A stretch of 64,000 nucleotides of DNA from positions 1-64,000 of the forward strand of contig CAJOFR010000011.1 of the NCBI GenBank assembly GCA_905234195.1, read 5' to 3'. Origin of the DNA: an uncultured Selenomonadaceae bacterium (GTDB lineage Bacteria > Bacillota > Negativicutes > Selenomonadales > Selenomonadaceae). The notes under the pieces are model-generated. The model worked only from the letters and a program-made list of their open reading frames with translations. It made no database searches and had not been told where the DNA came from. Within the stretch, counting starts at the first letter, position 1; every line of letters begins with the position of its first letter. The position numbers and the translations under genes are program-made. Shown in pieces: positions 1 through 64,000 of the stretch.

Positions 1-97
1 CATTGAGAATAAGGGCGCACGTCAGCGAATAAGGACTGACCTCTACAGAGTTCAAACTTCTCAAGAATCCCCCGCCTTTAGGCGTGGGGAGTGTCAA
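1..97 (+). mobile_element. IS200/IS605-like right-end remnant
   Basis: A compact hairpin at 69-89 (CCCCCGCC, loop TTTA, GGCGTGGGG) is followed by AGTGTCAA. This arrangement of a C-rich/G-rich hairpin preceded by TTCAA and followed by GTGTCAA resembles the right ends of IS200/IS605-family elements. One upstream frame is open from base 2 through the hairpin and could be the last residues of a TnpB-like protein, but it is too short to identify. The rest of the element, if any, lies outside the window. Confidence 0.45.
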
Positions 98-115
98 CAA
101 GGAAGGGTGATTGAA

Positions 116-937
116 ATGGCGACAATTTCAAACATGATCGGTACGGGGAATTATTCTTCGTTTTACAACAACACGACGAAGAAAAATCAGAACGCGGCGC
201 AACAATCTATCAATTCGCTGTGGAGCAACTACAGCAATAATTTTGCGTCGACGTCCATGAACGCGCTTTCCGGTCTCAGCGAAATTAAATCCGGCGTTGC
301 GTCCGTCATGGAGAGTTACGACGAGGCGAAGCAAACTTTCTACACGGAGTTCGATGACAATATGTCCGCGCTCAGTGAATCGGCGGCAAATGTCAAGCGT
401 TATAACTTCGACGTCGGAGAAAATCCCATCACGAAAGCTGACAGCGTTGACAGCGACGGCAAAAAGACTACCACGACGACTTACAGCAAGGACATGCAAA
501 ACGCGCTTGACGCCGTGAAAAGTTTCGTCGAAGACTACAACGACACGATTAAATTTTTCAACGACAACAGCGCGGTTTCAAATCGCGTGGGCAGAATGTC
601 GACTATGTTCGGCGATACAACTTACCGCGCGTCGAACTACGAACAGATTGGAATTACCGTCGGCAAGGACGGCAGTCTTTCCATTGACGAGGAAAAACTT
701 GCGGACAGTATCGCGAACAATCCAAACAAAGTTTCAAGCGTTTTGGGTAGCGACGGGCTTGCCGGCAAAGCTGAAAGTCACATTTCGACGGCGAAGGGAC
801 AGCGTGACAGACTTTTCCCCAGCGCGAAATCTATGCTCGGTGACCAGCTCGACACCGCCGCGCTCTATACCGGCAAGGCTTTCACTAACATGACTGCAAT
901 TTCTAACGTCGGCAACCTTTTGAACATGATGTTTTAA
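116..937 (+). CDS. FliD-like flagellar cap/hook-associated protein
   Basis: A 273-residue protein without a signal peptide, as expected for flagellar export. The C-terminal half (about residues 125-235) has the FliD_C pattern: a helix with DYNDTIKFFND, then IGITVGKDGSLSIDEEKL followed by NP-x-KVSSVLG. The N-terminal part is rich in Ser and Asn with helical segments. It is shorter than a full FliD (usually over 400 residues), so it may be a reduced cap protein or a secreted FliD-domain protein. Start chosen at ATG 116: AAGGAAGG at 99-106 is a good ribosome binding site for it, whereas the GTG at 107 abuts that site. No other flagellar gene is adjacent. The RiPP array begins 78 bases downstream. 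Confidence 0.6.
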   Translation: MATISNMIGTGNYSSFYNNTTKKNQNAAQQSINSLWSNYSNNFASTSMNALSGLSEIKSGVASVMESYDEAKQTFYTEFDDNMSALSESAANVKRYNFDVGENPITKADSVDSDGKKTTTTTYSKDMQNALDAVKSFVEDYNDTIKFFNDNSAVSNRVGRMSTMFGDTTYRASNYEQIGITVGKDGSLSIDEEKLADSIANNPNKVSSVLGSDGLAGKAESHISTAKGQRDRLFPSAKSMLGDQLDTAALYTGKAFTNMTAISNVGNLLNMMF

Positions 938-961
938 AAAATTTTTTCTCTAACAAAAATT

Positions 962-1008
962 CCCTTTAGGCGTACAAATAGGTGTATTACAATCGCGACC
1001 AAAGGGGG
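962..1008 (+). promoter_or_regulatory. Hairpin covering the ribosome binding site of the first RiPP leader
   Basis: CCCTTT at 962-967 can pair with AAAGGG at 1001-1006, extended by GG 969-970 with CC 999-1000. The 3' arm is the Shine-Dalgarno sequence (AAAGGGGGA) of the ORF at 1016. Pairing would occlude translation, but no ligand or leader peptide is evident. The role is inference from complementarity alone. Confidence 0.3.
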
Positions 1009-1015
1009 ATTTTTT

Positions 1016-1253
1016 ATGAAATTTACGGCAGAACAAATTGCGAAGGCAGGAAAGTATACCGACGCGCAGGAACTTCAGGCGTTGGCGAAGAGTGAGGGAA
1101 TTGAGTTGACTGACGCCGAAGCCGAAAATTATTTTTTGGCTCTTAAGGAAGGTGCTTGACGGGATTGCAGACGGCGACGAACTCGACGACGAGGCACTTG
1201 ATAAAGTTGCCGGAGGCAAGGGAGATTGCCCCGACGAGTTTTTTGGTGCTTAA
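1016..1253 (+). pseudogene. Nif11-type RiPP precursor, copy 1, frameshifted
   Basis: The ATG frame encodes 47 residues (MKFTAEQIAKAGKYTDAQ... to ...FLALKEGA) and then stops at 1157-1159. The missing half continues in another frame from 1155 (LDGIADGDELDDEAL, then KVAGG) to a stop at 1251. Compared with intact copies, about eight bases are missing between the KEGA and LDGI codons. The would-be core is KGDCPDEFFGA. The bases just after it (from about 1239) match the middle of another leader, showing that unequal recombination also truncated the 3' end. Unless the break is a sequencing error, no mature peptide is made. Confidence 0.8.
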
Positions 1254-1324
1254 AGAAGGCTCCAATACCGAAACTCTCGACGGAATTGTAAGCGAGTTTA
1301 TAAAAAATTAAGGGGTGTTGTACT

Positions 1325-1570
1325 ATGAAATTTAAGGCAGAACAGATCGAAAAGGCGGCGGAGTGTACCGACGCGCAGGAACTTCAGGCGTTGGCGAAGA
1401 GTGAGGGAATTGAGTTGACTGACGCCGAAGCCGAAAATTATTTTTTGGCTCTTAAGGAAGGTGCATTGCAGACGGCGACGAACTCGACGACGAGGCACTT
1501 GATAAAGTTGCCGGCGGCAAGTGCGATGAGTATGACCCAGATTGAATTGTCGACCACGTCGACTAATTAA
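1325..1570 (+). pseudogene. Nif11-type RiPP precursor, copy 2, frameshifted
   Basis: Starts with the standard leader but shifts frame after FLALKEGA because about 16 bases found in intact copies are missing. The ATG frame then reads a meaningless tail to 1570. The correct frame resumes at ATTGCAGACGGC (IADGDELDDEAL, KVAGG) and ends in core KCDEYDPD at a TGA at 1543-1545. In sister remnants this core is KCDEYVDPDCIVDHVD, so the stop arose from a Cys codon TGC changed to TGA, and one codon is also lost. Two independent lesions argue for real decay rather than a read error. Confidence 0.8.
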
Positions 1571-1589
1571 AGCTGTGGGGTGTTGTTTT

Positions 1590-1883
1590 ATGAAATTTAC
1601 TGCAGAGCAGATTGCGAAGGCGGCAAAGTGTACCGACGCGCAGGAACTTCAGGCGTTGGCGAAAAACGAGGGAATTGAATTGACCGACGCCGAAGCCGAA
1701 AATTATTTTTTGGCTCTTAAGGAAAGTGCCAATACTCTCGACAGAATTGCGAACGGCGAAGAACTTGATGATGAGGCACTTGAGAAAGTTGCGGGCGGCA
1801 AGTGCACCGAGTTTTGTGACCGAAACTGTCCCGGACGTTGCCCTGGGCGTAATATAGGAATAATTCCGCTGGGTCAACGATGA
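1590..1883 (+). CDS. Nif11-type RiPP precursor peptide, copy 3
   Basis: A 97-residue precursor. Residues 1-70 are a Nif11-like leader (FTAEQI, ELQALAKNEGIELTDAEAE, YFLAL, acidic ELDDEALEKVAGG) ending in the GG site recognised by peptidase-containing ABC transporters. The 27-residue core begins KCTEFCDRNCPGRC, four Cys spaced exactly C-x3-C-x3-C-x3-C, followed by PGR and a hydrophobic tail. The tail and stop overlap the start of a remnant copy, so the last residues (about NIGIIPLGQR) may be a fusion artefact. The start at ATG 1590 is fixed by homology to the sister copies; GGGG at 1577-1580 is the likely ribosome binding site. Confidence 0.85.
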   Translation: MKFTAEQIAKAAKCTDAQELQALAKNEGIELTDAEAENYFLALKESANTLDRIANGEELDDEALEKVAGGKCTEFCDRNCPGRCPGRNIGIIPLGQR

Positions 1884-1959
1884 AGTGCTTGATTTAGTTG
1901 CGGGCGGCAAGTGCGATGAGTATGTTGACCCAGATTGCATTGTCGACCACGTCGACTAA
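1873..1959 (+). pseudogene. Headless RiPP precursor remnant (core KCDEYVDPDC)
   Basis: An open stretch without a start encodes VNDEVLDLVAGG followed by core KCDEYVDPDCIVDHVD and a stop at 1957. It is the 3' end of a precursor fused directly behind copy 3 and overlapping its stop. The same core occurs in the remnant at 2824-2994 and, mutated, in copy 2, so it was once a duplicated functional core. Confidence 0.75.
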
Positions 1960-1982
1960 TTAAAGCTGTGGGGTGTTGTTTT

Positions 1983-2252
1983 ATGAAATTTACGGCGGAA
2001 CAGATTGAGAAAGCGGCGGAGTGTACCGACGCGCAGGAACTTCAAGCGTTGGCGAAGAGTGAAGGGATTGAGTTGACCGACGCCGAAGCCGAAAATTATT
2101 TTCTGGCTCTTAAAGAAGGTTCCAACAAGGGAACTCTCGACGAAATTGCGGACGGCGAAGAACTCGACGATGAGGCACTCAAGAAAGTTGCGGGCGGCGG
2201 TTGTAAGGATTGCCCTGAGAATTGCCCCGGCGATTGCAAGTTCTACTACTAA
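1983..2252 (+). CDS. Nif11-type RiPP precursor peptide, copy 4
   Basis: An 89-residue precursor: leader of 72 residues ending KKVAGG, core GCKDCPENCPGDCKFYY. The four core Cys have spacing C-x2-C-x3-C-x3-C, and the intervening tetrads are C-P-x-(N/D). There is no Ser or Thr in the core, which argues against lanthionine formation by dehydration and for Cys-directed chemistry, disulfides or metal binding. GGGGTGTTGTTTT precedes the ATG. The spacer downstream (AAAGCTGTCGTGCTTA) recurs after the copy ending at 3298. Confidence 0.87.
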   Translation: MKFTAEQIEKAAECTDAQELQALAKSEGIELTDAEAENYFLALKEGSNKGTLDEIADGEELDDEALKKVAGGGCKDCPENCPGDCKFYY

Positions 2253-2319
2253 AGCTGTCGTGCTTACGCTGTCTACGGAATTGTAAGCGAGTTTATAAAA
2301 AATTAAGGGGTGTTGTACT

Positions 2320-2568
2320 ATGAAATTTACGGCAGAACAGATCGAAAAGGCGGCGGAGTGTACCGACGCGCAGGAACTTCAGGCGTTGGCGAAGAGTGAA
2401 GGAATTGAGTTGACTGACGCAGAAGCCGAGAATTATTTTTTGGCTCTTAAGGAAGGCTCCAATACTCTCGACGGAATTGCGAACGGCGAAGAACTCGACG
2501 ATGAGGCACTTGATAAAGTTGCCGGAGGAGAAGAAAAGGAAACTTGCGACTTTTGTCCTGGAGATTAA
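2320..2568 (+). CDS. Nif11-type RiPP precursor peptide, copy 5
   Basis: An 82-residue precursor: leader of 70 residues ending DKVAGG, short core EEKETCDFCPGD with a single C-x2-C pair. The leader is nearly identical to its neighbours. The core is the smallest in Cys content among the intact copies and is shared, as RKETCDFCPGD, with the remnant at 3628-3768. Translation probably starts at ATG 2320, after AAGGGGTGTTGTACT. Confidence 0.85.
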   Translation: MKFTAEQIEKAAECTDAQELQALAKSEGIELTDAEAENYFLALKEGSNTLDGIANGEELDDEALDKVAGGEEKETCDFCPGD

Positions 2569-2587
2569 AGCTGTGGGGTGTTGTATT

Positions 2588-2827
2588 ATGAAATTTACGG
2601 CAGAACAGATTGCGAAAGCGGCGGAGTGTACCGAACTTCAGGCGTTGGCGAAGAGTGAAGGAATTGAGTTGACTGACGCAGAAGCCGAGACTTATTTTTT
2701 GGCTCTTAAGGAAGGCTCCAATAACGAAACTCTTAGCGGAATTGCGGACGGCGAAGAACTCGACGATGAGGCACTTGAGAAAGTTGCGGGCGGCAAGTGC
2801 ACCGAGTTTTGTCCTGAAGATAGTTGA
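2588..2827 (+). CDS. Nif11-type RiPP precursor peptide, copy 6
   Basis: A 79-residue precursor. The leader lacks three residues relative to most copies (CTELQ instead of CTDAQELQ), a deletion shared only with copy 9, and ends EKVAGG. The core is KCTEFCPEDS. Its last codons run into a headless remnant (from 2824), so the C-terminus EDS and the stop appear to be created by the recombination junction; the parental core was probably longer, as in copies 3 and 8. Confidence 0.8.
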   Translation: MKFTAEQIAKAAECTELQALAKSEGIELTDAEAETYFLALKEGSNNETLSGIADGEELDDEALEKVAGGKCTEFCPEDS

Positions 2828-2994
2828 CTGACGCCGAAGCCGAAAATTATTTTCTGGCTCTTAAGGAAGGCTCCAATACTCTCGACGGAATTGCGGACGG
2901 CGAAGAACTCGACGACGAGGCACTCAAGAAAGTCGCGGGCGGCAAGTGCGATGAGTATGTTGACCCAGATTGCATTGTCGACCACGTCGACTAA
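2824..2994 (+). pseudogene. Headless RiPP precursor remnant behind copy 6
   Basis: An open frame without a start encodes the second half of a leader (LTDAEAENYFLALKEG, ELDDEAL, KKVAGG) and core KCDEYVDPDCIVDHVD, ending at 2994. It has lost about the first 30 codons through fusion to the end of copy 6. The core is intact, so a further recombination event could return it to service; that is inference. Confidence 0.8.
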
Positions 2995-3019
2995 TTAAAG
3001 CTGTAGGATGGTGTATGTT

Positions 3020-3298
3020 ATGAAATTTACGGCGGAACAAATTGCGAAGGCGGCGGAGTGTACCGACGCGCAGGAACTTCAGGCGTTGGCGAAGAGTGAA
3101 GGAATTGAATTGACCGACGCCGAAGCCGAAACTTATTTTTTGGCTCTTAAGGAAGGTTCCAACAAGGGAACTCTCGAAGGGATCGCGGACGGCGAAGAAC
3201 TCGACGACGAGGCACTCAAGAAAGTCGCGGGCGGCGGTTGTAAGGATTGTCCCGATGAGTGCAGTATGGATTGCCCCAGAGATTGCAGTTACTACTAA
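3020..3298 (+). CDS. Nif11-type RiPP precursor peptide, copy 7
   Basis: A 92-residue precursor: leader of 72 residues ending KKVAGG and the most Cys-rich core of the array. The core begins GCKDCPDECSMDC and has five Cys as C-x2-C-x3-C-x3-C-x3-C, ending SYY like copy 4. An in-frame ATG lies 12 bases upstream at 3008, but homology with all other copies supports ATG 3020. The upstream spacer differs slightly (GTAGGATGGTGTATGTT), so expression strength may differ. Confidence 0.86.
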   Translation: MKFTAEQIAKAAECTDAQELQALAKSEGIELTDAEAETYFLALKEGSNKGTLEGIADGEELDDEALKKVAGGGCKDCPDECSMDCPRDCSYY

Positions 3299-3365
3299 AG
3301 CTGTCGTGCTTACGCTGTCTACGGAATTGCGGGCGAGTTTATAAAAAATAAAGGAGTTTTGTGTA

Positions 3366-3647
3366 ATGAAATTCACGGCGGAACAAATTACGAAGGCGGC
3401 GGAGTGTACCAGCGCGCAGGAACTTCAAGCGTTGGCGAAGAGTGAAGGAATTGAGTTGACCGACGCCGAAGCCGAGACTTATTTTTTGGCTCTTAAGGAA
3501 AGTGCCAATACTCTCGACGGAATTGCGAACGGCGAAGAACTTGATGATGAGGCACTTGAGAAAGTTGCGGGCGGCAAGTGCGATGAGTTTTGTGACCGAA
3601 ACTGCCCCGGACGTTGCCCTGGGCGTAAATTATTTTCTGGCTCTTAA
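3366..3647 (+). CDS. Nif11-type RiPP precursor peptide, copy 8
   Basis: A 93-residue precursor: leader of 70 residues ending EKVAGG; core begins KCDEFCDRNCPGRC with the strict C-x3-C ladder seen in copy 3. The last residues (KLFSGS) read out of frame into a following remnant, so the natural C-terminus may have been shorter or different. The spacer before this gene has a better ribosome binding site (AAAGGAG at 3349-3355) than most copies. Confidence 0.84.
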   Translation: MKFTAEQITKAAECTSAQELQALAKSEGIELTDAEAETYFLALKESANTLDGIANGEELDDEALEKVAGGKCDEFCDRNCPGRCPGRKLFSGS

Positions 3648-3768
3648 AGAAGGTTCCAACAAGGGAACTCTCGAAGGGATTGCGAACGGCGAAGAACTCG
3701 ACGATGAGGCACTTGATAAAGTTGCCGGAGGAAGAAAGGAAACTTGCGACTTTTGTCCTGGAGATTAA
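3628..3768 (+). pseudogene. Headless RiPP precursor remnant behind copy 8
   Basis: An open frame without a start encodes NYFLALKEGSNKGTLEG, ELDDEALDKVAGG and core RKETCDFCPGD to a stop at 3766. It is fused behind copy 8 in a different frame, the same architecture as the remnants at 1873 and 2824: an intact copy with a headless copy joined at its 3' end. Confidence 0.8.
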
Positions 3769-3787
3769 AGCTGTGGGGTGTTGTATT

Positions 3788-4051
3788 ATGAAATTTACGG
3801 CAGAACAGATTGCGAAAGCGGCGGAGTGTACCGAACTTCAGACGTTGGCGAAAAACGAGGGAATTGAATTGACCGACGCCGAAGCCGAAAATTATTTTTT
3901 GGCTATTAAGGAAGGTGCCAATACCGAAACTCTCAAGGGGATTGCGGAAGGTGACGAACTCGACGACGAGGCACTTAATAAAGTTGCCGGCGGAAAGTGC
4001 GATAAGTACAGCTGCTCTTGGGCCTGCAATGTGGATTGCCCCGACGATTGA
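3788..4051 (+). CDS. Nif11-type RiPP precursor peptide, copy 9
   Basis: An 87-residue precursor: leader of 69 residues with the short CTELQ variant, ending NKVAGG, and core KCDKYSCSWACNVDCPDD. Cys spacing is C-x4-C-x3-C-x3-C. It is the most diverged core and carries the only Trp. It is the last member of the array; a related spacer (AAAGCTGTCGTGCTTATGCC) follows, then the GNAT-like gene at 4187. Confidence 0.86.
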   Translation: MKFTAEQIAKAAECTELQTLAKNEGIELTDAEAENYFLAIKEGANTETLKGIAEGDELDDEALNKVAGGKCDKYSCSWACNVDCPDD

Positions 4052-4186
4052 AGGTATTACTAAAGCTGTCGTGCTTATGCCGGCTACGGACAGTTTCTAA
4101 CGATTCTCCCTAAAAAAGAGGACTTGACAAATTTTGGTGCAGGTTCTCGTTTTTTTTGAACACTTCAACGGAAAGAGGGATAGGCA

Positions 4187-5014
4187 ATGGGAAATTTAAA
4201 GTTGATTCCTGCGGAAGGTGACGAACTTTCTATTTTGTCAGGCGGGCGGAAAATCGGGAAGGCGCGCTGGGAATGGCAGGAGACCGAGAAAAATTTTTTG
4301 GTCAGCAAAATTTTTTTAGAGCGCGAAAATCGCACGGCGCAAAATCTTCGCCTTGTTGTTTTGAATTTGGCGGAGATGGCATCAAAAAAATTCGACGCGG
4401 CGTCAATGGAATTGAGGTACGTTTGTAAAGAGTCATTGCCGCCGGAGCAAGACGATAATTATAAAATGGCGCGGCTTTTGTTCGACAGCGAACCGGAGCG
4501 GCAGGAATATTTTCGAGTTTTTCGCGTCAACACGAATCCTACCGTGCGGCAAAATCACGAACGACTTTATACGGAGGCGCGACTGGCGCGTGAGGGATTT
4601 ACTTTTTTGAAGTTATCGGATTGCGACGAGGCTACCCGCCAAAAAATTTTAGATCTTAAAAAGGACGGTGACAAAAGCAGTCATTGGATACCTTTTGATT
4701 TTCCCAACCGCGACGAAAATTTGACGCTGATAGGTTTTTTGCACGACGAAGTTTGCGGCTGGATGATTTTTGAAAAATTATCGGAAGACGAATCAAAATG
4801 TTTGTATTGGTACACGCTGGAAAAATTCCGGAAAAATTCTGCGGGATTAAAATTAGCGGGACATTTTTTCCGGAACGTCGGCGAATATGGTCGGCACGTG
4901 CAGTTCGTCGTTTATCCGAACAACGAGCCGGTTTTAAAATTTCATTACAAATTTTTTAAAGGGGCGATTGAGCGCGTGGACGTCTACTACAAATTGCGCA
5001 TCCCGCTGAAATAA
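4187..5014 (+). CDS. Putative tandem GNAT-fold acyltransferase-like protein
   Basis: A 275-residue cytosolic protein. The C-terminal half (about residues 150-265) looks like a GNAT domain: strands LTLIGFLHDEVCGWMIF and CLYWYTL, then FRKNSAGLKLAGHFF in the position of the acyl-CoA binding loop and helix, then VVYPNNEPVLKFHYKFF matching the terminal N-x-x-A-x-x-x-Y region. The N-terminal half may be a second, degenerate GNAT fold. It starts 135 bases after the last RiPP precursor, on the same strand. GNAT-family maturases that acylate Nif11-type precursors (selidamides) are known, so a tailoring role is plausible but unproven. A ribosome binding site GAAAGAGGG precedes ATG 4187; TTGACA at 4124-4129 may mark its own promoter, although no good -10 is seen. 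Confidence 0.5.
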   Translation: MGNLKLIPAEGDELSILSGGRKIGKARWEWQETEKNFLVSKIFLERENRTAQNLRLVVLNLAEMASKKFDAASMELRYVCKESLPPEQDDNYKMARLLFDSEPERQEYFRVFRVNTNPTVRQNHERLYTEARLAREGFTFLKLSDCDEATRQKILDLKKDGDKSSHWIPFDFPNRDENLTLIGFLHDEVCGWMIFEKLSEDESKCLYWYTLEKFRKNSAGLKLAGHFFRNVGEYGRHVQFVVYPNNEPVLKFHYKFFKGAIERVDVYYKLRIPLK

Positions 5015-5016
5015 AA

Positions 5017-5056
5017 AACCCGTCGTCGGATTTTATCTGACAACGGTTTTTTTTTG
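5017..5056. terminator. Bidirectional intrinsic terminator
   Basis: An imperfect hairpin with arms AAAACCCGTCGTC and GACAACGGTTTT, flanked by A-run and T-run, lies between the convergent GNAT-like gene and the MBL-rubredoxin gene. It can serve both. Confidence 0.7.
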
Positions 5057-5070
5057 CGCCGAATAAAAAA

Positions 5071-6102
5071 TTATGCGCGGTTGAATTTATCTTTGGATTG
5101 TCTGCAACGCGGGCATCTCCAATCGTCGGGCAAATCTTCAAATGCTACGCCGTCATGTTCGGCGGGATCGTAGACATAGCCGCAGATTGAGCAAACATAT
5201 TTGCCGGTTGCCTTAGTCTGCGCAATTTCCGTCGGCGGAATAGGTTTCGGCGGGTTATTGAGGTCGACAATTTTTTTCGCCTCAAGATTTTCGTAGCCGA
5301 GCGGCGTGTGTGTCGAACAATAAACCGTCGGATTGTTGCGGACAAATTCGCGGACGCGGTCAAGAGTTTCGCGGGCGGCGGCCTTATCCTCGAAGACGAC
5401 AGACAATTTATTTTCATAAAGTGCCTCGTCGGTGTAAGTAACGTCGCCGTGCATCATGTAAAAAGTTCCGTTGTCTTCGGCAATGATAATGCTGTTGCCG
5501 GTCGTGTGACCAATCGCCTTGATAAGATAGACGCCGTCGGCAATTTTTTCAGCGTCGGGGAAATTGTGATAGGGTCCGTCCTTGTATTCGACGCGGACAA
5601 TATTTTTGTCGGTGAGTTCGAGCGCGTCGGCTTCGGCGGACGACATATAAATTTTTGCGTTCGGGAATTTTGCAAGTTCGCCGGTATGATCCGCGTGCTT
5701 GTGTGTCACGAGAATTTTTGAAACTTGTTCCGGCTGATATCCCGCAGTTTTGAGGGCGTCAACGTAATATTCGATGCGCTTGCCCATGAAAATTTGCGTC
5801 TTCTCGTCAACAACCTGGTCGGGAAAATCTTCGGGCGTGCCGGTATCCACGAGGATAACTTCTTTGCCGGTGTCGATAACAAAATTCTGCAAACTCGAAC
5901 GATATTTAACGGCGGCGTCAAATTTTTCGACCCCGTCTTCTCCGCCGAGAGCAAACGGCTGTGTCATAAAACCATTCTCGTAAAGTTTAACTGCCTTGAC
6001 TTCCATATTAGATTTTCCTTTCGCTTCAACAAAAATTTGTCCGTCGAGCATCAAGCCGACTGTTCCAATTCCGACTGCCTTGATAAAATCGCGGCGCTTC
6101 AT
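5071..6102 (-). CDS. Exported metallo-beta-lactamase-fold protein with C-terminal rubredoxin
   Basis: A 343-residue protein. The N-terminus [15 protein letters not shown] is a Tat-like twin-arginine signal. Residues about 45-280 are a metallo-beta-lactamase-fold hydrolase with the zinc motif THKHADH and later GHTTGNS and HGD. The last 50 residues are a rubredoxin domain: [10 protein letters not shown], then [11 protein letters not shown], giving four Cys for one iron. The fusion suggests redox delivery to the metal site, as in flavo-diiron proteins, but the flavodoxin domain of those is absent. Start chosen at ATG 6102, which overlaps the stop of the upstream rubrerythrin gene (ATGA), implying coupled translation. 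The substrate is unknown. Confidence 0.75.
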
Positions 6103-7007
6103 TGTGCCTTCTCCACAAAAACACTTTTCGGCTGACCGCAAAGCGGGCAAGTCCAATCGTCCGGCTCGGAATTAATATCGCCGATATATTCGTAGCCGCA
6201 GACCGGGCAGACATAAACTTTTTTGCCGGCGGTGTCAGTTTTTTTCGGCTGGTACTTCTCAAAAATCTCGTCGATAACTTTTCCGTGATGCCCTTCCTGT
6301 TTCGCGAAAATTTCCATCTCGTCCGCCGCCGCAGTGAATCCCGCCGCGCGAACTTTGTCAGCAACTTCCTTGATTTGTTTTTCGCCGTTGTACTCCGCCT
6401 TTTTGACGACTTCGAGCAATGCCCAAAAATCTTTCGGATATTTTCCGTTGAGCGTCGCATAAAATCCTGCGTGTACTGCCTCTTGATTCGCGGATTCAAT
6501 CAGAGTTTTCGCGATGTCGTCCAGCCCTTGCTCTTTGGCAAGACGTGCAAGCGCGTAATACATCATTGTGCCGTTGGCTTCACCCTGCGCGAGCGCGGCA
6601 ACTTGTTTTTCGAGTTCAGTGCCTTTCGTTAATCCGTGCAAACTTTCCATTTTATTTGTCACCTTCCCACGTGAAAATTTTTCGTACTCAAAAGCATGAC
6701 CGACGCCGAAATGAATCACCCACTCCGGTTTTGCGGCAATGGGTATCCAATATCCGTACGCCTTGCCGAAATTTCCTTCGTACGTGATAAAAACCGGCTT
6801 GCCCGTGTCGACAGCCTTGTTACAAAGACAGCCTTTGTGATTTTCCGGACTGCCGACGGACGAGCATTTAATTCCCACCTTCAATCCGAAATTCGCCGCC
6901 GCCTTGTTCACGGCGACAATCTCACGGCTTTTCTGCGTAATCATCACAGCTTCGGGGAAGTCGTCCCACATCATGTGGAAAGCCTGAATTATTTCGTTTT
7001 CGCCCAT
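6099..7007 (-). CDS. PAS-rubrerythrin-rubredoxin fusion protein
   Basis: A 302-residue protein in three parts. About residues 1-110 form a PAS-like sensor region ([26 protein letters not shown]) containing several Cys (CSSVG, GCLCNKA). About residues 120-250 are a ferritin-like four-helix di-iron domain with ExxH-type ligands ([32 protein letters not shown]). The end is a rubredoxin domain ([16 protein letters not shown]). Rubrerythrins reduce hydrogen peroxide in anaerobes; a PAS head is unusual and could sense redox state or flavin. Start chosen at ATG 7007 because AGGAGAG lies just upstream. It is translationally coupled to the MBL-rubredoxin gene. Confidence 0.8.
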
Positions 7008-7041
7008 AAAAATCTCTCCTAAAAATTTTTCTGTCGAAAGT

Positions 7042-7733
7042 TTAAATCTGTTTCGCGAACCAATTCTGCTTGCCAATCAACTCAATCAATCCGAGCTGCT
7101 GTTCAGCCCAATACATGTCGCCTTCTTCGTCTTTGTAGTAGTCGCTCAAAATTCCAAACGTCGTCAAATCTGCCTGCGCGCATTTCACGAGCTCGGCAAG
7201 CCATTTCAAACCGTCTTTGGAAACTTGCAGGTCGTGCTTGAGATATTCGACGGCGTCTTTGAAAATCGGCGCGCAGGTTTTGTTTTCGAGTTTGACTTCG
7301 CCGCCCAAATCGATAATGCGGTCGATACACCTGACGACGTAGCCGCGTTCTTCGGCGGCGTGCTCTTCATATTGCGCGGCAAGTTTGCTCAATCCCTGCG
7401 CGGCAAAAATTCTCGACTGAATAACATGACCGTCCGCCTGCTGTGAAAGTTGTGTCACGATAATTTGAAGACCGGCGATAATTTTCCCCGCCTTGCTGTT
7501 GTTCAAAATAACATCTTTCATCTTTAAAATAGCGGCGGCGGGTGTGCAAGCCGAGCAGTCACAATATTTTCCGCCCTTCGCCTTGACGTCCTTCGCGTGC
7601 GCGAGAAGTTCTTTGTTGCCGGCGGTTTCGGCCATCGCTATCAACTTATCGCTTTTTCCTTGAGCACAGAGTAGCACGTCGGTGCCGCCGCCAATTGTTC
7701 AGCCTTTATGACGGCGTCTTTAAGTTCTGCCAT
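7042..7733 (-). pseudogene. Ferritin-like protein gene with a frameshift near the N-terminus
   Basis: The main frame (7042-7677) encodes 211 residues of a helical ferritin-like protein: CDCSACTPAAAIL, QYEEHAAEERGYVVRCIDR, YYKDEEGDMYWAEQQLGLIE with Glu and His ligand candidates. It has no convincing start. A strong ribosome binding site (TAGGAGGT) and ATG at 7733 instead open a different frame encoding MAELKDAVIKAEQLAAAPT, which stops after 30 codons. Adding one base (or removing two) near 7675-7690 joins them into a natural protein of about 230 residues. Either the gene is inactive here or the sequence carries a one-base error. Neighbours are oxygen-defence genes. Confidence 0.7.
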
Positions 7734-7744
7734 ATTGTTACCTC

Positions 7745-8080
7745 CTAAAATTTTTTCTCGTCGGGTTCACCGTCGCGCGGGTCGTCCACGTAATCGACTT
7801 CAGAATATCCCGCGTGCAAAGTTATCTGGTGTTTCAGTCCTTCGGGAATAATGTAAGTATCGCCCGCGCTGAAAATTTTCGTTTCGCCGTTCGCCGTGAA
7901 GGTGCACGAGCCGCTAACAACAACTGTCCATTGCGCGGCGTGAGCGTGTTCGGGGAAGATAACTTCTTTTTTCGCGCTGACGAAATAAACCGTACCGGTT
8001 GAAGTGTGGTCTACGTGCACTTCGAGACCGTCAATTTTATAATCGCGCGCGGGAACATTCTTTACAAAATCCGGAAACAT
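7745..8080 (-). CDS. Small cupin-domain protein
   Basis: A 111-residue single-domain cupin. Motif 1 is visible as PEHAHAAQWTVVVSG and motif 2 as AGDTYIIPEGLKH, giving His/His/Glu/His metal ligand candidates. Small stand-alone cupins of this kind bind a metal or small ligand; no catalytic role can be assigned. It sits in the oxygen-defence operon between the ferritin-like gene and an NAD(P)H oxidoreductase, with short spacings. ATG 8080 follows GAGGTGAAAAA. Confidence 0.75.
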   Translation of the reverse strand: MFPDFVKNVPARDYKIDGLEVHVDHTSTGTVYFVSAKKEVIFPEHAHAAQWTVVVSGSCTFTANGETKIFSAGDTYIIPEGLKHQITLHAGYSEVDYVDDPRDGEPDEKKF

Positions 8081-8101
8081 TTTTTCACCTCAAAAAATTC
8101 C

Positions 8102-8662
8102 TTACAAACTCTTCAAGCACTCTAAAATTTCTGCGGCTTGTTTTTTTGCTTTATCGACGAGCTGATTTTTCTGTTCGTCCGTCGTGACGCCGGGCACGCA
8201 CATCATTCCGCCGATATAAAAAATTTTTTTGCAGTCCATTTTGCACAGGGCGGCGTAGTTCGCGACGCCGAAACTAAATTCTTCTACGGTGTGACCCATG
8301 ACGCCCGTTGCAGTGTAAGCAGATTCAGGCGCGCCGGTCGTTATCGACGCGAGGAAAATTTTCCCCTTGAGCGCGTTGCCCTGCGAGCCGTAAGCCCAGC
8401 CGTGCTCCATGACTTTATCGACGTAAAGTTTCAAAAGTCCGGGCATGCTGTACCAGTGCATAGGATACTGGAAAAGAATCACGTCAGCTTTTTCGAGAGC
8501 CGCCTGCTCCGCCTTGACGTCGAAATTATAATCGGGATAAAGTTCGTCGAGCTTGCGAATTTCGGCTTGCGGGCACTGCGCGGAAATTTCATCCAGAATA
8601 GTTTTGTTCGCGAGAGAATTTTTTAAATCGGGGTGACCGGAAATAACCAAAAATTTCTTCAT
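8102..8662 (-). CDS. NAD(P)H-dependent quinone reductase-like flavoprotein
   Basis: A 186-residue flavodoxin-fold protein of the MdaB/KefF/NQO1 type: LVISGHPDLKNSLANK for FMN/FAD phosphate binding, YPMHWYSMPGLLKLYVDKV as the conserved second motif, and TTGAPESAY. These enzymes make obligate two-electron reductions of quinones and protect against redox cycling, which fits the oxidative-stress operon. ATG 8662 chosen because TTTGGAGGTTACTAAC is an ideal ribosome binding site; an upstream in-frame start at 8677 lies within that site. Confidence 0.82.
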   Translation of the reverse strand: MKKFLVISGHPDLKNSLANKTILDEISAQCPQAEIRKLDELYPDYNFDVKAEQAALEKADVILFQYPMHWYSMPGLLKLYVDKVMEHGWAYGSQGNALKGKIFLASITTGAPESAYTATGVMGHTVEEFSFGVANYAALCKMDCKKIFYIGGMMCVPGVTTDEQKNQLVDKAKKQAAEILECLKSL

Positions 8663-8680
8663 GTTAGTAACCTCCAAAAA

Positions 8681-9472
8681 TTATTTTTCAATGAAACTTT
8701 TAAAAGTCGACAGCGTATTATCCGCGCCGCTGACTAAAAACGCGGTGTCCGCTCCGAGTGCCAAGAAACTTACTCCCAATTCCGCAAAATGTTTCGCCTG
8801 TTCGGGAGTGAGCGCGATTGTGCCGACGGGCTTGCCGAGTTCATGAATGCGTTTAATCATGTAGTCCATCGCGTCAGCAACTTCGGGGTGGAAAATGTCG
8901 ACGCCGTGACCCATGTCGACAGCCAAATCAATCGGTCCCAAGAAAATTCCGGTGACGCCGTCAACTTTTACAATGGATTCGAGATTTTCGAGCCCGCGTT
9001 TGCTTTCGATCTGCGGGAGGATACAAATTTCGTCGACTTCGCGTTCAAGATAATCAGCGTGACGACCGTAGCGACCGGCGCGGACAGCCGTCGCCCCAAA
9101 GCCGCGATTACCGCGCGGAGCGTACCTTGCCCAGTAAACAATATTTTCGGTTTCTTCGGCGGTCTCTACCTTCGGGACAATGAAACTCTGAATACCGCCG
9201 TCAAGGAGCTGTTTAATAATTCCGGTGCCGACTTCGGGGATTCTGACGACGGGCGTCATGTCGTAGGCAGCAACCGCGCGCGCAATGTCAAAAATTGTCT
9301 GCAGGCTGTGTGAACCGTGCTCGCCGTCGACGAACAACCAATCGAAATTCGACGTCGCCAAAATTTCCGCGACTTCCGCCGACGCAATTTCCTGCCCGAC
9401 GCCGTACTGAAGTTTGCCCGCCTCGATTCCGTGCTTGAAATTATTTTTCAGATAATCTTTCACCATTGCCAT
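8681..9472 (-). CDS. HpcH/HpaI-family aldolase
   Basis: A 263-residue TIM-barrel class II aldolase of the HpcH/HpaI family: [56 protein letters not shown] and [11 protein letters not shown] contain the metal-binding Glu/Asp and substrate Arg typical of 2-keto-3-deoxy-aldarate and 4-hydroxy-2-oxoheptanedioate aldolases. The exact substrate cannot be told. It is the first gene of the minus-strand operon and follows the promoter at about 9511-9541. ATG 9472 (AGAGGTG upstream) preferred; ATG 9466 is possible. Confidence 0.82.
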
Positions 9473-9510
9473 AAAAAAACACCTCTGCAAAAATTTTGTA
9501 GACTTAAGAT

Positions 9511-9554
9511 ATTATAAAATTTGCCGTGATTCAACTATCAATACGGCGAATTTT
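9511..9554 (-). promoter_or_regulatory. Promoter of the oxygen-defence operon with overlapping palindrome
   Basis: On the minus strand TTGATA (9541-9536) and TATAAT (9516-9511) are separated by 19 bases. An inverted repeat (AAAATTTGCCG at 9517-9527 and CGGCGAATTTT at 9544-9554, one mismatch) overlaps the promoter. The TetR gene ends just upstream, so this palindrome is a candidate operator for it; an alternative is a weak terminator for tetR. No direct proof. Confidence 0.45.
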
Positions 9555-9574
9555 GTAAACCAAGTTCACGTTTT

Positions 9575-10132
9575 CTAAATTTTGTAAAGATATTTTTTCA
9601 GCGGCTCCGGCAAAGATTTTTCAATCAGCAAAATACATTCTTCGTCGGGCATGGAAATTTCTTTCGTCAACATTTCGCAGAACGCGCAAACAGTTCCGTA
9701 GCAATAAACTTTTACAAAAATTTCTACGTCCGGCGGGAGGCTCTCAAGATTTTTGCTGCGCTTGACGTAATCCGACAAAACTTTTACATTGAACTGCGCG
9801 ACGTAATTTATAAAAGAGTCCTGCCCCTTCGTGTTCGCCGCAAGATTTTTCAGAAACTCCCGATTGTCCAAAAAATATTTAAAGCCGTCTCGAAGTGTGT
9901 CCCGCCATTCGTAGCCGTCCTTGCCGATTTTGTCCATAATCTTTTCCGTAGACGTCGAATAAATCCACGCGATTAAATCGTACTTGTCTTGAAAGTGATT
10001 GTAAAAAGTTTTGGAGGTGAAGCCGCAATTTTGGGCAATCTCTTTCACGGTGATTTTGTCGACAGGTTTTTGCGTGGACAATTCTTTCAGAGAGTCGGCG
10101 AGCAATTCTTTCGTCGTCAATCGAACAATCAT
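9575..10132 (-). CDS. TetR/AcrR-family transcriptional regulator
   Basis: A 185-residue regulator with a clear N-terminal TetR DNA-binding domain: ELSTQKPVDKITVKEIAQNCGF then TSKTFYNHFQDKYDLIAW. The remaining helices form a ligand-binding domain resembling TetR_C dihydroxyacetone-type regulators. The start ATG 10132 overlaps the MATE stop by one base (TGATG), so the two are co-translated and the regulator probably controls the efflux pump and perhaps the operon beginning at 9472. The TTG at 10135 is an alternative start. Confidence 0.85.
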   Translation of the reverse strand: MIVRLTTKELLADSLKELSTQKPVDKITVKEIAQNCGFTSKTFYNHFQDKYDLIAWIYSTSTEKIMDKIGKDGYEWRDTLRDGFKYFLDNREFLKNLAANTKGQDSFINYVAQFNVKVLSDYVKRSKNLESLPPDVEIFVKVYCYGTVCAFCEMLTKEISMPDEECILLIEKSLPEPLKKYLYKI

Positions 10133-11502
10133 CAATCATCTTCCTTGTACAGGCGCATTAAATTTCTGCGCGTCATGAAAAACGCAATTGTCAGCGGCAG
10201 GCACGCGCCGACCCACGCCATAGGAGAGGCGAGGCACGCGCCCAAATATCCCCAGTAGTCCACCAGAAAAATCGCGGCGGCAATTCTCATGACAAGTTCC
10301 ATCGCGCCGGCGACCGTCGGCACAAAACTTTGACCGAGGCCTTGCAGAGTGAATCGGAAAATAAAAAGTAGCGACAGCACCCAATAACTCAAGCCGTTGA
10401 CGACAAGAAATAATCGTCCATACTCGACGATTTGTTCTTGCCCTTCGCCGACGAACAGCTTGATAATTTCCGCGCCGAAGAAAATATTAAAAATCGCCAC
10501 GAAAATACTAAACGAACACGACATCCAAACAGTTTTCTTGACGCCGTCGTTAATGCGCTCAAATTTTTTCGCGCCAAAATTCTGCGCGGTGTAGGCGGCA
10601 ACCGCGACGCCGAAAGACATCATCGGCATGACGGCAATTCCGTCGACCCTGTGCGCGGCAGCAAAAGACGCAACCGCCACCGGTCCCAGCCCGTTCAAAG
10701 CCATTTGCAAAACTACCGCGCCAATCGCGATAATCGAAGACTGAAAACCCATTGGCAAACCGATTCGGATATGTTCCCAGATAATTTTTTTGTCGATACG
10801 AAAATCTTCGCGGCGGACGTGCAGGAGCGGCACTTTCTTTTTTATGTAGACGGCGCAGACAATGTTGCCGATGACCAGCGAAACGATCGTTGCGCCTGCC
10901 GCGCCGGGTATCCCCAGCCCAAGCAGAATTATCGCGACGGGTTCGAGCAAAATATTTATGCAGAGCGTCGTTGCCTGAATGACAGTCGGCATTTTGCTGT
11001 CGCCGAGCGCGCGGATTAAATTCGACTGCATTTGAATCATGATGAAGCCGATAACGCCGCCGTAAATTATTACAATAAAACTGTACGCGCCGTCTATAAT
11101 TTCGGGCGGCGTCTGCATAATTTCCAAAAGTTCGCGGCAAAAAGTCACGCCGGTAATCGAAAGGATAATCGACAGAATCAGCGCAAGGGTCATGCACACG
11201 ACGACGCTGTAGCGGATGCCGTCAAAATTTTTCGCGCCAAAACATTGTCCGGTATAAATCGAAAAGCCACTCGTCGCGCCCATGACGAAACCGAGCATTA
11301 AAAACATCATGCTGCCGGTGCAGCCGACCGCCGCCAGTGCCTCGACGCCCAAAAATCTTCCGACAATCAGCGTATCGACGAAACCGAAAAGCTGTTGAAA
11401 GACATTGCCCGCCAAAAGCGGTAACGTGAAATAAAAAATCAGTTTTGCCGGCTCACCGACTGTCAAATCTTTTACTGCGCCGTTATTTTTTTCCTGTGAC
11501 AT
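10132..11502 (-). CDS. MATE-family multidrug efflux transporter
   Basis: A 456-residue polytopic membrane protein with about 12 hydrophobic segments in two homologous halves, matching the MATE family in length and in motifs such as LAGNVFQQLFGFVDTLIVG near the N-terminus and the second-half equivalent GLPMGFQSSIIAIGAVVLQ. MATE proteins export cationic drugs in exchange for sodium or protons. It is co-transcribed with the downstream TetR regulator and follows the adenosyltransferase gene by six bases. Confidence 0.9.
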   Translation of the reverse strand: MSQEKNNGAVKDLTVGEPAKLIFYFTLPLLAGNVFQQLFGFVDTLIVGRFLGVEALAAVGCTGSMMFLMLGFVMGATSGFSIYTGQCFGAKNFDGIRYSVVVCMTLALILSIILSITGVTFCRELLEIMQTPPEIIDGAYSFIVIIYGGVIGFIMIQMQSNLIRALGDSKMPTVIQATTLCINILLEPVAIILLGLGIPGAAGATIVSLVIGNIVCAVYIKKKVPLLHVRREDFRIDKKIIWEHIRIGLPMGFQSSIIAIGAVVLQMALNGLGPVAVASFAAAHRVDGIAVMPMMSFGVAVAAYTAQNFGAKKFERINDGVKKTVWMSCSFSIFVAIFNIFFGAEIIKLFVGEGQEQIVEYGRLFLVVNGLSYWVLSLLFIFRFTLQGLGQSFVPTVAGAMELVMRIAAAIFLVDYWGYLGACLASPMAWVGACLPLTIAFFMTRRNLMRLYKEDD

Positions 11503-11508
11503 AAATTT

Positions 11509-12033
11509 TTAAACCAAGACCGCAGAATTTTTCGCGGCGAAATAATCTTCGACCCTCATCAACATGAAACAATAATCCGACATTCGATTTAAAAATATCC
11601 CGTCAATTTCGTGAACCGCCTCGAATCTTGCCAGCCTGTAAAATTCTCTTTCGGCGCGGCGGGTTATCGTTCGTGCAAGGTCGAGCATTGCGCCGGACTG
11701 TGTGTCGCCGGGAATGACGAAGGATTTCAGCGGCGGCAAGTTTGTTTCCATTATGTCCATGTCTTCTTCGAGTTTGGAAATGTTCGCGGATTTAATTCGC
11801 GCGTCTCTCTCGATACTTGCCAGGTCTGCCATTAGGAGCGGCAGAATTTTTTGCAGCTCGAAAATTTTTTTGCGGACTTCGGGAACTTTTGAAAAAGCTC
11901 TTGCCGCCGCCAGCGCAGAATTTGCTTCGTCAATGACGCCGTAAACTTCGACGCGGGGAGATTCTTTCGCAACTCTTTCGCCGGTGAATAAGCTCGTTTG
12001 ACCTGCGTCGCCGGTTTTCGTGTAGACTCCCAT
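11509..12033 (-). CDS. Cob(I)alamin adenosyltransferase, PduO type
   Basis: A 174-residue PduO-type ATP:corrinoid adenosyltransferase. The N-terminal ATP-binding motif YTKTGDAGQTSLFTGERV and the C-terminal LDLARTITRRAEREF are diagnostic. It makes coenzyme B12 from cob(I)alamin and ATP, the cofactor of methylmalonyl-CoA mutase; the MeaB chaperone gene at 43.6 kb fits. It is followed at six bases by the MATE gene and lies downstream of a structured intergenic element. Confidence 0.9.
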   Translation of the reverse strand: MGVYTKTGDAGQTSLFTGERVAKESPRVEVYGVIDEANSALAAARAFSKVPEVRKKIFELQKILPLLMADLASIERDARIKSANISKLEEDMDIMETNLPPLKSFVIPGDTQSGAMLDLARTITRRAEREFYRLARFEAVHEIDGIFLNRMSDYCFMLMRVEDYFAAKNSAVLV

Positions 12034-12101
12034 AAAATTTAAACTCCTTTCTTTTTTTGGAAAAGTTTTGTTTTAAACTACTTTCTTTTTTAGATTTAGT
12101 A

Positions 12102-12204
12102 GCTACTTTCTTTTTTAGAAAAAGAAAGTAGCAAAGAAAAATCGCCCGCTTTCTTTTCTTCCGGAAAAGGCGCGGGCGGCCGACGTCCCTGTCGGCCTTT
12201 TTTT
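12102..12204 (-). repeat. Structured intergenic hairpin cassette, diverged copy (A)
   Basis: Three stacked hairpins: GGCCGAC/GTCGGCC (12078-type arms at 12078+: precisely 12178-12197), GCCCGC/GCGGGC (12144-12177) and GCTACTTTC/GAAAGTAGC (12102-12132). Same order and spacing as the cassettes at 27766, 35766, 39057 and 45067 but with different bases in the stems. Read on the minus strand it is the 3' UTR of ndk. The first hairpin has loop AGGGAC. Confidence 0.7.
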
Positions 12205-12218
12205 CCTGTCAAAAAATT

Positions 12219-12635
12219 TTAGCCGAACTGTTCAATTTCGCTGAAGAAAATAGGAATTTCGCGCGCGGCACTCGCGGGGCTGTCGGAGGCGTGCACTGCG
12301 TTTTTCGTGACACCTTCCGCGTAGAGTTTGCGGATTGTCCCTTCGTCCGCCTTCGCGGGATTCGTCGCGCCGTTTATTTCGCGGACGCGCTGAATAACAT
12401 TTTCGCCGCCGAGAACAAGAGCCATAAGCGGCGCGCTCGTCATGAACTCAACAAGGTCGCCGTAAAAATTTTTGCCGATATGTTCCGCGTAATGAATGGC
12501 GGCAATTTTTTCGTCCATCTGCATGACTTTCGCCGCGATAATTTTAAAGCCTTCGTCCTCGTAGCGTTTCAAAATGTCGCCGGTGTGTCCTTTGCCGAAG
12601 GCGTCGGGTTTAATCAGAATCAAAGTTTTTTCCAT
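12219..12635 (-). CDS. ndk: Nucleoside diphosphate kinase
   Basis: A 138-residue NDK with the family hallmarks: TLILIKPDAFGKGHTGDIL at the start, GATNPAKADEGTIRK, and the active-site NAVHASDSPASAAREI with the phosphorylated His. It equilibrates nucleoside tri- and diphosphates. The start was set to ATG 12635 because GGAGGAACTGCAA precedes it; the upstream ATG at 12650 falls before that site. Downstream lies hairpin cassette A. Confidence 0.95.
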   Translation of the reverse strand: MEKTLILIKPDAFGKGHTGDILKRYEDEGFKIIAAKVMQMDEKIAAIHYAEHIGKNFYGDLVEFMTSAPLMALVLGGENVIQRVREINGATNPAKADEGTIRKLYAEGVTKNAVHASDSPASAAREIPIFFSEIEQFG

Positions 12636-12656
12636 TTGCAGTTCCTCCAAAAAATT

Positions 12657-13211
12657 TTAATATTCGGGCGTCCGCTGACTAAGTTCGATGCCCGTGACTT
12701 TGTTGTTGTTCACGACGACGGAAATAATATAAGTGGTGTCGCCTGGTTTGTACATGTAGTTATCGCTGACTTGCGCCCAGCTGTATTTTGTGCCGGTCCA
12801 CTTGTAAGAAAAATAGGGCTTGCCGGATTCGCGCATGAACTCCGGAATATCCGCAGGGGTGCGCGTCTGAACTTCGTAGTTGCCGCCGTAAATTCTAAGG
12901 ACTTCGTCAAGGGACATGCCCACATAAACGCCGGCGGAAGTTCGCCAACCATTATTCGCGGTCGTCACGACGTAACGAACTTTTTTGCCGAGAAAACCTA
13001 TCTCGACGTCGTTACCGTACATTATGACATCGCTGACAAGTTGCGCGTAGCCGCCGGGGTTGCTCGTCGGCTGCCCGTAGCCTCTGATAACATAATCATA
13101 GGGCTCGTCCAGCCAAACGCCGCCCAAAAGAAAATCCGTCGGCTTAATCGCAAAACAAATGCTCGGAATCATAGCCGCAAATAAAATCACGGCGGCAAAA
13201 AATTTTCTCAC
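12657..13211 (-). CDS. Exported protein of unknown function
   Basis: A 184-residue protein with an N-terminal signal peptide (RKFFAAVILFAAMIPSICFA). The mature part has beta-rich sequence with YDYVIRGYGQPTSNPGG and VGMSLDEVLRIYGGNYEV, a repeated G-x-S/P-x-D-x-(V/L)-x-x-x-(Y/F)-G theme seen in small exported SmpA/BamE-like folds. A similar motif occurs in the exported protein at 28925-29368. The function is not recognised. A GTG start at 13211 follows AAGGAGGG. Confidence 0.65.
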   Translation of the reverse strand: MRKFFAAVILFAAMIPSICFAIKPTDFLLGGVWLDEPYDYVIRGYGQPTSNPGGYAQLVSDVIMYGNDVEIGFLGKKVRYVVTTANNGWRTSAGVYVGMSLDEVLRIYGGNYEVQTRTPADIPEFMRESGKPYFSYKWTGTKYSWAQVSDNYMYKPGDTTYIISVVVNNNKVTGIELSQRTPEY

Positions 13212-13223
13212 AAAAATCCCTCC

Positions 13224-13577
13224 TTAAAAACTTTTGCAAGCTTGGACGACTTCTTGAATTTTTTCCTCCGTAAGATTATCCACGTGAAAGCCGCCCGCGC
13301 AAGTAACGACCGTCTGAAATTTTTTGCAAAACTTTTCGGCGACGAGGCGACAAATTTTTTCGTCCTTGTGCCCCGTCACGTTCAGCACCGAAGACGTACA
13401 ACTTGCACTGCCGTCATTTTTCAGCGACGGGCGCGGAATCGCAAGGACAACGCTGCCGATATGAGGTCTTTCGCCGCCGTGAATCAGAATCAAAAAATCT
13501 TCCCCGACTTGCTCAATTTCTATCGTCAGCTCCGCGAAAGAAAGTTTCTTTTCAATGACTTGCTTTTCAATTTTCAC
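13224..13577 (-). CDS. LpdD-like prenylated-flavin chaperone family protein
   Basis: A 117-residue protein with IHGGERPHIGSVVLAIPRPS, then GHKDEKICRLVAEKFCKKF and VVTCAGGFHVDNLTEEKI. This pattern (G-G-x-x-P-H-I-G followed by A-x-P-R-P-S) matches the LpdD-like small proteins linked with UbiD-type prenylated-FMN decarboxylases. No UbiD or UbiX gene is nearby, so the partner is unknown. GTG start at 13577. Confidence 0.5.
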   Translation of the reverse strand: MKIEKQVIEKKLSFAELTIEIEQVGEDFLILIHGGERPHIGSVVLAIPRPSLKNDGSASCTSSVLNVTGHKDEKICRLVAEKFCKKFQTVVTCAGGFHVDNLTEEKIQEVVQACKSF

Positions 13578-13586
13578 GACAAAACC

Positions 13587-14375
13587 TCACTTCAAATATT
13601 TGTTTTCCAATTTTTCAAGCGTCCCGTCCATTTTTATTTCGGCAAGCACAAAATTTATGTAGTTCAAAAATTCCTGGTCGCCCTTCTGCATCAAAATCCC
13701 GCATGAATGTTTCGTGAAAGGTTCGTTAATCAGCGGCGCGGCTAATTTTTTGTCAGCGCGAATGTAAGTCAACGCCTCGACGGTTTCAGTTATCATGACG
13801 TCGGCTTTTCCCGCCGCAATCTGTGCCGGAATTTCCGCGTTCTCGTTGAAGACGATAATTTTTGCGTGCGTCAAGTTCGCGTGTGCAAATTTTTCATTGG
13901 TGCCGCCGGGATTAATCATAACGCGAACTTCGGGCTTGTCAATATCGGCAAGGCTTTTAAATTTTTTGGCGTCGCTCTTCCTGCAGAGAATGGTTTTGCC
14001 GAAAATCCCCACGCCGTAGCCGTCGGACATCGCCATAATTTTTTCGCGCGCGTAGTTTCGAGAAATCCCACAGAGAGCAATGTCAAATTTCCCGTCAAGA
14101 GTATCCTGCGTCAAAGTTTTCCACGTCGTCGGTACGTACTCAATTTTCACGCCGAGCGAATCCGCGATAATCTGCGAAAGTTCCGCGTCGATACCTTCGT
14201 ATTTTCCGGTTTCGGTATTGAAATAAGACATCGGCTTATAATCTCCAGTGGTGCCGATACGAATCGTGCCGCGCGAAATTATTTCTTCGAGGTGTCCGGC
14301 TTCGGCAACCTGCACGGAAAAAATTATCGCTGTCGTCAAAATTATCGCGGCAAAAAATTTTTTCAGAGTCTGCAC
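13587..14375 (-). CDS. Periplasmic cyclohexadienyl dehydratase-like / family 3 solute-binding protein
   Basis: A 262-residue protein with a signal peptide (to about AEA, residue 26) and a family 3 solute-binding fold: RGTIRIGTTGDYKPMSYFN, FDIALCGISRN, VMINPGGTNEKFAHANL, ADVMITETVEA. The TTGDYKP and NPGGTNEKFA motifs and the Glu in the ITETVEA segment match PheC-type periplasmic cyclohexadienyl dehydratases, which make phenylpyruvate from prephenate, rather than simple amino-acid binding proteins. No permease or ATPase is adjacent, which supports an enzyme. GTG start at 14375 after GGGAG. Confidence 0.65.
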   Translation of the reverse strand: MQTLKKFFAAIILTTAIIFSVQVAEAGHLEEIISRGTIRIGTTGDYKPMSYFNTETGKYEGIDAELSQIIADSLGVKIEYVPTTWKTLTQDTLDGKFDIALCGISRNYAREKIMAMSDGYGVGIFGKTILCRKSDAKKFKSLADIDKPEVRVMINPGGTNEKFAHANLTHAKIIVFNENAEIPAQIAAGKADVMITETVEALTYIRADKKLAAPLINEPFTKHSCGILMQKGDQEFLNYINFVLAEIKMDGTLEKLENKYLK

Positions 14376-14380
14376 AAAAA

Positions 14381-15985
14381 TTACTCCCTTTCAAACGGCG
14401 TCGCGCTCATGATTAATTTTGGATTGTTATCGCGTATCCAGCCGAGTGCCCATTCATTTTCGACGAGCAACACCGGATTTTCTGCGCGGTCAAGCAAAAA
14501 CATTCCCCTATCCGCGCCGCGCAATGACGTCGGCAAAATTTTTCCCCCGTCGTCAAATTTCAGCCAGCGCGCAACTTCAAAAGGCAACATCGTCAAAAGA
14601 ACGTCGACGTTGTATTCAGACTTAAGGCGGTACTGCAAAACTTCAAACTGCAGCGTGCCGACGGTGCCGACGACGTAAGATTCATTGCCCGCGCCGACGG
14701 GGTAGAAAAGCTGAATCGCACCCTCTTGTGTCAGTTGCTCGATGCCCTTCGCGAATTGCTTGCGTTTCATTGTGTCCTTTGCCTGCACGCGCGCAAATTT
14801 TTCCGGCGGGAAAATCGGGAACTCCTCAAATTTAAATTTATGCGCGGCGTCTGAAATCGTGTCGCCAATTCCGAAAATTCCCGGGTCGAAAAGCCCGACA
14901 ATGTCGCCTGGAAAAGCCTCCTCGATAATTTGCCGCTCCTGTGCAAGAAATTGTTGCGGCTGGGCGAGTTTGATAATTTTGTTCGTGGGCGCGTGCCACA
15001 CCTGCATATTTCTTTCAAACTTGCCGGAACAAATCCGAATGAACGCAAGGCGATCGCGGTGCGCGGGATTCATGTTCGCCTGGATTTTGAAGACGAACGC
15101 GGAAAATTTTTCGTCGTCCGGTTCAATAATTCCGTCGTCAGAAAGTCGCGGGGCGGGCGGCGGCGCAAGGCGCAGGTATTCTTCAAGAAAATTTTTCACG
15201 CCGAAATTTGTCATTGCCGAGCCGAAAAATGTCGGCGTCAAATCTCCGGCGTTGATTTTTTCTTTGTCGAAAGTTTCGCCGGCTTCGTCAAGCAACATCA
15301 AATCATCTTGGAGCGCGGAAAAATTTTCGTCGCCTATTTTTTCGATAACCCTCTTGTCGTCCGGCGCAAAAATTTCAGAAACGCGCTCACTTTGTCCGTG
15401 CGTGGTGTCTTCGGCAAAAAGTTCGACGCGATTTTTCTGCCGGTCGAAGACGCCCAAATATTTCCCGTCGGTGCCGATTGGCCAATTCATCGGGTAAGCG
15501 CGGATGCCCAAAACATTTTCCAGCTCGTCCATTAAATCGAGAGGAATTTTTCCGTAGCGGTCAAGCTTGTTTATGAAAGTGAAAATCGGAATGCGCCGCT
15601 CACGACAAACTTTAAAAAGTTTTTTCGTCTGCGCCTCCACGCCCTTTGCCGCGTCGAGAACCATGACCGCGCTGTCAACAGCCATCAGCGTGCGGTAGGT
15701 GTCCTCCGAAAAATCCTGGTGCCCGGGCGTATCGAGGATATTTATTCGGCAGCCGCCGTAATCGAATTGCAAAACGGAACTCGTTACAGAAATGCCGCGC
15801 TGCTTTTCAATTTCCATCCAATCTGAAACCGCGTGGCGTTGAGTTTTGCGGGATTTGATAGAGCCCGCAAGGTGAATCGCGCCGCCATAAAGCAAAAGTT
15901 TTTCCGTCAAAGTCGTTTTGCCTGCGTCCGGATGAGATATTATCGCGAAAGTGCGACGCTTTGAAATTTCTTCGGCTAAAGTCAT
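14381..15985 (-). CDS. prfC: Peptide chain release factor 3
   Basis: A 534-residue translational GTPase. G1 is SHPDAGKTTLTEKLL, G3 DTPGHQDFSEDTYRTL, G4 INKLDR; the C-terminal domains end with FEVLQYRLKSEYNVDV and the W-rich segment of RF3. RF3 recycles RF1/RF2 after peptide release. The N-terminal EISKRRTFAIISHPDAG and overall length match RF3, separating it from EF-G. ATG 15985 follows GAGGGGGAA. Confidence 0.95.
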   Translation of the reverse strand: MTLAEEISKRRTFAIISHPDAGKTTLTEKLLLYGGAIHLAGSIKSRKTQRHAVSDWMEIEKQRGISVTSSVLQFDYGGCRINILDTPGHQDFSEDTYRTLMAVDSAVMVLDAAKGVEAQTKKLFKVCRERRIPIFTFINKLDRYGKIPLDLMDELENVLGIRAYPMNWPIGTDGKYLGVFDRQKNRVELFAEDTTHGQSERVSEIFAPDDKRVIEKIGDENFSALQDDLMLLDEAGETFDKEKINAGDLTPTFFGSAMTNFGVKNFLEEYLRLAPPPAPRLSDDGIIEPDDEKFSAFVFKIQANMNPAHRDRLAFIRICSGKFERNMQVWHAPTNKIIKLAQPQQFLAQERQIIEEAFPGDIVGLFDPGIFGIGDTISDAAHKFKFEEFPIFPPEKFARVQAKDTMKRKQFAKGIEQLTQEGAIQLFYPVGAGNESYVVGTVGTLQFEVLQYRLKSEYNVDVLLTMLPFEVARWLKFDDGGKILPTSLRGADRGMFLLDRAENPVLLVENEWALGWIRDNNPKLIMSATPFERE

Positions 15986-16006
15986 TAAAAAAAATTCCCC
16001 CTCAAA

Positions 16007-17197
16007 TTAATTTATGTTCACTCCAAATTTTTCCATTAAATCTTTTCTCTGCTTGAGTTGCCCGATAAAATCCGGAAAAATTTTTGAATAATATCCACTG
16101 TACTCCGAATTAACTTTTATTCCGTGAGCTATCGCGTAGCACGTGTAGTTCAGGAAGGTTATAAAATCCTCTTCGGCGTATTCGCCGCTCCAATCGTCGC
16201 CAAAAAATTTTTTCAGTTGCTCGTTGATTATGTAGCAATAAGTTCCGTTGCCGCCCGTCGCAAAAATCGAAAGACTTATGTCGACGTACGCCACGTTCAA
16301 ATTTCTGATTTGGTTTATCGTATTTTGGTAGTCATTCAAATTTTTTTCGAGAGGAACGCGCGGAAAAAAGAGTGCGTTGGAATTATCTTTCACGAAAAGC
16401 GTATTATGAGCAACGGAGCCGAGAGACGATGCAAAATTTTCACAGTTGGCAAGGATATTAAGTTGTTCCTCTAAAGGCAGCACTTCCGGACGTATCACGT
16501 CATAATTTTTTGATTTGAAATATTCAGCGATTCTTTCTTCACCGATTTGGTTTCTGCCATGAAAAAAGTAAAAATTTTTTTGACTAAGAGGAGCATAATT
16601 TTTCAGCGCAAAACTTCTGATTTGCTCAACCGTGTCAATATATTCTTGGGTGCAGAGTTTCGCAGTACCCCCCCCCATTTCGGGGAAGAAAGATTCATCC
16701 GGCAAGACGATATTTTGAAATTGAGTCGGCTTGAAAATCGGATACAAATTTTTTACGTCGACTTCCAAAATCTCCAGCAACTTCGCGAACGGCGGAATAA
16801 TTCCTGCCCACATGGGCACGTAAACTATCGGATAATTTTTAAAATATTTTTTGTAAACGTCACTCTTCAAAAACCAAACGCGCTTTATGTTGTCGGTGAG
16901 GCAGTGTCCCCAAATTTGAACTAACATTCCCAGATAAATGACGGTCAGCGGGCTCTGCTCAATTTTTTCAGCGGGAGTGTACGCGTGTCCGGCTTCAGGG
17001 TGAATAAAACTTTCCTCAATAAAATTTCCCCTGCCGTCGACTATTCCGCCGAATCCGACCGTATCGGGCAACTGTTTATGCGGTAGAATCGTCCCGTTCT
17101 CAATAATTCTAAAATGAAGTTTTCTATCTGAAAAATAATTTACGCCGTCGACTTTCTCGTAATTTTCCCTGTTGTATAAGCCGTCACAATTAATCAT
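16007..17197 (-). CDS. Glycosyltransferase family 61-like protein with internal poly-G tract
   Basis: A 396-residue DUF563/GT61-type glycosyltransferase: LVQIWGHCLTDNIKRVWFL, KNFYFFHGRNQIGEERI, EVLPLEEQLNILANCENFASSLGSVAHNTLF are the conserved core segments, with His/Asp/Glu candidates for nucleotide-sugar handling. Probably acts on cell-surface glycans. Codons for EMGGGTAKL contain nine consecutive G on the coding strand (C at 16668-16676), so slippage could switch the gene; it is in frame here. Standing alone between prfC and a short intergenic region. ATG 17197 after ATGGAGGAAATTGA. Confidence 0.75.
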   Translation of the reverse strand: MINCDGLYNRENYEKVDGVNYFSDRKLHFRIIENGTILPHKQLPDTVGFGGIVDGRGNFIEESFIHPEAGHAYTPAEKIEQSPLTVIYLGMLVQIWGHCLTDNIKRVWFLKSDVYKKYFKNYPIVYVPMWAGIIPPFAKLLEILEVDVKNLYPIFKPTQFQNIVLPDESFFPEMGGGTAKLCTQEYIDTVEQIRSFALKNYAPLSQKNFYFFHGRNQIGEERIAEYFKSKNYDVIRPEVLPLEEQLNILANCENFASSLGSVAHNTLFVKDNSNALFFPRVPLEKNLNDYQNTINQIRNLNVAYVDISLSIFATGGNGTYCYIINEQLKKFFGDDWSGEYAEEDFITFLNYTCYAIAHGIKVNSEYSGYYSKIFPDFIGQLKQRKDLMEKFGVNIN

Positions 17198-17300
17198 TCA
17201 ATTTCCTCCATTTCGGTTTTAGTTAATCATAACAGCAAAAAAATCTTATTACAAGAAAAATTTTCACGGCCGATAAATTTAGTCAAAGCACGCCCAAAAA

Positions 17301-17343
17301 TAATAAAAGCCTTGAAGTTTTTGCGGAACTTCGCGGCTTTTTT
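17301..17343 (-). terminator. Intrinsic terminator after mtaD
   Basis: Hairpin AAAGCCG-CGAAGTT / AACTTCA-AGGCTTTT followed by T-rich sequence on the minus strand (TTTTATTATTTTT), immediately after the mtaD stop at 17360. The other strand also ends in TTTTTT. Confidence 0.75.
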
Positions 17344-17359
17344 CGCCTAAAAAAATTTT

Positions 17360-18673
17360 TTAAAATCTGTAAGAATATCCGGTTAAACGATTCGCGCAGG
17401 TTTTGAACTCCGCGATAATTTTTTCTTCGTCCAAAGTTTTCAGCTCGCGCTTTTCCATTAAAATTTTTCCGTCAACGATAACCGTATCGACAGAAGAACT
17501 ATTCGCCGAATAAACCAAAAGCGAAACGGGATTGTAGCAGGGTTGCCAATCGACGCCGCTCATGTCAAGCAAAATCAAATCCGCCTTGTAATTTTTTTCA
17601 AGCCGCCCGATATTTTCGATACCGACAGCCTGCGCGCCGTATTCAGTCGCCATTTTCAGAGCTTCCGTCGCAGGGACAACGAGCGGGTCAAGCGTGGCGG
17701 CTTTGTGGAGGAGAGCGGCAAGGCGAATCTCTTCGAGCATGTCAAGGTTATTATTGCTGGACGCGCCGTCCGTGCCGAGACCGACGACAATTTTTTCACT
17801 CAAAAGTTTCGGGACGGGGGAAATGCCGCTTGCAAGTTTCATGTTACTGCCGGGATTGTGCGCCACACGAATTTTTTTCTCTTTGATAATTTTAATCTCG
17901 TTATCAGAAAGATGAACACAGTGCGCCGCGAGAGTGCCCAGCTCAAAAAGTCCGGTTTCGGCAACAACTTCAAAGGGACGCTTGCCATGTTTTTCCATGC
18001 AGCCGTCAATTTCGTCAAGGGTTTCGTTCATGTGGATGTGAATTTCCGCGCCGAGTTTGCCGGCGGTGTCCGCAATCTTCCTCAAATAATCCAGAGTGCA
18101 AGTATAAATTGCGTGGGGACCAAACATAACTTTTATGCGCCCGTTCGCCGCGCCGTTAAAATTTTTGAAGAGCTCGACGTTCGTCGCGAGTTTTTCTTCG
18201 GGGTTAAGAATCCCGACAAGCCCGCGACTCAACGCGCCGCGCATTCCGGATTTTTCGACGACCTTCGCGACCTCTTCCATGTTCGGTCCGTACATATCCG
18301 CAAAAGTTGTCGTGCCGCTTTTAATCATCTCGACGGCGGCAAGTTCCGCGCCGACCCGAATATCCTTGCTCTTCATTTTCGCCTCGACCGGCCAAATATC
18401 TTTTTGGAGCCACTCCATCAAAGCCACGTCGTCCGAACAACTCCTAAGCAAAGTCATTGAGGCGTGTGTGTGCGCGTTGATAAATCCGGGTACGGCAAAT
18501 TTTCCATGCCCGTCGATAATGTTGGAAAATTTTTTCGCGTCGACGTTGCCGCTGTTCGGCTGGGTGATATTGGAAATTTTGTCGTCCTTGATAAAAATAT
18601 CTGCGGCGGCAACTTTTCCGTCGGGCTTGAAATAATTTACGTTGCGAATGATAATTTCGTTTTCAAAAGACAT
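17360..18673 (-). CDS. mtaD: 5-methylthioadenosine/S-adenosylhomocysteine deaminase
   Basis: A 437-residue amidohydrolase. Metal ligands are in PGFINAHTHASMTLLR (HxH), AEIHIHMNETLDE (His and substrate Glu), AHCVHLSD and VGLGTDGASSNNNLDM (Asp). This set with the early segment MEWLQKDIWPVEAKM is that of MtaD, which deaminates methylthioadenosine and S-adenosylhomocysteine in the methionine salvage route; chlorohydrolase-like relatives are the alternative. S-adenosylmethionine decarboxylase is encoded at 34.9 kb. ATG 18673 after GGAGGTCATCGAA. Confidence 0.87.
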   Translation of the reverse strand: MSFENEIIIRNVNYFKPDGKVAAADIFIKDDKISNITQPNSGNVDAKKFSNIIDGHGKFAVPGFINAHTHASMTLLRSCSDDVALMEWLQKDIWPVEAKMKSKDIRVGAELAAVEMIKSGTTTFADMYGPNMEEVAKVVEKSGMRGALSRGLVGILNPEEKLATNVELFKNFNGAANGRIKVMFGPHAIYTCTLDYLRKIADTAGKLGAEIHIHMNETLDEIDGCMEKHGKRPFEVVAETGLFELGTLAAHCVHLSDNEIKIIKEKKIRVAHNPGSNMKLASGISPVPKLLSEKIVVGLGTDGASSNNNLDMLEEIRLAALLHKAATLDPLVVPATEALKMATEYGAQAVGIENIGRLEKNYKADLILLDMSGVDWQPCYNPVSLLVYSANSSSVDTVIVDGKILMEKRELKTLDEEKIIAEFKTCANRLTGYSYRF

Positions 18674-18703
18674 TTCGATGACCTCCAGATAAAAAATTTT
18701 TGG

Positions 18704-19486
18704 TTAATGAATTTTCAAATCGGTTGGGATAATCACACTTTCGCCGCGCTGATTTTTAAAGGTATCCGCCACGACGTTAAAAATTTTCCCTACAGAATCA
18801 GCCGTCAAAATTTTTTCGGGGACGCCCGCCGCGAAAATCTTTTTGTTCCTGATAACCAAAACTTCGTCGGCGAAAATCCGCGCGTGATTAATATCGTGGA
18901 GCACCATAATAATCGTCATTGCGAAATTTTTGTTGACGGCGTTAATAATTTTCATGACTTCGAGCTGGTGAGCGACGTCAAGGTAAGTTGTCGGCTCGTC
19001 TAGGAGCAAAATTTTTGGGTGTTGCGCCAAAGTCATTGCCAACCACGCGCGCTGACGTTCGCCGCCGGAAAGAGTGGCGACCTGCCGATTTTCCAGCCCC
19101 GCCATTTTCGTGACCTGCAAAGCCCAATCGACGGCGGCATTGTCCTCATTAGTGGTACTACTAAAAATTTTCCTGTAGGGGAACCGCCCGAAAGATGCAA
19201 GCTGCCTGACAGTCGTATCTTGCGGGGCTTCGCGCTCCTGCGGAAGAATCGCCATAACCTGCGAAATTTTTCTGCGCCCGATATTTTTTATGTCATCGTC
19301 GTCCAAAGTGACAAGCCCGTCAAAATTCTCGTTCAGCAGGCAGAGAATTTTCAACAGCGTCGATTTTCCCGCGCCGTTCGGTCCGATAATCGCGGTGCGC
19401 TTGCCCTCCAAAAACTTGTGAGTGACTCCGCGCAAAATTTCTTTATCGCCGATTTTCAAGCCGACATTTTCAACCGCAAGCTGCAT
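18704..19486 (-). CDS. Siderophore/heme-type ABC transporter ATP-binding protein
   Basis: A 260-residue FepC/HmuV-like ATPase: Walker A IGPNGAGKSTLLKIL, signature LSGGERQRAWLAMTLAQ, Walker B ILLLDEPTTYLDVAHQLEV, and switch His in VLHDINHARIFADE. The spacing and the AxILPQExxAP Q-loop are those of iron-siderophore, heme or cobalamin importers. No permease is adjacent; a FecCD-type permease on the same strand at 27883-28860 could be its partner. ATG 19486 chosen for the GGGGAAATTTTT just before it. Confidence 0.88.
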   Translation of the reverse strand: MQLAVENVGLKIGDKEILRGVTHKFLEGKRTAIIGPNGAGKSTLLKILCLLNENFDGLVTLDDDDIKNIGRRKISQVMAILPQEREAPQDTTVRQLASFGRFPYRKIFSSTTNEDNAAVDWALQVTKMAGLENRQVATLSGGERQRAWLAMTLAQHPKILLLDEPTTYLDVAHQLEVMKIINAVNKNFAMTIIMVLHDINHARIFADEVLVIRNKKIFAAGVPEKILTADSVGKIFNVVADTFKNQRGESVIIPTDLKIH

Positions 19487-19597
19487 AAAAATTTCCCCGC
19501 CCCAAAAATTTTCTCCACAAATATTTTTCGTCAACGCGCCGAAATTTCCTTTTTGTCAGAAAATAAAAAAGCCCCCGCTCTTCGCGAAGGCAATATC

Positions 19598-19912
19598 TCA
19601 CCTGCGGCCGGCAGGCATTGGCGGCGGCGGCGGTGCCTCGTCGTAGCCGCGATCCTCTTCGTAATAATCGTCGCTGACACGATCTCTTTTGTTATTATTA
19701 TTTATAATCGAGCCGATAACCACCGCGCCGATAACGCCGGCGATAATTTTGTTGCGATTTCTGACTTTCCTGCTAAGCTGTTGAGTTTCGACTTGGTTTT
19801 CGATTTGCAAAATCTGCGCGTCGGGAGAAAAAGCCGCCGCGTGAGTTACTCCAGTAAATCCGAAAGACGAAGCCAATATCATCGCTGAAAGTGCTAAGGC
19901 TTTCGTTTTCAT
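19598..19912 (-). CDS. Small exported protein with glycine-zipper-like segment
   Basis: A 104-residue protein: signal peptide to about THA (residue 24), a Gln/Arg-rich linker, a short hydrophobic IIAGVIGAVVIGSII segment, an Asn run, acidic DDYYEEDRGYDEA and a proline tail. Resembles small envelope glycine-zipper proteins, but no family is recognised. ATG 19912 preferred over the GTG at 19921, which lies in the ribosome binding site GGAGTGGT. Confidence 0.6.
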   Translation of the reverse strand: MKTKALALSAMILASSFGFTGVTHAAAFSPDAQILQIENQVETQQLSRKVRNRNKIIAGVIGAVVIGSIINNNNKRDRVSDDYYEEDRGYDEAPPPPPMPAGRR

Positions 19913-20072
19913 TGTGACCACTCCTTTTTTTCTTCGAGTTTAATTCAAAAATGTTTGGCGATTTTTAAGAAAGATTAAAATCAGATTAAAAATTTCTGCC
20001 GAAAAAATTTTTGCAGGAACTATTTTTAGGCACGTCGAATTTTTTTCCGAAACTCTAAGCGGGGTGATTAAG

Positions 20073-20591
20073 TTGTTGAAAAAAATTTGTTTGGCGTTGG
20101 CGATAATTTTTGCGGCGTCGATTTCGGAAGTTGCCTTCGCGGATGTCGCGCCTCATCCCGGAGAAATTTACAAGCGTCCTCAACGCCAATCTGCCGCAAA
20201 CGTCGACGTGCAAATCAAAAATATCGACGTCAAGAAAAATCGTCTGCAGGTTTTAATTTCCCGCAAAGCCGACGAAGATGCAAACAACTGTACTTGCCAA
20301 ATTATACAATCGAACGGCAGCGAAGTCAAAAATTATTCCGGCGAGTTCGACAAAAACGGCGAAGTTTCTTTCAAATGCAAGTACGAGGGTTTGGCTGAAG
20401 ATTATCCGCGCAATTTGATTATCGAAGTCAAAACTTCTTCGGACAAGGTCAAAACCCGTTACGGCACGAAGACGACGCAGAATCCCGTTGAAAAAAGTTC
20501 GCGCTTTACCGTGAGATTTATGCGCGACCGCGACGGGAATTTGACTGCGAAAGTTTCCGAGCGTTATTCCAGTCCCGTCCGCGTGAGTTGA
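20073..20591 (+). CDS. Exported protein of unknown function
   Basis: A 172-residue protein with a signal peptide (KKICLALAIIFAASISEVAFA) and mature start DVAPHPGEIYKRP. The rest looks like a beta-sandwich of alternating hydrophobic strands (VDVQIKNIDVKKNRLQVLIS, NLIIEVKTSSDKV) with one CTC pair. Not recognised. Start uncertain: TTG 20073 sits five bases after GGGGTGA; GTG 20064 is within that site. It is followed after four bases by a membrane protein gene, suggesting an operon of three. Confidence 0.55.
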   Translation: MLKKICLALAIIFAASISEVAFADVAPHPGEIYKRPQRQSAANVDVQIKNIDVKKNRLQVLISRKADEDANNCTCQIIQSNGSEVKNYSGEFDKNGEVSFKCKYEGLAEDYPRNLIIEVKTSSDKVKTRYGTKTTQNPVEKSSRFTVRFMRDRDGNLTAKVSERYSSPVRVS

Positions 20592-20595
20592 TTTA

Positions 20596-21585
20596 ATGCT
20601 GATAACTTACACGCTACAACATTTGGCAGTCGACGGAATTTGCGGCGCGGCTTTGGCGGCGTACGCAGTGCGCGAAGAATTTTTGGAGCCGATAATTTTT
20701 TATTTCGCGCTGTATAATTTATTGGCGTTCGGTTTGCAGGCGGCGGCGGGCTTTTTCCTGGATAAGCACGAAAAATTTTTGCGGGCGGCGTTCGTCGTAT
20801 CGCTCGTGGCTTTGGGGCTGGGAATTTTTTCCGCGCCGGAAATTTTCGCGCAAGTAATTTTTCTCGGCGTCGGCAATTGTCTTTTCCACGTCACGGCGGG
20901 CAGCATTGTCCTGCGGAGTTTCAAAACTTACAAGGAGCTCGGATTATTCGTCTCAAGCGGAGCGATCGGGCTTGCACTCGGATTAAATCAGTTGGTCGAC
21001 GCGAAAATTTTTCTCGTGATTTACTTCGCGCTGACCTGCTACATTTTGACGAACTTCAAGCCGGAAAATCTACCTTCGCCGGAAATTTTTTCAGGGCAGA
21101 AAAATTCTGGGAAAAGTTTTTTCGCGGCGGTGTCCTGCGCGATTTTGTTGTTGAGTTGCGTGATAATGCGCGGTTTCGGCGGCGGCGGAACTTCTGCGGA
21201 ATTTGTCATGCTGTTCCCGATAATTTTTGCGGCGGGGAAAATTTTAGGCGGTGTCTGTTGCGATAAACTCGGCTGGCAAAATACAATCCTGTTAATCTTC
21301 GTCGCGGGATTCTCTTCGTTGCAATTTGAAGGGCTCGTGCCGCTCGCGGTCTTGACGCTGACTTTCAACATGACGATGCCGCTGACGCTTAGGCTGTTGC
21401 ATTTCTGCAACCCGCGTTGTCCGGGCTTAATGTTCGGGCTGGCGGCGGGCTGTCTGTTGCCAGGCGCGTTCTTCAAGGAAAATTTTACCGTCGCCGTGCA
21501 AGCAATGGTCGTGATTCAATTTTTGATTCTGTTCGTCGCGTGGAAAATTTTCAGCCGAAAAAATTTGGCAGTCGAGGCGGCTTGA
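20596..21585 (+). CDS. Polytopic membrane protein, MFS-like
   Basis: A 329-residue integral membrane protein with about ten hydrophobic helices. Loop motifs such as FFLDKHEKFLRAA (after the second helix pair) and GGVCCDKLGWQN resemble the cytoplasmic loops of major facilitator transporters, but the protein is shorter than the usual 400 residues. Substrate unknown. Lies in a probable operon with the exported protein upstream (4-base gap) and a second membrane protein downstream (TGA directly followed by ATG). Confidence 0.6.
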   Translation: MLITYTLQHLAVDGICGAALAAYAVREEFLEPIIFYFALYNLLAFGLQAAAGFFLDKHEKFLRAAFVVSLVALGLGIFSAPEIFAQVIFLGVGNCLFHVTAGSIVLRSFKTYKELGLFVSSGAIGLALGLNQLVDAKIFLVIYFALTCYILTNFKPENLPSPEIFSGQKNSGKSFFAAVSCAILLLSCVIMRGFGGGGTSAEFVMLFPIIFAAGKILGGVCCDKLGWQNTILLIFVAGFSSLQFEGLVPLAVLTLTFNMTMPLTLRLLHFCNPRCPGLMFGLAAGCLLPGAFFKENFTVAVQAMVVIQFLILFVAWKIFSRKNLAVEAA

Positions 21586-21960
21586 ATGGTTGTAGAAATT
21601 TTTGAGCCGCCGGTCGAAATAATCACGGGCGGCGGATTTAAAAACGAAGACATTTTAATTTTCGCGCTGATAACGGCGGCAATCGAAGTGCCGATATTTT
21701 TTCTCTGCGGCTACAGACGCGCGAAGGACTTGATTTATTTCGCGGCGGTGAACGTCGTCAGCAACCTCCTGCTAAACGATTTTTTACAGGGAGTCGAAAC
21801 AGACTTACCGATAATTTTTGCGGGAGAAATATTTGTCGTCGTGCTGGAATTTGTTTTGTGCTCTTATTGGATAAAATCCGCGCGCCGAAAATTATTGAAG
21901 GTCTTGATTTTGACGAACGCCACAAGCTTTTTTATCGGCGTGATAAATTTTTGGTTTTGA
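21586..21960 (+). CDS. Small membrane protein
   Basis: A 124-residue protein with three to four transmembrane segments (DILIFALITAAIEVPIFFL, IYFAAVNVVSNLLL, IIFAGEIFVVVLEFVLCSYW, ILTNATSFFIGVINFWF). No family is recognised. Its ATG follows the stop of the preceding membrane protein without a gap, so the two are probably co-translated and may act together. The TPP riboswitch of thiT begins a few bases downstream. Confidence 0.6.
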   Translation: MVVEIFEPPVEIITGGGFKNEDILIFALITAAIEVPIFFLCGYRRAKDLIYFAAVNVVSNLLLNDFLQGVETDLPIIFAGEIFVVVLEFVLCSYWIKSARRKLLKVLILTNATSFFIGVINFWF

Positions 21961-21971
21961 AAACTGAATAA

Positions 21972-22056
21972 ATCGGGGAGCTTGCAAACAGGCTGAGAGG
22001 AAGTTTCGCACTTCGACCCACGGAACCTGATTCGGATAATGCCGACGTAGGAATTT
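21972..22056 (+). ncRNA. TPP (THI-element) riboswitch
   Basis: Conserved THI-box blocks in order: CGGGGAGC, CAGGCTGAGAGGAAG, CTTCGACCC, GGAACCTGATTCGGATAATGCC, GACGTAGGAA. Position directly upstream of a ThiT thiamine-transporter gene, with an intrinsic terminator between, gives transcriptional repression by thiamine pyrophosphate as the expected mechanism. Confidence 0.95.
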
Positions 22057-22077
22057 GAACTCGTAAAAATTTTTTGA

Positions 22078-22110
22078 GGAGCCTCCGAATTATGGAGGCT
22101 TCTATTTTTC
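22078..22110 (+). terminator. Riboswitch-controlled terminator
   Basis: Hairpin AGCCTCC, loop GAATTAT, GGAGGCT followed by TCTATTTTT, between the TPP aptamer and thiT. Expected to form when ligand is bound. Confidence 0.85.
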
Positions 22111-22128
22111 TGAAAGGCGGTTTGAAGA

Positions 22129-22764
22129 ATGTTTGAAACAATCACCCAAAACGCAATGACAATCCTGGAAAATCCGGCGGGCTCATTCGCGTTGCTCGGA
22201 GTATTTTTGCTGACAGTCGCGGGAATTTATTTCCGACGAGTAAAATTGACGACGCACACAATAATTTACGTCTCGTTGATGTTGGCGTTGACAATCGTCT
22301 TGCATCAACTTCGCCTGTACCATTTTCCGCAGGGCGGCAGCATAACTTTAGGCGCAATGATTCCGCTGTTGATGTTGTCGTATCGCTACGGCATGGGAGT
22401 GGGCGCGCTCGCCGGATTTATTTTCGGCATGATAAACTTGTTGCAAAACCCATTCATTTTGCATCCGGTGCAGTTGCTCTTCGATTATCCGCTACCCTAC
22501 ATGGCAATGGGACTCGCCGCGCTTTTTCCGGACAGAATAATTTTATCGACGGCGTTGGCATTTTTCGGAAGGTTCGCCTGTCATTTTATATCGGGCGTCG
22601 TATTTTTCTCGTCGTACGCGCCCAGCGGAATGTCCCCACTGACTTATTCCGCGCTTGTCAATCTTTCAATGATGGTTCCCGAATGTTTAATCTGCTGTGT
22701 AATTTTAAAGGTTTTACCGATAAAAAGACTGCTGACCGCAATGGACAGAGCCTCCCGAAATTGA
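22129..22764 (+). CDS. thiT: Energy-coupled thiamine transporter, substrate-binding S component
   Basis: A 211-residue membrane protein of the ThiT family of ECF transporters: six transmembrane segments, the first-helix-pair region ending HQLRLYHFPQGGSITLGAMIP, and ARRYG-like SYRYGMGVGALAGFIFGMINLLQ, with FGRFACHFISGVVFF in the later helices where thiamine is bound. It uses a shared ECF module encoded elsewhere. Control by the TPP riboswitch just upstream confirms the substrate. Confidence 0.92.
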   Translation: MFETITQNAMTILENPAGSFALLGVFLLTVAGIYFRRVKLTTHTIIYVSLMLALTIVLHQLRLYHFPQGGSITLGAMIPLLMLSYRYGMGVGALAGFIFGMINLLQNPFILHPVQLLFDYPLPYMAMGLAALFPDRIILSTALAFFGRFACHFISGVVFFSSYAPSGMSPLTYSALVNLSMMVPECLICCVILKVLPIKRLLTAMDRASRN

Positions 22765-22818
22765 AAATAAATACTTCATGAAATTACAATGAAATTGTTA
22801 AATGTTCCGAAAATTTTA

Positions 22819-22847
22819 TTGACAGTTTCAAAAATTTGGTGTAACAT
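22819..22847 (+). promoter_or_regulatory. Sigma-A-type promoter of gapA
   Basis: TTGACA at 22819-22824, 17-base spacer, TAACAT at 22842-22847, about 60 bases before the gapA start. No clear operator for a CggR-type repressor is recognised. Confidence 0.7.
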
Positions 22848-22906
22848 AAACCCAAGTTAAGGTTATTAATCTTCAGAGTTTTTTAAATATAGGGAGGTAT
22901 TTTTAA

Positions 22907-23935
22907 ATGGCAGTTAAAGTTGCTATCAATGGTTTTGGTCGTATCGGTCGTCTTGCGTTCCGTCAGATGTTCGCCGCTGAAGGTTATGAGGTCGTCGCTA
23001 TTAACGATCTTACCAGCCCGAAAATGCTCGCTCACCTTTTGAAGTATGATACCGCACAGGGCGGCTATTGCGGCAGAATGGGCGAAAACTTGCACACCGT
23101 CGAAGCTAAAGAAAATTCTATCGTCGTTGACGGTAAAGAAATTGTTATTTACGCTGTAAAAGATGCGAAAGAGATTCCTTGGGGCAAACACGACGTCGAC
23201 GTCGTCCTCGAATGCACCGGTTTCTATACCAGCAAAGAAAAAGCTTCCGCGCACCTCGAAGCAGGCGCAAAGAAAGTCGTTATCTCCGCTCCTGCCGGCA
23301 AGGATCTCCCGACAATCGTTTACAACGTCAACCACACCACTCTTACCCCTGATGTGAAAGTTCTTTCTGCGGCTTCTTGTACAACCAACTGCTTGGCTCC
23401 GATGGCAAAAGCTCTTAACGAGCTTGCCCCGATCCAAAGCGGAATTATGGCAACGATTCACGCGTACACTGGCGATCAAATGCCGCTTGATGGTCCGCAG
23501 CGTAAAGGTGACCTCCGCCGCAGCCGCGCATGCGCATGCAACATTGTTCCGAACAGCACCGGCGCAGCAAAAGCTATCGGCTTGGTTATTCCTGAACTGA
23601 ACGGCAAACTCATCGGCGCAGCGCAGCGCGTACCCACGCCTACCGGCTCGACTACTCTTCTCTTTGCAGTTGTTAAAGGCGAAGTCACTGTAGATCAAAT
23701 TAACGAAAAGATGAAAGCATCTGCTACCGAATCTTACGGCTACACCGACGAGCAGATTGTTTCCAGCGACGTTATCGGCATGAAGTTCGGCTCGCTCTTC
23801 GACGCAACACAGACAATGGTCAGCCCCATTGGCGACGGCAACACTTTGGTACAGGTTGTTTCTTGGTATGACAATGAGAACAGCTACACCAGCCAAATGG
23901 TTCGCACCATTAAGTATTTCGCAGAATTGAAGTAA
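22907..23935 (+). CDS. gapA: Glyceraldehyde-3-phosphate dehydrogenase, type I
   Basis: A 342-residue phosphorylating GAPDH: NAD-binding [13 protein letters not shown], active-site [19 protein letters not shown], and [13 protein letters not shown] near the C-terminus. Catalyses the oxidative step of glycolysis. ATG 22907 follows GGGAGGTATTTTTAA. Codon usage is biased toward T-ending codons unlike the neighbouring genes, typical of very high expression. First gene of a gapA, pgk-tpiA, gpmI cluster. Confidence 0.97.
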
Positions 23936-24004
23936 TTTAATTTTTGCGGCAAGTCGGCGCAGGTTTATCCCGCCGGCGAAAATTGAACACGGTTAAAAAA
24001 AGTG

Positions 24005-24041
24005 ACGGCTCGGCTCTTCGTCAAATGTTGAGTCGAGTCGT
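24005..24041 (+). promoter_or_regulatory. Intercistronic stem-loop between gapA and pgk-tpiA
   Basis: ACGGCTCGGCTC (24005-24016) can pair over 12 positions, two of them G-U, with GAGTCGAGTCGT (24030-24041). No T-run follows, so it is more likely an mRNA-stabilising or processing element between the two glycolytic cistrons than a terminator. Role inferred from position. Confidence 0.5.
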
Positions 24042-24080
24042 TCGTAGTTTGTTGTTAAAATTTTTTGGGAGGAATTTTTA

Positions 24081-26018
24081 GTGAATAAGAAAAACATCAA
24101 GGACCTCAATCTTAAGGGTAAAAAAGTATTCGTGCGCGTTGATTTTAATGTGCCGATGGATGAAAATCTGAATATCACCAACGCTACCCGTATTGAAAAA
24201 ACTCTCCCGACTATTAATTATTTGATTGAACAGGGCGCGGCTGTGATTCTCGCTTGCCATGTCGGTCGTCCTACCGAAGCCCGCGAACCGAAATTCTCCA
24301 CGAAACCTATCGCCAAGAAACTTGCTGAACTCCTCGGCAAAGAAGTAAAATGGGCGGAAGATTGCATAGGCGAACCCGCAGAAAAAGCCGCCGCTGCTCT
24401 CCAACCCGGCGAAGTCCTCTTGCTCGAAAATCTCCGCTACCACAAAGAAGAAAAGAAAAATAAGCCGTCCTTCGCGAAGAAACTCGCCGCCCTCGCTGAT
24501 ATTGCCGTTGACGACGCGTTTGGCGTTTCTCACCGCGCGCACGCCTCCAACGTCGGTATCACTCACTTCCTTGAAACAGCGTCCGGTTTCCTCATGGAAA
24601 AGGAAATTAATTATATTGGCAAGACTCTTGAAAATCCTGCGCGCCCATTCGTCGCGATTATCGGCGGCGCGAAAGTCTCTGACAAAATCGGCGTTATCAG
24701 CAACATGATTGACAAAGTCGACACGATTATTATCGGCGGCGGCATGGCTCACACTTTCGACAAGGCGAAGGGCTACGAAGTCGGTACCTCTCTGCTTGAG
24801 GCTGACAAAGTCGACCTGGCGAAAGAGTTGCTCGAAAAGGCGGAAAAGAAGGGCGTCAAAGTCGTTCTGCCGGTTGACCTCGTCGTTGCAAATAAATTCG
24901 CGGCTGACGCTGAATATAAAACTGTTCCGGTTGACCAGTGCCCGGCTGATTGGATGGGGCTTGACAGCGGCGAAAAGACTTCCGAAGAATACGTTAAGGC
25001 TCTCGAAGGCGCGAAGACGATTATTTGGAATGGACCTATGGGCGTTTTTGAGTTCGATAATTTTGCTAAGGGAACTTTGGCGGTTGCGAAGGCTGTTGCT
25101 GACGCGACGGACAAGGGCGCAATTTCTATCGTCGGCGGCGGCGATTCCATTGCGGCTTTGAAGAAAACCGGTCTTTCCGGAAAAATTTCTCATATCTCCA
25201 CCGGCGGCGGCGCGACTCTCGAATATCTCGAAGGAAAAGTTCTGCCGGGTATCGATGCCATTGACGGAGTGGGACGCACCCCGATTATCGCCGGCAACTG
25301 GAAAATGAACAACACGATTAAAGAAGGTACCGCTCTTGTTGAAGAGTTGATTCCGCTCGTGAAGAATCCTCCTTGCCGCGTTGTCGTTTGCCCGACCGCT
25401 ACCGCTCTTGCCGCTGTCGCAAAAGCTGTCAAGGGCACGAATATTCACGTTGGCGCGCAGAATGTCCACTGGGAAGCAAAGGGCGCGTACACCGGAGAAA
25501 TTTCTACCGGTATGCTCAATGAAATTGGCGTCGATTATGTCGTACTCGGTCACAGCGAACGCCGCGATTATTTCGGCGAAACTGACGAGGGCGTCAACAA
25601 ACGCGCAAAGGCTGCCTTCAACGCGGGTATTACCCCGATTATTTGTTGCGGTGAGTCCCTTGAGATTCGCGAGGCGGGCACGTACATTGAACACGTCGTC
25701 AACCAAATTAATGCGGCTCTCGAAGGATTTAAGGCTTGCGAAGTCAAAAAGCTCGTCATTGCTTACGAACCGATTTGGGCTATTGGCACCGGCAAGACTG
25801 CGACCTTTGAGCAGGCTGAAGAAGTTTGCAAGGCTATCCGCGAAGCTGTTGCAAAGAAATTTGACCAAGAGGCGGCGGATGCTATTCGCATTCAGTACGG
25901 CGGCAGCGTGAAACCCGCAACGATTAAAGACCTCATGAAACAACCGAACGTTGACGGCGCACTTGTCGGCGGCGCATCTCTGAAAGCCCAAGACTTCAGC
26001 GCGATTGTCAATTTCTAA
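24081..26018 (+). CDS. pgk-tpiA: Phosphoglycerate kinase / triosephosphate isomerase fusion
   Basis: A 645-residue bifunctional enzyme. Residues 1 to about 395 are a full [71 protein letters not shown]. After a short linker GVGRT the rest is a complete [14 protein letters not shown] (Lys), [13 protein letters not shown] (His), [14 protein letters not shown] (catalytic Glu), [11 protein letters not shown]. Both active sites look intact. PGK-TIM fusions are known from Thermotoga; here the fusion sits between gapA and gpmI. GTG start at 24081 after GGGAGGAATTTTTA. Confidence 0.95.
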
Positions 26019-26072
26019 TCCGCGAAAAAATTTAGGATTGCTTTCTAATCTGTGAAAAATATTTAGGGTTGC
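26012..26072 (+). repeat. Two imperfect 30-base tandem repeats after pgk-tpiA
   Basis: TTTCTAATC-(C/T)G(C/T)GAAAAA followed by TTTAGG(A/G)TTGC occurs twice, at 26012-26041 and 26042-26072. The first copy includes the pgk-tpiA stop codon, suggesting a local duplication of the gene end. No function evident. Confidence 0.6.
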
Positions 26073-26095
26073 TCGATTATTCGGGCGAAAATTTG

Positions 26096-26140
26096 AGCCG
26101 CCTCTGTTGGTCCTGACATTGGCGGCTTTAATTGATTTTT
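26096..26140 (+). terminator. Possible intercistronic terminator/attenuator before gpmI
   Basis: AGCCGCC (26096-26102) pairs with GGCGGCT (26121-26127), followed by TTAATTGATTTTT. Weak T-tract, so partial termination would lower gpmI relative to gapA and pgk-tpiA. Confidence 0.5.
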
Positions 26141-26168
26141 GAAAATTTTTTTAAGGAGAGTGTATCGA

Positions 26169-27704
26169 ATGGCATCAATCAAACACGCACCAATTTGCTT
26201 AATCATTATGGACGGCTGGGGTATAGGCGACGTAACTGACAAGTACAACGCAATTCAAGTCGGCAATACGCCCGTTCTTGACGAGCTGACGAAAAAATAT
26301 CCCAACGCGAAGTTGCAGGCGTCCGGCGAATATGTCGGGCTCCCTGACGGGCAAATGGGAAATTCTGAAGTCGGTCATATGAATATCGGCGCGGGCAGAA
26401 TTATTTATCAGCCGCTGACGAAAATCACGAAGGCTATCCGCGAAGGAGAATTTTTCCGGAATAAGGCGTTCACCGGAATTACTGACAAGCTCGCGGCAAG
26501 CGGCGGCGCATTGCATCTTTTCGGGCTCCTTTCGCCCGGCGGCGTGCACAGCCACACCGACCACCTTTATGCGCTGTTGAAACTCGCGAAGGACAAAGGT
26601 ATTAAAAAAGTTTACGTCCACGCTTTCCTTGACGGGCGCGACGTTCCTCCCAGCTCCGCGCACGAATACCTTGCGACTCTCGAAGAAAAGATTAAGGAGA
26701 TTGGCGCGGGACAAATCGCAACAATTTCCGGACGTTATTACGCAATGGATCGCGACAAGAGATGGGATCGCGTGCAAAAAGCTTACGACGCTATCGCGAA
26801 GGCCGACGCGCCGAAAAAAGCCACTTCCGCCGAAGCGATAAAGGCATCCTACGACAACAACGTTACTGACGAATTTGTTATTCCGGTCGTCGTTGGCGAT
26901 TATCCCGGCGTGAAGAAAGAGGACGGAATTATTTTCTTCAACTTCCGCCCCGACCGCGCCCGCGAAATTACGCACGCTTTCACGGACAAAACTTTTGACG
27001 GCTTCCCGCGCGTTGAAGAACTCGCCGGCATTCCCTACGTCACAATGACGCAGTACGAAGAAGGGCTTAACGTCGAAGTAGCCTACCCGCCGGAGAGTGT
27101 TGCGAACGGGCTCGGCGAAACTATCAGCAAGGCAGGCTTGAATCAGTTGCGCATTGCCGAGACTGAAAAATATGCGCACGTCACTTTCTTCTTTAATGGC
27201 GGCGTTGAAGAACCGTACGCGGGCGAAGACAGAATCCTTGTGCCTTCCCCGAAGGTTGCGACGTACGATTTGAAACCGGAGATGAGCGCGCCGACTGTCA
27301 CGTTAAAAGTTGTGGAGGCGATTCTTTCCGAGAAATACGACTTCATAATTTTGAACTACGCGAACGGCGACATGGTTGGTCACACCGGCGTTATGAAAGC
27401 GGCCGTCAAGGCTGTCGAAACGGTTGACGTTTGCGTCGGCATTTTCGTTGAGTGCATGAAGAAAGTTGGCGGCGAAGTTATCATTATCGCGGATCACGGC
27501 AACGCGGATCAGATGTTTGACCCCGTCGCGAAAGTTCCGCTCACCGCGCACACGACGAACCCTGTACCGATTATCGTTGTTTCGGATCGTGTTGCCGAAG
27601 TTGGGGACGGCGCGCTTTGTGACGTTGCTCCCACGCTCTTGACTCTCGCAGGTATGGAAATCCCCAGCGAAATGACAGGCAAATGTTTGATTAAGATGAA
27701 ATAA
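26169..27704 (+). CDS. gpmI: 2,3-bisphosphoglycerate-independent phosphoglycerate mutase
   Basis: A 511-residue metalloenzyme of the alkaline-phosphatase superfamily: ICLIIMDGWGIGD with first metal Asp, GLPDGQMGNSEVGHMNIGAG containing the phosphorylated Ser, FLDGRDVPPSSAHEYL, FNFRPDRAREITHAF, and IIADHGNADQM. Interconverts 3- and 2-phosphoglycerate. ATG 26169 follows AAGGAGAGTGTATCGA; an upstream in-frame ATG at 26139 precedes this site and is unlikely. Last glycolytic gene of the cluster; no enolase follows. Confidence 0.96.
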   Translation: MASIKHAPICLIIMDGWGIGDVTDKYNAIQVGNTPVLDELTKKYPNAKLQASGEYVGLPDGQMGNSEVGHMNIGAGRIIYQPLTKITKAIREGEFFRNKAFTGITDKLAASGGALHLFGLLSPGGVHSHTDHLYALLKLAKDKGIKKVYVHAFLDGRDVPPSSAHEYLATLEEKIKEIGAGQIATISGRYYAMDRDKRWDRVQKAYDAIAKADAPKKATSAEAIKASYDNNVTDEFVIPVVVGDYPGVKKEDGIIFFNFRPDRAREITHAFTDKTFDGFPRVEELAGIPYVTMTQYEEGLNVEVAYPPESVANGLGETISKAGLNQLRIAETEKYAHVTFFFNGGVEEPYAGEDRILVPSPKVATYDLKPEMSAPTVTLKVVEAILSEKYDFIILNYANGDMVGHTGVMKAAVKAVETVDVCVGIFVECMKKVGGEVIIIADHGNADQMFDPVAKVPLTAHTTNPVPIIVVSDRVAEVGDGALCDVAPTLLTLAGMEIPSEMTGKCLIKMK

Positions 27705-27765
27705 GTTTTAAGTGGTAAGAGGTAAGAAGCTATCCCTTGCCACTCGCCCCTTTCCCCTTGATAAG

Positions 27766-27882
27766 GAGCTCTTCTTTTCTTTTGGCGCAAAAGAAAAGAA
27801 GCAAAAGAAAACTGCCCGCAGAGGTCGCATCACGCGACCAAATGCGGGCGGCCGCCGCTCATCCTTGAGCGGCCTCTTTTTT
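27766..27882 (-). repeat. Structured intergenic hairpin cassette (copy B)
   Basis: Inverted orientation relative to copies C-E. Minus-strand order: stem GGCCGCTCA/TGAGCGGC with loop AGGA; outer GCCCGCA/TGCGGGC enclosing GGTCGCG-TGA-TGCGACC; then U-rich tract and CTTCTTTTCTTTTG hairpin ending GAGCTC. Located between the convergent gpmI and FecCD genes; on the minus strand it is the 3' UTR of the FecCD gene. T-runs on both ends make it a bidirectional terminator. Confidence 0.85.
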
Positions 27883-28860
27883 TTACAATTCTTTTCGCAA
27901 AAGGTAGAGGAAGAAGGGCGCGCCAAGCATCGCCATCAAAATCCCGACGGGTAATTCAACCGGTGAAAAAATTGTTCGTGACAGGGTGTCGCTGAAAGTT
28001 AAAACGGCCGCACCCAAAAGTGCCGAGCCGGGCAATAAAAATCTGTAGTCCGAACCGATTAGCAGGCGCGTTGCGTGCGGGATTATCAGTCCGACAAATC
28101 CCAACAGCCCGACGACACAGACCGACGACGCCGCTAAAAGCGCAGCCACCGCCGTTAAAATTGTCCGCGCTAAATTCACGCGCAAGCCCAGCCCCTTCGC
28201 AACTTCGTCGCCGAGCTGCAAAATATTCAAGTGCCGCGCCGCAAGCAATGCCAACACCGTCCCAAAAACCGTGTACGGAAATAAAATTTCTGCGTGTGAC
28301 CAGGATCGCGTCGACAGCCCGCCGACCATGAATAATAATGCGGCGTGAACTTTTTCGCTGTAAAAAATCAGCAACGCCGAAATCCCCGCGCCGAGAAATG
28401 CATTCACCGCGACGCCCGCCAAAATCACGCGGATTGGTCTTATGCCGTCCTTCCACGCCAAAATATAAATCAAAAACGCCGCGAACATTGCGCCGACGAA
28501 CGCCGCCGGCGTGACGAGTGCTCCCACGTCGTCGAAAGCCAGCATGAAAAAAATTCCGAACAAGCCCGCGCCTGAAGATATTCCGATTATGTGCGGGTCG
28601 GCTAAAGGATTTTTCATCACCGCCTGGAGTATCGCGCCCGACAGCGATAAATTTATTCCGACGAGAATCGCGACGAGTGTGCGCGGCAAACGAATGTTCT
28701 CTATGATTTGTCGTTCGGTCTCGCTGAAATTTATCGACTCGACGTTAAAAATTATCGCGCAGATTTTTTCCGCGCTTATGTCAACCGAGCCGTTCATTAA
28801 GCTCACAAAAAATCCGACGACCACCGCCGCGCCGAAGATTAAAATTTTTAAATTCCTCAT
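27883..28860 (-). CDS. FecCD-family iron-chelate/cobalamin ABC transporter permease
   Basis: A 325-residue permease with about ten hydrophobic segments and the BtuC/FecCD landmarks: RLPRTLVAILVGINLSLSGA, QAVMKNPLADPHIIGISSGAGL, the ATPase-coupling region GLRVNLARTILTAVAALLA, and GFVGLIIPHATRLLIG. Imports iron-siderophore, heme or vitamin B12. No binding protein or ATPase is adjacent; the ATPase gene at 18704 is a candidate partner. The start ATG 28860 has a poor ribosome binding site. Confidence 0.9.
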   Translation of the reverse strand: MRNLKILIFGAAVVVGFFVSLMNGSVDISAEKICAIIFNVESINFSETERQIIENIRLPRTLVAILVGINLSLSGAILQAVMKNPLADPHIIGISSGAGLFGIFFMLAFDDVGALVTPAAFVGAMFAAFLIYILAWKDGIRPIRVILAGVAVNAFLGAGISALLIFYSEKVHAALLFMVGGLSTRSWSHAEILFPYTVFGTVLALLAARHLNILQLGDEVAKGLGLRVNLARTILTAVAALLAASSVCVVGLLGFVGLIIPHATRLLIGSDYRFLLPGSALLGAAVLTFSDTLSRTIFSPVELPVGILMAMLGAPFFLYLLRKEL

Positions 28861-28924
28861 GACTTTTCAAAACAAAAGACGCGCAGTCAGCCGCCGCGCG
28901 CCACAAAATTTTCTTGACGAAAAA

Positions 28925-29368
28925 TTAATCCCTGACTTTGCATTTAATTTTCGTGATAACGCCGTTGACAACCTCGAACTCAATTTTTTTGGAATAATCG
29001 CTGCTGTAATATTCGTACTCGGTGCCGTCGCGTTCCACGTCTACCCTGTCAGCCGCGCCGAAAGTCCTGTTCAAAACGTCCGCGCTCTGCCCGACAGCCA
29101 CGCCGTTGGGAGTGGACAGCGCGCCGCTCTTCGTTTCGATTGACTCAACGATATTTGGGCGATCCTCGTCAACTTCAACCTTAAAATTGCTGTAAATCCA
29201 ATCGTCGCCTTTTTTGTAGTTCGGCTGCCCGCAAATGGAAATCAAGTCAGAAGTTTTCATGCCGGGATAAATTTTTCCGAGAGCAATTTTGTCCGGAGAT
29301 ACCGTCGCGAAACAAACGGACGACAGTACGAAAATTGCGCCCAATACAAGTGCCGTGAATCTTTTCAT
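28925..29368 (-). CDS. Small exported protein, SmpA/BamE-like pattern
   Basis: A 147-residue protein: signal peptide to about CFA (residue 21), then KIYPGMKTSDLISICGQPNYKKGDDWIYSN and GVAVGQSADVLNRTFGAADRV. Two G-x-(K/S)-x-(S/A)-D-(L/V)-L-x-x-x-G-x-(P/A) units are the signature of SmpA/BamE or SPOR-like small envelope folds. No lipobox. Related in pattern to the exported protein at 12657. Function unknown. ATG 29368 follows AGAAGGAGGATTTTTC. Confidence 0.6.
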   Translation of the reverse strand: MKRFTALVLGAIFVLSSVCFATVSPDKIALGKIYPGMKTSDLISICGQPNYKKGDDWIYSNFKVEVDEDRPNIVESIETKSGALSTPNGVAVGQSADVLNRTFGAADRVDVERDGTEYEYYSSDYSKKIEFEVVNGVITKIKCKVRD

Positions 29369-29531
29369 GAAAAATCCTCCTTCTAAAAATTTTTATAAGT
29401 CTATCAAATTTTCGCGCAGGTTTCAACAAAAATTTACGCCGCCAAAATTTTTAATCTACAGGAAGAAAATTTTTTTCGTCGAATTTTTAAGCGATTGAAT
29501 TTGAAAGATTGACGAGGAGGAAATTTTTTAT

Positions 29532-31769
29532 ATGGATTGTTTCGAGATAGAATTGGGTGGCAGAAAATTAATCGTCGAACAGGGAAAAATGGCAAAGCAG
29601 GCAAATGGCGCGGTGCTCGTTCGCTACGGAGACACGGCGGTTTTGGTCGCGGTGACTTCCTCTGCAAAGCCGCGCGAAGGTGCAGATTTTTTCCCGCTCA
29701 CTGTTGACTACGAAGAAAAAATGTATTCGTCGGGAAAAATCCCGGGCAGTTTTATGAAACGCGAAGGACGTCCTCAAACCAGCGGAATTTTGCGCAGTCG
29801 TTTGATTGACAGACCGATTCGCCCGCTTTTCCCTGAAGGTTTTCGCAACGACGTGCAAGTTACCGCTACGGTCATTTGCTACGACCCCGATAACCCGCCC
29901 GAAATTCCCGCGATGCTCGGCGCGTCCTGCGCGCTCTGCATTTCTGACATCCCCTTTGCCGGTCCCATTGCCGGCGTCCGCGTCGGCAGGATAGGCGAAG
30001 AATTTATTATCAACCCCAACCAGGAGCAAAGCGAAATTTCTACGCTTGATTTGGTCGTCGCCGGCTCAAGTGATGCCGTCATGATGGTGGAGGCGGGCGC
30101 GAACGAACTGCCCGAAGAAATTATTCTCGAAGCGATTTTATTTGGGCACGAGGAAGTTAAAAAACTCGTCGCCTTCCAAAATGAAATCGTCGCGAAAGTC
30201 GGCAAGGAGAAAAAAGAATACGAACTCTTCAAGCCCGACGAAAAAATTTCTGCCGCCGTCCGCGAAATTGCTCCGGAAAAAATCGACGCCGCAATCAGAA
30301 ATCCCGATAAACTCGCTCGCGATGCCGCCGTTGACGCCGTGCAGGAAGAAATTACCGCCGCGTTGCTCGAAAAATTTCCCGCTGAAGAATTTCCCAACGC
30401 CGAAAAGGAAATCGGAGAAGTTTTCTACAAAGTCAAAAAGGACGTCGTCCGCCGCATGATAACCCACGAAAAAATTCGCCCCGACGGTCGTGAACTTGAA
30501 GAAGTTCGCCCGATTAGTTGCGAAGTCGGACTTTTCGCGCGCACTCATGGCTCCGGTCTCTTCACGCGCGGACAAACTCAAGTTTTGACAATTACGACGC
30601 TCGGCTCTATCGGCGACGAACAAATTATCGACGGGCTTGACCCCGAATTTACAAAGCACTACATGCATCATTATAATTTTCCCGGATTTTCCGTCGGGGA
30701 AGCGCGTCCTTCACGCGGACCCGGTCGCCGCGAAATTGGTCACGGTGCTCTTGCCGAACGCGCGCTCGTTCCTGTCATTCCCGCGATTGAGGATTTTCCA
30801 TACACGATTCGTCTCGTCTCCGAAGTTTTGGAGTCGAACGGCTCCAGCTCTATGGGCAGCGTCTGCGGCAGTACGTTGAGTTTGATGCAGGCGGGCGTCC
30901 CGATTAAACGTCCTGTCAGCGGCGTGGCAATGGGGCTCGTCAAGGACGGCGATAAGCACACGATTTTAACGGACATTCAGGGAATGGAAGACGCGCTCGG
31001 CGATATGGATTTCAAAGTCGCCGGCACAACCGAAGGCGTCACCGCAATTCAAATGGATATAAAAATCGCGGGCATTACTCGCGAAATTTTGAGTGACGCA
31101 CTCGCGCAGGCAAAACGCGGCAGAAGTTTTATTCTGGGGAAAATGCTCGAAGTTATCAGCGAACCCGCGCCCGACCTTTCGCCTTATGCTCCGCGCGTCA
31201 TGACGACGAAAATTCCCGTCGATAAAATCCGTGAAGTTATCGGCACCGGCGGCAAAATGGTCAACAAGATTATCGAAGAAACCGGCGTCACGATTGACAT
31301 TAAGGACGACGGAAATATTTTCGTCACTTCGACGGACGTCGACGGAATTAAACGCGCGCTGGAGATGATTGAAAATATCGTTCATGATTTCCAAGTCGGT
31401 GAAGTTTACGAAAATGCTGTCGTCACGAGAATTGAAAGTTTCGGCGCGTTCGTCGATCTCCTGCCCGGTCGCGAAGGTCTCTGCCACATTTCACAGCTCG
31501 CGGCCAATCGTGTCGAGAAGGTTGAGGACGCCGTGAAAATCGGCGATATTTTGAGCGTGAAGGTTACCGAGATTGACGAGAAAGGGCGCGTCAACGTCAG
31601 CCACAAGGCGATGCTCCCTTCGCCCTCTGCAAATCGCAACACCCCCAGAAATTCCGGCGGAAGGAAACCCGAAAACAGGAGCTTTGACAAAAAAAATCCC
31701 GACCAAAGAAATTTTGACAGGCGCAACAACGACAGAACAGGCAACCGCCCGCCGCGCAGGAAGGTTTAA
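29532..31769 (+). CDS. pnp: Polyribonucleotide nucleotidyltransferase
   Basis: A 745-residue PNPase: two RNase PH domains ([70 protein letters not shown]), a KH domain ([20 protein letters not shown]) and an S1 domain ([28 protein letters not shown]). The tail after the S1 domain is basic and Asn/Arg rich ([15 protein letters not shown]), likely disordered RNA binding. Phosphorolytic 3'-5' RNA decay. ATG 29532 after GACGAGGAGGAAATTTTTTAT. Confidence 0.97.
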
Positions 31770-31794
31770 AAAATTCCTTCGTCCAAAAAAATTT

Positions 31795-31832
31795 AACGCC
31801 GTCGAAAAATTTTATTCGACGACGTTTTTTTA
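31795..31832. terminator. Intrinsic terminator between convergent pnp and rpiB
   Basis: AACGCCGTCGAA pairs with TTCGACGACGTT followed by TTTTTTT on the plus strand; A-rich on the other side. Serves pnp and possibly rpiB. Confidence 0.8.
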
Positions 31833-31876
31833 TTTGACACAGTAATTTTTTCTGCTATAATTTTTACAGATAATTT

Positions 31877-32338
31877 TCATTTTACCGGAACGCAGTGCCT
31901 GTTATTTATGTCGGCAACTTTCTGGACGCGGCGGCGGTATTTTTCTGCAGTCAGCGGCTCGGTTTTCAGCCACGTCTTGACAATTTCCATCGCGATTGCA
32001 CTGCCGATAATTTTTCCGCCTATGCAGAGGACGTTTGAATCGGTGTGTTCACGTGAGAGCTGCGCGCAGAAAGGATCTTGACAAACAGCGGCGTAAATTC
32101 CGTAAATTTTGTTGGCGATAAGAGCACTGCCGTAGCCGACGCCGTCAACGAAGATGCCGCGATCGCATTCGCCCCTGGCGACGGCAAGGGACGCGGGATA
32201 AACAAAATCCGAAAGGTCACAGCCTTCCTCGTCGTAGGTGCCGAAGTCTCTTACCTCGTAGCCATTTTTCTGGAGATATTTTTTAATCTCGTTTTTAAGC
32301 CGCGTGCCGGCGTGGTCATTAGCCATTGCGATTTTCAT
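31877..32338 (-). CDS. rpiB: RpiB/LacAB-family sugar-phosphate isomerase, variant active site
   Basis: A 153-residue protein of the RpiB/LacAB family: KIAMANDHAGTRLKNEI at the start, CDLSDFVYPAS, and QLSREHTDSNVLCIGGKIIG near the end are conserved. The catalytic loop, usually CGTGxGxSIAANK with the base Cys, reads DGVGYGSALIANK: the Cys is replaced by Asp. Ribose-5-phosphate isomerase B is the likely call, but the substitution suggests a shifted mechanism or substrate. ATG 32338 follows TAGGGAGGTACTTAA. Confidence 0.8.
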   Translation of the reverse strand: MKIAMANDHAGTRLKNEIKKYLQKNGYEVRDFGTYDEEGCDLSDFVYPASLAVARGECDRGIFVDGVGYGSALIANKIYGIYAAVCQDPFCAQLSREHTDSNVLCIGGKIIGSAIAMEIVKTWLKTEPLTAEKYRRRVQKVADINNRHCVPVK

Positions 32339-32430
32339 TTAAGTACCTCCCTAAAATTAACACGTTTAAATCGTTTTTAAATATTCGATACGGCAAAAAA
32401 TTTTCCTGTCAAAAAATTGGAGGAGATGTC

Positions 32431-33645
32431 ATGAAAAAAATTTTTAGTTTAGCTTTGACGATTATTTTTTTAGTCGCAAGTGTCGGCTGTGTTTTCGCCG
32501 CGAAGGACAAGCCGGAAAAAGTCAAGTTCAACAAAAAAATGCTCAAGGAAACTGAACTTGTCGAGTCTGCGGAAAGAGACGACCCAATTATTTCTTTCGG
32601 GGAAGTGGCGGACGAAGTGACTATTCTCGGTGAGGCGGTCGCCACGCCCGGGCAAATGGTGAACTTTATAAAAAAGCGCAACCCCTATCCGAAAATTAAT
32701 TGCAGTGTTGAAGAACTTGTCGGTTATTATTATGAAGAGGCGACGCGCGAAGGGATTCGTCCGGACGTTGCGATTTGCCAGGCGATTTTGGAAACGGGCA
32801 CGTGGAATTATGGCGGAGATGTTTCGCCGGATCAAAATAATTTCTGCGGGCTCGGAGCGACGGGCAACAAGGAACCTGGAGCAAGTTTCGCGACGCCGCA
32901 AATGGGAGTCCGCGCGCATATCCAGCACCTTTTGTCTTACGCGAGCCAGACGCCGCCCAAAATTGCCGTCGTTGACCCGCGCTACGAACTTATCGCGAAA
33001 TTCCGCCCGCATATTTTCGGCAAGATAAGACACTGGACGGGCTTAAACGGCGTGTGGGCAGTGCCGGGCAATCAGTACGGACAAACCATTTTGAGATTTT
33101 GGAAGCAAGCGCAAAACCCCGACGCCAGCGAAGAGTCTTTGGAGTACGCGCATGAACAAGTAAAAAAAAATTTGAATGACGCGGAAGTTTACGTTTATCG
33201 CGGGATTGTTTATTACGAGCAGGAAAATTTTTGGGGCGCGCAGGCAGATTTTAAAAAGGCGTTGGAGATTGACCCGAACCATGCCGACGCGACTTTCAAT
33301 TTGGCGTTGACTGAAACGAAACTCAAGAAGATTGATAAGGCTATCGCGACTTACGACAAATATTTGAAACTTTATCCGCAATCCGATACCGGCTATTACA
33401 ATCGCGGGCTTTTGAAACTCCGTAAGAAAAATTTTAAAGAGGCGATTAAAGATTTTCAGCGCACGTTAGAAATTCAGGACAGGTTTGCCGACGCGCAGAA
33501 TGAAATTGCCGTCGCGCACTTCATGCAGAAAAAATATAATGACGCCTGGAACGATATTAAAATCGCCGCCGAAATTAATACGACGAACGAAGTTATTAAC
33601 ACCAACAAGGCGAAACTCGAAGCTTGCATAAAAAAGAAAAAGTGA
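32431..33645 (+). CDS. Exported glucosaminidase-domain protein with TPR repeats
   Basis: A 404-residue protein with a signal peptide (KKIFSLALTIIFLVASVGCVFA). Residues about 85-225 form a GH73-type glucosaminidase domain: YYYEEATREGIRPDVAICQAILETGTWNYGG has the catalytic Glu of this lysozyme-like fold, and NNFCGLGATG is conserved. Residues about 245-400 contain four TPR units (DAEVYVYRGIVYYEQENFWGA, DATFNLALTETKLKK and so on). Probably cleaves peptidoglycan, possibly during septation or flagellar assembly. ATG 32431 follows TTGGAGGAGATGTC; an upstream start at 32326 is less likely. Confidence 0.82.
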   Translation: MKKIFSLALTIIFLVASVGCVFAAKDKPEKVKFNKKMLKETELVESAERDDPIISFGEVADEVTILGEAVATPGQMVNFIKKRNPYPKINCSVEELVGYYYEEATREGIRPDVAICQAILETGTWNYGGDVSPDQNNFCGLGATGNKEPGASFATPQMGVRAHIQHLLSYASQTPPKIAVVDPRYELIAKFRPHIFGKIRHWTGLNGVWAVPGNQYGQTILRFWKQAQNPDASEESLEYAHEQVKKNLNDAEVYVYRGIVYYEQENFWGAQADFKKALEIDPNHADATFNLALTETKLKKIDKAIATYDKYLKLYPQSDTGYYNRGLLKLRKKNFKEAIKDFQRTLEIQDRFADAQNEIAVAHFMQKKYNDAWNDIKIAAEINTTNEVINTNKAKLEACIKKKK

Positions 33646-33655
33646 GGCTGGTTAA

Positions 33656-34740
33656 ATGTCGATACCTTTTTCAGACAGTAGTTTTTTGCCTGTTGACCGT
33701 CCTTACAGCATAAATGGTAATCAGAGGATTAAATACCCGCTGACTTTGGGAGCTTGTTCCTATGTCGGCGACGCGAAACTAGAATTTGGTGGAAAAAATC
33801 CCGCGCATGTTTTAATCGGGAGATTTTCTTCGCTGGCGGGGGATATTAAATTTTTCATCGGTATTAATCACGAATACAAAAATGTCGTGACGACGTATCC
33901 TTTCGATGTCGGCTTTGTAGTTGCAAAAATTTATTCTGACTTGAAAATTTCTCCCACTGATTATATCCCTCGTCAGGAACGTCATGACAACCGCTACTAA
34001 ATAATTATCGGCAATGATGTTTGGATTGGTAGCGGCACGACGATTATGGGCGGCGTGAAAATTGGCAGCGGAGCGATTATCGGAACAAACGCGACGGTTG
34101 CAAAAAATATTCCGCCCTACACCATTGCTGTTGGGAATCCTGCGCGCGTCGTCAAGTATCGTTTTGACGAAGAGACGATAAAAAAATTTATGGAGGTAAA
34201 GTGGTGGAATTGGAGCGTCGAAAAAGTTTTGGAGAATCTGCCGCTTATGAAAGACGTGGAAAAATTTTTGGCGAAACACCATACCGAAATCAAACGTATT
34301 CCGTACACTGAAATCGGGGGGGGGTATAGGATTGAAAAATATCGCGCGGAGAGCAGAAAAATTTTTGCGGCGGTCGCGGATTTTCGTTCGCCGCAGCCGC
34401 TCTGGAGAAGAATTGTTAAAGGTTTTTGTTCGTCGAGTTTAAAAAATGCAGTACTGATATTTTTTGCGCCTTTAGGTACAACTCAAGACGACTTAGCCGA
34501 GCTGAAAACTCTTTCACTTTCAAGCGGCTTGTCCCCCGAACAAATTATTTACGTCGTGCCTTCGACAGGCGAACAAAATTTTTCGCCATACCTTTTGCGG
34601 CAGGCGACGCACTTCATCACGACGCGGGAAATGGTGACGCTTGAATGTACGACACGGACGTTAAAGTTATTTCGGCTCTTGACGACGGGATTTTTGAAGG
34701 CGAACCGGATTTTGATTGGAATTTGATTTACGCGAAATAA
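33656..34740 (+). pseudogene. Hexapeptide-repeat acyltransferase gene, disrupted
   Basis: The gene encodes a left-handed beta-helix (LbH) xenobiotic-type acyltransferase. N-terminal part: PLTLGACSYVGDAKLEFGG. An in-frame TAA at 33998-34000 stops it exactly before [18 protein letters not shown], the conserved hexapeptide core, which continues in the same frame with [18 protein letters not shown] and [11 protein letters not shown]. The C-terminal part carries a nine-G run (34316-34324), then [10 protein letters not shown]. Near 34655 the frame shifts again: [18 protein letters not shown] and a natural stop at 34738 are in another frame. One nonsense and one frameshift lesion make it inactive unless corrected. 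Confidence 0.75.
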
Positions 34741-34757
34741 TTTTGTAGAAATTTTTC

Positions 34758-34786
34758 TTGACAATAAGGAGAAAATAATTTAATAT
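34758..34786 (+). promoter_or_regulatory. Promoter of tRNA-Ala
   Basis: TTGACA at 34758-34763, 17-base spacer, TAATAT at 34781-34786, ten bases before the tRNA. A near-consensus vegetative promoter. Confidence 0.85.
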
Positions 34787-34795
34787 ACGGCTTGC

Positions 34796-34871
<76 letters not shown>

Positions 34872-34898
34872 ATAATTAAGAAAAAAAAAGGAAACAGC

Positions 34899-34922
34899 CT
34901 CGGCGAGTCCGAGTTTTTTTTT
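34899..34922 (+). terminator. Terminator after tRNA-Ala
   Basis: CTCGG (34899-34903), loop CGAGT, CCGAG (34909-34913) followed by nine T. Lies 28 bases after the tRNA and just before the speD ribosome binding site. Confidence 0.8.
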
Positions 34923-34940
34923 GCCTTTATTGGAGGGGAT

Positions 34941-35744
34941 ATGCCGTTGGAAGAAAAGCTTAAACTCTATGGCTTCAACAATCTGACAAAGTCTTTGAGC
35001 TTTAACATTTATGATATTTGCTACGCGAAGAGCCGCCGCGAACAAAAAGATTATATAGATTACATTGACGAGCAATATAATTCCGAACGCTTGACGAACA
35101 TTTTGACGAAGGTCACCGAGATGATAGGCGCGACGATTTTGAATATCTCAAGCCAAGATTATGATCCGCAGGGCGCAAGCGTTACGATTTTAATTGCGGA
35201 AAAGGCGGCGATTGATGCCGGACAAAAACTTCCGCGCGGTGCCGCTGAAATTATCAAACCCGAAACTGTTTTGGCGCACTTGGATAAAAGCCACGTCACT
35301 GTTCACACTTATCCGGAATTTCATCCGGAAACGAGCATTGCGACTTTTCGCGTGGACATTGACGTTTCTACCTGCGGGGAAATTACTCCTCTGCGCACTC
35401 TTGATTTTTTAATCGGGAGTTTCGATTCTGACATTATCACGATGGATTATCGCGTTAGGGGATTTACGCGCGACCTTTCCGGCAAAAAGCTTTTCATTGA
35501 CGGCAAAATGACTTCCATTCAAGAATTTATCAGCCAGGAAACTCTTGACGCTTATGACGCGGTTGACATAAACATGTACCAGGCGAATCTTTTTCACACG
35601 CGCATGTTGATTAAGGAGCCGGACTTGCAGAACTATCTTTTCAACACGGACATTTATGAGATTGCGCCGAAGATGCGGCTGGAAATTTTTTCCAATCTTC
35701 GTCGTGAGATGATTGAGATTTTCAGCGGCAAAAATATTTACTGA
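34941..35744 (+). CDS. speD: S-adenosylmethionine decarboxylase proenzyme
   Basis: A 267-residue AdoMetDC of the large bacterial (E. coli-like) class: the autocleavage site is in HLDKSHVTVHTYPE (Ser becomes the pyruvoyl group), followed by ATFRVDIDVSTCGEITPL and FDSDIITMDYRVRGFTRDL with the processing and catalytic His/Cys. Makes decarboxylated SAM for spermidine synthesis; no spermidine synthase follows. Start ATG 34941 set by TTGGAGGGGAT; the longer open frame upstream runs through the tRNA and is not used. Confidence 0.95.
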   Translation: MPLEEKLKLYGFNNLTKSLSFNIYDICYAKSRREQKDYIDYIDEQYNSERLTNILTKVTEMIGATILNISSQDYDPQGASVTILIAEKAAIDAGQKLPRGAAEIIKPETVLAHLDKSHVTVHTYPEFHPETSIATFRVDIDVSTCGEITPLRTLDFLIGSFDSDIITMDYRVRGFTRDLSGKKLFIDGKMTSIQEFISQETLDAYDAVDINMYQANLFHTRMLIKEPDLQNYLFNTDIYEIAPKMRLEIFSNLRREMIEIFSGKNIY

Positions 35745-35765
35745 CAAAATTTTTCCCGAAAAAAA

Positions 35766-35874
35766 GGAGGCCGTCAAGGATGACGGCCATGCCCGCATTT
35801 GGTCGCGTGATGCGACCTCTGCGGGCGTTTTTCTTTTGCTACTTTTCTTTTGCGACAAAAGAAAAGTAGATGCT
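35766..35874 (+). repeat. Structured intergenic hairpin cassette (copy C)
   Basis: GGCCGTCA/TGACGGCC with loop AGGA (35769-35788), then GCCCGCA...TGCGGGC enclosing GGTCGCG-TGA-TGCGACC, a TTTTTCTTTT tract, and CTACTTTTCTTTTG/CAAAAGAAAAGTAG. Lies between convergent speD and rpsT; in the speD direction it is the 3' UTR. Confidence 0.85.
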
Positions 35875-35919
35875 AATTCCAAAAGAAAAGAAGATTTTAA
35901 ATCAAAGAAAGAAAACTCT

Positions 35920-36186
35920 TTATTTTGAAAGCGCGTTTACTTTCAAAGTCAGCCTGGACTTTTTACGCGCAGCAGCATTTTTATGGATTGTGTTATTCGC
36001 CGCCGCCTGGTCTATAGCTTTATAAGCAGCCGGCAAAAGTTTTTGTGCCTCGCCGGCATCGTTGTTCGCGATTGCTGCAAGCACAAGCTTCTGCGCTTTC
36101 TTCATACGATTTTTTTCGGACACATTGCGCGCATGACGTTTCGCGTCCACTTTCATACTTTTGACTGATGCTTTTATGTTAGGCAA
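35920..36186 (-). CDS. rpsT: 30S ribosomal protein S20
   Basis: An 88-residue, very basic helical protein: MPNIKASVKSMKVDAKRHAR, NRMKKAQKLVLAAI, IDQAAANNTIHKNAAARKKS are the conserved blocks of bS20, which binds 16S rRNA early in assembly. GAGGAGACTGGAAAATTTGCC upstream provides the ribosome binding site. A convergent gene (speD) and hairpin cassette C lie downstream. Confidence 0.96.
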   Translation of the reverse strand: MPNIKASVKSMKVDAKRHARNVSEKNRMKKAQKLVLAAIANNDAGEAQKLLPAAYKAIDQAAANNTIHKNAAARKKSRLTLKVNALSK

Positions 36187-36269
36187 ATTTTCCAGTCTCC
36201 TCTCAATAATTTATCATTAACGCGGAAAAGTTTAACACAGCCTAATTCAAATTGCAAGAAAAAAATATT

Positions 36270-36296
36270 TAAGTTGTCAATATCAAACGCCGATAT
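36270..36296 (+). promoter_or_regulatory. Sigma28 (SigD/FliA)-type promoter of flgE
   Basis: TAAG at 36270-36273, a 15-base spacer, then GCCGATAT at 36289-36296. This matches the flagellar sigma consensus TAAA-N15-GCCGATAT with one mismatch. The transcript would start about 50 bases before the structured leader of flgE. Confidence 0.75.
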
Positions 36297-36352
36297 ATTA
36301 TTCGGAAACGAACAAACAACTAAAAAAAATTTTTACGAACAAAAAATTATAA

Positions 36353-36417
36353 GGTCAGACATGGATTCGCTGAAGGAATGCGAGATAATGACACGGAGCG
36401 TCATAAAAAATCTGACC
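36353..36417 (+). promoter_or_regulatory. Structured flgE leader, candidate CsrA-binding element
   Basis: P1: GGTCAGA (36353-36359) with TCTGACC (36411-36417). Inside are P2, TCGC (36367-36370) / GCGA (36380-36383) with loop TGAAGGAAT, and P3, ATGAC (36388-36392) / GTCAT (36400-36404) with loop ACGGAGC. Both loops contain A-N-GGA, the CsrA core. It does not match c-di-GMP or other common riboswitch motifs I know. The element lies 50 bases before the flgE start. Confidence 0.55.
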
Positions 36418-36466
36418 CGTCGGCGGCGAAGTGCTTGCCGAATTTAGAAAAGGAGAAGTGATTATT

Positions 36467-39004
36467 ATGATGCGTTCCCTGTTCGCCGGAGTCTCCAGCT
36501 TGAAGGCTCACCAAACTCGAATGGATGTTATCGGCAACAACATTGCTAACGTCAACACGGTTGGTTTTAAGTCCAGCCGCGTAACTTTTTCTGATATGCT
36601 CTCGCAGACTTCGTCGGGCGCGTCCGCACCAGGTACCAATCTCGGCGGTATCAACCCAAAACAAATCGGTCTTGGCGCGTCGGTCGAAAGTGTCGACTTG
36701 GTCTTCACTGACGGCTCCCCGCAAAACAGCGGCAAAAATACTGATATCGCCCTTTCCGGCAACGGGCTTTTCGTCCTCAAAAACGGCGACAGCTATTATT
36801 ACAGCCGCGACGGCGCGTTTGAGTTCGATACAAACGGCAGTTACGTCATGCCCGGCAGCGGTCTTTACGTTCAGGGCTGGAATGCGTCGGACGGCGTCTT
36901 GAATACAAATGGCGCAACTGAAAATATCGTCGTCAAATCCGGTCAAACTATGCCGGGTACCGCAACAACAGCCGTCAATTACGCCAGCAACCTCAACGCC
37001 GCCGAACCCACAATCACGAACATTACCTACACCGCCGGCAGCACCAACTCCAACCCTTCCAGCGTCATAAATTATAAGCAAGTCACCCGTTATGCCGTCA
37101 CAGGTGCCCAAAGTTTTACCTACGACCCGCGCGTCATGACTTTGAACGGAAATATGGAAGAAACTTACGTTGATACAATTACTTATACAGACAGTACCGG
37201 CGATGAAATTACCACCACAGTCGCAACCGGCAGTGAAACTCGTGCAATCACTGACGCGGGAACTTATACAGTTGGTAGCACGAGAACAGGTACTGCCGAT
37301 CCCGCTACAATGGAAGTCACCCTTACTGACGGAACTACCCAAACCGTTGATATAACAAGAACTTACACTGTATCAGCTTTGCCGACGTATACTGTAACAA
37401 AAACTGTGGTTCCGACTGCAGATGATATGGCGGGTACGGCGACAAATACAACTTATTCTTTGACTTTGGACGACGGCTCGCAAATTGATGTAGACAGCCT
37501 TGACGGCTACACTGTGAACACTGCTTACGATGCCACCAGAAATATTACTTCGTTAAATACAACTGAAACGTCCACCGTTTCTTCTATGGTTTTGACTTTG
37601 AGCGACGACACAACCGTAGAAATTGCGTCGGAAGATCTTAGCGAGTATGGCTACACTATAGGCGGCACTTATCCTGAAGGAGCGGGCACAACAATTAAAA
37701 GCGTTGCGTTTACCACCTCCGTTACAACGACAACGAACGGGACAGCCGCTGACCCCGTCACGACAACGAGAACCTATCCTGACGGCAATTCTTCCACAAA
37801 TGACGATTCGTTCACTATCACCGGAACCGACAATACCGATACCAATATCGTTTTGACTTACAACGACGGGAGCACAGCTACTGCAGTAGCTGGCACTTCC
37901 TACACTGTCGGCGAGGACGATGCGGGCTCCGTTCTTTCAATCAACGTCGACGGCACAAATGTTATCGCGGCGACACTCACTTTGTCGGACGGCTCCACGC
38001 AAAAAGTAACAAGCGGCTTTTATCAGATTAATCACGGCGTTCCCGTCACGACTGTCGTCACTATTTACGACTCTGAAGGTCAAGACCACGCAGTTTCTTT
38101 GCTTATCGATAAAAATAACAACTCCGTCGATAATGACGTAAATAATGATGCGCTCGCCCTTGCAAGAGTTTTGGACGACGACGGCAATACAATCACCGGC
38201 GCAAAAATCGTCAAAGCCAACAAGGACGCCGGCGGAAATATTATCAGCTACGATTACACGTATGATTCAGGAACTGAAACTAATATACCGGCAACCGCCT
38301 ACGCTGACCATGTCGTTTGGGATAACCGCTGGAGTGTTTTCATGGCACCCGGCGAAGGGCAAACAGGTCCTGTTTATTCCTACGAGAAAACAGAAGAGGA
38401 CAGCACTAAGACTACCGGTTATTTGAACTACACCGAAGACGACGCGGGCAATGTTTTCGGCAAGCCTGCTTATATCTACTTCAATGACGACGGCTCCTAC
38501 AGCTCCGCCGCCACAGCCAACGCCTCGCTTTATCTGGTTTACTCCAACGGTAACGGCGCGGCTCCCACGACGGCAAATGTTGACTTCTCCAATGTCACCC
38601 AGTACGCGGGCAGCACGACGGCTTACGGTTCGACGGACGGCAACGCCTACGGTATTTTGCAGAGCGTTTCTATTGACGCTTCGGGAATTATCACCGGCAC
38701 TTATTCTAATGGCATCCTCCGCACCGAAGCTCAAATCGCTGTCGCGCAGTTCGTCAACTCCGCCGGTTTGACTAAGACGGGCACCAGTCTTTATCAGCAG
38801 TCCAACAACTCCGGCGAAGCGAATATCAAGACGCTTGACGCTTTCGGCTTGTCTATCACTCCTTCGGCTCTCGAAATGTCTAACGTCGAACTTGCAAGCG
38901 AACTTGCTGACATGATTGTTACCCAGCGCGGTTTCCAATCCAATTCCAAGATTATCACCGTCGCTGACGAAATGCTTGAAACTATCATCAACATGAAGAG
39001 ATAA
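36467..39004 (+). CDS. flgE: Flagellar hook protein FlgE with expanded variable domain
   Basis: An 845-residue hook protein (E. coli FlgE is about 400). The N-terminal rod-like motif SLFAGVSSLKAHQTRMDVI then GNNIANVNTVGFKSSRVTF and the C-terminal SNVELASELADMIVTQRGFQ with SNSKIITVADEMLE are the D0 segments. Residues about 200-520 are a Thr/Asp-rich insertion containing five copies of an L-T-x-x-D-(G/D)-(S/T) unit (near residues 283, 331, 375, 462, 503). Lone flagellar gene here, driven by a sigma28-type promoter and a structured leader. Ribosome binding site AGGAGAAGTG; ATG 36467 or 36470. Confidence 0.93.
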   Translation: MMRSLFAGVSSLKAHQTRMDVIGNNIANVNTVGFKSSRVTFSDMLSQTSSGASAPGTNLGGINPKQIGLGASVESVDLVFTDGSPQNSGKNTDIALSGNGLFVLKNGDSYYYSRDGAFEFDTNGSYVMPGSGLYVQGWNASDGVLNTNGATENIVVKSGQTMPGTATTAVNYASNLNAAEPTITNITYTAGSTNSNPSSVINYKQVTRYAVTGAQSFTYDPRVMTLNGNMEETYVDTITYTDSTGDEITTTVATGSETRAITDAGTYTVGSTRTGTADPATMEVTLTDGTTQTVDITRTYTVSALPTYTVTKTVVPTADDMAGTATNTTYSLTLDDGSQIDVDSLDGYTVNTAYDATRNITSLNTTETSTVSSMVLTLSDDTTVEIASEDLSEYGYTIGGTYPEGAGTTIKSVAFTTSVTTTTNGTAADPVTTTRTYPDGNSSTNDDSFTITGTDNTDTNIVLTYNDGSTATAVAGTSYTVGEDDAGSVLSINVDGTNVIAATLTLSDGSTQKVTSGFYQINHGVPVTTVVTIYDSEGQDHAVSLLIDKNNNSVDNDVNNDALALARVLDDDGNTITGAKIVKANKDAGGNIISYDYTYDSGTETNIPATAYADHVVWDNRWSVFMAPGEGQTGPVYSYEKTEEDSTKTTGYLNYTEDDAGNVFGKPAYIYFNDDGSYSSAATANASLYLVYSNGNGAAPTTANVDFSNVTQYAGSTTAYGSTDGNAYGILQSVSIDASGIITGTYSNGILRTEAQIAVAQFVNSAGLTKTGTSLYQQSNNSGEANIKTLDAFGLSITPSALEMSNVELASELADMIVTQRGFQSNSKIITVADEMLETIINMKR

Positions 39005-39056
39005 TCTATTGACTAGTAGTTAGTTGATAGGGATTAGAAATTAGTGGAGTAAAAAA

Positions 39057-39150
39057 AGAGGCCGCCCAAGGATGGGCGGCCGCCCGCATTTGGTCGCGTG
39101 ATGCGACCTCTGCGGGCAGTTTTCTTTTGCGATCAAAAGAAAAGTAGATG
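39057..39150 (+). repeat. Structured intergenic hairpin cassette (copy D)
   Basis: GGCCGCCCA/TGGGCGGCC with loop AGGA (39060-39081), GCCCGCA...TGCGGGC enclosing GGTCGCG-TGA-TGCGACC, then TTTTCTTTTG and a short CTTTTGATCGCAAAAG-type hairpin, truncated relative to C and E. Between convergent flgE and the aldo/keto reductase. An imperfect 25-base inverted repeat (about 39019-39043 and 39188-39211, sharing TAGGGATTAGA) flanks this copy. Confidence 0.85.
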
Positions 39151-39211
39151 TTCATTCAAAAGAGGAAAAAATTTTTAGAAGGAAAAAAATCTCTAATCCC
39201 TAAAAACTAGT

Positions 39212-40042
39212 TCACCAGTTTTCAAAGCGGTGATTCTGATTAAGAGCGGACATCTGTTTCATTTCGTCGACAGTCAATTCAAAATCGAAAATGTTGTAGT
39301 TTTCGGAAATGTGATCCGGATTTTTTGAACCAGGTACCGCAATATAACCGGCCTGCAAATGCCAGCGCAAAATAATCTGCGCGGGCGTTTTTTTATGGTT
39401 TTGAGCAAGCGCAACAATCGTGGGAATTTGGAAAATTTTTTTCGTGTTGCCGCGCCCGCCAAAAGGATACCACGACTCAACGAACGTCCCGAATTTTTTT
39501 ACGTAGTCTTGCAACGCGGTATTTTGATAGAGCGGATGATTTTCATTTTGTACGACGGCGGGCACAATCTTCGCGATATTTAAAATCCTGTCGAAGTCTC
39601 GCGGCGTGTAGTAATTTGAAATTCCAATCGAACGAATTTTACCGGCGTCCGCCCCGCGCTCCAACGCCTTATAAACTGCCGTATCATTCGCGCCCGGCTG
39701 GTGAATCAACATCAAATCAACGTAGCCGATATTCAACGCCGCAAGAGAATTTTCTATCGCCGCATCGGGCTGATTGTAATTGCCTGGCATAATTTTGCTT
39801 GTCACGAAAATTTCTTCGCGCTTGACAATCCCCGCGTCGATAGCCCTGCGGACGCCGTTGCCTACACCAGTTTCGTTGTCGTAGTATCGCGCGGTGTCAA
39901 TTAGCCTGTAGCCGACACTCAACGCGCGAAAAACGCACTCCTCCGCCTGTTTATCGGAAAGAGTCCACGTGCCGAGACCGAGCACCGGCATTTTGTGGCC
40001 GCTGTTCAAAGTCACGTCCTCGACGAAAAAATTTTTAGTCAC
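39212..40042 (-). CDS. Aldo/keto reductase
   Basis: A 276-residue AKR with the catalytic tetrad visible: DTARYYDNETGVG (Asp, Tyr), EIFVTSKIMPGNY (Lys), VDLMLIHQPG (His), and the NADPH-binding C-terminal IILRWHLQAGYIAVPGSKNPDHI. Probably 2,5-diketo-gluconate or methylglyoxal reductase-like; substrate unknown. GTG start at 40042, four bases after the stop of the small lipoprotein gene, so both probably form one operon with the downstream-reading YdjGHI-like genes. Confidence 0.88.
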   Translation of the reverse strand: MTKNFFVEDVTLNSGHKMPVLGLGTWTLSDKQAEECVFRALSVGYRLIDTARYYDNETGVGNGVRRAIDAGIVKREEIFVTSKIMPGNYNQPDAAIENSLAALNIGYVDLMLIHQPGANDTAVYKALERGADAGKIRSIGISNYYTPRDFDRILNIAKIVPAVVQNENHPLYQNTALQDYVKKFGTFVESWYPFGGRGNTKKIFQIPTIVALAQNHKKTPAQIILRWHLQAGYIAVPGSKNPDHISENYNIFDFELTVDEMKQMSALNQNHRFENW

Positions 40043-40046
40043 GGTT

Positions 40047-40163
40047 TTATTTTTCCACCTCGATTTTATTTTGAACGACGTTACTCGAAGTTTCTCCGCA
40101 GCCCGCGAAAATCGAAAAGAAAATCCCCGTACCGAGCAACGATAAAAATTTTCTGCGATTCAT
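40047..40163 (-). CDS. Very small lipoprotein (38 residues)
   Basis: A short ORF encodes MNRRKFLSLLGTGIFFSIF then AGCGETSSNVV and a charged tail to VEK. It has an Arg-Arg N-terminus, a hydrophobic helix and a lipobox (F-A-G-C), leaving a lipidated mature peptide of about 17 residues. GGAGGTAG precedes the ATG, and its ATG follows the stop of the TPM protein directly (TAAATG), which supports translation. No family recognised; it may be the leader remnant of a larger lipoprotein. Confidence 0.6.
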   Translation of the reverse strand: MNRRKFLSLLGTGIFFSIFAGCGETSSNVVQNKIEVEK

Positions 40164-40940
40164 TTAAAAACTACCTCCGGCACTTCCGCCGCCTCCGCCG
40201 CTACTACCGCCGCCGGATCTTCCAGAGGACGGTCTGGGCTTCGGTCTGCGCGAAACATTCGTGAAAAGATAAGTGTCGCGGTTTTTCGTCAGCTTAACGG
40301 TGTCGCGCTTGAGATAATCGCTCGCCGCAACTTCATGACGCACGTTGCTCATTGAACCAATCAGCCAGGAACGAACCCCAATCCCGCACAGAATAGCAAT
40401 CAGCACAGCCATAACCGCCGCCATTGGATTAAAGCCGCTCGAGCTGTCATAAGCCGCGCCGTTTTTCGCGTAGTAGCCGCAAAATTGGTCAATCCCTTCG
40501 AGATAGCCGGCACACGCTCCGTAATAATCACCGCTCAAAAGTTTATTGACGAAGCCGCCGGCAATGTCGTTGGGGTTGGGAATCACCTGTTGCAATTTCG
40601 CGTCGGTGACAATCTGCCATTTTCGGTTGCCCATATCGACGAGGAGGAGGATGCCGCCGTTTTGCCCGTCGCCGTATCGCTGATTGAGCAGGTAGCGCGC
40701 CGCGCTCTCAACGTCGCTATTTCCTATTGAGTTCAAAAATTCTATGCCGACTCTGATATTATATTTCGTCTCGATAGTTTTGATTTTGTCCGTCAAAGAT
40801 TTTATTTCGCTTTGGCTCATCAGATTGGGTTCGTCGACGACGGACATGTTTAAAATTTTTTCGTTGGCGGGCACGGCGAAAACTACATTGACACTTAACG
40901 CCGCGAACAACAAAAACAGCGCGCAGATTTTTTTCGTCAT
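40164..40940 (-). CDS. TPM-domain membrane protein (YdjH-like)
   Basis: A 258-residue protein: signal peptide to about VFA, TPM (TLP18.3/Psb32/MOLO-1) domain at residues 30-160 (VDEPNLMSQSEIKSLTDKIK, NGGILLLVDMGNRKWQIVT), one transmembrane helix (MAAVMAVLIAILCGIG) and a Gly/Ser-rich end SSGRSGGGSSGGGG. In Bacillus subtilis the orthologous module ydjG-ydjH-ydjI links zinc-ribbon, TPM and SPFH proteins to PspA at the membrane; the same order of families occurs here, reversed. Envelope stress role likely by analogy. Confidence 0.8.
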   Translation of the reverse strand: MTKKICALFLLFAALSVNVVFAVPANEKILNMSVVDEPNLMSQSEIKSLTDKIKTIETKYNIRVGIEFLNSIGNSDVESAARYLLNQRYGDGQNGGILLLVDMGNRKWQIVTDAKLQQVIPNPNDIAGGFVNKLLSGDYYGACAGYLEGIDQFCGYYAKNGAAYDSSSGFNPMAAVMAVLIAILCGIGVRSWLIGSMSNVRHEVAASDYLKRDTVKLTKNRDTYLFTNVSRRPKPRPSSGRSGGGSSGGGGGSAGGSF

Positions 40941-40952
40941 GGGTACGCCTCC

Positions 40953-42053
40953 TTACAAAATCATCGACGCGATAAAATAAATTATCGGAATTAAAATCAC
41001 CGTGCAAATCGCCGGATACATGAACGCCTTGCCGCTGTCATAGGGAAGACTGCCGACAACTTTTCCGGTCTGCCCGTTCATCATAAAGGTGTACGGTTTA
41101 TCTTCGTAGCGCGTCGTCAAAATCCACACGGGCACGAGCGCATAAAGCACCTTGCCGACATCTTTGACGACCGCCGAACTTTGCATATCGACGTTATCGA
41201 AATTTTTAACGGAACTTCGCAGGACAGAAATCGCGCTGTTCTCCACTCGTTTATCGGCGCGCGGCGCGCAGGTTTCGGCGGGCACGTCGTACTTGTCGGC
41301 AAGGTAGCCGGTCAAATAAGCCGTCGCGAAAGGCACGAGCTCCGAATAATCAAAAGGTTCGATGCTCTCCATGTAAGTATCGTCCATTTTTTTTGAGCCG
41401 TCGACGGGAATTTTTTCAAAACTCATTTTGCCGGCGCGCTGACAGTTAAAAACTTGAGTCTCGATAACAACTTCGCTGGCTGTTTCGTAGCGGTGAATTT
41501 TCTCCGCCCTAAACTCGGCCTGCGCGGTGATACTCGAATCGAACAGCCAAAACGGGACGTACATGGGTTGAATTGCCTCGACGCGATTATTTGCGGTGAA
41601 GTTGCTCGGCAAAAGGTAATGTCCCTCGTAAAATTTTTTCAGCGCGGCAACGGCGTCGGCTTTACTTTTTTTGAAGGGGATAACCAAATCGGGCTTGAGG
41701 TTGCCGTCAAATCTTTTTGGGATCATCGTCGGGTTGCCGCAATAAACGCACTCGGTAGCCATGGTGTTTTCGTCGCAGACGAGTTCCGCGCCGCAACTGG
41801 AGCAAGTCAACGCTTTAAGGGCGGCGGCTTCGTCAGCGGACCACTTGTCGCCGGCGTTTTGCGTGTCCCATTTTGCGGCTTGAGCCTCTTCGGTTCTCGC
41901 GGCCAGCTCTCTTTTGCCGGCGAACATCTCCTCAATCGCGGCCACTTCAAATTCCGTGCCGCAGTATTCGCAAGTAATTTTTTTGTTGCCCGGAATAAAA
42001 CTTAGCGGCGCGCTACAGTTCGGACATTGATAACTGACAGAAGTATTAGCCAT
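40953..42053 (-). CDS. Zinc-ribbon membrane protein (YdjG-like)
   Basis: A 366-residue protein with two N-terminal zinc ribbons: QCPNCSAPLSF...CEYCGTEF and LTCSSCGAELVCDENTMATECVYCGNP. A middle domain (residues about 125-330) has LVIPFKKSKADAVAALKKFYEG and ends in KVLYALVPVWILTTRYEDKPYTFMMN, the pattern of the YdjG group, with a C-terminal transmembrane helix (PAICTVILIPIIYFIASMI). Lies between the SPFH-zinc ribbon and TPM genes, as in the ydjGHI module. ATG 42053 after GGAGGCGTCTT. Confidence 0.78.
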   Translation of the reverse strand: MANTSVSYQCPNCSAPLSFIPGNKKITCEYCGTEFEVAAIEEMFAGKRELAARTEEAQAAKWDTQNAGDKWSADEAAALKALTCSSCGAELVCDENTMATECVYCGNPTMIPKRFDGNLKPDLVIPFKKSKADAVAALKKFYEGHYLLPSNFTANNRVEAIQPMYVPFWLFDSSITAQAEFRAEKIHRYETASEVVIETQVFNCQRAGKMSFEKIPVDGSKKMDDTYMESIEPFDYSELVPFATAYLTGYLADKYDVPAETCAPRADKRVENSAISVLRSSVKNFDNVDMQSSAVVKDVGKVLYALVPVWILTTRYEDKPYTFMMNGQTGKVVGSLPYDSGKAFMYPAICTVILIPIIYFIASMIL

Positions 42054-42083
42054 AAGACGCCTCCGAATAGATATTTTTATGGG

Positions 42084-43484
42084 TTAGCCTCTGGGCGCAC
42101 CGCACTCCGCGCAAAATTTTCCTTTATTCTTCGCGCCGCACTTTGGGCAAGTCCATTCGCCGGCGGGTTTTGGCGCGCCGCACTCCGCGCAGAATTTTCC
42201 TCTATTCGTCGCCCCGCATTTCGGGCAAGTCCAATCACTCGACGCGGCGGCAGGTTTTTTTGCGGGCTTACGGCTGCCGCACTCCGCGCAAAACATTCCG
42301 CTGTTGCCTTCGTGCCCGCACTCCGAACAAGTCCACGTTGAAGAATTTTGAGGAACCTGAGCTTGCTGACGCGCCTGCAATTCCGCCTGTTGTCTTGCTT
42401 GAGCCTCCGCCTGTTGTCTTGCCTGTTCGGCTTGTGCTTGCATTTGCGCGCGCCGCTGAGCCTCCTGCTCCTGCTGCTGTTGTGCCATAGAGTAGAGATT
42501 GTTCGCGTTGATTCCGCCCGCGCCCTGCGCCATTTGCATGCCCATGAATCCTATCGCCGCGCCGCCCGCATTTTGTGCCGCCGCTTGCATTGCCGCCGCC
42601 TGCGCGCCCGTCAAGTGAGCCGCCGCCATTGCCGGATTTCTCAACGCGCCGTTGCGCTGCATCTCCTTAATCATGGCGACATCCTCTTCGTTCGCGCTGA
42701 CATTCGACACGCCGAAGGACACCACTTGCAAGCCGCGCAGGTCTCCCCACTTTTTGCTTAAGACGTCGTTCAAAGCGTCGGCAATTTCCTGCGTGTGAGC
42801 CGGCAACGCGCTGTAACGAATCCCAAGTTCAGAAATTTTCGCGAAGGCAGGCTGCAACGCCGTCATCAATTCGGTTTTTAGTTGCGCGTCAATTTCCGAA
42901 CGATTGTACACGTCAGAGACATTGCCGCAGACGTTTGTATAAAAGAGAATCGGATTGACAATCTTGTAGCTGTAGGAACCGAAACACTTTATCGAAATAT
43001 CAATGTCCAGCCCGATATTGTAATCGACGACGCGGAAGGGAATGGGGCTGGGCGTGCCGTACTTGTTGCCGACAATTTCTTTCGTGTTGAAATAATAGAT
43101 GCGCTGATCCTTGCCGGCATCTCCCCCGAAAGTAAAACGCTTGCCAATCTGGAAAAAAATTTCTTGAATGTTCGTCGCAAGATCCCCGCCGGAAAAAAGA
43201 GAAGGCTCCGTATTTTTATCGTAGGTGTATTGCCCGGGCTCCGCGCAGAAATCAACAACCTTCCCCTGCTCCACGATAACCATGCACTGCCCGTTGTTCA
43301 CGGAAATGACAGAACCCTGCGTGATAATATTATCGTCGCCCTTGTTGGAGCTGCCGCGCCCCGAACGACGATGACCTTTCGCAACGAGAATATCGGAAGA
43401 CAAACTATCGCAATAAAAAAATTCCTTCCATTGGTCTCCCAAAACTCCGCTTGCCGCACTCAACGCCGCTTTAATCAAACCCAT
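42084..43484 (-). CDS. SPFH-domain protein with three C-terminal zinc ribbons (YdjI-like)
   Basis: A 466-residue protein. Residues about 1-290 are an SPFH/flotillin-like domain (SVISVNNGQCMVIVEQGKVVDFCAEPGQYTYDK, GIRYSALPAHTQEIADALND), then an Ala-rich helix, a Gln/Ala coiled region (QQQEQEAQRRAQMQAQAEQ), and three zinc ribbons of the form WTCxxCG...FCAECG. This is the YdjI/virion-core-like architecture that recruits a PspA homologue to the membrane; no pspA is in the window. Start ATG 43484 set by GAGGAGGTTTAACAAA. Confidence 0.82.
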   Translation of the reverse strand: MGLIKAALSAASGVLGDQWKEFFYCDSLSSDILVAKGHRRSGRGSSNKGDDNIITQGSVISVNNGQCMVIVEQGKVVDFCAEPGQYTYDKNTEPSLFSGGDLATNIQEIFFQIGKRFTFGGDAGKDQRIYYFNTKEIVGNKYGTPSPIPFRVVDYNIGLDIDISIKCFGSYSYKIVNPILFYTNVCGNVSDVYNRSEIDAQLKTELMTALQPAFAKISELGIRYSALPAHTQEIADALNDVLSKKWGDLRGLQVVSFGVSNVSANEEDVAMIKEMQRNGALRNPAMAAAHLTGAQAAAMQAAAQNAGGAAIGFMGMQMAQGAGGINANNLYSMAQQQQEQEAQRRAQMQAQAEQARQQAEAQARQQAELQARQQAQVPQNSSTWTCSECGHEGNSGMFCAECGSRKPAKKPAAASSDWTCPKCGATNRGKFCAECGAPKPAGEWTCPKCGAKNKGKFCAECGAPRG

Positions 43485-43576
43485 TTTGTTAAACCTCCTC
43501 AAAAATTTTTTACCGTGTTGGTTGATTTTGCCGCCGCAAAAAATTTCCTGCAAAAAATTTTGCTACTCAACCGAAT

Positions 43577-43622
43577 TTGACAATCCCCCCGCCTCTAAGC
43601 GTAGCGTAGGCGGGAGTAGTTC
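43577..43622. mobile_element. IS200/IS605-like end remnant
   Basis: TTGACAATCCCCCC then CCCGCCT (43588-43594), a 13-base loop CTAAGCGTAGCGT, AGGCGGG (43608-43614) and AGTAGTTCAC. Resembles the right-end hairpins of IS200/IS605 elements and the hairpin at 69-97. It abuts the meaB stop codon. A terminator is the alternative, but no T-run follows on either strand. Confidence 0.4.
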
Positions 43623-44769
43623 ACTGACCGCTGAACAAATCGACTTTCTTTTCAGCTGCCCGCCGGACGTCGAACATTTTCACGAGCTCGGCAACGGCCT
43701 GCGTGGGGGAGATGACGCCGTTGAGGACGGCATGTTTTATTTCGGGCATCCTCCCGGTAATTACCGCGTCGCCAAAAAACAAACTGTGCAAGTGCTCGTC
43801 AATCATGGCGTACATCCAATCAAGCAACTGACTATCACGACGCTTTTGGAAGACGCCGCTTTCAGTAGTCAGCTTTTTAAAAACCTGAATGACTTCCCAC
43901 AGTTCGGGCAAGCCGGTTTTTTCGACAGCACTTGCAAGATAAGCGTGTGTCGGCCAACCTTCGGTGGCGGGGCGGATAAATTCGAGCATGCGTTCATATT
44001 CGCCGCGAGCCACTTTCGCGCGAACAAGGTTATCGCCGTCCGCCTTGTTAATGACAATCGCGTCCGCAAGTTCCATGACGCCCTTTTTAATCCCCTGAAG
44101 ATCATCACCCGCGCCCGTTAAGACGACGAGCATAAAAAAATCCACCATTGAACGAACAGTCGTTTCAGATTGCCCGACGCCGACAGTCTCAATCAAAATA
44201 ACGTCGTAGCCCGCCGCCTCACACATAAGCATAGTTTCGCGGCTTTTGCGAGCGACGCCGCCCAAAGTTCCTCCGGCAGGACTTGGGCGAATAAAAGCTT
44301 CGGGTCTGCGGCTTAAAGTTCCCATACGAGTTTTATCGCCAAGAATAGAGCCGTGCGTCACTGAGCTCGTCGGGTCAATCGTAAGCACCGCAATTTTATG
44401 CCCGTTGTCACAAAGCATATTGCCGAACGCCTCAATCATCGTGGACTTGCCCGCGCCCGGCACTCCGGTTATCCCGATACGCAGGGCTTTACCGGTTCGC
44501 GGGAGGAGCCTCTGCAAAACCCTTTGCGCCTTTGCAAAATGTTTCGGGCTGTTGCTTTCAATCAAAGTTATCGCCCGCGAAAGAATCATCCTGTCGCCTT
44601 TAATCACGCCATCAACCAAATCATCTTCGGTAAGAATCATTCGGCGCGCAGGTTTAAAATTTGGGTTTATGTTGCCGACGGTCGTATCTTTGATGCCCTC
44701 GATGCCGCTCATGACTGCCGAAGAATTTGAGACCGCCCAATCCGGCTTAGTCGTCGTATAATTTGCCAC
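43621..44769 (-). CDS. meaB: Methylmalonyl-CoA mutase-associated GTPase MeaB
   Basis: A 382-residue G3E P-loop GTPase: Walker A GITGVPGAGKSTMIEAFG, LTIDPTSSVTHGSILGDKTRM, SPAGGTLGGVARKSRE, GYDVILIETVGVGQSE, VINKADGDN are the MeaB/ArgK signature. It protects and reloads adenosylcobalamin-dependent methylmalonyl-CoA mutase. The mutase genes are not in the window. GTG start at 44769 after AAGGAGGCGGGGAC. Confidence 0.93.
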   Translation of the reverse strand: MANYTTTKPDWAVSNSSAVMSGIEGIKDTTVGNINPNFKPARRMILTEDDLVDGVIKGDRMILSRAITLIESNSPKHFAKAQRVLQRLLPRTGKALRIGITGVPGAGKSTMIEAFGNMLCDNGHKIAVLTIDPTSSVTHGSILGDKTRMGTLSRRPEAFIRPSPAGGTLGGVARKSRETMLMCEAAGYDVILIETVGVGQSETTVRSMVDFFMLVVLTGAGDDLQGIKKGVMELADAIVINKADGDNLVRAKVARGEYERMLEFIRPATEGWPTHAYLASAVEKTGLPELWEVIQVFKKLTTESGVFQKRRDSQLLDWMYAMIDEHLHSLFFGDAVITGRMPEIKHAVLNGVISPTQAVAELVKMFDVRRAAEKKVDLFSGQ

Positions 44770-44788
44770 GTCCCCGCCTCCTTAAAAA

Positions 44789-45016
44789 TTACCGGCAACA
44801 ACCTCTGCCGTAACCGCCGCGATAATTTCTGCCGTAGCCGTAGCAACCGCGATTGTCGTCGTAATAATCTTCGCAATAATAATTTTCGCAACAGAGATTT
44901 CTGCGGCAATAACCGTCGCGGCAATTTTCGTCGTCGTATTGAGCCGCTGCCGAAGTCAAATTAATTCCGAGTGCCGAAGTAAAAATCAACGATCCCACCA
45001 AAATTTTTTTTAACAT
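44789..45016 (-). CDS. Small exported Cys/Tyr/Gly-rich protein
   Basis: A 75-residue protein: signal peptide LKKILVGSLIFTSALGINL ending near SAAA, and a mature part with eight Cys and many Tyr (CRDGYCRRNLCCENYYC, then GYGRNYRGGYGRGCCR). No family recognised. Located between meaB and hairpin cassette E on the minus strand. Resembles small envelope or cell-surface adhesive peptides only in composition; function unassigned. Confidence 0.5.
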   Translation of the reverse strand: MLKKILVGSLIFTSALGINLTSAAAQYDDENCRDGYCRRNLCCENYYCEDYYDDNRGCYGYGRNYRGGYGRGCCR

Positions 45017-45066
45017 TTTAAATCCTCCTAAATCACAAATTATTTTTTTAAGTTTTCCAAAGGAGA

Positions 45067-45175
45067 GGGGCCGCCCAAGGACGGGCGGCCGCCCGCATTT
45101 GGTCGCGTGACGCGACCTCTGCGGGCAGTTTTCTTTTGCTTCTTTTCTTTTGCGCCAAAAGAAAAGAAGAGCTCC
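45067..45175 (+). repeat. Structured intergenic hairpin cassette (copy E)
   Basis: GGCCGCCC/GGGCGGCC with loop AAGGAC (45069-45090), GCCCGCA...TGCGGGC enclosing GGTCGCG-TGA-CGCGACC, TTTTCTTTTG and CTTCTTTTCTTTTG/CAAAAGAAAAGAAG, ending GAGCTC. The only copy whose AGGA-loop strand is not the 3' UTR strand of a neighbouring gene: both flanking genes read minus. Confidence 0.85.
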
Positions 45176-45198
45176 AAACTCTTTGGAAGAGAAAAATT

Positions 45199-46050
45199 TT
45201 AATCCTTGACAGCGTCAAGCGACGCGATAGCAACTTCAATCATAGAATCATCGGGTTCGCGCGTCGTCAAGTACTGCAACCAAAGTCCGGGCATTATCGC
45301 CAAATGAACGAGCGGATTTTTTGAACGCCCGGCAAATCGAATTATCTCGTAGGCAATTCCCGCGACGACCGGCAACAAAACTATTCGCGACAAAATTCTC
45401 AGCCACAGCTCCGGCCAGCCGAGAAAAGCAAATACGAAAATGCTGACTATCATGACGATTAAAAGGAACGCCGTCCCGCAACGCGGGTGCAGACGCGGAA
45501 ACTTTCGGACGTTGGAAACTGTCAGCGGCAAATCCGCCTCGTAGCAGAAAATTGTCTTGTGCTCCGCGCCGTGATACTGAAAGACGCGCTGAATATCTTC
45601 CATTCGCGAAATTAAAAAGATGTACAACAAAAAAATTATCAGCCGCAAAAATCCTTCCGCCAAGTTGAAAAAAAACGGGTCGTCTGTTATTTCGTGGAGG
45701 AACTTCGCCGCGAAAGTCGGTATCGCGATAAACAGCCCGCACGCCACAACCAGCGCGAAGAATATCGACGCGGCAAGCTCCTTGTCTGAAATTTGCTCGT
45801 CTTCTTCGCCCGCCGCCTGCGCCGAAAAAGAAAGTGACCTTATCCCCAAAATCAAACTCTCGAATAAATTCACCGAGCCGCGCAAAAATGGCAACTTCAA
45901 AATCGGATAGCGGTCGGCTATCGAAGTCACCGGCTTGACCTGCACATTAATTTTGCCGCTTGGTTCGCGGACAGCCGTCGCCACTTTTCCGAAACCGCGC
46001 ATCATTACCCCTTCGATAACCGCCTGCCCGCCGACTATAGGTTTTTCCAA
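45199..46050 (-). CDS. DUF1385 (YqhQ-like) membrane protein
   Basis: A 283-residue integral membrane protein of DUF1385: GGQAVIEGVMMRGFGKVATAVREP near the N-terminus, then about five transmembrane segments and YHGAEHKTIFCYEADLPLTV plus HPRCGTAFLLIV, the conserved HGAEHK and HPRCGT motifs. The His/Cys pairs may bind a metal. Function unknown; usually linked with cell-envelope or ribosome-related genes, here next to nadK. Confidence 0.85.
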   Translation of the reverse strand: MEKPIVGGQAVIEGVMMRGFGKVATAVREPSGKINVQVKPVTSIADRYPILKLPFLRGSVNLFESLILGIRSLSFSAQAAGEEDEQISDKELAASIFFALVVACGLFIAIPTFAAKFLHEITDDPFFFNLAEGFLRLIIFLLYIFLISRMEDIQRVFQYHGAEHKTIFCYEADLPLTVSNVRKFPRLHPRCGTAFLLIVMIVSIFVFAFLGWPELWLRILSRIVLLPVVAGIAYEIIRFAGRSKNPLVHLAIMPGLWLQYLTTREPDDSMIEVAIASLDAVKD

Positions 46051-46114
46051 CTTACCGCCTCCCCAAAATTTTTCGACTATGACTTTTTCTGCAACCGAAA
46101 AAATTTTCCTGCCT

Positions 46115-47023
46115 CTACCTTATCGGCTCGTACGCATTCCAAAGTTTTGCTTTGAGCACGTCATAATAATTTTTGTCGGCGAATTTTACAATCTGCGCGG
46201 TCATTTTGGACTTGCGGACAATAACTTCATCGTTCGGCTGAATTTTGAAACTCTCCTGCCCGTCAAGTGTAACCATGCAATCTTTGTTGGCGGAGACTTT
46301 TATTCGGACTTCGTCATCTTCGCTGACAACAATAGGACGAAGTTGGAAGGTGTGCGCGCAAATCGGAGTTAAAATCAGCGCGCGAATCGTCGGGTTTAAA
46401 ATCGGACCGCCCGCGCTTAAAGAATAGGCAGTCGAGCCCGTCGGACTGGAAACGATAATTCCATCCGCCTTGCAGTTCAAAAGGTGTGTATTGTTCACAA
46501 AAAGTTCAAGTCGCAACATTCGAGCAACGCCGCTTTTCGCAATGACGACGTCATTAATCGCGTTGCCCAAAAATCTTTCGCCGAGTTCGTTGCGGACGTA
46601 GCCGCTCAATAAAAGACGGTGCTCAACGATATATTCGCCGATTAAAATTTTTCCGAGCCGACTTTCAAGTTCGCGCGGTTCAATGTCCGCCAAAAATCCG
46701 AGCGTACCCAAATTAATTCCACAAACCGGAATCCCCTGCTCACGAAATCTGCGACAAACGCCAAGCAAAGTCCCGTCGCCGCCAATCGAAAGAGCCATGT
46801 CGATATGCACGCGCTCCACGCAGGGCAAACCAAATTCCTCCTTGCGAAATTGCCGCGCCTCCGTCGCCGGCATGACAAGCCGGACATCTTTGTTGCGATA
46901 AAAATTAAAAATGCGGTCAACAATTTCCCCCGAACGCCGCTTGCTCATGTTGGGGAAAACCGCAATTTGCATCATGCCCGCCTCGACGCCAAACACCGTG
47001 CCGAAAATATTTTGTCTCGCCAT
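46115..47023 (-). CDS. nadK: NAD kinase
   Basis: A 302-residue NAD kinase: SIGGDGTLLGVCRRF (GGDG), GINLGTLGFLADIEP, FLGNAINDVVIAKSG (NE/ND-type substrate loop), DGIIVSSPTGSTAYSLSAGGPIL. Makes NADP+. ATG 47023 after AGAGGAAGTGATTTA. Two more in-frame Met codons (MMQ at 46975) lie downstream, but the first start has the better site. Confidence 0.95.
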   Translation of the reverse strand: MARQNIFGTVFGVEAGMMQIAVFPNMSKRRSGEIVDRIFNFYRNKDVRLVMPATEARQFRKEEFGLPCVERVHIDMALSIGGDGTLLGVCRRFREQGIPVCGINLGTLGFLADIEPRELESRLGKILIGEYIVEHRLLLSGYVRNELGERFLGNAINDVVIAKSGVARMLRLELFVNNTHLLNCKADGIIVSSPTGSTAYSLSAGGPILNPTIRALILTPICAHTFQLRPIVVSEDDEVRIKVSANKDCMVTLDGQESFKIQPNDEVIVRKSKMTAQIVKFADKNYYDVLKAKLWNAYEPIR

Positions 47024-47047
47024 TAAATCACTTCCTCTCTTGAAAAA

Positions 47048-48670
47048 TTATTTTCCGCCCGGATTTTTTACAGTTATCCTTGATTCAAAAAGCCTGTTCC
47101 AGGGAAATTCGACGCGCAGATTTTCTTCTGCGACACTGATTGAAAATTTATTCTCCACGAAACTGGAAATCATAGACGCGCATTGATCCGACGCGGCGTA
47201 AATATTTTCGTTAAGGTCGCCGTAAAAATTCTTGTGATTGATTCTCTGCAACTGGTTCCTGACGTTCGCTTGATACGCCCAATCGTCAACGTAGCGCGTC
47301 ATGAGAATTTTCTGCTTGTCTTCGGAGGAAAATTTTTTCGCCAAAATCCCCGTGCTTAGAGCAAAGCCGGTTGAGTTCGTGGCGGTGTTCCAGCCGGCGT
47401 AGGCGTGCAGACTAAGCAACAGCCCGCGATTTTTCAGCTCCTCCAACAGGGCATTATCCGCGCCGTTGGCAAAAGCAATGTCCGCCACCGCGACGGGGTG
47501 ACCTGCGCGAATGTGTTTTTGAACGACGTCCGCAAAAAATTCCGTGCCTTCACGACGAGAAATTTTGTTAATCTCGCGCGCCGCCTCGTAAGTTTTTCCG
47601 TCGGGGTTCGTGTTGACGGCAAGAACAAAATCAGCTTTGCGGGGATTGTTGACGCGCTTCGCCCCGACCGCCAAAATTTCCGCGTTAATCGAATCGTCAA
47701 TAGGCTCGTCCGAATAAGAAGGAACGGTGTCCGCGCCGCTACCCGTGTTGTACTCTACGAAAATTTGTGGAGAATTTTTTGTGCGGTCATTGATCGCGCG
47801 CGTAATAAGCATCAGTCCGACTTCGTCAATGCCGGCAATTGTCTGATACTTCGTCCGATTAATTCTGTTGCCGTACTTTTGCAGCTGACGGCTCTCGAAA
47901 TGCGTTTGGGAGTACGGCGCATTATCGTCGCGCCCCAAAAGCAGACAGTCAAAATCTTTTTCCTTCGTCAAGTCAATTAATTTTTCGTTCGCGGCAAAAT
48001 TTTTTTCACGCCTGCCCATCCAATCTGAAATCGCGCGTTCGGGAATTAATTTCTGCAAAAAATCCAGTTCCTTGACTTCGCGCGGCGTCAAACTCGCGGA
48101 ATCTTTTTTATCTCGCAACGCGGTATAACGAAAAATATTTGCGCCGTAACTGCGATAATAATCCGGCTCCTCTTGTCCGGAGGCGTCGCCGCTACGTGGC
48201 GTGCGCATTATCGAACCGAAAACATAAATCGCCAAATTCTTATGATCCTTATGAAAATTCCTGAACTGTTCGGCGCGCTGTAAAATAATTTCTTTGTCGT
48301 AGTCGTGTTTCCGCGAACCGACGAGACTGCCATAAATCATTGAGTCCGAAGAAATAACCGCCGCCCTGACGTCGCGTTTGGCGTTGTTTTTTAGCCACTC
48401 CCAAAGTTTATCGGGGTCGCCGAGATTTTCGCGGCTACCCAAAATTTCCTTCGGCGGCACGATAATTTGATAGCCGCATTTTTCAGCAATCTCGACTGTT
48501 TGTTCGTTGACGACAGGGCGGTTATCGTGGGGTATGTACAAAATTTTTTCCGGCGCATTTTTTTTAGCCTCGCCGGTCGTCGCAATAAATAACCCCGTCA
48601 AAAAAAATATTGCTACCAAAATTAACGAGCGTTTAAAAAAATCCACGCCCTTTAGATTTTGCGGGTGCAT
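47048..48670 (-). CDS. DUF4127-family exported protein
   Basis: A 540-residue protein with an N-terminal membrane anchor/signal (FFKRSLILVAIFFLTGLFIATTGEA) and the DUF4127 hallmarks: KILYIPHDNRPVVNEQTVEIAEKCGY, SSDSMIYGSLVGSRKH, LLGRDDNAPYSQTHFESRQL, DEVGLMLITRA, AYAGWNTATNSTG. The family is uncharacterised; its P-x-D-x-R-P and G-x-x-D motifs suggest a hydrolase or glycosidase-like fold. The start is taken at ATG 48670 inside the upstream DUF2225 gene (38-base overlap); GTG 48646 is possible. Confidence 0.75.
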   Translation of the reverse strand: MHPQNLKGVDFFKRSLILVAIFFLTGLFIATTGEAKKNAPEKILYIPHDNRPVVNEQTVEIAEKCGYQIIVPPKEILGSRENLGDPDKLWEWLKNNAKRDVRAAVISSDSMIYGSLVGSRKHDYDKEIILQRAEQFRNFHKDHKNLAIYVFGSIMRTPRSGDASGQEEPDYYRSYGANIFRYTALRDKKDSASLTPREVKELDFLQKLIPERAISDWMGRREKNFAANEKLIDLTKEKDFDCLLLGRDDNAPYSQTHFESRQLQKYGNRINRTKYQTIAGIDEVGLMLITRAINDRTKNSPQIFVEYNTGSGADTVPSYSDEPIDDSINAEILAVGAKRVNNPRKADFVLAVNTNPDGKTYEAAREINKISRREGTEFFADVVQKHIRAGHPVAVADIAFANGADNALLEELKNRGLLLSLHAYAGWNTATNSTGFALSTGILAKKFSSEDKQKILMTRYVDDWAYQANVRNQLQRINHKNFYGDLNENIYAASDQCASMISSFVENKFSISVAEENLRVEFPWNRLFESRITVKNPGGK

Positions 48671-49370
48671 TTTTCTTATTTTTCTCCTCTTCCTGTTTTT
48701 TCTGAATGGCGCGCACTTCTCCCCAAAGGTCACGGGCTCTGTCATAAACTTTCGGCTCGCGGCTACGAACGGTTTGATCGCCGATAATTCTCGAAAGATG
48801 CTGTGCACACTTTTCAAAATCTCCCAGCCGATAATAAATCGCGCCGACCAAATACAGCGCGCCGGTGTCCGACAAACCGTCAACGGGATAACGCTCCTTT
48901 GAAATTGATTCGTCGAAAAGCTCCGCCGCCTTCGTCATGTACTCCTTTTCTTTTTCCGCCTCCTTCTTCGCACGATACAGCCACGCCAAATTCAAATTCA
49001 GCGTCGCCCTCTTCGACAACGAGCCATCTATAATTTCGAGGTACTTCAGCGCAAGTTGGTAGGAGGCAACGGCGTCCGGCAAGTTCCTTTCTTCAGTGAA
49101 CTCAATGTCGAGTTGCTTGTTTGAAAGATATTCCCAAAGTTTTTGACGATAAATTTTCGGCATCTTCGTCAAAAAAGTTTTCTCGTCCGCCGCAAAGCCG
49201 CAGTGTTCGCAAATCCAAATCTTGTAAAAATACGGATTAAAACCTTTGTAATGCGTGCAAAGATCCTCGTCGCGCTTTTCGACAACGAGCCGCGAACGAG
49301 TTTTAACCACGCGGGTGCTCTTCATGCAAATCGGGCAGGGCTTTTCCACCACGAAAGTATATTTCTCCAT
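48633..49370 (-). CDS. DUF2225 zinc-binding protein with TPR-like repeats
   Basis: A 245-residue protein: Cys-rich N-terminus (CPICMKSTRVVKTRSRLVV, WICEHCGFAADEKTFLTKMP) with C-x2-C pairs for zinc, then helical repeats (LPDAVASYQLALKYLEIIDG, TLNLNLAWLYRAKKEAE, GALYLVGAIYYRLGDFEKCA) and a Lys/Glu-rich tail. Matches DUF2225, which is of unknown function. Its 3' end overlaps the DUF4127 gene by 38 bases, suggesting translational coupling. Confidence 0.82.
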   Translation of the reverse strand: MEKYTFVVEKPCPICMKSTRVVKTRSRLVVEKRDEDLCTHYKGFNPYFYKIWICEHCGFAADEKTFLTKMPKIYRQKLWEYLSNKQLDIEFTEERNLPDAVASYQLALKYLEIIDGSLSKRATLNLNLAWLYRAKKEAEKEKEYMTKAAELFDESISKERYPVDGLSDTGALYLVGAIYYRLGDFEKCAQHLSRIIGDQTVRSREPKVYDRARDLWGEVRAIQKKQEEEKNKKNAPAKSKGRGFF

Positions 49371-49412
49371 CTTCTCTCTCCCTTCGATTTTAAAACGAGC
49401 GGCAAATTAATC

Positions 49413-49446
49413 GCGGGGGGAATCGTCTTCCGTGACAATCCCCCGC
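49413..49446. repeat. G/C-rich hairpin between DUF2225 and GH13-GH77 genes
   Basis: GCGGGGGGA-TTGTC-like pairing: GCGGGGGG (49413-49420) with CCCCCGC (49440-49446), with TGACAATCCCCC on the 3' arm. The 3' arm shares TGACAATCCCCC with the element at 43577. It lacks a T-run; it may be another IS605-type relic or a weak terminator. Confidence 0.35.
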
Positions 49447-49472
49447 AAGTTCTTAACAACGATAAAAATTTT

Positions 49473-52400
49473 TCAGCGTAGATATTTTTGACAAAGTGCC
49501 TTCAATTTTCCCGCCTCTGCCGTCAATAAATAATCCGGCTTGAGACACCACGACCAGTTTGTCCCGACGGTGCCCGGCGTGTTCATTCTGCTACGGCTGT
49601 CGAGTTTCAAAACGTCCTGCATCGGAATAATCACATAGCGCGAATCCGACGCGTAGGCAAAATCAATCAGCTTTTGGCAGACATCATCGGGGCGGCGAAC
49701 GTCCGCGCCAATCAACGCGGCAATAGTCGCCTTGCTGGAGTTATCGACGTCCTCCATAAACCAACCAACCGTCGTGTTATTGTCGTGCGTGGCGGTATAG
49801 GCGACACTGTTTTCCGGAGCGACAAAACCAATGCGCCCGTCTTCGTTGAAGTGCAATTCAAAATGCAAAATTTTCATTCCAGGAAAACCGCAAGCTTGAC
49901 GGAGCTGCTCAACTTCGTTGGTGATAAATCCCAAATCTTCCGCAATCATCTGCCCGTTCGGAAATTCTTTTTTTATCATGTCGAAGAACGGTTTGCCGGG
50001 ACCTTTAATCCATTCGCCGCCAATCGCATTTTCGGCGTCGCCGTCCACAGACCAATACGCCTCGAAACCGCGAAAATGATCTATGCGAATTATGTCGACA
50101 GTCCCGTAAAGTTTTTTGAAACGAAGTTTCCACCAAGAATAATTTTCCGCCTTCATTTCCTCCCAATCGTATTGCGGATTGCCCCAGAGCTGACCGGTCG
50201 GGCTGAAATAATCCGGCGGCACTCCCGCGACTTTTTTCGGATGCCCTTCCTCATCCAGCTGGAAAAGTTTTTGATTAGCCCACACGTCCGCGCTGTCCGC
50301 CGAAACGAAAATCGGCATGTCCCCTAAAATTTGTACGCCGCGTTCATTTGCGTAGCGGTGAACTTTCTGCCACTGCACATCAAAAATATATTGCTCAAAC
50401 TCCACGTACAAAATCTCGTCGGCAAGTTTTTCGCGCAGTTCCTCCAAAGTTTCTTCGTCGCGCTGTTTAATTTTCTCGTCCCACTCAATCCAATAGCAGT
50501 CATTATTTTTCTGCTTAATCGCCGCGAAAAGCGAATAATCCTTCAGCCAATAATCTTCCTTCTCGCAGAATTTTTCAAAGTCAGATTTTAATGCAACGTC
50601 CGTTTTAATTTTCGCCTTGAAATTTTTAAAAGCGGTCTTGAGCAGAGATTTTTTGAGAGTTATCACGCGCTCGAAGTCAACGTTCGTGTAATTGTTGCCG
50701 AGTTTCGGAAGTTTTATTTCAGTTTCGTCGAGCAAGCCGCGCGAAATCAAATCGTCCGGAGAAATCAAAAGCGGGTTGCCCGCAAAAGCCGACGGGGATT
50801 GATACGGAGAATAACCGAAGCCGACGGGATTCAGCGGCAAAATTTGCCAAATGGTTTGTCCTGCTGACTTCAAGTAGTCGATAAATGCAAAAGCCTCCTT
50901 GCCGAAATCGCCGATACCATATTTCGACGGCAAGCTTGTCGGGTGCAACAAAATCCCGGCGCGGTGGTCGTAGTTTTGTTTTTGCGGCACGTGCTTAAGC
51001 AAAACTCCCTCAAGCGGCTGAATTTTGAAGGCAACACGCCCGCGCGTCACGGGGTACTGTTTTTTCTGATTCTTCGGGTCAAAAGCGTCGACGAAAATCC
51101 CGTTTGCAAAGTCGCTTACGTCGAAGGAAACTTCCCGCGCGTCGTAGCGTGAACGATTAAAAGCGATAAGGTATGAATTATTTTCAGCCTCCTGCTCAAA
51201 AACGTCGCGCCCGGTCCGAATCACGCGCGCATAAGCGAAAATATCATCGTAGGACGGCAGCGGCAAAAATTCTCCCGTCTGCAAAACAATATTCTCGTTG
51301 CGGATGGCGATAAATTTTTTGTAGGTCTCCAGCAAATCTTTATCGCCGTCCTCCCAGGGATACGGGCGGCGGTTCGTCGGATCTTTAAAGCCCTGCATTC
51401 CGAGTTCGTCGCCGTAATAAATGCACGGCACGCCCGGATAAGTCATTTGCCACAACGCCGCCATTTTCAGACGCGCCTTGCCAAGTTTCTCGTGCTCTTC
51501 GTCGAGGCGGAAACGAGTTTGTTCGACGGCGGGCATTTTGTCATAGTAGGGAGCCTCGCCAAAAATCGTGACGGGTCTCATAATATCGTGGCTTGCAATT
51601 AAATTCATCATCGCGTAGAAATTTTCCTTAGGATAATTTTCGCGAAGACTTTCCATGCGGCGCATGCACTGCCTGCCGTCAATTTTGCCGAGAATAAAAT
51701 TAAACATGTGCTCGCGGAAAGGATAATTCATCGCGGAATCCATTTCGTAGCCGCACAGATATTGACGCTGGACGCCGTAAGCAATTTTATTTGACGCATC
51801 CTCCCACACTTCGCCAATCATGACGGCTTCGGGATTAGTTTTCTTCAGCTCCGCGAAAAACGCCTGCGAAAATTCTGCGGGAAGTTCGTCAATGACATCG
51901 AGACGCCAGCCGGCAATCCCTTCCTTAATCCAATGGTGCAGGACGCTGTTTTCGTCGCGGATAATGAAATCCATGTACGAAGGAGTAATTTCGCGGACAT
52001 TCGGGAGCGTCGAGAAGTTCCACCAGCTTTCGTAATCCGTCGGAAAATGTCTGAAGCTGTACCATTCAAAATAGGGGGAGTCCTTCGACTGATACGCGCC
52101 CAAAGAATCATATTGCCCGTTGCGATTGAAGTAGATGCTATTGCTGCCGGTGTGGCTGAAAACTCCGTCGATAATAATCGAAATGCCCTTCGCCTTCGCC
52201 GCGTCGATTAAGTGTTTAAATTCTTCGTTCGTGCCGAAAATCGGATCAATCTTGTGATAATTTCCGGTGTCGTAGTGGTGGTTGCTTTCGGACTCGAAAA
52301 CCGGATTGAAATAAATTACGGAAATGCCCAGCTCCTTCAGATAATCCAGCTTGCTTTCAACTCCGCGCAGGTTGCCGCCGTAAAAATCATAAGCAATAAT

Positions 52401-52949
52401 TTCGTTCGTATCGGGGTCTTTGTAATAGGCGGGCTCATCTTTCCAGCTCGCGTGAAAAACTGCGCCGCGCTTTTCGATAATCTCGTTGCCTTCGCGACAA
52501 AATCTGTCGGGGAAAATCTGATACATAATCGTGTGCTTGAACCAATCGGGAGTCTTCGCGCCTTTTTTGTAGACGGTGATTTGATAAGCGGGCGGCGCGT
52601 AATCCTGGTAGAGTTCGCCGACGCCGCCGAGCTGTTCGGGATTATTTCCGTAGTAGTAAGTTTTGTCCGCAGTGACGATAATAAAATAATACCAAAGCAA
52701 CCCGCCCTTTTCGGGCATCGTCACGACGAGGGAATAAAATTTTTCCTGCGCGTCGTCCCTGTCGCGCGTCGTGAGCGTGGACCATTTTTCTCCGGCACCG
52801 TCCGCCCACGTGTGCAACAAAACCTGCTTGATAATTTCCTGCGTGTTAATCCGAATACCGAGCCGCACTTGACTGCCCGCCTCCGCCGCGCCGACTGTCG
52901 AGCGGTAATAAATGTTCTGCGAATTGTGTTCAACGTTTGTTCTATCCAT
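49473..52949 (-). CDS. GH13 amylase/neopullulanase - GH77 4-alpha-glucanotransferase fusion
   Basis: A 1158-residue fusion. About residues 1-125 are a CBM34-like N-terminal domain. Residues 130-640 are GH13 with IYFNPVFESESNHHYDT (region I-like), GWRLDVIDELP (nucleophile Asp), MIGEVWEDA (acid Glu) and IASHDIMRP. From about residue 660 a full MalQ (GH77) follows: HPTSLPSKYGIGDFG, GDMPIFVSADSADVW, DIIRIDHFRGFEAYW (nucleophile), AEDLGFITNEV. Together they would cut alpha-1,4/1,6 glucans and transfer glucan chains, fitting the glycogen genes upstream. The glucanotransferase part ends the protein. ATG 52949 after AAGGAGATGGTTAA. Confidence 0.92.
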   Translation of the reverse strand: MDRTNVEHNSQNIYYRSTVGAAEAGSQVRLGIRINTQEIIKQVLLHTWADGAGEKWSTLTTRDRDDAQEKFYSLVVTMPEKGGLLWYYFIIVTADKTYYYGNNPEQLGGVGELYQDYAPPAYQITVYKKGAKTPDWFKHTIMYQIFPDRFCREGNEIIEKRGAVFHASWKDEPAYYKDPDTNEIIAYDFYGGNLRGVESKLDYLKELGISVIYFNPVFESESNHHYDTGNYHKIDPIFGTNEEFKHLIDAAKAKGISIIIDGVFSHTGSNSIYFNRNGQYDSLGAYQSKDSPYFEWYSFRHFPTDYESWWNFSTLPNVREITPSYMDFIIRDENSVLHHWIKEGIAGWRLDVIDELPAEFSQAFFAELKKTNPEAVMIGEVWEDASNKIAYGVQRQYLCGYEMDSAMNYPFREHMFNFILGKIDGRQCMRRMESLRENYPKENFYAMMNLIASHDIMRPVTIFGEAPYYDKMPAVEQTRFRLDEEHEKLGKARLKMAALWQMTYPGVPCIYYGDELGMQGFKDPTNRRPYPWEDGDKDLLETYKKFIAIRNENIVLQTGEFLPLPSYDDIFAYARVIRTGRDVFEQEAENNSYLIAFNRSRYDAREVSFDVSDFANGIFVDAFDPKNQKKQYPVTRGRVAFKIQPLEGVLLKHVPQKQNYDHRAGILLHPTSLPSKYGIGDFGKEAFAFIDYLKSAGQTIWQILPLNPVGFGYSPYQSPSAFAGNPLLISPDDLISRGLLDETEIKLPKLGNNYTNVDFERVITLKKSLLKTAFKNFKAKIKTDVALKSDFEKFCEKEDYWLKDYSLFAAIKQKNNDCYWIEWDEKIKQRDEETLEELREKLADEILYVEFEQYIFDVQWQKVHRYANERGVQILGDMPIFVSADSADVWANQKLFQLDEEGHPKKVAGVPPDYFSPTGQLWGNPQYDWEEMKAENYSWWKLRFKKLYGTVDIIRIDHFRGFEAYWSVDGDAENAIGGEWIKGPGKPFFDMIKKEFPNGQMIAEDLGFITNEVEQLRQACGFPGMKILHFELHFNEDGRIGFVAPENSVAYTATHDNNTTVGWFMEDVDNSSKATIAALIGADVRRPDDVCQKLIDFAYASDSRYVIIPMQDVLKLDSRSRMNTPGTVGTNWSWCLKPDYLLTAEAGKLKALCQKYLR

Positions 52950-52966
52950 TTAACCATCTCCTTGAA

Positions 52967-54294
52967 TTAAATTTTATCGTAAGCGTCAAAAGTCTGCAAC
53001 ATTTTTAGCAGATAATCTAAATCTGTAAACTCTCCCCAAACATTATTCACGCGGAAAAAATGCATTGCCTGCGGAAGAATATTTATACAAGCCAAGCGAA
53101 TATCGTCAACAACAGAATAATCCAGCGGCAAAATATTCGGCAGCTCGTTGAGCAATAATCTTAAATCGGCAAGTTGCAAATTCGTAGCAAAGGTTTTGTA
53201 AATCGCATTGAGCGCGGCCTCTTCAAACAAACTCCCCGTCGTAGTATCGAACAAATTTTCTTTGAAGTAGGAGGCAACGGCGCGGCAAGTCAAAAAAGTT
53301 TCCAGCTTGCCCTCCAAAAATTGAGCCGGAACATTTTTTGAAAAGGTCGGGGACAAATTTTGAACGAGCGCGGCAAAAACTCTGTCGTAGTTAATTTGAT
53401 TGGCGGCGGCAAAAAATTTTAGGACATCCGTACCCCCCCCGTTTGGGGTAGCGCGTCGAGACGAGTGGCACGGTATTTCAAAATGCTGTCGTCAAATTTT
53501 TCGTTGTGGTCATTTTTTTCAAAGTTCCTCACGTCGTAGTGATTGTCAAAATGATCTGCATTACCGCGAGCAACTTTTTTGCCGTACTCTTCGCGGGATT
53601 TTAAGCTGTAGTGATTCATGACGATTTTTTCGGTGGACACCGGATAGCTTGAATATCCCGGGACGACATTGCCCTGTTCATTCACGGCGTAAAACTTTTC
53701 AAAGTACTGCGCGCAGTGCGGCACGTGAAAAACTTTTACCTTTCGGGGATTAGCTATCGTTTTAACCACCGCATGTCCGCCGTGAAGTTGAGGATAAGAA
53801 TCCGAAATGGGAGCGTAGTCATCTTCAGCGCGGCGAGTAAATCTTTCCAGCACCCCGCGCGAATAATCTGCCGTCTCCTGAAAATTTGAACCGAAGCCAA
53901 AAATATTTACAGCCAAGCCCGCCGCGTTTGGTTTGTCGGATAAAATTTCGTCGACAACTTCGGGAATAGTCGGCTTGCTCTTCGGGAAAATAAATTCGTC
54001 GCCGTCAATCCACGCCATGTATCTGCTGAAAAATCTAAATCTGTGTACCGCGTCGATATAAGATTCCATTTGCCTGCACTTGTCGGGATAAAAAGTGTAG
54101 GTGACAAGTCCCGCGTCGATATACGGCTGCAAAACCATGTGCAGGTTGTCGGGGCTGTCGTTGTCGTAAATGAAAAAATGATCCACTCCGGCAAGCAAAT
54201 GATAATCCAGCCATTCTTTGACGTAGGGAGCCTCGTTTTTCATAATCGCAACAACTGAAAGGTCATACATGAATAAATTTTTGTCGACAGCCAT
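52967..54294 (-). pseudogene. GT92-like glycosyltransferase split at a poly-G tract (phase OFF)
   Basis: The N-terminal 291-residue frame (53419-54294) has VVAIMKNEAPYVKEWLDYHL, GVDHFFIYDNDSPDN and YMAWIDGDEFIFPK, a GT92/DUF23-like glycosyltransferase. It ends early, just after eight G on the coding strand (C at 53433-53440). The missing C-terminal half continues in the next frame (to 52967: QINYDRVFAAL, LETFLTCRAVASYF, ANILPQAMHFF-like segments), matching the paralogue at 54319. One extra G gives an unbroken 442-residue protein, so this is probably a phase-variable gene in the OFF state, or a homopolymer read error. Confidence 0.8.
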
Positions 54295-54318
54295 AAAAAT
54301 TTTTCCCTCCTGAAATTT

Positions 54319-55587
54319 TTAAATCATTTCCAAAAAACGTCTCAAGTAATCCAATTCCATAAACTCTTTCCAAAGATTATTCACGCGGAAAAAATTCATC
54401 ACCTGCGGAAGAATTTGGATGCACCCCACGCGAATTTCTTCGGCAATCGGATAATCAAGAGCCAAAATATTTGGCAGTTCGCCGAATAGCAATCTTAAAT
54501 CGGCAAGCTGATTCGTCGAGAAAAGAGTTTTGCAGACGGCGTTCAGCGATGCCTCCTCAAAAAATTTCCCCGCCGTCTCGTCGAATGCATTTTCTTTAAG
54601 GTAGGAACTCACAGCGCGACAAGTCAAAAAAGTTTCCATCTTGCCCTGAAAAAAATCTATCGGAATATTTTTCGCGAAGGTCGGCGACAAATCTCTGATG
54701 AGCGCGTTAAAAACTCTGTCGTAATTAATTTGATTGGCGTTGATTAAATTTACGAGGACATTTTCAAAGCCCCACATCTGACTAAAATTTTCAATACGGG
54801 CGGCGCGATATTTCAAAATGCCGTCGTCAAACTCGTCATTGGTATCGCGCTCCTCAAATGATTCTAAAGTGTAGCCGCTGATAACAAAATCTGCGTTGCC
54901 GCGATTAACTTTCTTCGCAAATTCCTCTTTGGACTTCACGAGATAATGATTAATGACAATTTTTTCAGCCGTCCCCGCGTCATTGAAAGGACCTAAAATA
55001 TTTTCGCCGTTCTCCCCTATGGCACCGGCTCCTTCAAAATAAAGAGCGAAGTGCGGATTTATGAAGAGATTTATTTTTCGTGGGTTGGCAATGGTTTTAA
55101 TGTGTCTGTTCACATTTTTTTCGCGTCGGGTGAATCTTTCCAGCACCCCGCGCGAATAATCTGCCGTCTCTTGAAAATTTGAGCCGAAGCAATACCAATT
55201 TGCGCCCAAAGCCGCCGCGTCGGGTCTGTCGTTAAAAATTTCGTCGAGAACTTCGGGAATAGTCGGCTTGCTCTTCGGGAAAATAAATTCGTCGCCGTCG
55301 ATAAAAGCCATGTACCGATTAAAAAATCTGAATCTCTGCGTTGCGTCGTTGTAGGACTCGTACTGCCGCGCCTTGCCGGGATAAAAAGTGCAAGTGACTA
55401 CGCCCGCGTCGATATACGGCTGCAAAATTTCTTTTTGATTGTCCGGGCTTTCGTTGTCGTAAATGTAAAAATGATCCACGCCGGCAAGCAAATGATAATC
55501 CAGCCACTCTTTGACGTAGGGACCTTCATTTTTCAAAATCGCCACGACAGAAAAATTATGAAGAAACAAATTTTTATCGACAGCCAT
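54319..55587 (-). CDS. GT92-like glycosyltransferase, paralogue 2
   Basis: A 422-residue glycosyltransferase: VVAILKNEGPYVKEWLDYHL, GVDHFYIYDNESPDN, ARQYESYNDATQRFRFF, YMAFIDGDEFIFPKSKPTI (DxD-like), ERFTRREKN, KIVINHYLVKSKEEF. The C-terminal 150 residues form a helical domain shared by all three paralogues here. Probably adds sugars to surface polysaccharide or flagellin-type acceptors. ATG 55587 chosen for GGGGAGGAAATTTTC; longer upstream frame lacks support. No long poly-G tract in this copy. Confidence 0.82.
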   Translation of the reverse strand: MAVDKNLFLHNFSVVAILKNEGPYVKEWLDYHLLAGVDHFYIYDNESPDNQKEILQPYIDAGVVTCTFYPGKARQYESYNDATQRFRFFNRYMAFIDGDEFIFPKSKPTIPEVLDEIFNDRPDAAALGANWYCFGSNFQETADYSRGVLERFTRREKNVNRHIKTIANPRKINLFINPHFALYFEGAGAIGENGENILGPFNDAGTAEKIVINHYLVKSKEEFAKKVNRGNADFVISGYTLESFEERDTNDEFDDGILKYRAARIENFSQMWGFENVLVNLINANQINYDRVFNALIRDLSPTFAKNIPIDFFQGKMETFLTCRAVSSYLKENAFDETAGKFFEEASLNAVCKTLFSTNQLADLRLLFGELPNILALDYPIAEEIRVGCIQILPQVMNFFRVNNLWKEFMELDYLRRFLEMI

Positions 55588-55604
55588 GAAAATTTCCTCC
55601 CCAA

Positions 55605-56981
55605 TTATTTTTTGCTCTCGAAGGCTTTCAGCATATCCAACGTGTAATTCATTTCGACAATATCGCGCCAAAGAATATTCATCGGCACGGACGTGATACT
55701 AAGGCGGAGGGCTTCGGTGATTTTCGGAATAATTCTTATGCAGAAATTTCTGATGTCGTTCGTCGCCGCGTGAGGCAAGCACAAAATTTTCGGCATATCA
55801 CTGAGCAACAGCATCACTTCGGGAATTGAAACGCTTGTCATTAAAGTTTTCGCAATGGCGTTAAGAGAAATTTCCTCGAAAGATTTTCCCGTCGCCTTCT
55901 CGACGGATTGGCTTTGAAGGTAAGCGGCAACTTCCAGGCACGTCAAAAAAGTTTCCAGCTTGCCTTTAAAAGAATCGACCGGCGCATTTTTCACGGACTT
56001 CATGATTTCCGCAAAATGTTTCTTTTTATTTTTCTGGTTGTCGAAAAAATCTTGAATGGCGTCGTCAGAGATTTTCGGCGACAAATTTTTTATCAGCGCG
56101 GTTATCAAACGCCTGTTCACGTCGGCAGGATTTTCGGGAACTTTTTCGGCACCCGCGCGGGCGTCACGATATTTTAAAATCCCGTCGTCAAATTCCTCGT
56201 TGTGGTCGTACTCCCTGAAGGCGTCGACGTTGTAACGAACATCCTTCAAAGTCGGTCTGCCGCGCTTAACTTTATTCTCCCATTCTTCGCGCGATTTAAT
56301 GTGGTAGTGGTTGACGACAATTTTTTCGGCGGCGATAGGAAAACTCAAAGAAGAATTTACGACCTTTCCAACTTCGTTAATCGCCTGGCAATTTATAAAA
56401 TATTTCGCGTGGTGAGGATCATTAAAATAATTTATGTAGCGCGGGTTGGCGATTGTCTTGACGTGCTTGTTACCGGCGTTTTTGTTCGCCACATTCAAAA
56501 ACCAATCCGTCGGCGCGCGGTGAGTGAACCTCTCCAAAACTCCGCGCGTATAATCCGCTTTCTCTTCGTTGCTTGAACCGAAACACTGCCAATTAATCGC
56601 CAAGCCGGTGACGTTCGGTTTGCCCGATAAAATTTCGTCGGCAACTTCAGAAATACTTTTATCGCTCTTCGGAAAAATAAACTCGTCGCCGTCAATGAAC
56701 GCCATATATCTGCAGGCGAACCTGAAATTTTTCGCCGCCATGTTGTAAGATTCAATCTGCCGAACTTTGCCCGGCAAAAAAGTATAAGTGACAAGCCCCG
56801 CGTCGATATACGGCTTTAAAACTTCTTTTTGATTGTCCGGACTGTCGTTGTCGTAAATGTAAAAATGATCCACCCCTGCGAGCAAATGATAATCCAGCCA
56901 CTCTTTGACGTAAGGACCTTCGTTTTTCAAAATCGCCACAACCGCAAGGTCATGCAAGAATAAATTTTTGTCAACAGCCAT
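55605..56981 (-). CDS. GT92-like glycosyltransferase, paralogue 3
   Basis: A 458-residue member of the same tandem family: VVAILKNEGPYVKEWLDYHLLAG, FYIYDNDSPDNQKEV, YMAFIDGDEFIFPKSDKSI, KIVVNHYHIKSREEWE. Its C-terminal helical domain carries an extra segment (residues about 300-345, SDDAIQDFFDNQKNKKKHFAE) absent from the others. The three genes are separated by short gaps (17-24 bases) and are probably one transcript. ATG 56981 follows AAAGGTGGCTAAAATTT. Confidence 0.83.
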   Translation of the reverse strand: MAVDKNLFLHDLAVVAILKNEGPYVKEWLDYHLLAGVDHFYIYDNDSPDNQKEVLKPYIDAGLVTYTFLPGKVRQIESYNMAAKNFRFACRYMAFIDGDEFIFPKSDKSISEVADEILSGKPNVTGLAINWQCFGSSNEEKADYTRGVLERFTHRAPTDWFLNVANKNAGNKHVKTIANPRYINYFNDPHHAKYFINCQAINEVGKVVNSSLSFPIAAEKIVVNHYHIKSREEWENKVKRGRPTLKDVRYNVDAFREYDHNEEFDDGILKYRDARAGAEKVPENPADVNRRLITALIKNLSPKISDDAIQDFFDNQKNKKKHFAEIMKSVKNAPVDSFKGKLETFLTCLEVAAYLQSQSVEKATGKSFEEISLNAIAKTLMTSVSIPEVMLLLSDMPKILCLPHAATNDIRNFCIRIIPKITEALRLSITSVPMNILWRDIVEMNYTLDMLKAFESKK

Positions 56982-56986
56982 AAATT

Positions 56987-58206
56987 TTAGCCACCTTTCT
57001 TTTTTTTCATCAAAGTACTTTTTATCAGAGCAAGCCCCTCCGAATCAAACGCGGGCTTTTGTATGTAACCTCTTATCAAAGAATTTGTATTGCCGATAGA
57101 ATTTTTTTCATGTGTCATCATTATCACGGGGATATTCACCAAATTTGCGCTACGACGAATAAAAGCCAAAACCTCCATGCCGTTCATAAAGGACATTGAC
57201 AAATTCACGAGGATTAAATCAAAATCAAAATTCTCGTCCAGAATCCAAATACCCTCCGTGCCGCTGGGAGCAAAAGTTATTTCGCAGGGAATATTTCTCG
57301 ACAGCGTTTCCCTTTCGATTTTCGCGTCGAAGAGATTATCATCTATCAACAAAATTTTAAAAATGGTGTAGGACTTCGCGCGCAGATTTTTTCCGAGCAA
57401 ATCCCTTTTCACTCGTTCGACTAAGTCTCTGGGGTTGAAAGGTCTGTTGAGATAATCCGACGCGCCCAGCGCAAGTGCCCGCGTGATTTTATTCTTCTGC
57501 GCCTGCGCCGTCGTCATGATAACGGGCGTGTACTTAAAAAGATTTTCGTCGCGGATACCTTTTAAAATTCTCAACCCGTCATAATTCAAAGTAACCGCGT
57601 CGTCCAAAATTATCAGCTTGACTTTCAGCCCATGCAAAATATTTATCGCGCCTATCAAACTATTCGCAGTGGCAACGCTGTATTCGGAAATCCCCTTCTC
57701 CAAAATAAACTTCATCGTCTTCAAATTGAGTTCGTCGCTGTCGATAACGAGAATGACTTTATCGCGTTGCACTTCGATTTTTTCTTCGACGGAAAATTTT
57801 TTCAGCGCGTCCCTGCGTTCGCCCTGCGCCTTCGCCTCCTTGCGGAGTACTTCCAGACAATCCCGACAATAAACCCCCGCATTGATAGGCTTGCCGCATT
57901 TTGCACAAGGGTACTTCGTTTTTGAGCCGGCTTTACCGGAATTGACAAAGAAATTAGATCTTCTCAGCTCCCGCAAAAAATCTCTGGAGACGCCGGCGTT
58001 ATCTATGACATCCTGAACGGACGCGCCCTTGTGCTCCAAAAGATAACTCCTCACGGCGTCCATTTTATCTTTGAAATCTTTATCGGGCAACGAACCGGAG
58101 ACAGGAATTTTTTTGAAGGACGCGCGCTGCATTTGTAGCAAGTCAACTCGTTTGCTTCGCCCCAAAAAGAATTTCCGCACTTGATACAAATTTTATTCCT
58201 TTTCAC
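56987..58206 (-). CDS. Double receiver-domain regulator with zinc-ribbon head (N-terminal frameshift)
   Basis: The main frame (to 58189) has a helix-turn-helix-like region (AVRSYLLEHKGASVQDVIDNAGV), a zinc ribbon (CAKCGKPINAGVYCRDC) and two receiver domains. REC1 has the phosphoacceptor region LIILDDAVTLNYDG; REC2 has DLILVNLSMSFMNG, with Asn in place of the acceptor Asp, so REC2 is probably not phosphorylated. An upstream frame from GTG 58206 encodes another ribbon (KICIKCGNSFWGEANELTC then YKCSAR) that would join the main frame with one extra base near 58125. Neither start of the main frame has a ribosome binding site, which supports the frameshift reading. Confidence 0.6.
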
Positions 58207-58266
58207 CGACAACCACCATTAGCAAAAAAATAAATACTCCCCTGCTAATTATATTCATTAAGCGGC

Positions 58267-58310
58267 TAAAAAAAAAGACCGACGAGAGAAAAATTTCTGC
58301 TCGCCGGTCT
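58267..58310 (-). terminator. Intrinsic terminator after glgA
   Basis: AGACCGGCGAG pairs with CTCGTCGGTCT followed by nine T on the minus strand, just after the glgA stop at 58329. Confidence 0.85.
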
Positions 58311-58328
58311 GACGAATCAAACGCAAAA

Positions 58329-59777
58329 TTATTTTTGTATAAGTTTTTCGTAAAGCTCTTTGTATTCGCGCGCAGATTCTCTCCAGCTGTAATCGCTGTT
58401 CATCGCGTTGGAAACAATCTGCAACCAAATTTCAAAATTGCCGTAGGTGCTGAGCGCGCGCTTGAGGGCGTACATCATTTCATGCGCGTTGTAATTCGAG
58501 AAGACAAAGCCGTTGCCTTCCTTTTCGTACTTATCGTACTGGTGAACGGTGTCTTTCAGCCCGCCGGTTTCACGGACGACAGGAGCCGCACCGTAACGCA
58601 TGGCGATAAGCTGACCGATACCGCAGGGCTCGTAATTCGACGGCATGAGGAAAATATCAGACGCGCCGTAAATTCTTTGAGCAAGTTCGTTGGAGAAATA
58701 AATATTCGCCGAAACTTTTTGCGGGAATCTCCACGCCAAACCCTTAAACCAATCTTCGTAAACTTTATCGCCGGTGCCGAGAAGGACGAACTGGAAATCT
58801 TCGTGCTGCAAAAGTTCGTCCATCATTCTGACAACCAGGTCGAGACCCTTCGCCGCCACGAGACGAGTTACCATTGAGACCATAGGAACTTTTCTTGCTT
58901 GCGGCAGACCAAGCAACTCTTGCAACTTAACTTTGTTATCGCCCTTGCGCTCAAATGCGCTGAACGCGTCCGAATTGTCGTAGTTGACGAAAAGATTTTT
59001 GTCCGTCGCCGGATTATAAACGCCGTAGTCAATTCCGTTGACGATACCATACAAATCATCTTTGCGGCTCCTGAGCAAGCCGTCAAGGTGTTCGCCGAAA
59101 TACTCGTACTGAATTTCTTGCGCGTAAGTTTTGCTGACCGTCGAAACATAATCGGCGTAAATAATTCCGCCCTTCATGAAGTTGACCGCGTCATAAAATT
59201 CAAGGTCGCCGTTGTTGAAATATTTCCAGTCGAGACCGAGAACGTCGCCCATGACGTCTTTCGAGAAAACGCCCTGATACTTCAAGTTGTGAATCGTGTA
59301 GATAGTTTTAATTTTTTCGTAGCGTTCGTCGCCCTGATGCTCCAACTTCAAGAGCACGGGAACAAGTCCTGCGTGCCAATCGTTTGCATTAATCACGTCG
59401 GGGAAGAAGTCGATAGCCGGCAAGCAATTCAGCACGGCGCGGCAGAAGAAAGAAAATCTTTCCGCGTCGTCGTCGTAGCCGTAAACGCCATCACGATAAA
59501 AATATTCTTCGTTATCGACGAAATAATAAATCACGCCGTCCAGCTCGTACTTGTCAATGCCGACGTATTTCGTGCGCCAAGAAACAGGAATTGTACCATC
59601 GTAAACATGTTCCATATTGTTGCGCATCTCTTCCGAAATTTTGCTGAACTTCGGCAAAATGACGCGAACGTCAACGCCCTGCTCCTTCAGAGATTTAGGC
59701 AACGAGCCGGCAACATCAGCCAACCCGCCGGTCTTGACAAACGGGACTGCTTCCGACGCTACATAAAGAACTTTCAT
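58329..59777 (-). CDS. glgA: Glycogen synthase
   Basis: A 482-residue GT5 ADP-glucose glycogen synthase: MKVLYVASEAVPFVKTGGLADVAGSLPKSL with the KTGGL ADP-glucose motif, DVINANDWHAGLVPVLLK, YTIHNLKYQGVF, VTRLVAAKGLDLVVRMM, LLGTGDKVYEDW, LMPSNYEPCGIGQLIAMRYGAAPVV. Builds alpha-1,4 glucan. ATG 59777 follows TGGAGGTATAATC; the longer frame upstream has no support. Part of the glgP-glgB-glgA block. Confidence 0.96.
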   Translation of the reverse strand: MKVLYVASEAVPFVKTGGLADVAGSLPKSLKEQGVDVRVILPKFSKISEEMRNNMEHVYDGTIPVSWRTKYVGIDKYELDGVIYYFVDNEEYFYRDGVYGYDDDAERFSFFCRAVLNCLPAIDFFPDVINANDWHAGLVPVLLKLEHQGDERYEKIKTIYTIHNLKYQGVFSKDVMGDVLGLDWKYFNNGDLEFYDAVNFMKGGIIYADYVSTVSKTYAQEIQYEYFGEHLDGLLRSRKDDLYGIVNGIDYGVYNPATDKNLFVNYDNSDAFSAFERKGDNKVKLQELLGLPQARKVPMVSMVTRLVAAKGLDLVVRMMDELLQHEDFQFVLLGTGDKVYEDWFKGLAWRFPQKVSANIYFSNELAQRIYGASDIFLMPSNYEPCGIGQLIAMRYGAAPVVRETGGLKDTVHQYDKYEKEGNGFVFSNYNAHEMMYALKRALSTYGNFEIWLQIVSNAMNSDYSWRESAREYKELYEKLIQK

Positions 59778-59850
59778 GATTATACCTCCATTATTTAAAG
59801 TTGTAACCGCTAAATTCAAACTTAAAATTTTTACCTGGAAACGGTTGCGT

Positions 59851-60207
59851 TCAATTTTCGTTTTCTGACGAACGTCGATTAGGTTCCTCGCCGACAGCAA
59901 ACCTCCTCGTTTTGCCCGCCTCAATTTTGGCCTGCTTCGCCGCTTTTTGTTCTTCAGTCATTCGCGGACGCCCGCGCCTCCTTTTCGGCTCGCCGTTATC
60001 CGAATCAAACGATTCGTCTGCCAACTCAACCTCCTCAACCGATTCTTTGAAATCAATCACCTCTACCACCTTGCCTGCTTCAATTTCGTCAATCGCCGCG
60101 ACAAAATCATTTGAATCAAAATTTTCTTGCGGAGTCCCCGCCGAATCTTCTAGCTTAGTTTTTTTTTGATTCTGCGTCCTTTTTGTGCTTAAGATAAATC
60201 GTTGCAA
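59851..60207 (-). CDS. Acidic/basic hypothetical protein with AT-hook-like motif
   Basis: A protein of up to 118 residues without recognised family: acidic middle (AAIDEIEAGKVVEVIDFKES, VEEVELADESFDSDNGE) and the motif PKRRRGRPRMTEEQKAAKQAK, an AT-hook-like R-G-R-P core followed by a Lys-rich helix. It overlaps the end of glgB by 53 bases if TTG 60207 is the start; a shorter start is possible. Perhaps a DNA- or RNA-binding regulator of the glycogen block; speculative. Confidence 0.4.
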   Translation of the reverse strand: MQRFILSTKRTQNQKKTKLEDSAGTPQENFDSNDFVAAIDEIEAGKVVEVIDFKESVEEVELADESFDSDNGEPKRRRGRPRMTEEQKAAKQAKIEAGKTRRFAVGEEPNRRSSENEN

Positions 60208-62080
60208 GCGGCGGAACTCTAATTTCTATAGACTGTTCGCGATTATGCCAAGCAACGTCCTGCGACCAAAGATCTCCTTCGTTTTTGACGCCGCTGCCGC
60301 CAAATTCTTCAAGATCCGAATTGAAAACTTCAACATACGCGCCCTTATCCGGCACGCCGATTCTGTAGTTTGTGCGAACTTCCGGAGTAAAGTTGCAGAC
60401 CGCGATAACATAATCGTCCGGATCTTTCGCCTTGCGGATAAACGAAACAACGCTGTTATCGTTATCGTTCGGGTCAATCCACTGGAAGCCGTTCCAATCG
60501 AAGTCAATCTGCCAGAAAGATTTATTGTCAAGATAGAATTTATTCAGCGCGGCGGAATAATGCTGCATCTGCGTATGTTTTTCGTACTGCTCCACCAAAT
60601 GCCAATCGAGACTGTCGTTTTCGTTCCACTCGATAAATTGACCGTACTCGCCGCCCATGAACAAAAGTTTTTTGCCGGGATGCGCCATCCAGTAGCCGAA
60701 GAAACCACGCAAGCCCGCAAATTTTCTCCAATAATCGCCGGGCATTTTCTCAATCAAAGAGCACTTGCCGTGAACAACTTCGTCGTGACTGAGCGGCAGG
60801 ATAAAGTTTTCGCTGAAGGCATACATAAACGAGAAAGTAACTTTGTCGTGGTTCCACTTACGATAAATCGGGTCGAGGCTGACATATTTGAGCATGTCAT
60901 TCATCCAACCCATGTTCCATTTGTAATTGAAACCGAGCCCGCCCATATACACCGGCTTAGAAATCAGCGGCCAATCCGTCGATTCTTCGGCCATCATTAA
61001 AGCGTTGGGGTGATATTTGAAAACGGCCTCGTTGAGATTTTTAATAAACTCAATCGCCTCAAGGTTGCCGGTATCGCCGTATTTGTTGGGAGTCCATTCG
61101 CCTTCTTCGCGCCCGAAATTCAGATAGAGCATGTTCGCAACGCCGTCTATCCTCAAGCCGTCGATATGATATTCTTCAAACCAGAACAGCGCATTGGAAA
61201 TCAAAAAGCTGTGTACTTCCGTGCGACCGTAGTCAAAATTAATCGTGCCCCAGCCTTTGTTATCGGAAAGCTGCGGGTTGTCGGATTCGTAAAGATTTGT
61301 GCCGTCGAATTCGCGGAGCCCTTGATTATCCTTGCAGAAATGACCGGGTACCCAGTCCATAATAATCCCGATACCGTTTTTGTGCGCCGTCTCCACGAGA
61401 TAGCGGAAGTCGTTGGGTTCGCCGTAGCGGCTGGTAACTGCGTAATAACCCGTTGTCTGATAGCCCCACGAGCCGTCGAAGGGGTGTTCGGTGAGCGGCA
61501 TGAACTCAATGTGCGTGTAGTTCATCTTCTTGACGTACGAAACAAGACGGTCAGCAAGTTCGCGATAACTAAGATAATCGCTTTCGCCTCTGCCTGCGCG
61601 CTGCCACGAACCGGCATGCACTTCGTAAATCAACATGGGCTTAGTGTAGGAGGATTCTTTTTTCTTCGCCTCCATATATTCGCCGTCGCCCCACTCGTAG
61701 CCTTCGAGATTGTAGAGGCGGGAGGCCGTCGCGGGTTTTTTCTCCGCGTAGAAACCGTAAGGATCCGCCTTCAAAATGTGCGGTCCGCCCCACTGCGGTT
61801 CAATCGCGTATTTGTACGTATCGCCCTGCTTGAGTCCTTCGATAAAAATTTCCCACGTTTCGCCGTCCTGCAGACGAATCATTTTGTGTACGCGCGTGTC
61901 CCAATTATTGAAATCACCGACGACGCTCACCGACTTGGCGTTTTTCGCCCACACAGCAAAGCGAACGCCCTTTTTGCCGTCCTGCTCAATAAAATGCGCG
62001 CCGAGCATTTCATAGGCGTGAAAATTTGTCCCTTGATGGAACAAATACAAATCGTATTCGCTAAGATTAGAAGTTTTCAC
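60155..62080 (-). CDS. glgB: 1,4-alpha-glucan branching enzyme
   Basis: A 641-residue GH13 branching enzyme: CBM48 domain near residues 20-120 (YEMLGAHFIEQDGKKGVRF, VSVVGDFNNWDTRVHKM), TGYYAVTSRYGEPNDFRYLVE, HIDGLRIDGVANMLYL (nucleophile Asp), ALMMAEESTDWP (acid Glu), FILPLSHDEVVHGKCSL (His-Asp). Adds alpha-1,6 branches. GTG 62080 chosen since AAAAGGAGCGTGACTTT precedes it; the frame to 62143 upstream lacks a site. Stop overlaps the small gene at 59851. Confidence 0.95.
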   Translation of the reverse strand: MKTSNLSEYDLYLFHQGTNFHAYEMLGAHFIEQDGKKGVRFAVWAKNAKSVSVVGDFNNWDTRVHKMIRLQDGETWEIFIEGLKQGDTYKYAIEPQWGGPHILKADPYGFYAEKKPATASRLYNLEGYEWGDGEYMEAKKKESSYTKPMLIYEVHAGSWQRAGRGESDYLSYRELADRLVSYVKKMNYTHIEFMPLTEHPFDGSWGYQTTGYYAVTSRYGEPNDFRYLVETAHKNGIGIIMDWVPGHFCKDNQGLREFDGTNLYESDNPQLSDNKGWGTINFDYGRTEVHSFLISNALFWFEEYHIDGLRIDGVANMLYLNFGREEGEWTPNKYGDTGNLEAIEFIKNLNEAVFKYHPNALMMAEESTDWPLISKPVYMGGLGFNYKWNMGWMNDMLKYVSLDPIYRKWNHDKVTFSFMYAFSENFILPLSHDEVVHGKCSLIEKMPGDYWRKFAGLRGFFGYWMAHPGKKLLFMGGEYGQFIEWNENDSLDWHLVEQYEKHTQMQHYSAALNKFYLDNKSFWQIDFDWNGFQWIDPNDNDNSVVSFIRKAKDPDDYVIAVCNFTPEVRTNYRIGVPDKGAYVEVFNSDLEEFGGSGVKNEGDLWSQDVAWHNREQSIEIRVPPLATIYLKHKKDAESKKN

Positions 62081-62153
62081 AAAGTCACGCTCCTTTTCTA
62101 GGGTTAAGGGGAAAGGGGGAAGTTTTTTCTTATCCCTTACCACTTATCCCTTA

Positions 62154-64000
62154 TCACTGAATCTTACAGGGTACGATATTCCAAATTTCGTCCGCGTATT
62201 CGTCAATCGTCCTGTCGGAAGAAAAACGCGCGGAGTTCGCGATATTAATCGCCGCAGATCTCAACCATTTCATTCTGTCGCTGTAGCGGGCATAAATCTC
62301 CTCGTGCGCATCGATATAGGCGTTGAAGTCCTTCAGAATGAAAAACTCGTCGTTGCCCTGAATGAAATAATCGCGCAGAGATTGGAAGTTGCCGTAGGTG
62401 CCGTCCGTCAATTTATTCAGCACAAGACGAACGTTAGGATTAATATTGTATTCGTTCCAAGCGGAATATTCGCCGGTCTCGTAAAATCTCAAAACTTCAC
62501 CGGCTTTAAGTCCGAAGATAACAATATTTTCGTCGCCGACAGCCTCACGAATTTCAACATTCGCGCCGTCGAGGGTGCCGAGAGTAATCGCGCCGTTCAT
62601 CATGAATTTCATGTTGCCCGTGCCCGACGCCTCCTTCGACGCCGTAGAAATTTGTTCGCTGACGTCCGCCGCAGGATAAACAATTTCGCCGATAGACACG
62701 CCGAAATTTTCAATGAAGATAACTTTCAGCCTTCCGTCAATCGAAGTGTCGTTGTTAATTTTCGCGGCGACGGCAAGAATCAGGCGGATAGTTTCTTTCG
62801 CAATGTAGTAACCGGGCGCGGCCTTCCCGCCGAAGAAATAAGTTGTCGCGGGCGGCTTGTAACTCGGATCCGTCTTCAGTTTCTCGTACTGCCACATAAT
62901 GTGCAGGATATTCATCAGCTGCCGCTTGTAGGAGTGAATGCGCTTGACTTGAATATCAAAAATCGTATCGGGGTTGACGTCAATATTATTGTGCTTTTTA
63001 ATGTATTCGGCGAGCGCGACTTTGCGGAGGCGTTTAATTTCCTCAAGCTCAATCAAAACTTTTCTGTCGTCCACTGCCTCATTGAAGAGGTCAAGCTGTT
63101 CGGGGTGGCGGTGCCAAATGCGGCTGCCAATAGTTTTATCGATTAAGTTTGCAAGTTCGGGGTTCGCGCCCATAAGCCAGCGGCGGTGAGTAATGCCGTT
63201 CGTCTTGTTGTTGAACATGCGCGGCCAATACTCGTAGAAATCGTGCAGAGTGGTTGACTTCAAAATATCGGAATGGATTCTTGCGACGCCGTTGACGGAA
63301 TGGGAGCCGACGATAGCAAGGCGCGCCATGTGCACTTCGCCGTTTTCGATAATGGACATTGCGCGGAGTTTGCCGACGTTGTCCGGATAACGAGCCTTGA
63401 CATATTCGACATGGCGGCGATTAATCTCGTCGATAATCATGTAAATTCTCGGCAGGAGCGCGCGGAACATATCAACCGGCCAACGCTCCAAAGCTTCGGG
63501 CATAATCGTGTGGTTCGTGTAGGCGATCGTGTTGCGCGTGATAACCCAAGCTTCGTTCCATTCCAATTCATAATCGTCGACGAGAAGGCGCATAAGTTCC
63601 GCCACACAAAGCGCGGGGTGCGTGTCGTTAATGTGAATCGCAATCTTTTTATCGAACTCGCGGATATTCATTCCGGAGCGGACGAAGTGACGGACAATAC
63701 TTTGCACGCCCGCCGAAACGAGGAAGTACTCTTGAATCAGGCGCATTCTCTTGCCTTCGTTGGAGCTGTCGTCGGGGTAAAGATATTGAGTGATACTCTC
63801 GACGAAGTTACGATAATCGTTTTTCGCCCGCATTTGTTCGTGCGTCAGCATTCCGTAGTCCGAGAAATCGCGATTGACTTCCGCGTTCCAAAGACGAAGA
63901 GTATTAACAGTTTTGTTGTGGTAACCGACAATCGGCACGTCGTAGGGAACAGCCATAACGACCATAGCATCTTCGTGCACGAGTTTCAAGGAGCCGTTGG
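62154..64000 (-). CDS. glgP: Glycogen/maltodextrin phosphorylase (5' end beyond window)
   Basis: C-terminal 615 residues of a GT35 phosphorylase; the frame is open to the window edge. DKKIAIHINDTHPALCVAELMR, TRNTIAYTNHTIMPEALERW, FDIQVKRIHSYKRQLMNILHI, FFGGKAAPGYYIAKETIRLI, FIENFGVSIGEIVYPAADVSEQISTA, and KEASGTGNMKFMMNGAITLGTLDGANVEI with the pyridoxal-phosphate Lys are all present. Degrades glycogen to glucose-1-phosphate. First in the direction of transcription of glgP, glgB, small gene, glgA. Ends in VPCKIQ. Confidence 0.96.
   Translation of the reverse strand, partial: NGSLKLVHEDAMVVMAVPYDVPIVGYHNKTVNTLRLWNAEVNRDFSDYGMLTHEQMRAKNDYRNFVESITQYLYPDDSSNEGKRMRLIQEYFLVSAGVQSIVRHFVRSGMNIREFDKKIAIHINDTHPALCVAELMRLLVDDYELEWNEAWVITRNTIAYTNHTIMPEALERWPVDMFRALLPRIYMIIDEINRRHVEYVKARYPDNVGKLRAMSIIENGEVHMARLAIVGSHSVNGVARIHSDILKSTTLHDFYEYWPRMFNNKTNGITHRRWLMGANPELANLIDKTIGSRIWHRHPEQLDLFNEAVDDRKVLIELEEIKRLRKVALAEYIKKHNNIDVNPDTIFDIQVKRIHSYKRQLMNILHIMWQYEKLKTDPSYKPPATTYFFGGKAAPGYYIAKETIRLILAVAAKINNDTSIDGRLKVIFIENFGVSIGEIVYPAADVSEQISTASKEASGTGNMKFMMNGAITLGTLDGANVEIREAVGDENIVIFGLKAGEVLRFYETGEYSAWNEYNINPNVRLVLNKLTDGTYGNFQSLRDYFIQGNDEFFILKDFNAYIDAHEEIYARYSDRMKWLRSAAINIANSARFSSDRTIDEYADEIWNIVPCKIQ

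Follow-up and report, generated by a model that had tools for sequence, protein, structure and literature searches.

The first kilobases of a 64,000-nucleotide stretch of DNA from an uncultured Selenomonadaceae bacterium (hereafter the window) carry a run of short RiPP precursor genes whose leaders are nearly identical and whose cores differ, and an earlier note on this DNA recognised no maturase for them. Which enzymes could act on these cores, and what would the products be? We judge it moderately probable that the array encodes Nif11-like, radical-SAM thioether cross-linked (ranthipeptide-like), Lys-acylated, NHLM-exported peptides of rumen Selenomonadaceae, a reading in which we infer the type of bond and its acceptor residues, the nature of the acyl group, and whatever biological activity the products may have.

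The array contains intact and broken precursor copies

Seven intact precursor ORFs, with leaders of the MKFTAEQ type ending in VAGG, lie on the + strand between 1590 and 4051, as the earlier note had described. They are found at 1590..1883 (core KCTEFCDRNCPGRC..., with an unusual C-terminal tail), 1983..2252 (GCKDCPENCPGDCKFYY), 2320..2568 (EEKETCDFCPGD), 2588..2827 (KCTEFCPEDS), 3020..3298 (GCKDCPDECSMDCPRDCSYY), 3366..3647 (KCDEFCDRNCPGRC..., its tail being translated from a truncated leader), and 3788..4051 (KCDKYSCSWACNVDCPDD). The cores quoted earlier match these ORFs, except that those at 1590 and 3366 run on into tails, extending to ...CPGRNIGIIPLGQR and ...CPGRKLFSGS, respectively. Because KLFSGS is the DNA of the next truncated leader translated in another frame, these odd core ends look like recombination products.

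Interspersed on the same strand are a broken copy at 1016..1159 (a 47-aa leader followed by TGA, with the core cassette downstream in another frame and VAGG at 1206), a second at 1325..1570 (a leader that then runs out of frame, with the cassette VAGG at 1507 in another frame), a leader-poor core cassette at 1864..1959 (VAGG at 1897), and two truncated copies with partial leaders, at 2824..2994 (core KCDEYVDPDCIVDHVD) and 3625..3768 (core RKETCDFCPGD). In total, 12 VAGG-coding sites fall within 1206-3983, seven in intact genes and five in broken copies. The upstream neighbor at 119..937 (+), which has a FliD_C domain (PF07195, 50.9 bits; cut-off 25.4), is probably outside the system. A phage or plasmid origin was considered and rejected: none of 67 pattern matches among viral contigs was confirmed as a relative, and a plasmid collection gave no match.

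That 5 of the 12 core cassettes sit in broken copies, and that the array begins roughly 1 kb from the contig start, would fit an orphaned, decaying cluster whose true radical-SAM enzyme, of the type found in a related genome (G113), has either disappeared or falls within the 12% that the assembly lacks. Against this, purifying selection is seen on the leaders of all seven intact genes (dN/dS 0.13 over 21 pairs; mean dS 0.419, mean dN 0.055), the ladder of Cys residues is retained in the cores, and G113-like arrays likewise contain broken copies.

A Nif11-like leader precedes cores with a Cys ladder

The earlier note took a Nif11 leader with GG cleavage as established. This stands at the level of the family but not for the window copies themselves, all seven of which score below the TIGR03798 cut-off (12.5-16.4 bits; cut-off 32.3). 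In the wider family, TIGR03798 is matched at E<=0.1 by 16 of 17 members examined (best 2.9e-8) and PF07862 by 14 of the 17 (best 0.00048); TIGR03798 scores of family members go up to 31.7 bits, and a PDB search with the family profile finds 9zn4, a "Nif11 domain-containing protein" (E 9.6e-6). Similarity at the family level, a leader ending in GG and a hypervariable core, which together define a Nif11-like precursor, are all present. Judged on these profile matches, the Nif11 label is weak for the window copies and firmer for the wider family. The window leaders carry an insertion of ~13 residues and score similarly against G113 (mean 50.6 bits) and L024 (49.6), with no clear nearest relative.

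In the seven window cores, successive Cys residues are spaced by exactly four in 14 of 18 cases, and Ser and Thr together number 0-2 per core, which bears out the earlier description of Cys mostly every four residues with hardly any Ser/Thr. For the wider family, 156 profile hits were reduced to 132 that contained GG and whose core was 4-60 residues long (the 24 excluded being fragments and fusions to longer domains), then to 121 distinct and 110 non-redundant cores. Across these 110, spacing 4 is observed 52 times against 15.6 expected, a count reached in 0 of 2,000 within-core shuffles. Asp/Asn is enriched at +3 of Cys (63 vs 40.7 expected, z 4.4), as are aromatic residues (F/W/Y) at +1 (48 vs 32.7, z 3.2), and Pro occurs at +1 38 times against 16.8 expected. 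Seven of the 110 cores are free of Cys and 20 have a single Cys, counts that speak against an explanation by Cys cross-linking.

It is conceivable, if improbable, that the cores stay unmodified at Cys and function as small peptides with metal-thiolate or disulfide bonding, in which case the radical-SAM link described below would concern other residues or precursors. Besides the cores without Cys, this view has in its favor that, in relatives from Bacilli, Erysipelotrichaceae and Lachnospiraceae, a similar leader precedes zinc-ribbon-like CPxCG cores (weak Pfam zinc-ribbon matches), from which it appears that Nif11-like leaders are able to carry metal-binding modules. The C-x2-(D/N)-C periodicity, however, recurs across unrelated cores, and in Selenomonadaceae the radical-SAM gene is seen only with precursors, and beside them. 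Both observations argue against unmodified cores.

A SPASM radical-SAM family is linked to homologous arrays

The absence of a recognised maturase holds for the window but not for the genome. At the end of contig C4 lies a SPASM radical-SAM gene (L077:113-1675) with a CNFRCPYC motif, a member of a family that is linked to homologous arrays and has a SPASM-type C-terminus. Its best NCBIfam scores are to CefB (NF038107, 152 bits), TIGR04463 (130), Clo7bot (114) and PapB (106.3), with weaker matches to cyclophane and sactipeptide maturases, and it exceeds no equivalog cut-off (600 for CefB, 340 for PapB, and 425 for the SCIFF maturase, to which it scores 64.3). A PDB search with the family profile finds the thioether synthase CteB (5wgg, E 1.5e-22), and a Foldseek comparison using the homologue L031, 50% identical to the C4 enzyme, returns the same protein (5why, E 1.2e-12). 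The homologue is thus predicted to combine a SPASM radical-SAM fold with an RRE, the latter from secondary structure only, and is nearest to a thioether synthase. An accessory SPASM protein also occurs in many relatives; this genome has no close homologue of it, the best match (5e-7) being to another radical-SAM gene.

The aromatic enrichment next to Cys and the weaker cyclophane and sactipeptide matches could point instead to radical-SAM chemistry that does not make non-alpha thioethers, such as sactipeptide-type alpha-thioethers or aromatic cyclophanes. We regard this as the least probable of the alternatives, given that thioether-forming enzymes account for the closest solved structure and for several of the closest models (CteB, PapB) and that Cys, not aromatics, is the commonest core feature. 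A SCIFF system was also considered and rejected: a separate, true SCIFF maturase is encoded on contig C3 and is at most 27% identical to the array-linked enzymes, and the window cores reach 13.6 bits at best against TIGR03973 (cut-off 50).

The array-linked family is closely associated with precursors. Of the 25 radical-SAM stretches examined, 23 contain a same-strand precursor, at a distance of 300 bp or less in 22. Among 121 genomes of the family Selenomonadaceae, precursors occur in 30 and the radical-SAM gene in 21, all 21 of which carry precursors, and in 0 of the 91 genomes lacking them (Fisher 8e-17); the profile A2 drew in part on genomes that were later counted in the family and genus sets, these having been found via the precursor and not the maturase. 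No radical-SAM gene was seen in nine of the 30 precursor-bearing genomes, among them G041 and G084, whose precursors are strong. A cultured relative, Succiniclasticum ruminis DSM 9236 (L034), also encodes precursors of this kind. Within the genus, the enzyme is present in 9 of 66 genomes, exactly the nine in which the top precursor hit reaches 2.9e-25 or lower; this division into nine strong and seven weak precursor genomes was set after the scores had been seen, and all 16 together give Fisher p 3e-7. Of the options that the earlier note had listed, radical-SAM chemistry is supported as the best.

Whether the C4 enzyme serves the window array is less direct. In the radical-SAM tree it clusters with enzymes of G055 and G029, apart from those of G113, whose array shares the GNAT discussed below, and neither tree nor distance reveals a G113-type enzyme in this genome. 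The C4 enzyme may therefore serve the C27/C5 arrays, which by sequence it appears to fit better than the window array. For an orphaned cluster, the C4 enzyme would serve those arrays alone, as the tree and the kinship of the window GNAT with that of G113 would suggest; with the selection on the leaders in mind, we think this unlikely. For the preferred reading, we infer that the C4 enzyme acts on the window array in trans.

Export genes are present in the genome

Searching the genome for maturase and export genes, as the earlier note had suggested, yields peptidase-ABC genes on C3 and C9 in addition to the radical-SAM gene on C4. C3 holds a full NHLM exporter locus, comprising ABC1 with a C39 peptidase, ABC2 and HlyD, all above equivalog cut-offs (TIGR03796 997.6/853.3, TIGR03797 761.1/709.4, TIGR03794 217.6/156.2). 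A scan of C9 for ABC1 identifies a second C39 NHLM transporter (TIGR03796 874.3/853.3). The 88%-complete assembly contains no match at E<=0.01 to a LanC-like cyclase, the gene sought as a sign of class I-IV lanthipeptides, nor, at the same threshold, to YcaO; hence class II lanthipeptide chemistry, already held unlikely on the basis of the cores, and azol(in)e (LAP/TOMM) chemistry are set aside.

A GNAT-like gene accompanies cores with an early Lys

Directly downstream of the array, at 4187..5014 (+), is a gene for a GNAT-like protein of 275 aa, which the earlier note had named as the only nearby tailoring candidate. The protein itself has no Pfam or NCBIfam match, but it shares 38% identity across 258 residues with the product of L021:6218-7069, which is encoded within a homologous array and does match PF00583 (27.4 bits; cut-off 20.7). 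Combined into one profile, the two proteins match 4pv6, an archaeal N-terminal acetyltransferase (E 2.6e-4). The structural model is weak (pLDDT 68, pTM 0.53; tandem GNATs rank top, with 2wpx at E 5.5e-6 and TM 0.29), so we limit the claim to the GNAT superfamily.

The closest GNAT homologue found is encoded alongside precursors in the array of G113, and Lys occurs at core positions 1-3 in 8 of 8 window cores and 8 of 8 distinct G113 cores. On these grounds the window GNAT is probably a component of the system, and its conservation with homologous arrays upholds its candidacy. Lys at these positions is found in 0 of 3 cores of the genome's own unlinked arrays, in 0 of 24 from the same genus without the GNAT, and in 7 of 102 distinct cores of all other genomes; over the two GNAT genomes as a whole, it is at position 1 in 11 of 19 cores and at 1-3 in 16 of 19. 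The association has p 5e-12, a value that is overstated because the link rests on two lineages only. In G053, a more distant GNAT lies near a Nif11 gene whose core lacks an early Lys. Taken together, the pattern suggests that the window GNAT is a probable peptide (Lys) acyltransferase.

Proposed pathway

The array would then represent a combinatorial set of RiPP precursors. The Nif11-like leader, of ~70 residues, would be recognised by the radical-SAM/SPASM enzyme, whose nearest known counterparts are the thioether-forming CteB and PapB and the CefB model, and which would bond the sulfur of Cys residues in the C-x2-(D/N)-C ladder to a carbon of a neighboring residue, probably the Asp/Asn three residues on from Cys. 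The GNAT would acylate Lys near the new N-terminus, and the C39 domain of the NHLM transporter would cleave after GG and export the product. The full combination, in which C-x2-(D/N)-C cores receive a radical-SAM thioether ladder and the N-terminal Lys is acylated by a selidamide-type GNAT, both applied in trans and combinatorially to dispersed Nif11-like arrays, so that rumen Selenomonadaceae would make ranthipeptide-like peptides that are lipidated or acetylated, is a tentative proposal that we consider rather doubtful as a whole. The orphan peptide array gains a named candidate enzyme and a two-enzyme hypothesis (radical-SAM and Lys acyltransferase). A maturase subfamily is also outlined, accompanied by 121 distinct short Cys-ladder cores that amount to a large natural library.

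Comparison with known systems

On sequence alone, the earlier suggestion of a possibly new product class goes too far, because ranthipeptide-type thioether formation is the nearest known chemistry and because a 2014 survey reports, in its section 10, Nif11 precursors adjoining radical-SAM and peptidase-transporter genes in anaerobes (PMC4289311). Those clusters resemble the present one in their Nif11/NHLP leaders, VAGG, peptidase transporter and radical-SAM genes, but have 1-3 precursors and other hosts; that section names no Selenomonadaceae and describes neither a Cys ladder nor a GNAT (PMC4289311).

The CefB "Cys-every-fifth" maturase model (NF038107), the best NCBIfam model for the C4 enzyme, likewise implies regular Cys spacing, but the score is 152 bits against a cut-off of 600, and Cys here recurs every fourth residue; in the literature searched, we found no paper using the phrase.

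Ranthipeptide systems (CteB/thermocellin, PapB/freyrasin, NxxcA) share a SPASM radical-SAM enzyme with an N-terminal RRE-like domain, Cys-rich cores, and an enrichment of Asp/Asn at a constant offset from Cys; as given in the available text of one account, Cys is joined to Asp in freyrasin and Cys23 to Asn20 in NxxcA (PMC8326336). They differ in that the window precursors are Nif11-like arrays with GG leaders and not SCIFF, that the C4 enzyme falls well under the PapB (106/340) and SCIFF-maturase (64/425) cut-offs, and that NHLM export, plus a GNAT in two genomes, is found here.

Radical-SAM cross-linking combined with GNAT acylation on Nif11 precursors was not found in the literature searched. 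The closest parallel for the acylation step is offered by the selidamides, among which the nostolysamides (NpuA-NpuM-NpuN) are described, in the available text, as having a Nif11 leader, a Gly-Gly site, a C39 transporter, and a GNAT of tandem-GNAT-like fold that acylates core Lys1 (PMC13060382). The window system likewise has a Nif11-like leader, a GG site and a GNAT-like gene beside the precursors, with a C39 transporter elsewhere in the genome, and its GNAT may act on Lys in a similar way. According to the same text, LanM forms lanthionine rings there, whereas a radical-SAM enzyme is proposed here, in a genome where no LanC-like gene was found; if the link between Lys and the GNAT is true, radical-SAM cross-linking and GNAT acylation would be joined on Nif11 precursors.

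Precursor relatives and the window array

The window array is a member of a broader, coherent system. Genome-wide scanning recovered 29 related loci (those identical to contigs of genomes G113, G127, G130, G140, G144, and G159 counted once), the majority from Selenomonadales and Acidaminococcaceae of ruminants, with more distant precursor loci in Bacilli, Lachnospiraceae, Synergistaceae, and others. The relatives' precursors share a common design, a Nif11-like leader followed by GG and a short core that often opens x-C; the first Cys is core position 2 in 46 of 110 non-redundant cores.

Leader kin from Bacilli, Erysipelotrichaceae, and Lachnospiraceae (L039, L040, L042–L044, and L046) sits before zinc-ribbon-like CPxCG...CxxCG cores. 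A Nif11-like leader is joined to a self-processing Hint domain in genome G055 (L115:8603–9307; PF01079, 31.9 bits, cut-off 29.7), and similar ORFs occur in L120, L121, L129, and L178. On contig C27 of the window's own genome, a CFI-box-CTERM domain follows such a leader (L050:318–818, NF041770 66.4 bits against a cut-off of 40, and 1030–1647). In genome G132, eight or more GG-leader precursors that lack a Cys ladder, most with RRW-like ends, form an array (L184:6415–9411). It adjoins an NHLM exporter and a radical-SAM gene related to the accessory SPASM protein described below.

Seven intact precursor genes lie at window 1590–4051, and several broken copies are spread over 1016–3768. The array is active-looking. 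Its leaders are near-identical and under purifying selection (dN/dS 0.13), and its cores are diverse. There are 12 visible core cassettes, of which five sit within broken copies, and the tails ending two intact cores look like recombination products; the array is thus undergoing duplication and shuffling. It lies between a FliD_C-domain gene upstream and a GNAT-like gene downstream (4187–5014, forward strand); judged by eye, the contig start resembles the terminus of an IS200/IS605-type element. Leader residue Cys14 is invariant across 17/17 members of the precursor profile A2. Further along, a TPP riboswitch is found at 21964–22070 (Rfam RF00059, 69.9 bits).

A radical-SAM enzyme accompanies the precursors

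Neighbor-gene clustering placed a SPASM radical-SAM gene beside precursors in nine loci (12 ORFs, 11 with the CxxxCxxC motif), one of which, L048, carries more distant enzymes. A single close homologue is encoded in the own genome, where contig C4 ends (L077:113–1675), with 50% identity to the enzyme of the relative's locus L031 and 64% to that of G055. Its nearest NCBIfam models are CefB, TIGR04463, Clo7bot, and PapB, and it passes no equivalog cut-off among the best 25 matches listed.

Across 121 Selenomonadaceae genomes, the enzyme occurs in 21, all 21 with precursors, and in none of the 91 precursor-less genomes; in the genus set it occurs in 9 of 66, the same nine whose precursor matches are strongest. 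The two sets together contain 27 genomes with the enzyme, and we examined 25 stretches, from all of these but G051 and G083: a same-strand precursor is present in 23, at most 300 bp away in 22, and the remaining two (own genome and G111) are both at contig ends. The usual gene set in relatives is HlyD-HlyD-NHLM1(C39)-NHLM2, often a sigma factor, precursors, and the radical-SAM gene. Many also encode an accessory protein that has a SPASM domain but lacks the CxxxCxxC motif (e.g., L036:8189–9982, 597 aa), which with its homologues recurs next to the maturase; the own genome has no close homologue of it.

In the own assembly (2.09 Mb, 47 contigs, 88% complete; contig C11 begins with the 64-kb window), the system's parts are thus dispersed: exporter and sigma factor on C3, a second C39 NHLM transporter on C9, the radical-SAM gene on C4, and precursors on C11, C27, and C5, with a remnant on C10. 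Contig C3 also encodes a SCIFF peptide maturase (L081:6209–7561; TIGR03974, 593.6 bits against a cut-off of 425).

Predicted cross-links and enzyme model

Core statistics show the C-x3-C ladder, with D/N preceding the next Cys, to be family-wide, and known enzymes of the thioether-forming type link Cys with Asp or Asn (PMC8326336 and PMC11002830). Cys-to-Asp/Asn thioethers are therefore the favored prediction for these cores, with no direction or carbon assigned from sequence. The structure model was made on the L031 homologue rather than the C4 enzyme (pLDDT 74.6). Its N-terminal β3-α3 module (pLDDT about 90) has a secondary structure consistent with an RRE. The model's top structural match is CteB, at moderate TM-scores (0.49–0.61), and confidence is low in the active-site region.

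GNAT genes and early-core lysine

Close GNAT homologues in the family sample are confined to the own genome and G113 (38% identity, and 53% for a broken copy), the latter with GNAT genes interspersed among precursors and four radical-SAM ORFs; of three weaker matches, that in G053 adjoins another exporter, radical-SAM gene, and Nif11-like gene. Lys falls within core positions 1–3 in 8/8 distinct window-array cores and 8/8 distinct G113 cores, in 0/3 cores of the own unlinked arrays, 0/24 of the remaining genus, and 7/102 distinct cores across all other genomes. This association of GNAT with early-core Lys is suggestive, being two lineages only and not proof.

In the radical-SAM tree, the C4 enzyme groups with those of G055 and G029, and the G113 enzymes fall in a different clade. 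The GNAT, for its part, links the window array to G113, which counts against a simple reading; either the C4 enzyme may modify the array in trans, or the array may lack an enzyme of its own in this assembly.

Comparison with known systems

Literature searches, in which most subscription journals were not covered, turned up no paper dealing with Nif11 precursors in Selenomonas; this is no proof of novelty. A survey of cultured rumen genomes (PMC13289728) relied on the SCIFF model TIGR03973 to count ranthipeptides; the terms "Nif11," "Selenomonas," and "radical SAM" do not occur in its main text. Radical-SAM genes within Nif11/NHLP clusters of anaerobes are already published (PMC4289311). The main interest of the window array is the hypothesis that pairs a radical-SAM enzyme with a Lys-directed GNAT. 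In the nostolysamide system, the GNAT NpuN acts on a Nif11 precursor and acylates Lys1 but not Lys3 (PMC13060382); an NpuN-like enzyme may therefore not accept the Lys3 cores of the present arrays. Lys is exactly at position 1 in 11 of the 19 cores of the own genome and G113.
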